Source: Acidimicrobiia bacterium
Lineage (GTDB): Bacteria > Actinomycetota > Acidimicrobiia > IMCC26256 > PALSA-555
Reading direction: 5' to 3'
NCBI GenBank assembly: GCA_009694435.1
Contig: SHUY01000007.1
Span: forward strand, 1-43,548
Length of the DNA stretch: 43,548 bases
Numbering within the stretch: position 1 is the stretch's first letter; each line of letters begins with the position of its first letter. This document shows positions 1 to 43,548 of this stretch, piece after piece. The notes under the pieces were generated by a model. The model saw only the letters and a list, made by a program, of their open reading frames with translations. It was not told the origin of the DNA and did not search any database. The position numbers were made by a program, and so were the translations under genes.

Positions 1-2
1 GT

Positions 3-590
3 ATTGGCAGTGCCCTGTCACCGACCTTGCTCGTCGAGGCTCCACTGCTATTGGTAGCGCTAGTACCTCGCAATCAGGTCTTGGTTCTCGTTGCCCCCCA
101 ACTCGACTTCTGGCCGTTTTTTTTAGTGGGAACCGTAAGGTTGTTAATTACCGACCCGATGTTTTTTCTCGTTGGCCGCTATTACGGACCGCGTGCGGTG
201 GCGTGGATAGAGCAGCGCTCAGAGTCACCCGGGTCGGTGGCGCGTTTTGAGCGATGGTTCCAGCGAGCGGCTTATCCGGTTGTGGCGATTGCCCCTAATA
301 ACCTGATCTGCACTATTGCCGGCGCGAGCAAAATGCCCGTGCGGGGATTTTTAATCGCCAACTTCACCGGAACCGTAGTGAGAATGTTATTGATCTGGTG
401 GCTAGGGGAAATTTTTGCCGAACCACTAACCGATATTGCCAACTTCATTGGCGAATACCGCTGGTACTTCACCGCCCTAACGGTGGCTTTGGTGGCCTAT
501 TCGATTTATCGGGGCCGGCGCCGAGGTACTTCACCGATTGAAAGTATTGATGATGCAGTGCACGAGTTAGAGGGTGACGAAACTCCCTAA
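3..590 (+). CDS. DedA/SNARE-associated family membrane protein, 5'-partial
   Basis: Reading frame is open to the window edge (IGSALSPTLLVEAP...), so the ORF-track start at 27 is probably internal. Hydrophobic protein with APNNLICTIAGASKM...F typical of the DedA-like core. Confidence 0.7.
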   Translation: MGSALSPTLLVEAPLLLVALVPRNQVLVLVAPQLDFWPFFLVGTVRLLITDPMFFLVGRYYGPRAVAWIEQRSESPGSVARFERWFQRAAYPVVAIAPNNLICTIAGASKMPVRGFLIANFTGTVVRMLLIWWLGEIFAEPLTDIANFIGEYRWYFTALTVALVAYSIYRGRRRGTSPIESIDDAVHELEGDETP

Positions 591-1534
591 CCAGAAGAGC
601 GGCTCATACCCGCCCGCTGGCCACGAGAAACAAACTTGAGCGCCATTTTACGACTCGCTTCGTCAATCATCTCGTCGCCAAACATCACTGCCCCTTTGCG
701 CTCACCCGCCGCCCCTTCGGTGGTGGCTTTTTCGTAAGCATCGAGAATATCGAAGGCGCGATCGTACTGCTCTTGAGTTGGAGTGAACACTTCGTTGATA
801 ATCGCTACTTGATCAGGGTGTAAAGCCCACTTGCCGTCGTAGCCGAGCAAACGCGTGCGCATGGCGTAGTCACGCAACGCTTCACCTTCCTTGATTTTAA
901 GGAACGGGCCGTCAATAACTTGTAGTCCGTTAGCCCGTCCAGCCATGAGAATTTTAGAAAACACATAATGGAAATGATCCCCAGGGTATTCGGGAATTTG
1001 TACTCCCCCAGTGAGAACCGGCATTTCGGTTGAGGCGGCAAAATCGGCGGGGCCAAAAATAATTGTTTCGAGACGAGACGACGCAGCACAAATTTCTTCA
1101 ACATTAATCAAGCCGCGAGCAGTTTCGATCTGGGCTTCAATCCCTACGGAAGATTTACGTCCAGTAACTTTTTCGATTTGCGTTAACAACATGTCGAGTG
1201 CTTGAACATCGGCAGCTGACTGTGCTTTGGGCAGCATCAACTCATCGAGTCGTTCACTTGCGTTCTCGACTACATCGATTACATCGCGATAAGTCCACTC
1301 GGTATCCCACGCGTTGACTCGAACGCAAAGAACTGCTTCTCCCCAGTCGAGCGTGTTGATCGCTTCGACTACCTGACCCCGGGCGGCTTCTTTTTCTAAC
1401 GGCGCAACCGCATCTTCAAGGTCAAGGAACACCATGTCGGCGCCAAGACCGGCCGCCTTGGCCATCATCTTGGGGCTGGAGCCGGGAACCGATAGGCACG
1501 CCCGGCGGGGCAAATTGCGAGACCGTTCTGACAT
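587..1534 (-). CDS. HpcH/HpaI aldolase / CitE-like CoA ester lyase (malyl-CoA lyase-like)
   Basis: RRACLSVPGSSPKMMAKA...ADMVFLDLEDAV, GIEAQIETARGL, IIFGPADFAAS, GYDGKWALHPDQV motifs of the CitE/Mcl family. Confidence 0.88.
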   Translation of the reverse strand: MSERSRNLPRRACLSVPGSSPKMMAKAAGLGADMVFLDLEDAVAPLEKEAARGQVVEAINTLDWGEAVLCVRVNAWDTEWTYRDVIDVVENASERLDELMLPKAQSAADVQALDMLLTQIEKVTGRKSSVGIEAQIETARGLINVEEICAASSRLETIIFGPADFAASTEMPVLTGGVQIPEYPGDHFHYVFSKILMAGRANGLQVIDGPFLKIKEGEALRDYAMRTRLLGYDGKWALHPDQVAIINEVFTPTQEQYDRAFDILDAYEKATTEGAAGERKGAVMFGDEMIDEASRKMALKFVSRGQRAGMSRSSG

Positions 1535-1563
1535 AGCCCCACGCTACCGAATATGGTTAGGTC

Positions 1564-2391
1564 ATGGCCGAACCGGAAACCGTGATGCTTACTCAATTGG
1601 CGGAAGGGGTATACGCCTGGATCCAGCCCGGAGGCGAGACGGGAGTGAGCAATGCTGGCGTTATCGTCGATGACGACGGGCTAACGATTGTCGACACCCT
1701 CATGGTGCGTTCGCAGTGGGAACCTTTTTCTCAGGCGGTGGCCGAACTGGAATTACCGGTAAAACGAGTGATCTTGACTCACGCTCACGTTGACCACGTT
1801 GGGGGCACTAAAGCATTCCCCCATGCGGCCATTTATGCCACTCCCGACACCAGTGAATTGCTCGACCAAGTAATGCCTATAGATGCCTACAAAGCGTTTA
1901 TGCCGGAATTTGAAAATGAGTTTGATGAGTTAGCCGAAATCGGTACTCGGCCAGTAACTCACACAATCGAAACCGCAGCCCAGTTAACTCCTCGCATTGA
2001 GGTTCTCTCTGCTTCCGGTCACACTGCTGGCGACCTTATGGTTTTGGTGGCCGACGCTGACATTTTATTTTCTGGCGACCTTTGTTTTTTTGGCGTGACT
2101 CCGTTGGCGTTTCAGGGTGATCCGTTAGCGTGGGCCGGTGTCCTCGACGCAGTTAGCGAGTTAGCCGACATCATCGTCCCGGGTCACGGCCCCACTGGAG
2201 GAGAAAAAGAATTACGGGATTTACAGAGTTACTTGCGGCATTGTGCGGCGGGAAATATTCCTACTGGGCCGTGGGATCAATGGACTGAACGCTCAACTCG
2301 AGACGAAATCAATATTGAGCGCGCCGCACTTTTACGAGCCGGCCGAGACGAAATGCCCCCCGCTATGCTGCGAGCCATTGGCTGGGGATAA
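1564..2391 (+). CDS. MBL-fold metallo-hydrolase
   Basis: HAHVDHVGG (HxHxDH), SASGHTAGD, FSGDLCF, PGHGP motifs. Confidence 0.9.
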   Translation: MAEPETVMLTQLAEGVYAWIQPGGETGVSNAGVIVDDDGLTIVDTLMVRSQWEPFSQAVAELELPVKRVILTHAHVDHVGGTKAFPHAAIYATPDTSELLDQVMPIDAYKAFMPEFENEFDELAEIGTRPVTHTIETAAQLTPRIEVLSASGHTAGDLMVLVADADILFSGDLCFFGVTPLAFQGDPLAWAGVLDAVSELADIIVPGHGPTGGEKELRDLQSYLRHCAAGNIPTGPWDQWTERSTRDEINIERAALLRAGRDEMPPAMLRAIGWG

Positions 2392-2481
2392 AGGTAGTTA
2401 TGGCGTTAGCACGATTCGCTCTTGCGACAAGGTTCTACGCTAATTTCGTAGGTAACACCCGCATAACTGATAGGAATTTTT

Positions 2482-2970
2482 GTGGCCCAAAATCCTGACC
2501 CCGCACTAGAACTGAGCACGAGCAAAGGCGTCACTCGATCACTTGACGACTGGCTAACTATGCACCCGCTGTGCCTTATTTTCTTACCGGGGCGAGTAGA
2601 AGGATCTCAGTGGATACCGGTGGCGGAAAGAATTTTCGCTACTTTTGGTGATGCCGACTGCACCTGCGCTTTCGTGGTCGCCGGCCCCGAAGAAGTGGCT
2701 CGACGCATATTGGGATTAGCCGAAGAAAAATGGATGACTTTTGTTGATCCAGTCGGAGTTCTAAGCGCGGGAGTTGGCCTCACTCAACTTCCGGCGTTTG
2801 TCTACCTGCGCCAAGACGGCACGGTGGTTAGCGCAGCCGAAGGTTGGGACCCAAGAGAATGGCAAAAAGTGGCGCGCGCAGTAGCTCAGTCAACCGCATG
2901 GACGGTGCCAGAAGTGCGAGGCCCCAATGATCCGCCTACCGGAACGAGTTGGCCGGTAAAAGCCGCTTAA
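2482..2970 (+). CDS. Thioredoxin-fold-like protein lacking CxxC; function unknown
   Basis: GTG start; TQLPAFVYLRQDGTVVSAAEGWDPREW resembles the Trx cis-Pro strand/helix; no CxxC at the expected N-terminal site. Confidence 0.6.
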   Translation: MAQNPDPALELSTSKGVTRSLDDWLTMHPLCLIFLPGRVEGSQWIPVAERIFATFGDADCTCAFVVAGPEEVARRILGLAEEKWMTFVDPVGVLSAGVGLTQLPAFVYLRQDGTVVSAAEGWDPREWQKVARAVAQSTAWTVPEVRGPNDPPTGTSWPVKAA

Positions 2971-3096
2971 ATCTTTAACTGCGCGCCGAAAACTGTTACC
3001 AGTACTTAGATTTAACCCGCGCCGAGGAGACTCTTGATTTCGTTCTAGAATTGGTCCTTGGCGCGACAAAGTCAGTTGCGACCATTCCTTTTTCTT

Positions 3097-4224
3097 ATGA
3101 CAAATTTTTGGTCAAACTCGCCCAAAAGCCGTAACCGGAGCGCACCCAAACGCAAGCGGTGGCAACTAGTTGTAGTGGCGTTGATTGTCCTAGCGGGCAG
3201 CGGTGTCCTTCCGCTGGGCTCTAGTGCTATCAGCAGCGCAGCTCCCATCGACGATAAACGAGCCCAAGCCAAAGCGATTCAAGCCCAAATCGATGACCTA
3301 GATATAAAAATAAGCGCTTTGGCCGAACAACTCCACGGCGCCGAAGAAGCCCGTGACGCGGCGCTAGCGGCGGCCAAAGAAGCCGAAACCCAAATAGTTG
3401 CGGCTCGGCAAGAAGTGTCTCGTACACGAAAAATTGTTCGTGCTCGTTGGGCGGCGATTTATCAGCAGTCGATCAGTGGACAAGGGATCAACGAACTCAA
3501 CCTCAGTAACACCGATCAACTATTAAGCAGCCGCCAGTACGCAAAAAATCAAGCCAGTAGCGACAACGAAATGCTTGATCAATTAGCCGTGGCTCAACAA
3601 GATCTCGCGGTAAAAAAATCTGACTACACCGCGGCGGCTAAAGAGGCTGAAGCCCAGAGTCTGACTATTAGCAACTCAAAGCGCGAACTTGAAGCGACTG
3701 AAACTCAACAGGCTGAGGTGCTCGCTCAAGTGAGTGCCGATATAGACGCATTGATCAAAGAGGAGCAGCGCCGCCAAGCGGCCGCCGCGGCTGCGGCTGC
3801 GGTGGCGGGGCGAGGGCGCAGTAGCGGTCGCAGTCCAGAAACTTTTCCCGACCTTCCCCCACCGGGCCCTGCGGCCGCCAACGCCATAGCCTGGGCGCGA
3901 ACACAAATCGGCAAGTCCTACAACAACACCAACCCTGCTCGCTTCGGCCCCGACGCCTTCGACTGCTCGGGCTTGATTTACATGGCCTACGGGATGGCCG
4001 GAGTGTCTATTCCAAAAGTCTCGGGCCCGCAATACCGCGCGTTGCCTCATGTATCAATGGATGCATTGCTACCGGGTGACCTTATTTTCTGGGGAAGCGG
4101 CGGAGGTTCCCACGTAGCGCTCTACGTCGGTGGGGGCCAAGTCGTGGACGCGGGCCGAAGTAACGGAGTGAGCGAACGAGCGATCTGGGGTAATCCGGAA
4201 GGGGCGGCTCGGCCTACTGGTTAG
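3097..4224 (+). CDS. Secreted NlpC/P60 (C40) peptidoglycan endopeptidase with N-terminal coiled coil
   Basis: N-terminal hydrophobic anchor, coiled coil, then DCSGLIYMAYG...LPGDLIFWG...SHVALYVGGGQVVDA. ATG at 3097 preferred over the upstream TTG at 3058. Confidence 0.88.
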   Translation: MTNFWSNSPKSRNRSAPKRKRWQLVVVALIVLAGSGVLPLGSSAISSAAPIDDKRAQAKAIQAQIDDLDIKISALAEQLHGAEEARDAALAAAKEAETQIVAARQEVSRTRKIVRARWAAIYQQSISGQGINELNLSNTDQLLSSRQYAKNQASSDNEMLDQLAVAQQDLAVKKSDYTAAAKEAEAQSLTISNSKRELEATETQQAEVLAQVSADIDALIKEEQRRQAAAAAAAAVAGRGRSSGRSPETFPDLPPPGPAAANAIAWARTQIGKSYNNTNPARFGPDAFDCSGLIYMAYGMAGVSIPKVSGPQYRALPHVSMDALLPGDLIFWGSGGGSHVALYVGGGQVVDAGRSNGVSERAIWGNPEGAARPTG

Positions 4225-4273
4225 TTATATTTTTAGCGGCGATGGTGATTGAATAAAATCGCCGTAACATTGG

Positions 4274-5356
4274 GTGATGACTCCGTCAGATCACCCAGTA
4301 AGACTCACCGACTATTCCCACGGTGCGGGTTGTGCGTGCAAGTTGTCACCGGCGGATCTCCGGACAGTGCTGGGAATGATGCAGACGCCCAACGTCGCCT
4401 CCGACCCCAACTTGTTGGTTGGTTTTGATAAATCAGATGATGCCGCGGTTTATCAAGTGCGAGACGACCTTGCCATCGTGGTAACTACTGATTTTTTTAC
4501 CCCAATAGTTGATGACGCTTACGACTGGGGGCGCATAGCCGCCACGAATGCCCTATCGGATATTTACGCCATGGGCGCCGATCCACTATTGGCGCTCAAC
4601 TTGGTGGCTTGGCCCCGAGAAGAAATACCATTTGAAATTTTGGCCCGAGTTCTTGATGGCGGGGGCGACGTAGTGCGTGAGGCGGGCGCGCTGATTGGCG
4701 GCGGCCATTCGATTGATGACACAGAGCCTAAGTACGGGCTCGCAGTCGTGGGTACTGCTCACCCTGAGAGTATCTGGCGTAATTCGGGGGCGCAGATAGG
4801 CGATGTACTCGTACTCACTAAACCGATTGGACTGGGCGCAATTTCGACGGCTATTAAGCGTGGAGCAGCTTCGGCTTCACTAATAGAGACCGCAGTAACA
4901 GTAATGACCACTCTTAACGCAAGCGGACGCGACGCGGCGCGCGCGGTGGGAGTAAATGCTGCTACTGATGTAACCGGGTTTGGCTTACTTGGCCACGCTC
5001 GAGAAATCCTTAGTGGTTCTGGTCTGGCCGGAGAAATACAGTTTCAGACAGTTCCGGCTATTGATGGTGCCCTCGAACTTATTAACGCGGGGATGGTCGC
5101 GGGAGGCACCCAACGCAATCACGCCTACCTAAGCGATCTTGAATCAGGCCTGCCCTCGATTAATTGGGGACCGCTAAGCGAAGACCAACAATTTTTTCTT
5201 GCGGACGCGCAAACTTCAGGAGGACTGTTGTTTGCGGTGGAACCTGACCGAGCCAACGCACTCATAGCAGCCCTTAAAGAACACGGAACACTGGCGGCGG
5301 CGATTATCGGAAAGTGCGTAGCGGGCGAAGCGGGCGCGATCTCGATTACGGAATAA
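4274..5356 (+). CDS. selD: Selenide, water dikinase (selenophosphate synthetase), Cys form
   Basis: RLTDYSHGAGCACKLSPADL (cf. E. coli HGAGCGCKI), DDAAVY, TTDFFTPIVDDAYDWGRIAATNALSDIYAMG, TDVTGFGLLGH, DAQTSGGLL. Confidence 0.95.
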   Translation: MMTPSDHPVRLTDYSHGAGCACKLSPADLRTVLGMMQTPNVASDPNLLVGFDKSDDAAVYQVRDDLAIVVTTDFFTPIVDDAYDWGRIAATNALSDIYAMGADPLLALNLVAWPREEIPFEILARVLDGGGDVVREAGALIGGGHSIDDTEPKYGLAVVGTAHPESIWRNSGAQIGDVLVLTKPIGLGAISTAIKRGAASASLIETAVTVMTTLNASGRDAARAVGVNAATDVTGFGLLGHAREILSGSGLAGEIQFQTVPAIDGALELINAGMVAGGTQRNHAYLSDLESGLPSINWGPLSEDQQFFLADAQTSGGLLFAVEPDRANALIAALKEHGTLAAAIIGKCVAGEAGAISITE

Positions 5357-6356
5357 CCAACATTCCGAGTTCGGCTTCAATTTGTGGGCGCGGTTTAGCG
5401 CCGAGCACCGAACGCTCAAGTTGGCCATTTCTGAATAGGCCAATCATGGGGATACTTTTCACTTCGTAGGTTTGGGCCAAACTAGGCTCAGCGTCAATAT
5501 TTACCTTCACTACTCGATACGAACTAGTGCGCATGGCGGCAATTTGTTCAACGATTGGCGAAACTTGGCGACACGGTTCGCACCACGGCGCCCAAAAGTC
5601 GACAATGACTGGTAATTCACAACGCAATACTTCGGCTTCAAAGTTTGCCGTTGTTACGGACTTGACCAATGGTTCAGCCGGTGGTTCGGGGATAGGAGCT
5701 TGGGGCTGCGCCCCAGTTTCTATAGCCAACAACCATTCATGAGCCGAAGCTAAAGACTCCATTGCGACTTGATGACCCATTGGGTACTGCTCAAAAGTTA
5801 TGGGTAATCCGGCGGCAACTAAAGTCTCGGCTCCTTGGCGGCCCCGCTCTAAAGCAATAAGTGGATCGTCGGTACCGTGCTGGATTAATACTGGAACTTC
5901 TTGGGCCGCCAAAAAATCGTAAGTAAGACCGGGGTCTTCGGGAAGATAAGTGCTCATAGCCAGTACGCCGGCCGGTCGGGGGCGCGCGCTCGCGCGTAAA
6001 CCTAACGCCAGCGCGAGGGCACCTCCTTGAGAGAATCCGGCTATTACCGCCTCACTACGATTTAGTGAGCGGGCCGTGCATACTTCATCGAGAAGGTCGT
6101 CTAACTCATCGAGAGCGGCCATGAAACCCGAATCGGTAGATTCGTCGGCGGAACCCACCACTGCGGCAATGTCGTACCAAGAAAATCCCGGAGGAGCCGA
6201 AAGAGGACCCCGGGGCAAAATGGTTAAAAAGCGCCCCTCGGGATCGAGGTAGGGCATGATTCCGCCTAAATCCTTCTCGTCGGCGCCGTAGCCGTGAATC
6301 AACAGCATCACGCGCTGGGCCTGAGGCGGGCCAAGCAGATTATGGACTAAAGCCAT
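5346..6356 (-). CDS. Fusion protein: N-terminal phospholipase/carboxylesterase-type alpha/beta hydrolase + C-terminal thioredoxin
   Basis: N-term LLIHGYGADEKD, AGFSQGGALAL, HGTDDPLI, GHQV (Ser/Asp/His triad); C-term VIVDFWAPWCEPCRQVSPI...KVNIDAEPSLAQTYEVKSIPMIGLFRNG. Confidence 0.9.
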   Translation of the reverse strand: MALVHNLLGPPQAQRVMLLIHGYGADEKDLGGIMPYLDPEGRFLTILPRGPLSAPPGFSWYDIAAVVGSADESTDSGFMAALDELDDLLDEVCTARSLNRSEAVIAGFSQGGALALALGLRASARPRPAGVLAMSTYLPEDPGLTYDFLAAQEVPVLIQHGTDDPLIALERGRQGAETLVAAGLPITFEQYPMGHQVAMESLASAHEWLLAIETGAQPQAPIPEPPAEPLVKSVTTANFEAEVLRCELPVIVDFWAPWCEPCRQVSPIVEQIAAMRTSSYRVVKVNIDAEPSLAQTYEVKSIPMIGLFRNGQLERSVLGAKPRPQIEAELGMLVIP

Positions 6357-6477
6357 TCAAGTATTCCCCTGATAGTGAGCGAACTGCTTGCTTGATGTTA
6401 GGCGGTACTTGCCTGGCGGTTGGCCACGGGCAGATGTGCGAACATTCAGGGTCGGCCAATAATTAAGGAGTATCAGT

Positions 6478-7518
6478 ATGCGGCTCGGAATCAACCTCGG
6501 GTATCAAGACTGGGGGCGGGGGCTATCTAGCGCGTTGGCTACTGCCCAAGAAGCCGACCGACTCGGCTACCACTCGGGTTGGACGGCCGAGGCTTACGGC
6601 ACTGATTCAGTTACGCCGCTTACTTGGTTAATGGCGCACACCGAACGCATGAACTGGGGAACGGCCATCATGCAAATGCCCGCCCGCACTCCTGCGATGA
6701 CCGCGATGACCGCGGCCACTCTCGATTTGATGAGTGACGGTCGTTTTCTGCTCGGCTTAGGTTTGTCCGGCCCACAAGTAGTTGAAGGTTGGCACGGCCA
6801 ACGCTACGGAAAACCTTTAGTCAAGACGCGTGAATACGTAGAGATCGTGCGAGAAATATTGCGAAGAGAAAAACCTCTTGAGTATCACGGAGAGCACTAC
6901 GACATACCTTTCACCGGCGAAGGAGCGACGGGGCTCGGTAAACCACTTAAGTTGATTGTGCACCCCAAGCGAGCCGACTTGCCGATCTACATTGCCGCTA
7001 TTGGTCCTAAAAATGTAGAACTAGCGGCGGAAATTGCCGACGGATGGCTGCCAATATTTTTCTCCCCCTACCGCTTGCAGGAAACCTACGGTGCGGCGCT
7101 TGACGCTGGTTTCGCTAAAGCGGGTGGAGGAAAAGACCTAAAGAGTTTCGATATTGCACCAACGATAAGCGTGTTAATAGGTGATGACCTCGAAACTTTG
7201 CGCGGGTTTGTGAAGCCTATGGCTGCTCTTTACATTGGTGGCATGGGGGCCCGAGGGAAAAACTTTTACAACGATCTCGCGTGTCGTTACGGTTTTGAGG
7301 CCGAAGCCAAAGAAATTCAAGACCTGTACCTTGACGGGAAGAAAGCCGAAGCCACCGCTGCGGTGCCGGACGACCTAGTTGACGAGATCGCCCTCATTGG
7401 GCCCCGAGAGCGCATCATCGATCGGCTTGACGTCTGGAAAGAGTCAGGCATTACCACCATGATTTTGGGTTCAAGCCAACCAGAAGCTTTGCGCTTGATG
7501 GCAGAATTAGTTCTTTAA
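6478..7518 (+). CDS. LLM-class (luciferase-like) F420-dependent oxidoreductase
   Basis: ATG with upstream [14 protein letters not shown]..., [44 protein letters not shown]. Confidence 0.9.
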
Positions 7519-7551
7519 TTAGAAATAACTCGACGACCAGCGCGTTTATTT

Positions 7552-8202
7552 ATGACTTATCAGGCAGTGATATTCGATTTAGGTGGAGTCGTTATGCCTT
7601 CGCCGCTCGACGCTTTTCGGGCTTACGAAGCCGAAGCTGGGCTTCCTCATCGTTTTCTTAGTGAAATAGTTTTAGCGGGAGGCGACGACGGGGCTTGGTC
7701 ACGCCTTGAACGGGGTGAACTTAACCTGAGCGAGTTTGCCGACACTTTTGAATCAGAATGCGCTATGGCTGGGGGGACGGTCATAGTTAGTGATTTGTTT
7801 GCCAGCATTGAATCGGCCAGTGCCCCTCGGCCCAAAATGATCACTGCGATTGAGCGCATTCGCAGCGAAGGTCTCCGGGTGGGAGCGCTTACTAATAACT
7901 GGCACGCCGACAATGCTCAAGAGCCAAGAAACGACAAAGTTACTAAAGATTTTCTCGGCAACCTTTTCGATGTTGTGGTGGAGTCGGCCATCGAAGGAGT
8001 TCGTAAACCCGACCCCAAGATTTATGAAATAACTTGTGATCGACTCGCAGTTTCTCCCACCGAAACGGTGTTCTTAGATGATCTCGGAACCAACCTAAAG
8101 CCTGCCCGGGCTATTGGTATGGCCACTATTAAAGTTGAAGACCCGGACAAAGCCTTGGCCGAGTTAGCAGCACTCCTGAAGTTTTCTCTAGAAGAAGCGT
8201 GA
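7552..8202 (+). CDS. HAD-IA family hydrolase
   Basis: VIFDLGGVV, GALTNNW, RKPDPKIYE, VFLDDLGTNLKPARAIGM. Confidence 0.9.
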   Translation: MTYQAVIFDLGGVVMPSPLDAFRAYEAEAGLPHRFLSEIVLAGGDDGAWSRLERGELNLSEFADTFESECAMAGGTVIVSDLFASIESASAPRPKMITAIERIRSEGLRVGALTNNWHADNAQEPRNDKVTKDFLGNLFDVVVESAIEGVRKPDPKIYEITCDRLAVSPTETVFLDDLGTNLKPARAIGMATIKVEDPDKALAELAALLKFSLEEA

Positions 8203-8804
8203 TGGAACTTGTATTAGTGCGCCACGCCGAGCCGGTGCGCATAACTGACTCCGCGGGACCGGCGGACCCCGGCCTCACTCCGCTTGGCTACGAGCAATCA
8301 GAACGACTAGCCCAGTGGCTTGAGCACGAAAGTATTGACCAGATCGCAACCAGCCCATTGCTGCGAGCCCGAGAAACCGCGCTACCGCTCGCGAAACGGC
8401 TGGACATTGAACCAGTCGTCGAACCTCGAATTACTGAATACGACGCCCACGCCAAGGAGTACATACCAGTAGAAGAGTTGTTGGCTACCAACCCCGACTG
8501 GAAAAACGAAATGGCTGAAGGCCGCTGGTCGAACGAGGGTGGATTGTCAGCCGAGGACTTCCAGGCCCAAGTTGTGGCGGGGTTCGAACATCTAATCGAA
8601 CAATTTTCCAGCCAGCGGGTGGTAGCGGTCTGCCACGGTGGGGTTATCAATGTCTATCTGGCGCACGTTCTAAAAAATGATAAGAAAATGTGGTTCTATC
8701 CGCACTACACGTCGATCAGCAGAGTGCACGCGGCGAGTTCGGGAGTGCGCAGTATTGGTAGCGTGAACGAGATTGGTCATCTCACAGCTACGCACGATGT
8801 CTAG
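8202..8804 (+). CDS. Histidine phosphatase (phosphoglycerate mutase-like) family protein
   Basis: MELVLVRHAEP, TSPLLRARETA, VVAVCHGGVIN. Start overlaps the preceding TGA. Confidence 0.9.
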   Translation: MELVLVRHAEPVRITDSAGPADPGLTPLGYEQSERLAQWLEHESIDQIATSPLLRARETALPLAKRLDIEPVVEPRITEYDAHAKEYIPVEELLATNPDWKNEMAEGRWSNEGGLSAEDFQAQVVAGFEHLIEQFSSQRVVAVCHGGVINVYLAHVLKNDKKMWFYPHYTSISRVHAASSGVRSIGSVNEIGHLTATHDV

Positions 8805-8818
8805 CACGACTACTGAAA

Positions 8819-9817
8819 TTATTTTTTAGCGCAAGAGATGTCGGCAGAAACTCCCGTGTGATCTGAAGTCCACACCAGAGAGTTCTGGTCGCCATTAGCC
8901 GGAAGTGGGTTGAATAATCCTGTACCTAATTTATTTTGGTTTGTATCACCACTTGGATCAAAGACCACTGCGCACGACGATGACGGCTTGACGAAAATAA
9001 AATCAATTCGCTCTGACTCACGCGCGGTGGGGTCTTTGAGGATGGCTATTGATTTATCGTCGCGCCCGCTGGTGCAACCTACGCCCGAAACAGAATTGCA
9101 TTCAGGATTACCGGCTTCTAGATAAGAGTCAATCCAGCCCTTAGCGATGATGCTGCGGTAACGGTCTGAAGTTGGGGGAACATTGAAATCTCCCATCAGC
9201 ACCCTGAGGTCAGTCTTTTTACCGACCTTCTCGGCTAAATCAACGGCAACATCGGTTTGGCACTGGAAGAGCGAAGTTCCTACGGTGCACGGGGGTTTAC
9301 ATAATTTGCAGCCGCCGCCGGGGGTAGCAGTTTCGGGGTCGCCGTCTTGATGAGTTACGACCAAGACCAAAGGCCCAAGGACAGACTTCAGTACTACTCG
9401 CGAAGCAGTACGGAATCGGCCCGAGAGGCTGGCGACTTTGGTGCTAACTATGGGCAGAGTGGTTAGCACTTGTTCAGAGTCAATCCCGCCGGAGTGAGGA
9501 AAAACTAATTGGTAACTCCCTTTACACAGTTTTTCCCGAGATTTCTTAATTAGTTTATTGAGAGTTGAGTCAATTTCTTGTAACCCGATGACTTCTGGAC
9601 ACCCGGACTGTTCTATCTGGTGAACAAGCAAGTCAACTCGATCGGGTGCTTGGCAGTGGTTGGTATCGGGGGCACAAAATACTCCGTGAAGAAGATTGAG
9701 ATTGACGATACGCACCCCCAAGGGCTTCGACTCGGCGGCACTGGTTCGATGAGAAAACCCCAGAGGAACAGCAATTACGACCACCGCTACTGCGATCAAA
9801 CGGGCGAATCGAGGCAT
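8819..9817 (-). CDS. Secreted endonuclease/exonuclease/phosphatase family protein
   Basis: Signal peptide MPRFARLIAVAVVVIAVPLGFSHRTSAA; VIGLQEID, VLMGDFNVPP, RIDFIFVK, TSDHTGVSADI EEP motifs. Confidence 0.85.
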   Translation of the reverse strand: MPRFARLIAVAVVVIAVPLGFSHRTSAAESKPLGVRIVNLNLLHGVFCAPDTNHCQAPDRVDLLVHQIEQSGCPEVIGLQEIDSTLNKLIKKSREKLCKGSYQLVFPHSGGIDSEQVLTTLPIVSTKVASLSGRFRTASRVVLKSVLGPLVLVVTHQDGDPETATPGGGCKLCKPPCTVGTSLFQCQTDVAVDLAEKVGKKTDLRVLMGDFNVPPTSDRYRSIIAKGWIDSYLEAGNPECNSVSGVGCTSGRDDKSIAILKDPTARESERIDFIFVKPSSSCAVVFDPSGDTNQNKLGTGLFNPLPANGDQNSLVWTSDHTGVSADISCAKK

Positions 9818-9824
9818 TAGCAGA

Positions 9825-10604
9825 TCAACTGCGCAGAAGTGATAACAACCGCAGCACCTCGAAATAGAGCCAAACCAAAGTGACGGTAAGGCCAAAGGCG
9901 CCGTACCACTCCATGTAGGCCGGAGAACCCGCCTGCGACGCTTGCTTAATAAATTCGAAGTCTAGAAAAAGATTAAGGGCTGCCACTACTGCTATCCCCA
10001 AGCTAACGATGATTCCGAGTGGAGATGGCTGATTCCAAAACATGACATCGACGCCGAACAGGCTCATAAGCATTCCGGCGAGATACATGAAGAAAATTCC
10101 AAAAGTGGCACCGATCACCACCATGGTGAATTTTTTAGTGACCTTTACGACTCCAGTCACATAAAGCACGAGAGTGGCAATGAAAACTCCTACGGTCACC
10201 AAAATGGCCTGAAGGACAATCCCGTCCCAGCGAGCCTCGAACATATGAGAAATCGCGCCTAAAAATATTCCTTCTAGTACCGCGTAGACCGGAGCCATGA
10301 AGGGCGCGCCTTTGGGATTAAAAGCGCAGACCATAGCGACAATGAATCCGCCAATCGCAGTCACGATTAACCAGCTCGGCACGGAAACGGTACCGGCACT
10401 CGACACAGTTACTTGCGACCAGCCGAACGCGCCACCGGCTAACAATAAAGCCACCAGTACGAACAATCGGGCGAAGGTTCCGTTGGCGGTCATTACTCGA
10501 TCAGCTCGAGTCGGGGCGGAGCCGCCATTCGCAGCCGCCCATCCCGCTTGATCTTCTTCGTGGATCTTGTCAAAACGCTTGGTGCTTAGTACTGGGTTAG
10601 GCAC
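9825..10604 (-). CDS. Bax inhibitor-1/YccA family membrane protein
   Basis: Multi-TM; EGIFLGAISHMFE, LNLFLDFEFIKQASQAGSPAYMEWYGAFGLTVTLVWLYFEVLRLLSLL. Confidence 0.9.
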   Translation of the reverse strand: MPNPVLSTKRFDKIHEEDQAGWAAANGGSAPTRADRVMTANGTFARLFVLVALLLAGGAFGWSQVTVSSAGTVSVPSWLIVTAIGGFIVAMVCAFNPKGAPFMAPVYAVLEGIFLGAISHMFEARWDGIVLQAILVTVGVFIATLVLYVTGVVKVTKKFTMVVIGATFGIFFMYLAGMLMSLFGVDVMFWNQPSPLGIIVSLGIAVVAALNLFLDFEFIKQASQAGSPAYMEWYGAFGLTVTLVWLYFEVLRLLSLLRS

Positions 10605-10677
10605 TTTTCCTCCGATCGCGACTAGTTCTTGTTGCTATCTCATCCTAGACAAGTGGACGACTGTTTCTAGAGCGGGC

Positions 10678-11670
10678 TTAGGGAAGGGAGAATACGACCG
10701 TGCCCGTTGCGTGGTCGCCCAAATCGTTCGCAGCCCGCACCGCTACTTCGACTGTTCGCTCTCCGGCGCTTGCGCTTTCACTGATGACTCGGCCGGAAAA
10801 ACTGAGTGGGTGGCCGGGAACTGCCGGAGCGCCTAAGCGTATGGCGATACTGTGCACCATTGCTTCGGGGCCGGCCCAGTCGGTGATGTAGCGCGATACG
10901 TAGCCATTGGTGGTGAGGATATTCATAAAAATATTGGGGGCACCTTGCTCAATTGCGAAGTTGCGATCGTGGTGCACGGGCATAAAATCGCGTGAGGCAA
11001 TCGCACCCGCCACCACCACCGTTGGGGTTACCTCAAGCACGAACGGGGGCAACTCTTCTCCGGTTGCCTTAGAGGGCTCTTTGCTGGTCTTCTTCTTGGC
11101 CGGAGATGCAGTTGGCGCAATACTTTGGGGGTCAAATTTGTAAATACGAAATCGCTGGCGGCCAACAGATTTTTTATTCGCGTCGTAATAGGTATTGATC
11201 CAAGTAACGAAATAGCCTTTGCCCACAGCAGTGCTTTTTTGTTCTGATATCGACTCTAACTCGGCCGAGAAATGCAACCGATCTCCGATACGCAAATAAC
11301 GGTCAAATTCAAATTCAGAATTAGTAGCCAAGGTGCCGGTGTAGCCCGCCGCAATTAGTATTCCGATTGGGCTATCGGCCGGAATCTCGGCCGCCGCACC
11401 GCCTCGTTCGGCAATTCCAGCGATAACGGGTCGCCCCATAGTCCAAGTCTGCATCATGGCTGGTGGGGCAACGATTGTTTTAAAACGAGTCTTGGCGGCC
11501 AATTCCTGGTCAAGATAGACCGGATTGTGATCGGCAAAGGCGTCGACCCAGTGTCGGATCATGGGGATATTCACTTCGTCGGGAGAAACCGGCGGAGCGT
11601 CAGCGCTCATTGGCTTTCCTACTCCGGCTGCCACTCGGTCGCGAAGTGGGTCGTGGTTAACACTGGTCAT
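10678..11670 (-). CDS. Double-hotdog MaoC-type/FAS1-like dehydratase
   Basis: N-term FAS1-like dehydratase (IRHWVDAFADHNPVYLD...APPAMMQTW) and C-term MaoC (VVAGAIASRDFMPVHHD). Confidence 0.82.
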   Translation of the reverse strand: MTSVNHDPLRDRVAAGVGKPMSADAPPVSPDEVNIPMIRHWVDAFADHNPVYLDQELAAKTRFKTIVAPPAMMQTWTMGRPVIAGIAERGGAAAEIPADSPIGILIAAGYTGTLATNSEFEFDRYLRIGDRLHFSAELESISEQKSTAVGKGYFVTWINTYYDANKKSVGRQRFRIYKFDPQSIAPTASPAKKKTSKEPSKATGEELPPFVLEVTPTVVVAGAIASRDFMPVHHDRNFAIEQGAPNIFMNILTTNGYVSRYITDWAGPEAMVHSIAIRLGAPAVPGHPLSFSGRVISESASAGERTVEVAVRAANDLGDHATGTVVFSLP

Positions 11671-11778
11671 GCGACTACCTCAACTGTTATCAATAATTTT
11701 TAACTAAGGCATCAGCCTAGGGGATTAAATTTTTATCGCCGAGACATTCGCTCCTTACCGTAATGTAGGCTCGCAATC

Positions 11779-12984
11779 GTGGTTCAGGCAGAAGATCTCG
11801 TTTACAACCCTTATTCATTTTCTGTTCATGACGACCCTTACGAGACCTACCGCAAATTACGTGATACCGCTCCGGCTTACTGGAACCCTGATTTGGGTTT
11901 TTGGGCTTTAAGCCGCTTCGAAGATGTTCTTGAAGCATTTCGCAACTTCAACACATTTTCCTCGGCGGGAGGGGTGGCCCTCGAAAATCGCCGGCCTATC
12001 GGACAATCGCTCCCGGGCTTTCAACAAATGATCGAACTTGACCCGCCCGACCACACTGCTTTTCGTAGTCTCGTGTCCCGAGTCTTTACTGGGAGACGAG
12101 TGGCAGAAATGGAAGACGAAATCCGACAAATTGTTGATGGCTACATCGACGCCGTTGCCAAAAAAGGATTCTGCGACTTAGTGGTAGACATCTCGGGCCC
12201 ATTTCCTATGGATGTAATCTGCGCGATTCTCGGGATACCGGAAGCCGATCGCACCGAACTGCGAGTCCATGCCGATCGGATCATGATTCGCGAAGACGGA
12301 TCGATGACTATCCCTAAAGAAGCAGCTGACGGGATGTTCGGTTTGTTGGCTTACTTTATTGAAGATATTGCAAGACGCCGTAGCGGGTCGGATCGGTCTG
12401 GGCTCATAACTGATCTAATCGGTCTAGAAGTTGATGGACGGGCACTGACTGAAGAGGAGTTACTTGGATTTTGCGTCCTCTTTGTGATCGCCGGCCACGA
12501 AACTACGACCAAAATGGTCGCCAACGCAGTGGAATTGCTTTCTCGCCATACCGACCAGCGTGATGCCCTAGTCGCCCAACCCAAGTTAATCCCCGGTGCG
12601 GTTGAAGAGGTGCTGAGATTTCATAATTCGACTCAATATATGCACCGCACTTTGACTCGCGACCTTCGCATCCATGATCAACAGTTGCACGAAGGCGACT
12701 CAGTATTGCTGCTGATCGGAGCAGCCAACCACGACTCTCGCGAGTTTGGACTCAGCGCAGAGGAATTTGATATCAATCGGCGACCTGACCGTAATTTGGC
12801 TTTTGGCTACGGTGCCCACTTTTGTCTTGGTGCCGCCTTGGCCCGCATGGAAGGAAAGATAGCCCTTGAACAAATCCACCTGCGACTTTTGAATTATGAA
12901 ATCGATCACAGCAATAAAGTCCGGTTTCATAGTTCCAACGTGACGGGATGGAACAACTTGCCGATTACGTTCACTGCGAATTAA
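11779..12984 (+). CDS. Cytochrome P450
   Basis: I-helix VIAGHETTTK, ExxR (VEEVLR), heme ligand loop FGYGAHFCLGAALARME. Confidence 0.95.
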   Translation: MVQAEDLVYNPYSFSVHDDPYETYRKLRDTAPAYWNPDLGFWALSRFEDVLEAFRNFNTFSSAGGVALENRRPIGQSLPGFQQMIELDPPDHTAFRSLVSRVFTGRRVAEMEDEIRQIVDGYIDAVAKKGFCDLVVDISGPFPMDVICAILGIPEADRTELRVHADRIMIREDGSMTIPKEAADGMFGLLAYFIEDIARRRSGSDRSGLITDLIGLEVDGRALTEEELLGFCVLFVIAGHETTTKMVANAVELLSRHTDQRDALVAQPKLIPGAVEEVLRFHNSTQYMHRTLTRDLRIHDQQLHEGDSVLLLIGAANHDSREFGLSAEEFDINRRPDRNLAFGYGAHFCLGAALARMEGKIALEQIHLRLLNYEIDHSNKVRFHSSNVTGWNNLPITFTAN

Positions 12985-13018
12985 CGGTACAGTAAAGACC
13001 TGACGACTAGGAGACCAA

Positions 13019-13408
13019 GTGGCCGATCTGAGTCCTGACCCCGAACGCAGAGCGCGCGGACTTGATGTGTACCGCAAGGTATACGGACAAGACGCTCTAG
13101 TTTTCGAATCGGGTGAAGTTGAGTTTTTCGATTCAATGCTGGCTAACTTGTTTGGCGAAGTATGGGGTCGGCCCGGATTATCAATACCGGATCGACGATT
13201 AGTGATTATTGGAGTGCTAGCAGCCCAAAATCGTTTCGAGATATTAGGGGTTCAACTCCTGCGCGCGCTCAAAGACGACGAACTAACTCCGGAACAGGTG
13301 CGAGAGATCATTATTCAATTGATCTCTTACATCGGCTATTCCAGCAGTAGCGACTTATACCGAGTGAGCGAAACTGCTATTGCCACCTATAGGGCTGAGG
13401 CCAAATGA
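13019..13408 (+). CDS. Carboxymuconolactone decarboxylase family protein
   Basis: GTG start with upstream AGGAG; GEVWGRPGLSIPDRRLVIIGVLAA...LTPEQVREIIIQLISYIGYS. Confidence 0.85.
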   Translation: MADLSPDPERRARGLDVYRKVYGQDALVFESGEVEFFDSMLANLFGEVWGRPGLSIPDRRLVIIGVLAAQNRFEILGVQLLRALKDDELTPEQVREIIIQLISYIGYSSSSDLYRVSETAIATYRAEAK

Positions 13409-14256
13409 ACGCAAAATCCAATGTGGCGGTAATCGGTCTGGGTCATATGGGTGGACCGATGGCGGATCATGTCATCGCGGCCGGATTCGCAGTACGGGTC
13501 TACGACATCAACACCGAAGCGATGGCGAAGCGGGTTAGTGCGGGAGCCACAGCGACCGATTCGCCCGCCGAAGCAGCTCGGGGGGCTCGATTCGTGAGCG
13601 TGGTGGTATTCGACGACACTCAAGCCACCGAAGTCATTGCGGGAAACGAAGGAGTTCTAACCACCCTTGCGTCGGGGGCGGTGGTGAGCATTCACACCAC
13701 CGTCAAATTAGAAACGATCCATCAACTTTCCAAGCGCGCTAACGAACAAGGGGTAACTATTCTTGACGCGGGAATAAGTGGAGGCGAAGCGGGGGCGACT
13801 GCGGGTACTTTGCTCACGATGGTCGGTGGGCCTGATGAAGAAGTAGATCAAGCCCGCCCCGTATTACTGAGTTTCTCTAAAGAAGTAGTGCACGCCGGCC
13901 CGCTTGGGGCGGGCATGGCCCTCAAGTTGGCTCGTAATGCCACTAGTTACATAATGATGGCCGCGGTTCATGAAGCAATGGAGTTAGCGACCCGTTCGGA
14001 GGTTGATTTAGACCTGCTGCGGCACACAATTGCCGAAACTGGAGTTTTTGATCAGGCGCTCGCACCTCTATCGCTCGGGGGACCTGGCGGGCTTGACCGC
14101 GATGCTCCCTTGGAGTTGCGCGCGATACTCGAACACACCAACCGAATGGCGGATAAAGACCTTGGCCAAGCGATTGATCTGGCCGAGCGAACGGGGGCCT
14201 CGGTTCCAGTGATTGAAGCCGTGCGGGCTTGTTTTAATCGCGTCGTTCGTCTCTAA
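13405..14256 (+). CDS. NAD(P)-dependent oxidoreductase, 3-hydroxyisobutyrate dehydrogenase family
   Basis: VAVIGLGHMGGPMADHVIAAG Rossmann motif, DAGISGGEAGATAGTLLTMVGG; ATGA overlap with the upstream gene. Confidence 0.92.
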   Translation: MNAKSNVAVIGLGHMGGPMADHVIAAGFAVRVYDINTEAMAKRVSAGATATDSPAEAARGARFVSVVVFDDTQATEVIAGNEGVLTTLASGAVVSIHTTVKLETIHQLSKRANEQGVTILDAGISGGEAGATAGTLLTMVGGPDEEVDQARPVLLSFSKEVVHAGPLGAGMALKLARNATSYIMMAAVHEAMELATRSEVDLDLLRHTIAETGVFDQALAPLSLGGPGGLDRDAPLELRAILEHTNRMADKDLGQAIDLAERTGASVPVIEAVRACFNRVVRL

Positions 14257-14275
14257 ACAAAAATTAATTATGCGG

Positions 14276-14361
14276 TGCCCAGGGGGGGACTCGAACCCCC
14301 ACGCCCCATTACAGGGCCGGCGGGTTTAAGCCGCCTGCGTCTGCCGTTCCGCCACCCGGGC
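14276..14361 (-). tRNA. tRNA-Leu (anticodon TAA)
   Basis: Reverse complement GCCCGGGTGGCGGAACGGCAGACGCAGGCGGCTTAAACCCGCCGGCCC...GGGGGTTCGAGTCCCCCCCTGGGCA folds as a class II tRNA with a long variable arm; anticodon loop CTTAAAC. Confidence 0.95.
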
Positions 14362-14739
14362 ATCACCCGAGAGTAGATTATCGCCACCGCGGCTGGGTAA
14401 GCCGCCCGCGGAGTCGAGTAAGGCCCTACGAAAACGCACGGCGGCTTCGCCTTCTAGAGAGTTGACCACCAAAATCCCTTCAACGAGATCGATGAGTACT
14501 TCGGTCGATGATCGACCCAAGATGACAACCGAAATAACCGCCCCGCCTAGATAACGCTTGATCGTGCGAGGGACTCCAGGGATGCGGGGCGGGCAGCGAA
14601 AAGCGGGGACGACTAGGCCCGCGGCCCGGGTGGCAGCTGAGAGTCGGCGAGCGGCACTCGCGAACCAAGCAACAGATGCGGGATCGGGGGCGGGTACGGA
14701 AGTCTCTACAGAAATAGGATTTGTTGCCCCTTTGCTCAT
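14326..14739 (-). CDS. Hypothetical protein whose 3' end extends into tRNA-Leu
   Basis: ATG at 14739 (MSKGATNPISVETS...); frame stays open into the tRNA 5' half (…GDARVAERQTQAA*). No recognised family; coding status uncertain. Confidence 0.5.
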   Translation of the reverse strand: MSKGATNPISVETSVPAPDPASVAWFASAARRLSAATRAAGLVVPAFRCPPRIPGVPRTIKRYLGGAVISVVILGRSSTEVLIDLVEGILVVNSLEGEAAVRFRRALLDSAGGLPSRGGDNLLSGDARVAERQTQAA

Positions 14740-14805
14740 GAGTGAACTATCGCACCTGGGTGTGACAGATTCGTTACTCAGCTCAAGCCATCTAGATTTG
14801 CGGGA

Positions 14806-16155
14806 GTGAACACCCAAAACTGGTTCAAAATCTTTCCCGCCCGCACGAGCCCGCACGATGCCGCCATCCGCAGGCTGGCCTTACCGGCCCTGGGAGCGCT
14901 GGCGGCCGAACCGCTCTACGTGTTGATCGACACCGCCATCGTCGGCCACCTCGGAACTCAAGCCCTCGCGGGGCTCGCAATAGCGGGAATTGTGCTGACC
15001 GGCGCTTACGGGATATTTAACTTTTTGGCTTATTCGACTACCGCTTTAGTGGCCCGCCGGATCGGGTCGGGCGACCGACGAGGAGCGGCGGAGTTGGGGG
15101 TCGATGGGGCGGCGGTCGCCGTAGCGATAGGCGGAACTTTGATGGTCGTCGGTATCGTCGCGGCCGAATTGATCGTAGAGGCAATGGGGGCTTCGAAGTC
15201 AGTTCAGCCTTACGCGCTCGAATATTTGCGCATCAGTTTGTTGGGCGCACCGGCGATGTTGTTCATGCTCGCGGGCTCGGGTTACCAGCGAGGGAGACAA
15301 GACACCCGATCGACGCTGGTAATAGCGGTGGCGGCCAATTTGATAAATCTTGCCCTCGAAATAATTTTCGTCTACGGCTTAGACGGAGGAGTTGGCGGTT
15401 CGGCTTGGGGGACTGTCGTTGCTCAGTGGGTGGCGGCGGGAGCTTTCGCGGTACTGCTGTTTCGCTCGGTGCGCGCGACCGGCGCGCGAGCCCGTCCTCA
15501 ATGGGCCGGAATGCGTCAGACGCTGGTCGTCGGCGGACCACTTATCGTGCGCACCGGAGCGCTGCTAATAGTTTTCGTAGGGACTACTAGCCTCACCGCG
15601 CGTATTTCTGACACCGCGGTCGCGGCTTACCAAATTGCCTTTCAAATTTTCTTGCTTCTCGCCTTAGCCGTTGACGCTATTGCCATAGCCGCTCAGGCTT
15701 TGGTGGGAAATTTTCTCGGCGGAAACGACCCCACCGCCGCACGGGCGGCGGGGCGGCGCATGATCGAGTGGGGCATTTTGGTCGGGTTAGTCATTGCCGT
15801 TGTGCTGGCAATATTTCGCTACGACTTGGCCGATATTTTTACTAACGACCAAACCACAAGCGACTTAGCGGCCCAAATGATTTTGGTTGTCGCCTTATTG
15901 CAGCCGCTAAACGCCATTGTTTTTGTCCTCGACGGGATTTTGATCGGTGCGGGAGACCAGCGGTTTTTGGCGCTGGCCATGATTATTGCCACCATTGGCG
16001 TTTGGACCCCGGCAGTTTTAATAATCACCGAAATCGGGGGCGGCCCATTGGCGCTGTGGGGAGCGGTGGCTTTGTTTATTGGGGCGCGCTCAGTTGGACT
16101 GGGATGGCGCTTTAGAAGCCAGGCGTGGGCTATCGGCGGCGCTAAACGATCTTGA
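14806..16155 (+). CDS. MATE family efflux transporter (DinF-like)
   Basis: 12-TM pattern; ALAAEPLYVLIDTAIVGHLGTQALAGLAIA, YQRGRQDTRSTL, AIAAQALVGNFLGG. Confidence 0.92.
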   Translation: MNTQNWFKIFPARTSPHDAAIRRLALPALGALAAEPLYVLIDTAIVGHLGTQALAGLAIAGIVLTGAYGIFNFLAYSTTALVARRIGSGDRRGAAELGVDGAAVAVAIGGTLMVVGIVAAELIVEAMGASKSVQPYALEYLRISLLGAPAMLFMLAGSGYQRGRQDTRSTLVIAVAANLINLALEIIFVYGLDGGVGGSAWGTVVAQWVAAGAFAVLLFRSVRATGARARPQWAGMRQTLVVGGPLIVRTGALLIVFVGTTSLTARISDTAVAAYQIAFQIFLLLALAVDAIAIAAQALVGNFLGGNDPTAARAAGRRMIEWGILVGLVIAVVLAIFRYDLADIFTNDQTTSDLAAQMILVVALLQPLNAIVFVLDGILIGAGDQRFLALAMIIATIGVWTPAVLIITEIGGGPLALWGAVALFIGARSVGLGWRFRSQAWAIGGAKRS

Positions 16156-16237
16156 TTGCTACAGCCCCTAGCCGACCGTTGGCCATAATCCCGATACATT
16201 CGGGTCTGGCCAACTATTACTTTCGACTAAGCGAGGC

Positions 16238-16981
16238 ATGAGCGATATGAGTGGACAACTTCACACCGAAAAACGGGGGCGAGTAGCGGTGCTGACACTC
16301 GATGACACCGAACGCCGTAACGCTTTAAGCCTAGAACTCGTAGACGCCATTGTTGAAGCTATTGCCCAATGTGAAGCCGACGATGAAGTTGGCGCGGTAG
16401 TGGTAACTGGAGCGGAGCCCGCGTTTTGCTCTGGGGCCGACGTAGCCGCGCTCAACGCACTAAGTGGAAGCGGGAGTACTAGCGGCGACGTCCGGAATAT
16501 TTACGCAGGATTCTTATCAGTGCGCGACTGCACTCTCCCAACCGTAGCGGCAGTTAATGGCCCCGCCGTTGGTGCCGGATTCAATCTCGCCTTAGCCTGC
16601 GACATTCGGGTAGCAAGCCCCAACGCGCGCTTTGATTCTCGTTTCGCCCGCATTGGTCTACACCCGGGCGGAGGTCATGCTTGGATGCTGGAGCGCGCCG
16701 TGGGCCCGCAAGTGGCGGCGGCAATGGTATTAGCGAGCGAGCGACTCGACGGGCGTGAGGCCGAGACACGCGGTTTGGTGTGGCGATGCGTACCTGAAGA
16801 TCAATTGCTTGATGTGGCCGTTCAGTTGGCTACGCAAGCGGCCGAAGTGCCGCGTGATCTTTCGCGCGCAATAAAACAAACCCTTAAGGACGCTCCTTGG
16901 CAGCCCGACCTAGCCAGCGCCGTCGTGAGCGAGTGGGAGCGCCAGCAACTTTCGTTTGGGAAACGGGGGCCGGAAGCATGA
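16238..16981 (+). CDS. Enoyl-CoA hydratase/isomerase family protein
   Basis: RNALSLELVDAI, AEPAFCSGADVAAL, PTVAAVNGPAVGAGFNLALACDIRVAS crotonase motifs. Confidence 0.92.
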   Translation: MSDMSGQLHTEKRGRVAVLTLDDTERRNALSLELVDAIVEAIAQCEADDEVGAVVVTGAEPAFCSGADVAALNALSGSGSTSGDVRNIYAGFLSVRDCTLPTVAAVNGPAVGAGFNLALACDIRVASPNARFDSRFARIGLHPGGGHAWMLERAVGPQVAAAMVLASERLDGREAETRGLVWRCVPEDQLLDVAVQLATQAAEVPRDLSRAIKQTLKDAPWQPDLASAVVSEWERQQLSFGKRGPEA

Positions 16982-17594
16982 CGGAAGAATAAATTTCGTC
17001 TTTTTTTTCTTGCCATTCTTCTGAAGTTATTGCGTAACGAACATGATCTTCCCAGACTCCACGAATCTGAAGAAAACGCTGCGAAGTACCTTCTTCGCGT
17101 AATCCCAGTTTTTCGGCTACTCGACGACTGCGAATATTACGCGGCACGATAGCGGCTTCGACTCGATGCAATTTGAGCGTCTCAAAGGCGTAGCCCATAA
17201 TCACCGCGACCGCTTCGGGCATGTAGCCCTGCCCCGCGTGTCCCTGATCAATCCAGTAGCCAACATTGGCCGACTGAAACGGCCCTCGTTGCAAACTTCC
17301 GAGACTTACCTCACCAATAAACGAACCGTGGTCACCTAAAAAAATTCCGAACCCGTAAGCCGCGTCAAAATGACGCTGGCGCTCCCATGCCCCACAACGG
17401 GCTCGAAACGCTTCCGCATCGTGGACTGGATCGGGGGTGCCCATCTCGGTAAAAGGCTCCCAGGGCTCAAGCCAATCTCGGCTCCGAATACGAACCGCTT
17501 GCCACTCCAGCCAGTCACCTGAAGTCAAGGGCCGCAAGGCAACTCGAGACCCAGGGAGGGAAGTATTTCGGCGCATCATGGGCAGGCTACCCAT
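16884..17594 (-). CDS. GNAT family N-acetyltransferase (RimJ/RimL-like)
   Basis: VALRPLTSGDWLEW, GYWIDQGHAGQGYMPEAVAVIMGYAFETLKLHRVEAAIVPRNIRSRRVAEKLGLREEG. Confidence 0.88.
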   Translation of the reverse strand: MGSLPMMRRNTSLPGSRVALRPLTSGDWLEWQAVRIRSRDWLEPWEPFTEMGTPDPVHDAEAFRARCGAWERQRHFDAAYGFGIFLGDHGSFIGEVSLGSLQRGPFQSANVGYWIDQGHAGQGYMPEAVAVIMGYAFETLKLHRVEAAIVPRNIRSRRVAEKLGLREEGTSQRFLQIRGVWEDHVRYAITSEEWQEKKDEIYSSVMLPAPVSQTKVAGAPTRSRRRWLGRAAKERP

Positions 17595-17614
17595 TACCGC
17601 CTACGCTCGCACTC

Positions 17615-18196
17615 ATGGAAGAAAAGGTGGTGCCTAAACGGTTGGTATGGCTTGATCTGGAGATGACGGGCTTAGAGGTCGACCAGCACGTAATCGTCGA
17701 GATTGCCGCCTTAGTTACCGACGAAGACCTCGTTCCTCTCGACGCGGGTGTCGACATTGTGGTGCACCAGCCTCCGGAGTTAATGGCTCTGATGCCCGAA
17801 GTGGTGCGAGATATGCACACCAAATCAGGCCTGTTGACCGAGATCGAGGCCTCGACTATTGACATTGAGTCGGCCGGGGCCCAAGTGCTGGAGTACGTGC
17901 GTAGTCATGTCCCTCAAGCAGGGCAAACGCCGCTGTGCGGGAACTCTATTGGGGTAGACCGAAGATTCTTAAATGTTTACTTGCCCGAACTTGACGACTA
18001 TCTGCATTACCGAAATATCGATGTCTCTTCGCTTAAAGAACTGTGCCGGCGCTGGCAACCTGAGATTTACCGGGGGCGGCCCGATAAACACGGAACCCAT
18101 CGAGCCCTAGAAGATGTGCACGCTTCGATAGCCGAGTTGGTTTATTACCGAGACAACCTGTTGATTGCGCCGCCGACGAAATCGTCAGACGATTAA
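17615..18196 (+). CDS. orn: Oligoribonuclease
   Basis: LVWLDLEMTGLEVDQHVIVEIAALVTD, CGNSIGVDRRFL, HRALEDVHASIAEL (DEDDh); residue pattern of Orn. Confidence 0.95.
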   Translation: MEEKVVPKRLVWLDLEMTGLEVDQHVIVEIAALVTDEDLVPLDAGVDIVVHQPPELMALMPEVVRDMHTKSGLLTEIEASTIDIESAGAQVLEYVRSHVPQAGQTPLCGNSIGVDRRFLNVYLPELDDYLHYRNIDVSSLKELCRRWQPEIYRGRPDKHGTHRALEDVHASIAELVYYRDNLLIAPPTKSSDD

Positions 18197-18198
18197 CC

Positions 18199-18567
18199 CT
18201 AGGAATAAACCGGCGCCCAGGACTCAAGTAACAATTGGACAACCGACCGAGTTGTGGCGCCCCCCGAAAACCCTCGAGCAACATCACTGGCCGCATTAGC
18301 CACGCGTACCACTTCAGTTTCATCAACTGCCCGCCCCGCGCGAACCGCCGACGCTAATACTGCGGCTCGGGCCGCGCGAGCGGCACAGCCCGCGATGCGA
18401 CTTTTACGATTACGGCGTAAAGCTAAATCGATGGCAATAGTGGCTCGCCACCAGTCAACCTCATCACACAGAGCGTCGGAATCGAGACCAAGAGCGACTT
18501 TTTCAATGTCGGATCCGCTGAGACTGGCCAACGCATCCATGAACCGATCGATTTCTCTTGAACCCAT
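18199..18567 (-). CDS. Hypothetical protein (Ala/Arg-rich)
   Basis: Complete ORF filling the gap between convergent orn and ppx; MGSREIDRFMDALASLSGSDIEKV...; no family recognised. Confidence 0.55.
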   Translation of the reverse strand: MGSREIDRFMDALASLSGSDIEKVALGLDSDALCDEVDWWRATIAIDLALRRNRKSRIAGCAARAARAAVLASAVRAGRAVDETEVVRVANAASDVARGFSGGATTRSVVQLLLESWAPVYS

Positions 18568-18617
18568 CGGTGAAGTCTTGACTCTCCGGCGACCAAATTG
18601 GTGGATTTGGGCGACAT

Positions 18618-19535
18618 TTAGGCGATAGAACTAGCCAATCCATCAAGAATATCGGCCTCGGAGACCAAAATTTCTTCAATTCCGAACGCTCGTATCGTTG
18701 CTACCAGCACGATCAGGCCCCCCACTATCACCTCGGCCCGCTCGGGTTCGAGTCCGGGATTGGTCTTGCGCTCGGCCACCGACTCGAGGGCCAGCGTGCG
18801 AAATACATCTTCGGCGATGGCGCGGGTGACACAAAAGTGATGAATGCGATCACGATCGTATTCGGCCAGTCCTTGGTCGACTGCGGCCACAGTCGAAAGC
18901 GTTCCCGCCAAGCCCAACACCGTGCGGGCTTCGCTTAGTTGCGGAATAGCAGTCGCCACTTGAGAAAGTTCGTCGCGTACATCAGAAACCGCATTAGCTA
19001 ATTCTTCCGGAGCGCAGGGGTCAGAAGATAACCACCGTTCGGTTATGCGCACACATCCGATATTTAAAGAACAGAGAGATTCTGGCTCAGTGTTTCCAAA
19101 AACAAACTCAGTCGAACCGCCACCAATATCTATGGTTAGATAAGGCGCAGGATTAGTTAATCCTGCGGTTGCGCCAGCAAACGACAGTTGGGCTTCGGCT
19201 TCGCCGGATAATAACTCTGGCGTTACTCCTAAAGCCGCGTGGGCTCGAGTAAAAAACTCATCGCTGTTAGTAGCATCACGAGCGGCGCTAGTTGCGGTGG
19301 CGCGAACATTAGTTACTTCGAAGTTATCAATAATCGTTCGGTATTCCGATAAGACCCGTACGGTGCGATCTATCGAGTCAGCAGCCAAAGCGTGAGTGGC
19401 GTCGACTCCTTGGCCTAATCGGGTTATCCGCATTTGCCGGTCGAGAGTTATCAATTCTGGCTGGCCGACCATTGATTCGGCTACTAGTAGACGCACGGAA
19501 TTGGTTCCGATGTCTATCGCCGCAACCCGGCTCAC
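18618..19535 (-). CDS. Ppx/GppA exopolyphosphatase family protein
   Basis: VAAIDIGTNSVRLLVAE, TIDIGGGSTEFVFG, GLAGTLSTVAA. Confidence 0.92.
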   Translation of the reverse strand: MSRVAAIDIGTNSVRLLVAESMVGQPELITLDRQMRITRLGQGVDATHALAADSIDRTVRVLSEYRTIIDNFEVTNVRATATSAARDATNSDEFFTRAHAALGVTPELLSGEAEAQLSFAGATAGLTNPAPYLTIDIGGGSTEFVFGNTEPESLCSLNIGCVRITERWLSSDPCAPEELANAVSDVRDELSQVATAIPQLSEARTVLGLAGTLSTVAAVDQGLAEYDRDRIHHFCVTRAIAEDVFRTLALESVAERKTNPGLEPERAEVIVGGLIVLVATIRAFGIEEILVSEADILDGLASSIA

Positions 19536-19981
19536 TTGATCTCGATTTTTTCGCTAACCCACTCCCCGACCGGATCGGATCCACCCGCGAGATGCCACGC
19601 GTAATGAGCGTGTAAACATTTAACCCCCGTCCGGGTCCCTCCCACCCCACCGTAAGGGCGCGGCCCGGCATAATTTTCATCAATTAGTGCGTCGCGCTCG
19701 GCGGTGTAAATTTCGTGAGCTAGCCGTAATGCCTCGGGGTCAACTGCAGCCTGGGCCGCCCTCACTCCCCCGCGGGCTTCTAACTGTGAAACCGCGCGCA
19801 CTAAAACTGGGTCGACGAGCCAGTAGCGAGTCGGCATGGGGGTTCCGTCGTAAGTGAACGGATCGTTACGCACAACCGCCGGAGCCCCAGTGGCGTCCCG
19901 TACCACTACTTCAAAGGCGGCAGTAGGTTCTCGGCCTAGCCGATCCCGCACCACGGCTAGATCGCTTTGACTTACGACCAT
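19532..19981 (-). CDS. DUF501 domain-containing protein
   Basis: LGREPTAAFEVVVRDATGAPAVVRNDPFTYDGTPMPTRYWLVDP...GGVGGTRTGVKCLHAHYAWHLAGGSDPVGEWV; location between ftsB and ppx as in other Actinobacteria. Confidence 0.9.
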   Translation of the reverse strand: MVVSQSDLAVVRDRLGREPTAAFEVVVRDATGAPAVVRNDPFTYDGTPMPTRYWLVDPVLVRAVSQLEARGGVRAAQAAVDPEALRLAHEIYTAERDALIDENYAGPRPYGGVGGTRTGVKCLHAHYAWHLAGGSDPVGEWVSEKIEIK

Positions 19982-20000
19982 GAACTTAAAGTCTCGGGGT

Positions 20001-21697
<1,697 letters not shown>

Positions 21698-21768
21698 CAA
21701 GGGAGTAATCAGATTACCTGACCAAGACCGGTAAAGGAAGGGCTCTCTTCGGGCAATACCATCAAGGG

Positions 21769-22941
21769 GTGAGCGACGAAACGACCGACGAGGTCTTCCT
21801 CAATCCATTTGAAGAGGGCTTTTTTGATAATCCTTACCGGCAATACCGGCGGCTGAGAGAAAAGGCTCCCGTTCACCAGAGCCCGACTGGGCCCTGGTGT
21901 TTGCTGGGCTACGAAGAGTGCGCGCGACTCATACGCGACCCGAGTCTGTCGGTTGAGGACAGAAACGCCACGGTAAGTCCGCGCGACATTTTAAATATGG
22001 ATCCCCCCGACCACACTCGCATTCGTCGACTTTTTTCCAAGGCCTTCACCCCTCGACGAATTGAAGAACTGGTCGAAACTACCCAGTCACTAGTCGACAC
22101 GATGCTCGACGGCATTGAAGACCGCGGTCGATTGGATGTAATCCCTGACTTGGCTTTCCCGCTTCCCTTTGCCGTCATTTCCCGAATGCTCGGAATGCCC
22201 GAAGACGACAGCGAAAGTGTGCGGGATTGGTCACACACTTTGGTGCAGGTACTAGAACCCATGCTCGCACCGGAAGAACTAGCCAAAGTAATGATCGCCG
22301 GCGAAAACTTGCGGGGTCGAGTTACTGAAGTTATCGAAGAGAAAAGAAAGAAACCAGCGGACGATCTACTCAGTGCGTTGATCGCAGTAGAAGAACAAGG
22401 AGATCGTCTTTCCGAAGAAGAGCTCTTAGATCAGGTGATGCTGCTTTACATTGCGGGCCACGAAACTACCGTCAACTTGATTGGTAATGGGATGTTGGCG
22501 TTGTTACGCAATCCCGAACAATTGAATAAGTTGGCTAAAACTCCTCAACTAATCGACAACGGAATCGACGAACTTTTGCGCTTCGATTCTCCGGTGCAGT
22601 TCACTCGGCGCGTCGCTTTGGCCGATATTGAAATTGATGGCAACTCGGTGGCCGCGGGATCGATGATTTTCGCCATGCTCGGTAGTGCTAATCACGACCC
22701 TAAGCATTTTGGGCCAAACGCGGACGAACTTGACCTCGCGCGTAGCGAAGCTCCCCACCATCTTTCTTTCGGTGGTGGAATTCACCACTGCCTCGGAGCA
22801 GTTTTGGCCCGCATGGAAGGGCGCATAGGGATCGGTTCACTGGTTCAGCGTTTTCCCAATATGGAATTGACCGACAAACCGGCAAAGTGGAACCAGCGAC
22901 TGGTACTGCGGGGGCTCGACTCGCTGCCAGTTTCTATTTAG
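21769..22941 (+). CDS. Cytochrome P450
   Basis: YIAGHETTVNLI, DELLRFDSPVQ (ExxR), FGGGIHHCLGAVLARMEG. Confidence 0.95.
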   Translation: MSDETTDEVFLNPFEEGFFDNPYRQYRRLREKAPVHQSPTGPWCLLGYEECARLIRDPSLSVEDRNATVSPRDILNMDPPDHTRIRRLFSKAFTPRRIEELVETTQSLVDTMLDGIEDRGRLDVIPDLAFPLPFAVISRMLGMPEDDSESVRDWSHTLVQVLEPMLAPEELAKVMIAGENLRGRVTEVIEEKRKKPADDLLSALIAVEEQGDRLSEEELLDQVMLLYIAGHETTVNLIGNGMLALLRNPEQLNKLAKTPQLIDNGIDELLRFDSPVQFTRRVALADIEIDGNSVAAGSMIFAMLGSANHDPKHFGPNADELDLARSEAPHHLSFGGGIHHCLGAVLARMEGRIGIGSLVQRFPNMELTDKPAKWNQRLVLRGLDSLPVSI

Positions 22942-24425
22942 ATTGAGTCAGTCGTACCGGCTTTTGTCCAAAGATCGCCGATTTCGGTCGGGCTTAACTT
23001 AGTTAAATCAAGATTTTGTTCTTTTGCTATTTTTTCCATTGCCATGAACTGAAGAACATACTTTTGTGACCACTGGCGCAGCACTGATTCTGCGTCAGAA
23101 TCTTGAGTGCGCGCTAAGACGACGGCGGCGGCGAGAAGATCGCCGAGAGCGTCATCACCAGCGCGCAAAGCTTGTAAAGCTAAATCGGCCGACGCGAGTG
23201 CGGATTCTCTAGTGTCAACGGCAAGGCCTACTGAAGCTGCCTTGCGCATCAATTTATTGGCGTAAAGCAGAGCCGGAATGCCCGGAGTAATGCCGGACAC
23301 GATTGAGTCGGAACCTTTCTCTGCTTTTTTGATCTGCTCCCAGTTGGTCATTACCGCCGCGGTCGTATCGGCCTCTACGCTCCCAAAGACATGGGGGTGG
23401 CGACGCACCAACTTGTCGTGCACGCCTTGAACGACATCGGAAAAATCAAAGGCTCCGGCCTCTTGCGCCAACACCGCATGAAAAACGATCTGGTAAAGAA
23501 GATCACCCAATTCGTCGGCTAGAGCGGCATAAGCCGGACCCGCCGGACCCGATGTTGCGCTAGAGCCGGTGGGCGCGTCGGCGGGTAACTGATCGAGTAC
23601 TTCCACTACCTCGTAAGCCTCTTCTAGGAGATAGCGGGTAAGCGAACTATGGGTTTGCTCGGCATCCCACGGACACCCACCGGGGCGGCGCAAAAGTTCG
23701 GTCAAGGCCACAAGTTCGATCATTGCCGGACCAATGGCCGAGCGACGGGCGGGCAACAACAGACTGGTTAGATGGTCGGGCTCCACTTGACGAACCAGTT
23801 CGGATAGAGCGACTTGAGTAACGCTCTCGTCGGGGAGCCCTAACCGCTGCAAAACGGTTACTACTGTTTCGGGCTCATAGCGATCAAGCAAAGTAACCGC
23901 GACATCGGCGATCACTAGCCGATGGTCACATTGGGCGATCAGCAGCGGCCCGCCTAATTCAAGATCAGACTCAGTTAAGTCTCGACCGTCGACCACTTGG
24001 GCGCCAGTAGCGATTGGGTCTATGCCCGCTCGCACCCACGCCGCTTCGGCAAAGGACACGCCAGGAATAACTTGTAAATCGATTAGACCCGCAACCGCGG
24101 CTTCGTGTAATAACACCACCGTGCGCTCAGCCACGGCGGGGCTGCCGGGCACAGCGTAGGCCACCGTCCCGTGAATCTTTGCTTGCTGACAAAGAGTGGC
24201 GACAATTTTGGCGTAGGTGTCTTCTAAATTTTCTGATTGCTCGTAGTGGTCGTCTAGAGCATCGCCCGCCCACCCTTGAGCAATTAGTTCGGTGATGGCC
24301 GGATGACGAGCAGTGCGGACATAGCGCACGGGGATCTCTTCTAATGCTCTCCGAGCGGCCGGAACCAATAGATCGACTCCCGCCGGCCCAAGCCCGACGA
24401 CGACGACTCGACTAGTCGTCGCCAT
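22938..24425 (-). CDS. mazG: MazG nucleotide pyrophosphohydrolase with N-terminal tetrapyrrole methylase-like domain
   Basis: N-term VVVVGLGPAGVDLL, PGSPAVAERTV; C-term LLRRPGGCPWDAEQTHSSLTRYLLEEAYEVVE...ELGDLLYQIVFHA. Confidence 0.93.
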   Translation of the reverse strand: MATTSRVVVVGLGPAGVDLLVPAARRALEEIPVRYVRTARHPAITELIAQGWAGDALDDHYEQSENLEDTYAKIVATLCQQAKIHGTVAYAVPGSPAVAERTVVLLHEAAVAGLIDLQVIPGVSFAEAAWVRAGIDPIATGAQVVDGRDLTESDLELGGPLLIAQCDHRLVIADVAVTLLDRYEPETVVTVLQRLGLPDESVTQVALSELVRQVEPDHLTSLLLPARRSAIGPAMIELVALTELLRRPGGCPWDAEQTHSSLTRYLLEEAYEVVEVLDQLPADAPTGSSATSGPAGPAYAALADELGDLLYQIVFHAVLAQEAGAFDFSDVVQGVHDKLVRRHPHVFGSVEADTTAAVMTNWEQIKKAEKGSDSIVSGITPGIPALLYANKLMRKAASVGLAVDTRESALASADLALQALRAGDDALGDLLAAAVVLARTQDSDAESVLRQWSQKYVLQFMAMEKIAKEQNLDLTKLSPTEIGDLWTKAGTTDSI

Positions 24426-24426
24426 C

Positions 24427-25383
24427 TCAACCGATTGCAGGCAAAGGAACTGACGAACTAGGAGCGCCGATCAACGCCTTAGGAGGAATTATGGTCCCGG
24501 TGCGAGAGTCAAAAGTTCCGTAGCGAGGGTCAAGCGACACCTTGGTGCCGAGGCTGCCACTCAAAACTTTTTCCAAAATAAGTTGCGTAAGAGCCGCATC
24601 AGAATTGTCGGTGACTTTGATTAAGTGAAACCCAAACTCGGTTTGCACTGGGTTTGAAACCGTTCCGACCGCTTGAGTGGCGGCGACAGTAGCGAACGGC
24701 TCAACGAATTGTGCGCCGTCACCGCAGCCCAACCCGCCACCTTGAGCAGCCGATCCATCAGTGGAGTTCTGCTGAGCCAAAGTAGCGAAGTCAGCACCGG
24801 CGTTGATTTGTGCCAGCAAGGTAGCGGCTTCTTCTTGAGTGCCGACGAGTATGTGCGACACATAACGACCCGATGGGCACTGGGCTTTTACTTCGCTAAC
24901 TAAAGTTGGTGAGGGAGACTCCCTGATGACGCGAATTAGGGCCGCGACAGGAACAAGGTTACTAACTAGTTCTTCCTGGAAATCTTTTGGAAATGCGGCC
25001 ACGATCTCTGGACTGCCGAAAATTTGTAGTACGAGTTCTTGCGCGACGGCAATGTCTTCACTCGTGATAGTTATTCCTTGATTTTTTACTGTTTGCGCGG
25101 CTATCACTTGATTAATCCTCAGACTCACCCAAGAAGAAGCAAACTCAGACGATAGTGAGCCGGGTGACGTCGAAGCGGAGGCCCCGCCTGATTGGGCCAA
25201 TAACTTCTTTAACTCTTTATTCTCATCAAGAGTTTGGAGTTCTCCGTCAATAGTGGCTTGAGAAACCGAAACGCCGCTAGCGGTAAAGGCGGTCGGTCCA
25301 TCGGAACTGCGCACTAGAAATACCGCCCCCACAACGGCGGCGACTAGAACTACCCCGAGAAGAATTGCCAGCAAACGCTTCAT
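24427..25383 (-). CDS. Secreted/anchored peptidylprolyl isomerase (parvulin, SurA/PpiC-like)
   Basis: N-terminal TM; RYVSHILVGTQEEAATLLAQINAGADFATLAQQNSTDGSAAQGGGLGCGDGAQFVEPF...PVQTEFGFHLIKV. Confidence 0.9.
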   Translation of the reverse strand: MKRLLAILLGVVLVAAVVGAVFLVRSSDGPTAFTASGVSVSQATIDGELQTLDENKELKKLLAQSGGASASTSPGSLSSEFASSWVSLRINQVIAAQTVKNQGITITSEDIAVAQELVLQIFGSPEIVAAFPKDFQEELVSNLVPVAALIRVIRESPSPTLVSEVKAQCPSGRYVSHILVGTQEEAATLLAQINAGADFATLAQQNSTDGSAAQGGGLGCGDGAQFVEPFATVAATQAVGTVSNPVQTEFGFHLIKVTDNSDAALTQLILEKVLSGSLGTKVSLDPRYGTFDSRTGTIIPPKALIGAPSSSVPLPAIG

Positions 25384-28300
25384 GACGCTGCTGACACTAC
25401 CGGCTTATCCGTCGGTGATTCGGACGGGAACAGCTCAGCAAGCAAGCCAATAATTTCGTGGGCAATTTCGGGAGTAGGACCAAGCAGTGGCACCACGAAC
25501 TCATTATCTCGGGCGCGCGCGCCAGGGAATAGGCGCTCAAGGCGCACCCGCTTCGATGGGGGCAAATCGACCCCTCGCAGGCGAGCCCGATCTCCAGAAA
25601 CATTAACGCTGCGTAAACCTAGACGAACGCATTCGGCGCGCAAATGAGCTACTGCTATGAGACTAAATGCGGGGTCAGGTAGCGGCCCGTAGCGATCTTC
25701 CCATTCCGCCTGTACATCGTCTACATCCGTTTTAGTTTGCGCCGCAGCTAGGCGACGGTACGCCTCCATGCGGACATCATCACGACCGATGTATTCAGTG
25801 GGTAAGAACGCGTTAATCGGAATGTCAATTGTAATTTCAACCGGTATATCTGGCGTTGTTCCGGTCAACTCCCCTACCGCTTCGGTTACTAGTTGACAAT
25901 AGAGGTCAAATCCGACTGCAGCGATCTGCCCAGATTGCGCGCCGCCGAGCAGATTGCCGGCTCCGCGGATTTCTAAATCTCGCATAGCAATTTTAAAACC
26001 TGAACCCAACTCGGTGAACTCGCCAATAGTTTTTAGTCGTTCGTAAGCCTCTTCGGTTAAAACTTGGTCGGGAGGATGCAAAAGGTAGGCGTAAGCTCGT
26101 TGTCCGCGTCGGCCGACGCGGCCGCGCAGTTGATAGAGCTGCGCCAGTCCTAATCGATCTGCTCGGTCGACAACAAGAGTGTTAACTGAAGGAATATCTA
26201 ATCCACTCTCGACGATAGTGGTGCAGACCAAAACATCAATCTTATGTTCCCCGAAATCAAGGATTACTCGCTCTAATTTGCCTTCGTCCATCTGACCGTG
26301 GGCTACGGATACTCGGGCCTCAGGCACCAAGTTACGCACACGATCAGCGACGAACTCGATATCTTTAACTCGGTTATGAACAAAAAATACTTGACCTTCG
26401 CGCAATAGCTCTCGGCGAATGGCCTCAGAAATAACCTGATCGTTCTCTTCGCCAACGTAGGTAAGTATCGGCTGGCGATCTTCAGGTGGAGTATTTACGA
26501 GGGAAAGATTACGAATACCGGTTAGCGAGAGTTCGAGAGTTCGCGGAATTGGAGTAGCCGAAATAGCCAATGCGTCTACCCCGACACGAAATCTTTTAAT
26601 TTTTTCTTTGTGTTGCACTCCAAAGCGCTGCTCTTCATCAATTATTAGCAAGCCCAAATCGTGAAACTTAATGTCGTCTGACAGCAGGCGGTGGGTAGCA
26701 ATTACGATATCGACTTCGCCGCTAGACAGTTTTGCGACTACTTCACCCTGCTCTTTTGGACTCAAAAACCGCGATAGCACCTCAACTCGAATTGGATAGT
26801 TGGCAAAACGAGCTCGGAAAGTCTGGCCGTGTTGAGTGGCCAAAAGAGTGGTCGGCACCAAAATCGCCACCTGTTTACCGTCCTGAACGGCTTTAAAGGC
26901 CGCCCGCAGTGCCACTTCAGTCTTCCCAAAGCCAACATCGCCACAAACCAAACGGTCCATAGGCGTTACTAACTCCATATCGGCTTTTACTTCCTCGATA
27001 GCTCGAGCCTGATCGGGCGTTTCTTCGAACGGAAACGCCTCTTCGATTTCTCGCTGCCACGGCGTATCGGGAGAAAACGCGTAACCGGGACTGGTAATGC
27101 GGATGCGGTAAAGCGCCACCAGTTCCTCGGCGATCTCTTGTACCGCAGAACGGACCCGAGATTTAGACCGTTCGAAGTCGGCTCCACCCATGCGGTGCAG
27201 AGTTGGAGTTTCTCCACCGGTGTAGCGCCGCACGGTGTGCACTTGATCGGTGGGGACATAGAGTTTATCGTTGCCTTTGTATTCGAGTAATAGATAATCG
27301 CGGGTGGCTCCTCCGGTGTCGCGCGCCACCATCCCAGAAAATCGGGCTACTCCGTGAGTTTGGTGAACAATGTAATCACCCGGACTCAAGGCGTCGTACA
27401 GACTGGTACCCCGAGCGGCACCCCGAGAGCGCCGGCGCACTCGGCGGCGACCAGTCAGGTCTGACTCTGATATCACCGCTACACCAGTAGAAGAAATAAT
27501 AAAACCTCGATCGAGCGAAGCGACTACCACACCTATGACTCCGGGCGTGATCGCTCCCGAGATGACGTCTAATCCCTCGCGACCCAGAGTTTCAATCAAA
27601 CGAGTAGCCGAACCCGAACCCTCGGCAACTAACACCACGCTTAGCTCGGCTGCGGCTAGATCTCGCAAACGTTTTACTAATCCATCAGTATCGCCGGCCA
27701 ACGGGTCAAAGCCTGACGCCGACAAGTGTGGGGTGTCGGGATTCTCGGGCGAAAGGAGAACTTGAGTTACCCCGGCCTTCGTGTTGGCCAGTAAACGATC
27801 GTAGGGCAGTGATAATTGTGGGAACTCAGAGCCGGTGGCTCCCCAGGTGCTGGCCAAAGTTTCGGCGAGAGCGAATTCTTCGGTCAGAAAATCTTTTGCC
27901 CGGTCACGCGCTCGCCTAGGTTCGCACACTAGGACTAGAGCGTCAGGAGAAAGAAAATCGGTCAATAAAGTTTCGGAGTCAGTCAGCCAAGGTAGCCACG
28001 ACTCCATGCCGTCAAAAATTTCCCCGCGGGAAAAACGGTCCCAGGCTTGTGCTCCCCACGGTTCTTTGGTGCGTAACTGCTCGGCTCGCTTCATCAACTC
28101 AGGGGTGGGCAACACTTCGCGTGCGGGAAATACAGCAACTTCTTCTATTTTGATCGTTGACCGTTGGTCGGCAATGGAGAACTCGCTTAAGTGGTCGATT
28201 TCGTCGCCCCAAAGATCAACTCGCACTGGGTGATCGGCGGTGGTGGGGTAAATATCGAGAATTGAACCGCGTATCGCTACTTCGCCTCGCCCTTCAACCT

Positions 28301-28805
28301 GATACTCCCGGCGATAGCCCATTGTCACTAATTGGTTGAGGATCTCGTCCCGGTCGATGCTCGTGCCTCGGCGCAACACCACCGGAGTGAACTCGCCGAC
28401 ACTAGGCCCGAGACGCTGGATCAGCGCCCGGATCGGGGCCACCACCACCGCAGGAAAATCACCCGTGCGCAAGCGCCACAACACTCTTTGTCGGCGCCCC
28501 ATGGTCTCGAGCGCGGGCGAAACCCGTTCGAAGGGAAGGGTTTCCCACGCGGGGAACACTTCCACGGCCGAGGCGGGCAAGAACGCCAACAAGTCTTGGG
28601 CGAGACGATCCGCGTCGGCTCCGGTAGGCACCGCGACCACTATGGGCCGGCGAATAGTTCGGTTCGCGAGCGCGGCGACAAAAATCGTTCGAGCTGATTC
28701 GGCTACCGCCACGATAGGGGCGCGAGAAATTACTGCTTTCACCGCCGGCGAATCGGCCAGCATCTCGGACAGAGAAGCCAAGGCTGGAGTAGTGGCGGTG
28801 TTCAT
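25380..28805 (-). CDS. mfd: Transcription-repair coupling factor
   Basis: UvrB-like N-term, CarD-like PGDYIVHQTHGVARFSGM, DRLVCGDVGFGKTEVALRAAFKA, IIDEEQRFGVQHKEKIK, YQLRGRVGRRGQRAYAYLL. Confidence 0.97.
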   Translation of the reverse strand: MNTATTPALASLSEMLADSPAVKAVISRAPIVAVAESARTIFVAALANRTIRRPIVVAVPTGADADRLAQDLLAFLPASAVEVFPAWETLPFERVSPALETMGRRQRVLWRLRTGDFPAVVVAPIRALIQRLGPSVGEFTPVVLRRGTSIDRDEILNQLVTMGYRREYQVEGRGEVAIRGSILDIYPTTADHPVRVDLWGDEIDHLSEFSIADQRSTIKIEEVAVFPAREVLPTPELMKRAEQLRTKEPWGAQAWDRFSRGEIFDGMESWLPWLTDSETLLTDFLSPDALVLVCEPRRARDRAKDFLTEEFALAETLASTWGATGSEFPQLSLPYDRLLANTKAGVTQVLLSPENPDTPHLSASGFDPLAGDTDGLVKRLRDLAAAELSVVLVAEGSGSATRLIETLGREGLDVISGAITPGVIGVVVASLDRGFIISSTGVAVISESDLTGRRRVRRRSRGAARGTSLYDALSPGDYIVHQTHGVARFSGMVARDTGGATRDYLLLEYKGNDKLYVPTDQVHTVRRYTGGETPTLHRMGGADFERSKSRVRSAVQEIAEELVALYRIRITSPGYAFSPDTPWQREIEEAFPFEETPDQARAIEEVKADMELVTPMDRLVCGDVGFGKTEVALRAAFKAVQDGKQVAILVPTTLLATQHGQTFRARFANYPIRVEVLSRFLSPKEQGEVVAKLSSGEVDIVIATHRLLSDDIKFHDLGLLIIDEEQRFGVQHKEKIKRFRVGVDALAISATPIPRTLELSLTGIRNLSLVNTPPEDRQPILTYVGEENDQVISEAIRRELLREGQVFFVHNRVKDIEFVADRVRNLVPEARVSVAHGQMDEGKLERVILDFGEHKIDVLVCTTIVESGLDIPSVNTLVVDRADRLGLAQLYQLRGRVGRRGQRAYAYLLHPPDQVLTEEAYERLKTIGEFTELGSGFKIAMRDLEIRGAGNLLGGAQSGQIAAVGFDLYCQLVTEAVGELTGTTPDIPVEITIDIPINAFLPTEYIGRDDVRMEAYRRLAAAQTKTDVDDVQAEWEDRYGPLPDPAFSLIAVAHLRAECVRLGLRSVNVSGDRARLRGVDLPPSKRVRLERLFPGARARDNEFVVPLLGPTPEIAHEIIGLLAELFPSESPTDKPVVSAAS

Positions 28806-29416
28806 CCCCCGTTGCCGTGAAGTTGATTCATGGCTGCATCTATGCCTTGAGTAACGATCAACTCGACTGCGGCCGCGCTTTGAGCCAGAGTGACATCTAT
28901 TTCATTTCGCTCTCGGGGGCTGAACTTCTTCAAAACATAATCCGCGCCATGTTCTTTAGAAGCAGGCTTTCCCACACCGATCCTTATGCGCAAAAACTTA
29001 TCGCTGTGCAAGTGAGATTTGATCGAGCGCAAACCATTGTGGCCCGCCACGCCACCGCCAACTTTCATTCGCAGTTGTGCTACTGGGAGATCTAACTCAT
29101 CGTGGATCACGATTACTTGTTCGGGCTCAACCCCAAAGCGTTTTACTAATCGGCGCAGTGAATCACCGGAATCGTTCATATACGTTGTTGGGATCGCCAG
29201 TGCTACCCGCTGTTCGCCCATACGAACTTCGTCGACCAATGCCCGCTCTTTGTGGTTGCGCAACTTGGCCCCGTGGCGGTTGGCTAATAAATTGACTGCT
29301 TCCGCGCCTACGTTATGGCGAGTAAGTTCGTACTCTTTTCCAGGGTTACCGAGGCCAACTATGAGCCAGTCGGAAGAAGTGCCTGTACGCGCAGCGTCGC
29401 GGCGCCGGCGCAACAC
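28802..29416 (-). CDS. pth: Peptidyl-tRNA hydrolase
   Basis: LIVGLGNPGKEYELTRHNVGAEAVN, PTTYMNDSG, VIHDELDLPVAQLRMKVGGGVAGHNGLRSI. Confidence 0.95.
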   Translation of the reverse strand: MLRRRRDAARTGTSSDWLIVGLGNPGKEYELTRHNVGAEAVNLLANRHGAKLRNHKERALVDEVRMGEQRVALAIPTTYMNDSGDSLRRLVKRFGVEPEQVIVIHDELDLPVAQLRMKVGGGVAGHNGLRSIKSHLHSDKFLRIRIGVGKPASKEHGADYVLKKFSPRERNEIDVTLAQSAAAVELIVTQGIDAAMNQLHGNGG

Positions 29417-29419
29417 TTA

Positions 29420-30100
29420 TCAGCCCTCGTCGGCTCCGCTACCGCCGTCATCGGTCGCGTCAGCCGAGCCACTAGCGGGCGCCTCACCCGTCGCCGGCTC
29501 GCCGTCAACTTCTTCGCCGTCAACCGCTTCTTCGTCGACCGGCTCGGCCACAACGCGAGGCAGAACAACTTGGGCCACCAAAACATCGGCTTCAAGAGTT
29601 GTAGCGACTCCGGAGGGAAGAGAAAGCTCTCCCACTCGCAACTGACCGCCAATTTCTAAATTGCCCACATCATGTTCGACTGAGCCAGGAATATCTTGAG
29701 GCTTAGCTTCGATTGGAATCGAGAAAATCAACTGGTCAAGCAAACCGCCCGACCGAACGCCTTCGGGCTCACCCGTTAGCGTTAAAGCGACTTCGGCGGC
29801 AACGGCGACGTCAGTGCGCACCCGTACGAAATCAACGTGGACGAACTCTCCTCGAATTGGATGGCGCTGTACTTGACGAGCTAGCGCCAAGTGTTCTTCG
29901 CCGTCGACTTGCAAAGTGATCAATGTGTTAGCACCACTAGCCAGCACTGTTCTTAGTTCGCGGGCTGAAACTGTCACTGAGAGAGTTTCGCTACCCAACC
30001 CATAAACCACAGCCGGAACCTTGCCCGCGCGACGAATTCGCCCCGATGGGCGTGACCCTCGTTCGATACGCTTTTCTGCACTAATTACCGCATCCGCCAT
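29420..30100 (-). CDS. rplY: 50S ribosomal protein L25/general stress protein Ctc
   Basis: AGKVPAVVYGLGSETLSVTVSARELRTVL, RQVQRHPIRGEFVHVDFVRV; acidic C-terminal tail. Confidence 0.94.
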   Translation of the reverse strand: MADAVISAEKRIERGSRPSGRIRRAGKVPAVVYGLGSETLSVTVSARELRTVLASGANTLITLQVDGEEHLALARQVQRHPIRGEFVHVDFVRVRTDVAVAAEVALTLTGEPEGVRSGGLLDQLIFSIPIEAKPQDIPGSVEHDVGNLEIGGQLRVGELSLPSGVATTLEADVLVAQVVLPRVVAEPVDEEAVDGEEVDGEPATGEAPASGSADATDDGGSGADEG

Positions 30101-30216
30101 CGCGTCGCGTGACCTTTCGTAGTGGGGTTAATTTGCCTTGAAATGAAGTCTTCCTATTGTGGCCGGTGGAGACCCAATCCGCCAAGTCGCCGCCCGCGAA
30201 TTGCCTGATCTAAGGC

Positions 30217-31209
30217 CTATACGTTGTCGCCGCGGAAAATCTCGCTTACTGAAGTGTCCTCAAATATGGCGTCGAGGGCCTCGGCGATAATTGGAGCGAT
30301 TGAGAGCACAGTAAGGGTTTTGAAATGCTTTTCCTTAGGGATAGGGATGGTATTGGTTACGACCACCTCTTGTACGGGCGCATCTCGGAGTCGCTCAACC
30401 GCCGGACCCGACAAAACACCGTGGGTGGCCGCGATCCGAACATCTCGAGCGCCCCGGTCTATTACTAGGTGGGCGGCGCTCGAAATAGTTCCGGCGGTGT
30501 CAATCATGTCATCGACCAAAATGCACGACCGGCCGGATACGTCACCCACTATTTCTTCGGCTACGGCCTCATTGTGAGTTCCTTTAGGTCGCCGCTTGTC
30601 GATAAAAGCGAGGTCGGCGTCCACCCCGCGCTCTTCCAACAGGTTGGCGAAGCGCCGAGCCAACTTACCTCCGCCCGCGTCGGGCGCGACCACGGTTACA
30701 TCGCCGGTAATGGATTGGACTAAGTGTTCGACCAAAAGTGGCACCGCGGTCAAATGGTCAACCGGCATATCAAAAAAGCCTTGAATCTGGCCGGTATGCA
30801 AGTCGACGGAAATAACCCGATCGGCTCCAGCTTTAGTTAGTAAATCGGCGAGCAGGCGAGCGGTGATTGGCTCTCGTCCTTCGGCTTTACGGTCTTGACG
30901 GGCGTAAGCGTAAAAGGGGCAAACCGCAGTGATGCGCTTGGCCGACGCGCGCTTGGCGGCATCGATCATTATTAGTTGTTCCATTATTCGCTCGTTGATG
31001 GGTTCAGAATGGCTCTGAAGGATAAACAGGTCGGCTCCTCGAACACTTTCTCCAAACCGACAATAGAGCTCTCCGTTTGAAAATGTTGAGAGAACTATTT
31101 CACCTAATGGAACATTGAGTTCAGTCGCCAATTCGGCTGACAACTCCTCGTTACCCCGACCAGCAAAGAGCATGAACCGTTTTGTTGGCACCAACTCCAT
31201 GTGCGTCAT
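30217..31209 (-). CDS. prs: Ribose-phosphate pyrophosphokinase
   Basis: MLFAGRGNEELSAELA, FSNGELYCRFGESVRGADLFILQS, PFYAYARQDRK, DLHTGQIQGFFDMPVDHL, CILVDDMIDTAGTI. Confidence 0.96.
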   Translation of the reverse strand: MTHMELVPTKRFMLFAGRGNEELSAELATELNVPLGEIVLSTFSNGELYCRFGESVRGADLFILQSHSEPINERIMEQLIMIDAAKRASAKRITAVCPFYAYARQDRKAEGREPITARLLADLLTKAGADRVISVDLHTGQIQGFFDMPVDHLTAVPLLVEHLVQSITGDVTVVAPDAGGGKLARRFANLLEERGVDADLAFIDKRRPKGTHNEAVAEEIVGDVSGRSCILVDDMIDTAGTISSAAHLVIDRGARDVRIAATHGVLSGPAVERLRDAPVQEVVVTNTIPIPKEKHFKTLTVLSIAPIIAEALDAIFEDTSVSEIFRGDNV

Positions 31210-32627
31210 GACTTCCCCTTGCTATCGCGACTGGGTCTATTTTTCTTGACCCAGTCTTTTTCGATTTCGGCGGGCACGCCCTTAGCCAACGCTCCCGGAG
31301 GAACGTCGTCTACTACCGCAGCTCCTGCTGCGGTGTATGCGCCGTCACCTACGGTTACTGGGGCTACGAGCACTGTGTTAGATCCAAGTTTGGCATCTTG
31401 GCCGATCTGAGTTCGATGTTTTTCGCGCCCGTCGTAGTTGGCAGTGATAGTCCCCGCACCGATGTTGGCCCGCGGCCCAATGTCCGTATCACCGATATAG
31501 GCCAAGTGCGGAACTTTGGCTTCCTCTCCGATATCCGAATTTTTTATCTCCACAAAGGTCCCGATGTGGGCAGATTTCCCGACGCGCGTGCCTGGGCGCA
31601 GCGAGGCCCACGGCCCGACGGTCGCATTATTTTCAATTTCAACTTCGCGCGCCACCGTCTGGCTAATTACCACTTCGGACCCCACGACGGTATCGACTAG
31701 TCGGCAGTCTGGCCCCACGGTTGATCTAGAACCGATTTTAGTATTTCCCTCAAGTATCACGCCGGGCAGCAGCGTAACTTCGGGTTCGATCACCACACTG
31801 GTATCAATGTAGGTACGCGCGGGGTCAACCATGGTCACCCCACTGCGCATCCAAAAACTATTGATTCTCTCTCGAAGCAATGCCTCGGCCACCGAGAGTT
31901 GCGCCCGGTCATTGACTCCAATCACTTCTGAAGCGTCGGCCACCGAAACTGTAAGTATTGAGTGCCCCGCCGAACGAATTACTGCGATTGCGTCAGTCAG
32001 ATAGCACTCGCCTTTAGCGTTATCTGGGCTTAAGCGACGAATAGCGGGGGAAAGGTAAGACTGGCGGAAACAATAAATAGAAGTGTTTATTTCACTAAGG
32101 GCTAACTGAGTGGCGTTGGCGTCGGCTTGTTCAACAATTGCAATTACCTCGCCTCGTTCGTCGCGCACGATTCGTCCGTACCCAGTTGGGTCGGGAACCT
32201 CAACTGTTAATAATGTCGCGGCTGATTCATTAAGCCGATGCTCGGTAGCTAATACCGCCATAGTTTCGGGGTGTAGCAGTGGCGTGTCACCAGCCAATAC
32301 CAAGACATCGCCGTCGACATCAGTGGAATCGGAAAAAACTGCTAGACCAGCACTAACCGCGTCGCCAGTCCCCCGCTGAAACTCTTGCCGAACAAACTCG
32401 ACAGAAATTTTGGAAACAAAATTACCTTTAACAGTTTCAGTTACTTGCTCTGCGTCGTGGCCGACTACCACCACGATGCGTTCAAGGGGTAACTCCGCAA
32501 GCGCGTCAAGAACGTGCAGCAACATTGGTCGTCCACAGATTGGATGAAGAACTTTGGCCGTAGACGACTTCATGCGAGTTCCCTCGCCCGCGGCGAGAAC
32601 GATAGCGGTTAATGGTCGGTATGCCAC
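31206..32627 (-). CDS. glmU: Bifunctional UDP-GlcNAc pyrophosphorylase / glucosamine-1-P acetyltransferase
   Basis: TAIVLAAGEGTRMKSSTAKVLHPICGRPML, left-handed beta-helix C-term, GAGTITANYDGREKHRTQIG. Confidence 0.96.
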   Translation of the reverse strand: MAYRPLTAIVLAAGEGTRMKSSTAKVLHPICGRPMLLHVLDALAELPLERIVVVVGHDAEQVTETVKGNFVSKISVEFVRQEFQRGTGDAVSAGLAVFSDSTDVDGDVLVLAGDTPLLHPETMAVLATEHRLNESAATLLTVEVPDPTGYGRIVRDERGEVIAIVEQADANATQLALSEINTSIYCFRQSYLSPAIRRLSPDNAKGECYLTDAIAVIRSAGHSILTVSVADASEVIGVNDRAQLSVAEALLRERINSFWMRSGVTMVDPARTYIDTSVVIEPEVTLLPGVILEGNTKIGSRSTVGPDCRLVDTVVGSEVVISQTVAREVEIENNATVGPWASLRPGTRVGKSAHIGTFVEIKNSDIGEEAKVPHLAYIGDTDIGPRANIGAGTITANYDGREKHRTQIGQDAKLGSNTVLVAPVTVGDGAYTAAGAAVVDDVPPGALAKGVPAEIEKDWVKKNRPSRDSKGKS

Positions 32628-32681
32628 TTGCTTGATACCATCCCCTCGGTCTTAATCAGTCGTTTGCGCGCGCTTCTATTG

Positions 32682-32752
32682 CTCGGGGGCGAGGTTTCGA
32701 ACCTCGACTTGGGACTCCAAAGGACCCCGTGCTGCCGTTACACCACCCCCGA
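32682..32752 (-). tRNA. tRNA-Gln (anticodon TTG)
   Basis: Reverse complement TCGGGGGTGGTGTAACGGCAGCACGGGGTCCTTTGGAGTCCCAAGTCGAGGTTCGAAACCTCGCCCCCGAG folds as a cloverleaf; anticodon loop CTTTGGA. Confidence 0.94.
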
Positions 32753-32837
32753 TTCCCCTTACGACCCTAGCGGCAAGAGCGTGGGGTTGGTCTTCGATAT
32801 GACTAGGGCACTTTAAGCGACTAAGTTGAATATACCC

Positions 32838-32939
32838 ATGGGATCACTGATTAAAAAACGACGCAAACGTATGCGTAAAAAGAAGCACAAGAAGTTGCTG
32901 AAAAAAACCCGCTGGCAGCGTCGCCAGCAGGGAAAATAA
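32838..32939 (+). CDS. Small basic ribosomal protein bS22-like (AURKAIP1/COX24-type), 33 aa
   Basis: Manual translation: MGSLIKKRRKRMRKKKHKKLLKKTRWQRRQQGK*. Matches the actinobacterial MGSVIKKRRKRMxKKKHRKLLRKTRxQRRKxGK family; absent from the ORF track because it is under 60 aa. Confidence 0.92.
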   Translation: MGSLIKKRRKRMRKKKHKKLLKKTRWQRRQQGK

Positions 32940-32971
32940 CCCTCAGGACTCTAGCGGCGCCACTAGGCCCC

Positions 32972-33889
32972 TCACACTCGACTGAGCCGAACCCCTCGGT
33001 CAGCAGTACGGGCAGTAGCCACCGGGACCCGCAAATTACGGCGTAACTCATCGGCAATTTCGTCGAGTCGCCACGCGTCTTGACGGCTCAGCGGAACGAT
33101 GTAGGCCGAGCCACTACCGGCGAGCACCGCGGGCATCTCGGAAATTTTTTCAACTTGGCCGCGGAAGTCGGATAGCCGTGGCTCGACTAGTTCGGCCGCC
33201 AACTCGAGATCATTAAAAAGTTCGGGGATGACCATGCTGATTGGATCGGGAGCAGGAATTTTTCGGGAAGATTTATTTATGCCTAGCGAGTCCCACGCGG
33301 CAAAAACTTTTGGCGTTGACAATCTAAAGGATGGTATTACCACTAGAAGGGGGAGATCGGGTGCTAGTGAAACTGGCTCGAGTAGTTCACCGCGCCCACG
33401 CATCCAGGCGCTACCGCCCGAAAAACAAAAGGGAACATCAGACCCAATAGAAAGAGCGACCGAAAGAATTTCTTCGTCGGTTATTTCGAGTTCAAGCAAG
33501 CGGCGCACCGCGTGCATTGCGGCGGCGGCATCGGCTGATCCCCCACCTAAGCCGGCGCCAGCAGGTATTTTTTTACGCAGTAACATTTTTACGCCGTGTC
33601 CTGATCGTCCCGCGCGAACCATTATTGCTTCGGCTGCTCGTACGGCTAGGTTCTCGCGCATCAGTGGGACATAATCGGTATCCCCCTCAAGTGAAAGCGT
33701 TACTCCTGATGGTTGGGGAACCGAAGAAACCTCAATTACGTCAGAGGGGTCAGTCGCCGAAACTGTTAACGCTTCAATATCGTGGTAGCCATCGCTTCGC
33801 CGACGGATAACTTTTAACGCCAAAGTAATTTTTGAATAGGCCGTAGCTCTAACGAAACTCGGTCGCGGTCGACGGTCAAACGAAGTCAT
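32972..33889 (-). CDS. ispE: 4-diphosphocytidyl-2-C-methyl-D-erythritol kinase
   Basis: AYSKITLALKVIRRRSDGYHDIEAL, KKIPAGAGLGGGSADAAAAM, IGSDVPFCFSGG. Confidence 0.95.
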   Translation of the reverse strand: MTSFDRRPRPSFVRATAYSKITLALKVIRRRSDGYHDIEALTVSATDPSDVIEVSSVPQPSGVTLSLEGDTDYVPLMRENLAVRAAEAIMVRAGRSGHGVKMLLRKKIPAGAGLGGGSADAAAAMHAVRRLLELEITDEEILSVALSIGSDVPFCFSGGSAWMRGRGELLEPVSLAPDLPLLVVIPSFRLSTPKVFAAWDSLGINKSSRKIPAPDPISMVIPELFNDLELAAELVEPRLSDFRGQVEKISEMPAVLAGSGSAYIVPLSRQDAWRLDEIADELRRNLRVPVATARTADRGVRLSRV

Positions 33890-34734
33890 GGCTTAGCCGA
33901 TCGGGCTAATTGGGCCCAGTGGTCGAGGTCTAGATTTTCAGCCCGTTGGTTGGTATCAATGCCCGCCGCGGTGAGCACGGAGACTGCTTGGTCGCCCAGT
34001 ATCGAACGTAATGAGCGACGCAGAGTTTTACGGCGTTGGCCAAAGCCTGCTCCAACCAGTGAAAACATGAATTCTGGATCGGGGACATCAACCAGAGGTT
34101 TGTCGCGCCGATCTAACTGCACGATTACTGAATCAACGCGGGGCGGAGGGAAAAATACCGTCCGGGGAATAGCAGCCACGATGCGAGCCCGGGCTTCGTA
34201 GGCAATTCGCACCGATATGCTGCCCGAAGCTCGGGTTCCCAGTGGAGCCGTCCAGCGCTCTCCCACTTCGCGTTGCACCATAACCACAAAATTACTTATT
34301 TGGGGAGCGTCGGCTAGAAGTCGTACTACTACCGGAGTGGCTACGTTGTAGGGCAGGTTGGAAACGCAGTGCCATCTCTGACTGGTTGACTTATCCGGTC
34401 CTAAAAATTCGTCGGGATTGAAGGTAAGCGCATCGCCGTGGGAAACGGAAACCGAGTCTAAACCTGCTATTACTGACTCCAGGGCGGGGATCAGATGGCG
34501 ATCAAATTCGAGCGCTCTCACCTCGGCCCCAGTTTCCGCGAGAGCCAGAGTTAGCGACCCCAAGCCAGGACCGATTTCAAAAATACGAGTTCCGGGGCCC
34601 GCTGCGGCCAAACGGGCGATACGGCGCGCCGTGTTGGCGTCGGTGAGAAAGTTTTGCCCCAAAGCTCGGCTTGGGCTTAAAGAAAACTCCTTAAGCAAGC
34701 TATGGATATCGGCGGGGTTAAGCACTGATACCAA
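33886..34734 (-). CDS. rsmA: 16S rRNA (adenine1518/1519-N6) dimethyltransferase
   Basis: ALGQNFLTDANTARRIARLA, IFEIGPGLGSLTLALAETGAEVRALEFD, NLPYNVATPVV. Confidence 0.95.
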   Translation of the reverse strand: MVSVLNPADIHSLLKEFSLSPSRALGQNFLTDANTARRIARLAAAGPGTRIFEIGPGLGSLTLALAETGAEVRALEFDRHLIPALESVIAGLDSVSVSHGDALTFNPDEFLGPDKSTSQRWHCVSNLPYNVATPVVVRLLADAPQISNFVVMVQREVGERWTAPLGTRASGSISVRIAYEARARIVAAIPRTVFFPPPRVDSVIVQLDRRDKPLVDVPDPEFMFSLVGAGFGQRRKTLRRSLRSILGDQAVSVLTAAGIDTNQRAENLDLDHWAQLARSAKP

Positions 34735-34737
34735 CGA

Positions 34738-36162
34738 CTACCGATACCCTAACTGTCGCCCACAGCCCCAAGCGCTAAATCCGTAACGCTTGCGTATGCG
34801 CTCCGCCACGATGATTTGCTCTTCCCGAGTGGCATTGCCCGCATTACCGGCAAAATCGCGTCCGCCAAAGCCGACCCAGGTTTGGTGAAAAATTCCCAAT
34901 CCACCTTGGTAAGTAGGACCGTACGCGGCCCAGTTACCACCAGTTTCGCACTCAGCGATTTTGTCCCATCGGGGATCCGCCAAAGTACCAAAATAAGAAA
35001 TCGCAGGGACTGCTTCTTTGACCGTAACCGCGGAAATAGTTTTACGCGAAGATTCTTTACCATCAAGATTTCTAACCGAGTAAGTAACGCGCTTCACTCC
35101 ATCCACCGCGGACGTTACTCGCGTTTCGCCAATGGGAAGGTTCGGATCGGGCAGGCTGACGCTATCTGCTGAATAAGCCTCAAGCACCGAAACGCTTTCA
35201 GTAGCGACTCGCACCACGGTGATGCTCTCATTATTAGGAAGCAAACCATCAACCGCTACGGGTTGGGTGTAATCCTCCGGGCCAAGCGCCACGCCAGAAC
35301 TATCGAGTAATTCTGCCACCGTTAGTGCGGGCAACTTGTAATTAACCGCCGAGCCATCGACCAGAAGAGTTCCGGTTTTTTCGCGCCGGAGTTGGATTTC
35401 AGAATTTTTACCCACCTGATTGGGCGGAGAGCGGAATATAACCTCAGAACCAAGTTTTAGTTGATTACGAGCATCGGCCAAGAAACCTTCCGGCTGGCTG
35501 TGGGTCGTGAATACCGTCTCAGGTTGACCATCAATATCTACTGCTACCGAAAAAGATCGAACAACTTTTATGGTCATTTCATTTTTAATAGGAGACGATA
35601 CCTTGGGCGAAACTGAGTCGTATTTACCAACTTTTATATTTTTCTCTCGTAAAACTCCCCCAATACTCTGAGCCCCAGTTTCGGTAGAGACATTTCTGCC
35701 GTCCACTCGAATAGTGACATCATCGCCCGCATCTAGAAGCCCGCCAACTAAAAAGTAGAGGCCGAACACGCTCGCGGCCACGAGAAGAATAATTCCACTG
35801 CGCTGAAATAGGTGCTTGCGACTTACCTTGACTGGCTCTAGAGGCGGATTTGTCTTTTCTATTGACTCTGCTTGCAGCTGTTCAATCGTGGGGAGATCTT
35901 CGCCGTCAGGTATGGGTAACCACGCAGTCTCATCGTGAGGGGCGGCTCGGGCGGGAGACGGCGAGGCAAGATCACGCGACACCTCGGGGAATTCAGCGTT
36001 GCCCAGCAAGTCCTGAATGGGGAGTAAGTCACTGAGATCAGGCACCGGAAGCCACGCCGCGGCGTCGTGGGGTTCGGCTCGCGCGGGTGATGGCTCTACG
36101 GTCTCGGCTAGGTGAGCGCTTGATCGCCGACGCAGTCGTCGGTAGTGACCTCGGTCGCGCAA
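34738..36162 (-). CDS. Resuscitation-promoting factor (RpfB-like; DUF348 repeats, G5 domain, transglycosylase-like domain)
   Basis: N-terminal TM, DUF348-type repeats (VTIRVDGRNVSTETGAQSIGGVLREKNI...; LLVDGSAVNYKLPALTVAELLDSSGV), G5 (VKRVTYSVRNLDGKES), C-term DPRWDKIAECETGGNWAAYGPTYQGGLGIFHQTWVGFGG. TTG start. Confidence 0.93.
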   Translation of the reverse strand: MRDRGHYRRLRRRSSAHLAETVEPSPARAEPHDAAAWLPVPDLSDLLPIQDLLGNAEFPEVSRDLASPSPARAAPHDETAWLPIPDGEDLPTIEQLQAESIEKTNPPLEPVKVSRKHLFQRSGIILLVAASVFGLYFLVGGLLDAGDDVTIRVDGRNVSTETGAQSIGGVLREKNIKVGKYDSVSPKVSSPIKNEMTIKVVRSFSVAVDIDGQPETVFTTHSQPEGFLADARNQLKLGSEVIFRSPPNQVGKNSEIQLRREKTGTLLVDGSAVNYKLPALTVAELLDSSGVALGPEDYTQPVAVDGLLPNNESITVVRVATESVSVLEAYSADSVSLPDPNLPIGETRVTSAVDGVKRVTYSVRNLDGKESSRKTISAVTVKEAVPAISYFGTLADPRWDKIAECETGGNWAAYGPTYQGGLGIFHQTWVGFGGRDFAGNAGNATREEQIIVAERIRKRYGFSAWGCGRQLGYR

Positions 36163-36246
36163 GTGATTCTTATCGCTAATGGGAATGCCTCCGCCTAGGG
36201 GCTAGAACTGAAAATTTTGACCGGATAACCGATCTCCCCCTTAACG

Positions 36247-37026
36247 CTAGTCGCTTAGGGCCAGGCCAAAAACTTCAGCCGCGGCTTGGCTAGTAGCCCT
36301 TGCTACGTCCGCAACGGGCTGATTTATAGCCTGAGCCAATGCCGATCCCACCACCTTGACTCGAGCCGGTTCGTTGGGCTTGCCCCGAAACGGTTCGGGG
36401 GACAAAAACGGCGCATCGGTCTCAACTAGCACTCGGTCAAGCGGGCACACGGCGGCGGCGGCGCGTAGGTCATTGGCGCGGCGAAACGAAATTATCCCAC
36501 TGAACGAAATGCGTGCACCCATATCTAGACAAGTGCGCGCTTCGTTGGGTCCACCGCTAAAACAATGGAAGACTGTACGAGACGGAACGGTTTCTTCTTG
36601 TAAAACTCGCCAAGTATCAGCCCACGCGTCACGCGTGTGAATTACCAGTGCTAAGTCGAGAGTATGGGCGAGACGAATTTGTTGACGAAATACCGTCTCT
36701 TGAATTTCAGGGTCAGAATGCTTATAGAAAAAATCAAATCCGGTTTCGCCTATCGCGACGACATTGGGCGACTGAGCTAAATCGCACAGTTCCTCCCATT
36801 GCGTATTTACATGCTGGGCGTCGTGAGGGTGAAGACCGACCGTGGCGAAAACATCCGAGTGTTGTTTGGCTAAATCAACTGCGGCGCGCGACGTTGCCAA
36901 ATCGGTACCAACGACGACCATGGCGAGCACATCATTATCACGAGCCCGGGCAATTGCGGCTTCGGATCCACCTTCGCACTCCATTACATGACAGTGCGAG
37001 TCGATCCAAGTTGGCTCGGTACTCAT
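36247..37026 (-). CDS. TatD family metal-dependent hydrolase
   Basis: WIDSHCHV, VGLHPHDAQ, AIGETGFDFFYKHSD, HTRDAWADT, FHCFSGGPNEA, LVETDAPFLSPEPFRGKPNEPARV. Confidence 0.95.
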   Translation of the reverse strand: MSTEPTWIDSHCHVMECEGGSEAAIARARDNDVLAMVVVGTDLATSRAAVDLAKQHSDVFATVGLHPHDAQHVNTQWEELCDLAQSPNVVAIGETGFDFFYKHSDPEIQETVFRQQIRLAHTLDLALVIHTRDAWADTWRVLQEETVPSRTVFHCFSGGPNEARTCLDMGARISFSGIISFRRANDLRAAAAVCPLDRVLVETDAPFLSPEPFRGKPNEPARVKVVGSALAQAINQPVADVARATSQAAAEVFGLALSD

Positions 37027-38543
37027 GAAACTTCGAGGCGAGGAAAAAGCGGGTCACCAGAAATAACTTGTGTCCCCGATGGGCCGCGCCCCCACTGCGC
37101 CGCTTCGGGAAAACGCTCTTGATCAATGTCGGTATCTATCCCCAGACGCCGCCATAATTCGGTACTGGCATTCGGGATAATCGGGAGTGCGAGTAAAGCC
37201 ACGATCCGTAAAGTTTCTAGGCAATCACCTAAAACCGTAAAAACTTTTTCGGTCTCCTCAGATTTATACAATTTCCACGGTTCTTGTTCTTCGATGTAGG
37301 CGTTAGCGGCACCAATCAATCGAGCGATAGCGGAACTCACTTCAGGAAAATCAAGAGAAGCAAAGTTCTCTACCACCGCAATGAAAGCCTGCTCGGCTGC
37401 GCTTTTTAACGGACCATCAGCTCGAGCGGCCGGGGTTTCGCCGCCGCAATAGCGCTCGGTCATAGCCAAAACCCGTTGGGCTAAGTTGCCGTAGTTATTA
37501 GCCAAATCGGCGTTGTAACGGGAGACCATCGACTCGAAACTGAAATCTCCGTCAGGACCGAAGCGTTGATCAGCAAGAAAGTGATAACGAAAACCATCAA
37601 CCCCAAATTGTTTAACTAGATCGGCGGGAGCGATCTGGTTAAGTGCGGTCTTGCTCATTTTTTCTCCCCCCACCAGAAGGAAACCGTGAGCAAAAACGCA
37701 CTGTGGCGGTGCTTCGCCTGCGGCCATTAACATGGCCGGCCAAAACACCGCGTGAAAACGCAAGATGTCTTTACCTACTAGGTGATAGTTAACCGGCCAA
37801 TATTTATTGAACTGGGCTTCGTCGGTTCCGTAGCCCACGGCAGTGCAGTAGTTAAAGAGGGCATCAAACCAAACATAAGCGACATGGCTTTCATCCCACG
37901 GTAACGGTATGCCCCACGAAATAGAAGTCCGGCTCATGGAAAAATCGCGCAAACCGCCCTTGATGAACCCTAAAACTTCGTTACGGCGGCTTTCAGGCTG
38001 GACTGCTTCGGGGTGATCGGTGTAGTGCTGGAGCAAGCGATTCTGAAACTCGGAAAGTTTAAAAAAGTAATTATCTTCTCGCACTCGTTCGATAGGGCGC
38101 TTATGCACCGGACAATTGCCGTCACTTATTTCGTCGTCCGCGTAATACGCTTCACAGGCAACGCAGTACAAACCTTCATAAGTATTTAGTTCGATGAAAC
38201 CATTATCATAAACTCGTTGAAGAAATTTCTGTACTGCCATTTTGTGGCGTGGCTCGGTAGTGCGAATAAAGTCAGTATTGGTAATTTCGAGTAACTCCCA
38301 TGTTTCACGAAAACGCTCGCTAGTTTTATCTGCCCACTCTTTAGGAGTAACTCCGTGTTCTTCGGCCGCGCGTTGAATCTTTAGTCCGTGCTCATCGGTG
38401 CCGGTAAGAAAAACTACGTCGTCGCCCCACAATCTCCGCCAGCGGGCTAGTGCGTCGGCGGCCACCGTGGTGTAAGCGTGGCCGATGTGAGGAACATCGT
38501 TTACGTAATAAATCGGAGTGGTGACATAAAAAGGCGAGCCCAT
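37023..38543 (-). CDS. metG: Methionyl-tRNA synthetase
   Basis: YVTTPIYYVNDVPHIGHAYTTVAADALARW, GTDEHGLKI, GGEKMSKTALNQI. Confidence 0.97.
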   Translation of the reverse strand: MGSPFYVTTPIYYVNDVPHIGHAYTTVAADALARWRRLWGDDVVFLTGTDEHGLKIQRAAEEHGVTPKEWADKTSERFRETWELLEITNTDFIRTTEPRHKMAVQKFLQRVYDNGFIELNTYEGLYCVACEAYYADDEISDGNCPVHKRPIERVREDNYFFKLSEFQNRLLQHYTDHPEAVQPESRRNEVLGFIKGGLRDFSMSRTSISWGIPLPWDESHVAYVWFDALFNYCTAVGYGTDEAQFNKYWPVNYHLVGKDILRFHAVFWPAMLMAAGEAPPQCVFAHGFLLVGGEKMSKTALNQIAPADLVKQFGVDGFRYHFLADQRFGPDGDFSFESMVSRYNADLANNYGNLAQRVLAMTERYCGGETPAARADGPLKSAAEQAFIAVVENFASLDFPEVSSAIARLIGAANAYIEEQEPWKLYKSEETEKVFTVLGDCLETLRIVALLALPIIPNASTELWRRLGIDTDIDQERFPEAAQWGRGPSGTQVISGDPLFPRLEVS

Positions 38544-38553
38544 CGGCTTTACG

Positions 38554-39426
38554 CTAGACCTCTCGCTTGGGCTTAGTTCGTTCTTTTTCTGCCAGCACCG
38601 CCGCGTAGGCTGCCCGACGAGAAACCCCTAACTCGCTAGCAATGCGGTCCGCGATCACCCGGGTGGAATCACTAGCCGGTGAGTTCAGCAACTCTTCCCG
38701 AGCCTGGGCGCTGATTTTGTCGGCCGATGCTTGGGGCGCAGCGACTTGGCCTTCGAGCACAACCACATATTCGCCCCGAGGAGTACCGGCGGCGATAATG
38801 GCGGCTACTGAGGCGAGTGAACCCCGCACTACTTCTTCGTGGATTTTGGTTATTTCTCGTGCCACCGCCACTCGGCGATCATCGCCACAAGCGACTACCA
38901 AGTCAGCTAGTAACGCGTTGACTCGGCTGGGCGCTTCGTAGATCACTATCGTTCGTCGCTCTTGTTTGATGTCAGATAGAGCCTGGGTGCGCCCGCCGCC
39001 GCGCCGAGGGATAAACCCTTCGAATACGAATCGCTCAGTTGGCAGCCCCGAAAGAACTAGCGCGGCCGTATGCGCGCTGGGGCCAGGGACTACCTCAACT
39101 GAACATTGCGCCGCGAGACACGCTTGCACCAAATACATTCCTGGGTCGGAAATTCCTGGAGTACCCGCGTCGGTAACTAAGGCCACAGTTTTACCTTCAA
39201 TAATTCGTTTTACTAGCCCCGCGCTACGCGTTCGTTCGTTGTGGGCGTGCAGGGCGGTCAATCTTCGACCGGCCGTAATTTCTGCGTGAGTCAACAATGC
39301 CCGAGTGCGCCGAGTGTCTTCCGCAGCAATGACATCGGCATCACGAAGCGCGGCTAACGCGCGTAAAGAAAGGTCGCCGAGGTTACCGATCGGAGTAGCG
39401 ACTACTACTAATCGGCCACTAGCCAT
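38554..39426 (-). CDS. rsmI: 16S rRNA (cytidine1402-2'-O)-methyltransferase
   Basis: LVVVATPIGNLGDLSLRALAALRDADVIAAEDTRRTRALL, ALVTDAGTPGISDPG, GLPTERFVFEGFIPRRGG. Confidence 0.96.
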   Translation of the reverse strand: MASGRLVVVATPIGNLGDLSLRALAALRDADVIAAEDTRRTRALLTHAEITAGRRLTALHAHNERTRSAGLVKRIIEGKTVALVTDAGTPGISDPGMYLVQACLAAQCSVEVVPGPSAHTAALVLSGLPTERFVFEGFIPRRGGGRTQALSDIKQERRTIVIYEAPSRVNALLADLVVACGDDRRVAVAREITKIHEEVVRGSLASVAAIIAAGTPRGEYVVVLEGQVAAPQASADKISAQAREELLNSPASDSTRVIADRIASELGVSRRAAYAAVLAEKERTKPKREV

Positions 39427-39838
39427 TTGTCACCTCGATTTGATCTCCAACTTTAAGCGACCACTGTTCGCACGAACCCGACGCCGCCTCGACGACAAAA
39501 GCCGAGCGCAAGACGACGCGGGAAACCCGTCTCGAAGTCAACTGAGCAATACGCAAAACTCGACCATCAGATTTACACCACACCACATCGATCTCGCATT
39601 TCATACCCATAGTGTGGACTTGCCGACAGGGGTCGAGTAGTAAAGGGCGGGTAATAGACGGGCGCCCCCGCAAACCGAGGCGGCGGGCCGAGCGACTAGT
39701 GGCCACTTCGATCGGAGCCAAAACTCTGCCGTTGGCCGCGAGCCAGGTGTTTTCTGAATCAAATGTTGAACCGGATCTCGAGTACTTCGCCGTCAAGAAC
39801 CTCGTAATCTTTTCCCTCAACACGGAGTTTCCCGACAT
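39419..39838 (-). CDS. DUF192 domain-containing protein (start uncertain, overlaps the YchF-like gene)
   Basis: VLAPIEVATSRSARRLGLRGRPSI...QVHTMGMKCEIDVVWCKSDGRVLRI resembles DUF192. Start could be ATG 39838, GTG 39823, TTG 39820 or TTG 39796. Confidence 0.75.
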   Translation of the reverse strand: MSGNSVLREKITRFLTAKYSRSGSTFDSENTWLAANGRVLAPIEVATSRSARRLGLRGRPSITRPLLLDPCRQVHTMGMKCEIDVVWCKSDGRVLRIAQLTSRRVSRVVLRSAFVVEAASGSCEQWSLKVGDQIEVTNG

Positions 39839-40769
39839 CTTTGGCGGCGGACCATGACCCAATTTTTAGAAGTTCCTGCCAGTCGATTACTTCGGCTCGG
39901 ATAAATCCGCGCTGCAGATCGGAGTGAATAGCGCCCGCACATTCGGGCGCCATTGCTCCCGTACGAAAAGTCCACGCGCGTGATTCTTCTTCGCCGGTAG
40001 TCAAAAAAGTGGAGCGGCCAAGCAATTCGAGAGCTTGGCGAGCCAGTCGGGGGACAACGCTTTCGGGAATACCTAAGTCGGCTAATAATTCTGCCCGCGC
40101 TACTCCACTAGTGGCGACGACATCGGGATCAGATTCAAGTTCGATGCAAACTGATAATGCTTCGGGAATACCTAAGTCGGTTTCGGCCAATTGGTCTAAG
40201 CCAATATTTACCACGAGGAGAGTTGGTTTATTGGTTAACAAAAAAGCTGGGGTGAGCAGGTCGCACTCCGCGGGAGTTAAGTCGCTGCGATAAATGGGGG
40301 TTCCGGCGGATAGAACTTCTTCCGCTCTACTCAGGGCGGCGATTTCGGCCGCAAGAGATTTGTCACCCTTAGCGGCCCGTTGCTGTTTTGCTAAACGATT
40401 CTCTACCGTGCCCAGATCGGCCAAGATGAGTTCTTCTTCGATCGCAGTGCGTTCTTGGGCGGGGTCGTGCCCCTCATCGGCCCGCACCACCATCATCAGC
40501 GCGTCGCAGTCGCGCACGCCACCCAACAAACGGCTACCCAGACCTTTACCAGCTTCGGTGGAGAGGCCCGGCAAGTAAGCGATCTGAAATGTGGCGGGTA
40601 CCACTTGACGCGACTTGGACATAGCGGCCAACTGTTCGAGTCGCTCGTCCGGGCTGGCCACTACTCCGAGTACCTTTTCAGAAGCGGTACTGGCGTCGAG
40701 TCCGGTTAGCGCGATAAAAAGCCCCGCGTGACCAGAATCGGCGAGACCGAGGAGACCAAGATGTTCCAT
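39759..40769 (-). CDS. YchF/DUF933-family protein with degenerate GTPase domain and intact TGS-like C-terminus
   Basis: C-term SRAWTFRTGAMAPECAGAIHSDLQRGFIRAEVIDWQELLKIGSWSAAKDVGKLRVEGKDYEVLDGEVLEIRFNI is YchF TGS; N-term MEHLGLLGLADSGHAGLFIALTG aligns with the YchF P-loop region but lacks GKST. Confidence 0.88.
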   Translation of the reverse strand: MEHLGLLGLADSGHAGLFIALTGLDASTASEKVLGVVASPDERLEQLAAMSKSRQVVPATFQIAYLPGLSTEAGKGLGSRLLGGVRDCDALMMVVRADEGHDPAQERTAIEEELILADLGTVENRLAKQQRAAKGDKSLAAEIAALSRAEEVLSAGTPIYRSDLTPAECDLLTPAFLLTNKPTLLVVNIGLDQLAETDLGIPEALSVCIELESDPDVVATSGVARAELLADLGIPESVVPRLARQALELLGRSTFLTTGEEESRAWTFRTGAMAPECAGAIHSDLQRGFIRAEVIDWQELLKIGSWSAAKDVGKLRVEGKDYEVLDGEVLEIRFNI

Positions 40770-40847
40770 GACTAATGAGGATACGGTGCCGAGCACCACC
40801 ACCGAGTGTTGAGCCAGAATCCCTAACCCCACCCCAAGGAGGAAGCC

Positions 40848-41300
40848 GTGAGCGACTGGTCGCAAGAAAGTATCGTCGATCGCCTCGAAATTGAGGCCTT
40901 AGTAAGGAAATACGCGTGGGCGATAGACCACAGAAACTTTGATGAGCTCGATGATGTTTTCACTCCCGACGCGGTTCTCGATTACACCACCGCGGGGGGC
41001 ATTAAAGGGGCTTACCCTGAGGTCAAAGCGTGGCTCGCGGGCGTGCTCCCGGGGTTCCCCGCTTACCAACATTTGGTTACCAACACCGAGGTCACTTTGG
41101 CGGGTGACTTGGCTAGCGCCCGCTCGGCTTTTTATAACCCGATGGGACACGACCGGCCCGATAAAACTCGGGCCTACTTTTTTTGTGGCGGCGAATACCA
41201 CGACCAGCTAATACGCACTGGATCGGGGTGGAGAATTTCTAATCGCTTTGAGCAAACCGTTTGGATGGACGGCGAATTTCCTGGTGCGCTACCCGCTTAG
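40848..41300 (+). CDS. Nuclear transport factor 2 / SnoaL-like protein
   Basis: GTG start with upstream AAGGAGG; IVDRLEIEALVRKYAWAIDHRNFDELDDVFTPDAVLDYT pattern. Confidence 0.88.
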   Translation: MSDWSQESIVDRLEIEALVRKYAWAIDHRNFDELDDVFTPDAVLDYTTAGGIKGAYPEVKAWLAGVLPGFPAYQHLVTNTEVTLAGDLASARSAFYNPMGHDRPDKTRAYFFCGGEYHDQLIRTGSGWRISNRFEQTVWMDGEFPGALPA

Positions 41301-42526
41301 ACGCAAGTTCCAGCGATTAAGTTGCCGGGCTGCACCACGCCCACCCCACTTGGAGTTGTAAACCCAGTAACGCCAGCCGACATTGTGGAGCGCAAACGCG
41401 CCAACACACTCGCGGGAGCGAGCAGGGGGCACTTTTGTAACAACAACGCCACGCTGGCTGCAACTACCGGGCTGGCCATTGAGGTGCCCGACATTGCTCC
41501 GTAACCAAGGTTGCGCAAAGTAGAAAGGATCGTTGACCCGGGCGCGGCGATGTCAATCGTTACGCCCCGATTGGAATAACTTGCGATTCCCCCAGTTCCA
41601 TCGATTGCCCCCACGCCAATGGCACTGTCGTACGCTCCGGGATACAAAGGCGACAAACTGGCTGAGTTGCCGGCCGCAGCTACGACCGTTACTCCGTCCT
41701 TGACGGCCGCGTCTACTGCGGCTTGGAGCACGGGATCATTGCCCGTAGAACCCAAACTCATGTTTATTACTTTGGCTCCGTTGTTTTTTGCCCAAAGCAC
41801 TCCGGCGGCCACGACCGAAGTTGAGCCCGACCCGCACGAATCTAAAACTCGTACGGGCAAAATAGTGGCGAGAGGCGAGCCCCCCACTACGCCAATGGCG
41901 TTATCGGCGGCGGCGATGATGCCGGCAACGTGGGTGCCGTGGCCGTAGAGGTCGGTAGTTCCTCCGGCGATGTCGGGGTCAGCAATAAAGTCCCGCCCGG
42001 TTATCACTTGACCGACTAAGTCGGGGTGGTCGGCTTGTACGCCGGTGTCGATAACCGCCACCTTTATTCCGGTGCCGTCGGCCGTCGGCCACGCGCTAGT
42101 GAATTGATTTTTTACTGGGCCGTAACCTATCGGGGTCAGATTAGTATCTCCCCACTGTTTTGAGTAATCAGGGTCGTTGTTCGGATTGACTACGAGAGCG
42201 CGCACCGGCTGGTCGGGGCCAACCGCGATTACGTCACCACTGATTTCGAGCTGTGCCACTTGCGCGGCAACCAAAGCGGGACTGTTGGCTTCGAAAGTAA
42301 CTATTTCGTCTTGGCCAGTGGGGGTTTCGACGTAAGCCGCGTAATCGTTGGCCGCAGGCGTGGAATTAGCGGTACAGGCAACCTTGGCTCTAGTGGTGGT
42401 AGTCGTAGTAGTGGGAATGGGAGTGCAGGCGGCGCCGAGGACGAGAACCATTGCCACCCCGGCGTAGCGAATCGAGTCAGAGCGGCTCCTCACTGCTCTC
42501 CTGGGGACACGAAAAAATCTATCCAT
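41297..42526 (-). CDS. S8 family (subtilisin-like) serine peptidase, predicted lipoprotein
   Basis: Lipobox-like LGAAC then Thr run; VIDTGVQADHPDL, GHGTHVAGIIAA, SGTSMASPVVAAS catalytic motifs. Confidence 0.93.
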   Translation of the reverse strand: MDRFFRVPRRAVRSRSDSIRYAGVAMVLVLGAACTPIPTTTTTTTRAKVACTANSTPAANDYAAYVETPTGQDEIVTFEANSPALVAAQVAQLEISGDVIAVGPDQPVRALVVNPNNDPDYSKQWGDTNLTPIGYGPVKNQFTSAWPTADGTGIKVAVIDTGVQADHPDLVGQVITGRDFIADPDIAGGTTDLYGHGTHVAGIIAAADNAIGVVGGSPLATILPVRVLDSCGSGSTSVVAAGVLWAKNNGAKVINMSLGSTGNDPVLQAAVDAAVKDGVTVVAAAGNSASLSPLYPGAYDSAIGVGAIDGTGGIASYSNRGVTIDIAAPGSTILSTLRNLGYGAMSGTSMASPVVAASVALLLQKCPLLAPASVLARLRSTMSAGVTGFTTPSGVGVVQPGNLIAGTCV

Positions 42527-42591
42527 AAGCACAGTTAATTCTACTGGCTGCGACCTCTCGTTTGAACGTCGTCTAGGAACGGTGATGGGCG

Positions 42592-42660
42592 CTAATCGCC
42601 ACGGTTGTAGTTCACGACGATGACGCTCGCGAGCGGTGCCGCAGCCTCGGAGGAGCTCAG
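42592..42660 (-). pseudogene. Truncated 5' fragment of a family-2 glycosyltransferase
   Basis: Frame reads SSSEAAAPLASVIVVNYNRGD* ; SVIVVNYN is the GT2 N-terminal signature, terminated by TAG right after it. Start not determined. Confidence 0.5.
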
Positions 42661-43547
42661 GTCACGGCATCTCGCACATCTCGGCAGAGGAAGCGTAAGG
42701 GAAATCCGTTGGTCGGAATCACGACGGTGCGTGCCGCGGTCGCTCGACAACGGCGCGCGCCGGCAACGAGCTCGGCTCGCCACTCGGGACCGGCGGAGCG
42801 GGAGTTGAGCGCGGGAAATGCGAAGACGACTTGCGCCACGAACAGCAGCGCCAGTCCCCCCACGGCCGCGCGCCGGGCACTTTCAGAGAAGCGCGCCGCG
42901 TCCACCATGATGAATATTCCGCTCAGGAGCAGGAGTACGGAGAGACCCGCATAACGGGATCCGTTTGAGACCCACACGTGATCGAAGGGCACCATTCCCA
43001 GGCTTCCACGAACCACGAGAGGAAAGAAGAACATGACGAATGCGTAGATTACGGCGATCCCGCCCAACCAACGCGCGCGCGCGGTCGCGAACACGAACAA
43101 CGCGACGACGACGCAGGAGACCACTACGGAGATCGGGAGCAGGACCGAATAGCCGGATTGCTCGAACAGTTCCTTGGCCCAGTTCTCGCCGACCGCAGTG
43201 TTGGCAAGCACGCGGGTGGCAAACAGTCTCAGCAGCCCCAGACTGAGGTCCCTCTCGTCGTTGCCGGCGATAGGGCTCGAGTCGGATACCCACATGACCA
43301 ACTGGAAAAGGGCGGCGGTGGCGAATGCACCTACGACGACGGCCTGGGCTCGTGTCCGACGGGTCCAGAGTGCCCATGCGGCAAGGGGGAGGAAGAGCAA
43401 CGTGAGCCCGGACGAAGCGGCACCAATGAACGCGACCGCACCACCGAGGAGAATGTCAGCGCGGGTGCGTGGCTCCCGGACCAGTGCCCAAAAGCACGCA
43501 AACGCGAGGGGCCAGATGACATTAGTGATGTTGGCGAGATTCTCAAA
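42657..43547 (-). CDS. Polytopic membrane protein, 5'-partial (possible glycan-assembly or GT-C-like protein)
   Basis: Frame is open through the window end: FENLANITNVIWPLAFACFWALVREPRTRADILLGGAVAFIGAASSGLTLLFLPLAAWALW...; repeated hydrophobic segments. Confidence 0.7.
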   Translation of the reverse strand, partial: FENLANITNVIWPLAFACFWALVREPRTRADILLGGAVAFIGAASSGLTLLFLPLAAWALWTRRTRAQAVVVGAFATAALFQLVMWVSDSSPIAGNDERDLSLGLLRLFATRVLANTAVGENWAKELFEQSGYSVLLPISVVVSCVVVALFVFATARARWLGGIAVIYAFVMFFFPLVVRGSLGMVPFDHVWVSNGSRYAGLSVLLLLSGIFIMVDAARFSESARRAAVGGLALLFVAQVVFAFPALNSRSAGPEWRAELVAGARRCRATAARTVVIPTNGFPLRFLCRDVRDAVT

Positions 43548-43548
43548 G

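Follow-up and report, generated by a model that had tools for sequence, protein, structure and literature searches.

Loss of the nucleotide motifs in the sole YchF of an Acidimicrobiia lineage: a candidate ATP-independent pseudo-ATPase

We analyzed a window of 43,548 nt from an Acidimicrobiia bacterium (contig SHUY01000007.1, assembly GCA_009694435.1), in which the ychF gene encodes a protein stripped of its nucleotide motifs. We consider it probable that the sole YchF of this lineage has become an ATP-independent pseudo-ATPase, with its ribosome- and RNA-facing parts kept and its action controlled by dose. Most families of this Acidimicrobiia order would descend from an ancestor whose YchF already lacked the catalytic His114; the protein would next have lost its P-loop, both switches and its base-specificity motif in a single burst affecting the G domain alone, with purifying selection maintaining it ever since. 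ATP and GTP would be neither bound nor hydrolyzed, and the G fold, held in one fixed state, would serve as a structural platform. YchF’s RNA and ribosome contacts would still be made by the TGS domain, which is unchanged, and by the conserved helical domain, and translation would be regulated by the amount of protein, not by an ATP-driven cycle of binding and release. What the computation shows directly is that the motifs are lost, that the gene is single-copy and of single origin, that it is under selection and syntenic, and that its predicted fold is that of YchF. The features concerned, all on the minus strand of the window, are:

39759 to 40769 (minus): putative pseudo-ATPase YchF orthologue, 336 residues; ATG at 40769, stop codon at 39759 to 39761, start codon common to orthologues
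40725 to 40748 (minus): former G1/P-loop, residues 8-15, GLADSGHA (canonical YchF, GLPNVGKS), from alignment
40680 to 40685 (minus): junction A29/S30, where six switch I residues are missing, from alignment
40533 to 40583 (minus): former G3/switch II, residues 63-79, IAYLPGLSTEAGKGLGS (canonical YchF, VDIAGLV-GASKGEGLGN)
40461 to 40484 (minus): shortened loop, residues 96-103, RADEGHDP, the site of catalytic His114 in canonical YchF
40227 to 40448 (minus): helical (coiled-coil) domain, about residues 108-181; evolution slowed in the motif-less clade relative to the sister group
40197 to 40208 (minus): former G4 motif NxxE, residues 188-191, NIGL, from alignment
39765 to 40010 (minus): C-terminal TGS/YchF-GTPase_C domain (PF06071), residues 254-335, near-canonical
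40778 to 40783 (minus): -10-like element TATCCT, ending 8 nt 5’ of the ychF ATG, with no Shine-Dalgarno; predicted leaderless
39419 to 39862 (minus): DUF192 gene, conserved downstream neighbor; coordinates are those of the longest ORF, whose true start probably lies below 39759
38554 to 39426 (minus): rsmI-like 16S rRNA methyltransferase gene (PF00590), conserved neighbor
37023 to 38543 (minus): metG, methionyl-tRNA synthetase, conserved neighbor
36247 to 37026 (minus): tatD, conserved neighbor
33889 to 34737 (minus): ksgA-like rRNA adenine dimethylase gene (PF00398), conserved neighbor

Divergent from ychF, a SnoaL_4-domain gene lies at 40848 to 41300 on the plus strand, and it has the same position in the other same-family members examined (L068, L151-L153).

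Motifs were read by alignment to the YchF proteins of H. influenzae (1JAL) and T. thermophilus (2DBY). An earlier note on this DNA had described a P-loop with neither Lys nor Ser/Thr, a missing TIEPN segment in switch I, a lost switch II Asp and NIGL in place of NxxE, and the alignment bears out each of these readings. GLPNVGKST has become GLADSGHAG, with the Walker A Lys and Ser gone; switch I carries a six-residue deletion (ANYPFCTIEPN to TA------SEKVL); FVDIAGL of switch II is IAYLPGL, with Asp replaced by Tyr and no DxxG; and NVNE reads NIGL. The loop that bears catalytic His114 (column numbering sets the reference His at 114) is deleted as well, a loss beyond those listed in the note. The C-terminal TGS/DUF933 region, called nearly canonical there, is indeed an intact PF06071 match (108 bits), and it comes last in the order G, helical, TGS. 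TIGR00092 spans the full protein (220 bits, E = 4e-65) at a score below its curated cut-off of 279.2 bits, and no GTPase-domain model matched the window protein, Pfam MMR_HSR1 being absent at E ≤ 1. Among ten related proteins searched with Pfam, MMR_HSR1 scored 60-67 bits in all four P-loop-bearing relatives and was found at E ≤ 0.01 in none of six motif-less clade members. TGS and helical residues are near-invariant. Judged from the sequences, the motif loss is far beyond chance, because the same losses recur in 36 genomes.

All solved-structure relatives of the window protein are YchF/OLA1. An AlphaFold model, a comparison that the earlier note had proposed, has YchF structures as its only close matches, among them the 50S-associated YchF of 8KIE (E = 1e-23, TM 0.71). 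The model was built from five sequences and its confidence is modest (pLDDT 63), so that it can support the fold but not the shape of the pocket. The window protein thus joins lost motifs to a retained fold and purifying selection, the combination that defines a pseudoGTPase. As an annotation of the motif-less proteins, ‘redox-regulated ATPase YchF’ would be wrong for their biochemistry.

We sorted the genomes of the order by YchF sequence type. The motif-less form is the sole YchF in 36 of 58; 13 have a P-loop-bearing YchF of the Acidimicrobiia kind, seven have a more typical GLPNVGKST YchF (T-type), and two are incomplete and without a YchF match. Half of the carriers (18/36) are at least 90% complete, among them G004 (100%), G031 (100%) and the single-contig G026 (99%). 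The window genome (86% complete, 93 contigs) has one YchF, the motif-less one. One locus first sorted as motif-less (L088) proved to be cut by a contig end and was removed. In a survey of the class, several streamlined genomes of family f22 (0.6-1.1 Mb) had no YchF match at all (G077, G119, G131 and others), G077 being ~90% complete.

In a tree of 103 proteins, 35 motif-less sequences form one clade (bootstrap/SH-aLRT 100/100, present in 100% of bootstrap trees), nested among P-loop-bearing, GLPNSGKSS-type proteins of the same order. The slot ychF-DUF192-rsmI-metG-tatD-ksgA is common to the motif-less and most P-loop-bearing relatives; it was traced by direct search with the window genes, an earlier clustering having been blurred by antisense frames in GC-rich DNA. 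This nesting, together with the shared slot, identifies the gene as an orthologue, as opposed to an imported or paralogous copy. As read from tree and gene order, motif-less YchF is an orthologue that was altered once, and acquisition from outside was rejected on both counts. Of the earlier note’s suggestion of a non-catalytic regulator or a divergent replacement, the first part stands, in that the protein appears to be a lineage-specific, non-catalytic YchF keeping its TGS part; the second does not, as it is a vertical orthologue in the ancestral gene neighborhood.

His114 is already absent from the P-loop-bearing sisters, where the reference ‘DDIVHVAGKIDP’ reads ‘DDxVPGxxDP’. ATP hydrolysis is reported to depend critically on this residue (Rosler et al. 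2015, as cited in PMC8779481). Its absence from proteins that still have a P-loop suggests a stepwise loss, in which catalysis was probably crippled before the nucleotide site disappeared.

Other altered YchFs were also seen. L192 (889 to 1935, minus strand; G067, family f25) is degenerate in the opposite way, keeping a GEPRSGKST P-loop with the switch I and switch II regions deleted. Long-branch YchFs (L096-L100, f26 g87) keep the P-loop, have DGPPL/DTPP for switch II and lack GEGLGN. A second Acidimicrobiia YchF type (L064, L076, L078, L081, L082, L084-L086, L089-L091, L093, L094) retains a GKT P-loop and a TTEPN-like switch I, with a mostly DLPAM-like switch II and no His114, which suggests that YchF catalysis has eroded more widely in the class. 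In G019 a frame change accompanied by a stop interrupts the P-loop-bearing ychF (L166, 6012 to 7066), representing either an error or real decay.

We reasoned that the altered loop might still hold ATP, or a phosphorylated ligand such as ppGpp, through the backbone amides of the P-loop, giving a YchF that binds nucleotide and does not hydrolyze it. The P-loop glycines G8 and G13, and with them the GxxxxG spacing, are mostly kept, and the loops are uniform within subclades (DSGH; GANR); GxxDSGH-type loops are conserved in relatives, a point that the earlier note had wanted checked. Some ligand could therefore still occupy the loop, which counts against an ATP-free reading, and AtYchF1 binds ppGpp (PMC9748339; PDB 7y9i). 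Set against this, nothing remains of the Walker A Lys and Ser/Thr, the switch I residues, the switch II Asp or the G4 Glu, and what has replaced them is not the same from subclade to subclade (H-A/G/D, A-N-R, S-N). Moreover, the sites of the former motifs are about as variable as the average site of the G domain: P-loop column entropy is 1.08 in the motif-less clade, where the G-domain mean is 1.15, versus 0.24 and 0.00 in the P-loop-bearing groups. We therefore regard retained nucleotide binding, the main rival reading, as unlikely, though a real possibility. Results from E. coli also count against an ATP-independent YchF: cold sensitivity is not rescued there by a YchF deficient in ATPase activity, and YchF’s oxidative-stress effect requires the ATP site (both PMC8779481); without ATP, the protein must work differently there, or do less.

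Branch lengths were obtained domain by domain on a fixed tree, leaving out the frameshifted L056 and other doubtful rows. On the stem branch of the motif-less clade, the G domain accumulated 0.38 substitutions per site (0.26-0.53), the TGS domain 0.02 (0-0.07) and the helical domain 0.00. Tree lengths inside the clade, taken as ratios to those of the P-loop-bearing sister group, were 2.04 (1.78-2.26) for the G domain, 2.12 (1.76-2.73) for TGS and 1.14 (0.91-1.45) for the helical domain. The similar G and TGS ratios indicate no drift of the G domain beyond expectation in this comparison; when a second and more distant P-loop group is the reference, the G domain looks faster (2.36, versus 1.28 for TGS), which counts against the ATP-independent reading. 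The helical domain, in which R125, Q129 and G135 are near-invariant, may have gained constraint in the motif-less clade. Domain net charge revealed nothing telling.

A burst of change concentrated in the G domain would also fit a repurposed protein, whose G-domain fold became a surface for a new partner and whose ribosome role was given up. In E. coli YchF the G domain is the one that cross-links most to the ribosome (PMC8779481), and the near-invariant helical residues and low helical ratio lend this explanation further weight. We nevertheless judge it quite improbable, given that TGS is unchanged on the stem and that a canonical YchF has taken over from the pseudo form in two or more lineages, which is easiest if the two do overlapping jobs.

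This displacement is seen in seven genomes of the order, which have a T-type YchF and lack the pseudo form; the pseudo form is thus not irreplaceable, a further point against the main reading. The old slot is recognizable by DUF192-rsmI-metG in G020, G042, G043, G050 and G039, and holds no ychF remnant in any of them; in G055 the new T-type gene directly adjoins DUF192, and in G054 it is ~3 kb away. A neighbor-gene tree (metG+tatD+rsmI), which is poorly resolved inside the order and was used only for well-supported pairings, groups T-type genomes with carriers of the pseudo form (f12, 100/98; f10 g14, 95/70), and T-type ownership requires at least two gains on it. That canonical YchF can evidently take the place of the pseudo form would argue for overlap between their jobs.

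The usual route to a pseudoenzyme is redundancy: a canonical second YchF would do the ATP-dependent work, leaving the window gene a free paralogue. The earlier note had called for a search for such a copy, and none was found in the window genome or in any genome of the motif-less clade. Queries with the pseudo and canonical forms each found one YchF per carrier genome, further matches reaching only 25-45 bits, the level of other GTPases. Across the order’s 58 genomes, motif-less and P-loop YchF never co-occurred, not even in the 18 carriers whose completeness is 90% or more. A second copy was rejected, and redundancy is very hard to credit.

Selection was assessed by dN/dS (Nei-Gojobori, pairs at least 80% identical), as the earlier note had also advised. 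Within the clade the median was 0.13 for the whole protein and 0.12 for the G domain, with a maximum of 0.30 (24 pairs); outside it the value was 0.10 (21 pairs). Motif loss alone would look the same in a pseudogene undergoing decay, or if sequencing or assembly had gone wrong, and the window genome is an incomplete draft, but with the form shared by 36 genomes, all frames open, dN/dS far below 1 and carriers in a single contig or ~100% complete (G026, G004, G031), we rejected frameshift, error and decay as having next to no chance of being correct.

A TAnnnT element ending 6-8 nt 5’ of the ychF start codon was present in 34 of 35 clade members (shuffled upstreams: mean 0.33, maximum 3), and a Shine-Dalgarno-like motif in one of 35; the ychF transcript is predicted to be leaderless in those 34 members. 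The leaderless signature was also found in P-loop-bearing relatives, at 14/17 and 11/16 in two groups. Upstream of metG (37023 to 38543 in the window, and related loci), TAnnnT lay 6-8 nt from the start at 16 of 28 loci, so leaderless starts look common in the lineage, with ychF a consistent case; none was found at the rsmI and tatD starts, inside the gene row. E. coli YchF inhibits the translation of leaderless mRNA through IF3 (PMC8138138). A YchF that restrains leaderless translation and is itself made from a predicted leaderless mRNA could limit its own synthesis. We tentatively suggest, as a possibility well short of probable, that the clade runs YchF’s ribosome function without a nucleotide cycle, its dose set by an autoregulatory loop on the leaderless ychF mRNA.

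Descriptions of YchF/OLA1 present it as an ATPase of universal conservation, and the role of its ATP hydrolysis is stated to be unknown (PMC8779481). Among the papers searched, none joins YchF with pseudoGTPase or describes a YchF clade without a nucleotide site. As a putative natural ATPase-dead mutant, the YchF of this clade would allow the ATP-dependent part of YchF’s job to be told apart from the part that needs no ATP, and could reveal the purpose of the ATPase. Intermediates that have lost His114 and kept the P-loop, and canonical back-replacements, are available for direct swap experiments.

The window protein resembles YchF/OLA1 (TIGR00092; E. coli YchF, human OLA1) in its three-domain order, TGS end and predicted fold (TM ~0.7), but differs in lacking the nucleotide motifs and His114 and in scoring below the family cut-off. 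P-loop-bearing Acidimicrobiia YchFs (GLPNxGKS) are sister sequences in the same order and class, share its gene slot and likewise miss the His114 loop, whereas they keep the P-loop, switches, NxxE and an MMR_HSR1 match. Eukaryotic pseudoGTPases, such as the p190RhoGAP domains (PMC5593906) and degenerate septins (PMC10731463), have also kept a GTPase fold and lost its motifs, the fold serving as a structural or binding module. Those, however, are domains or paralogues beside active GTPases, whereas here a whole clade has the altered form as its sole copy of a near-universal bacterial factor.
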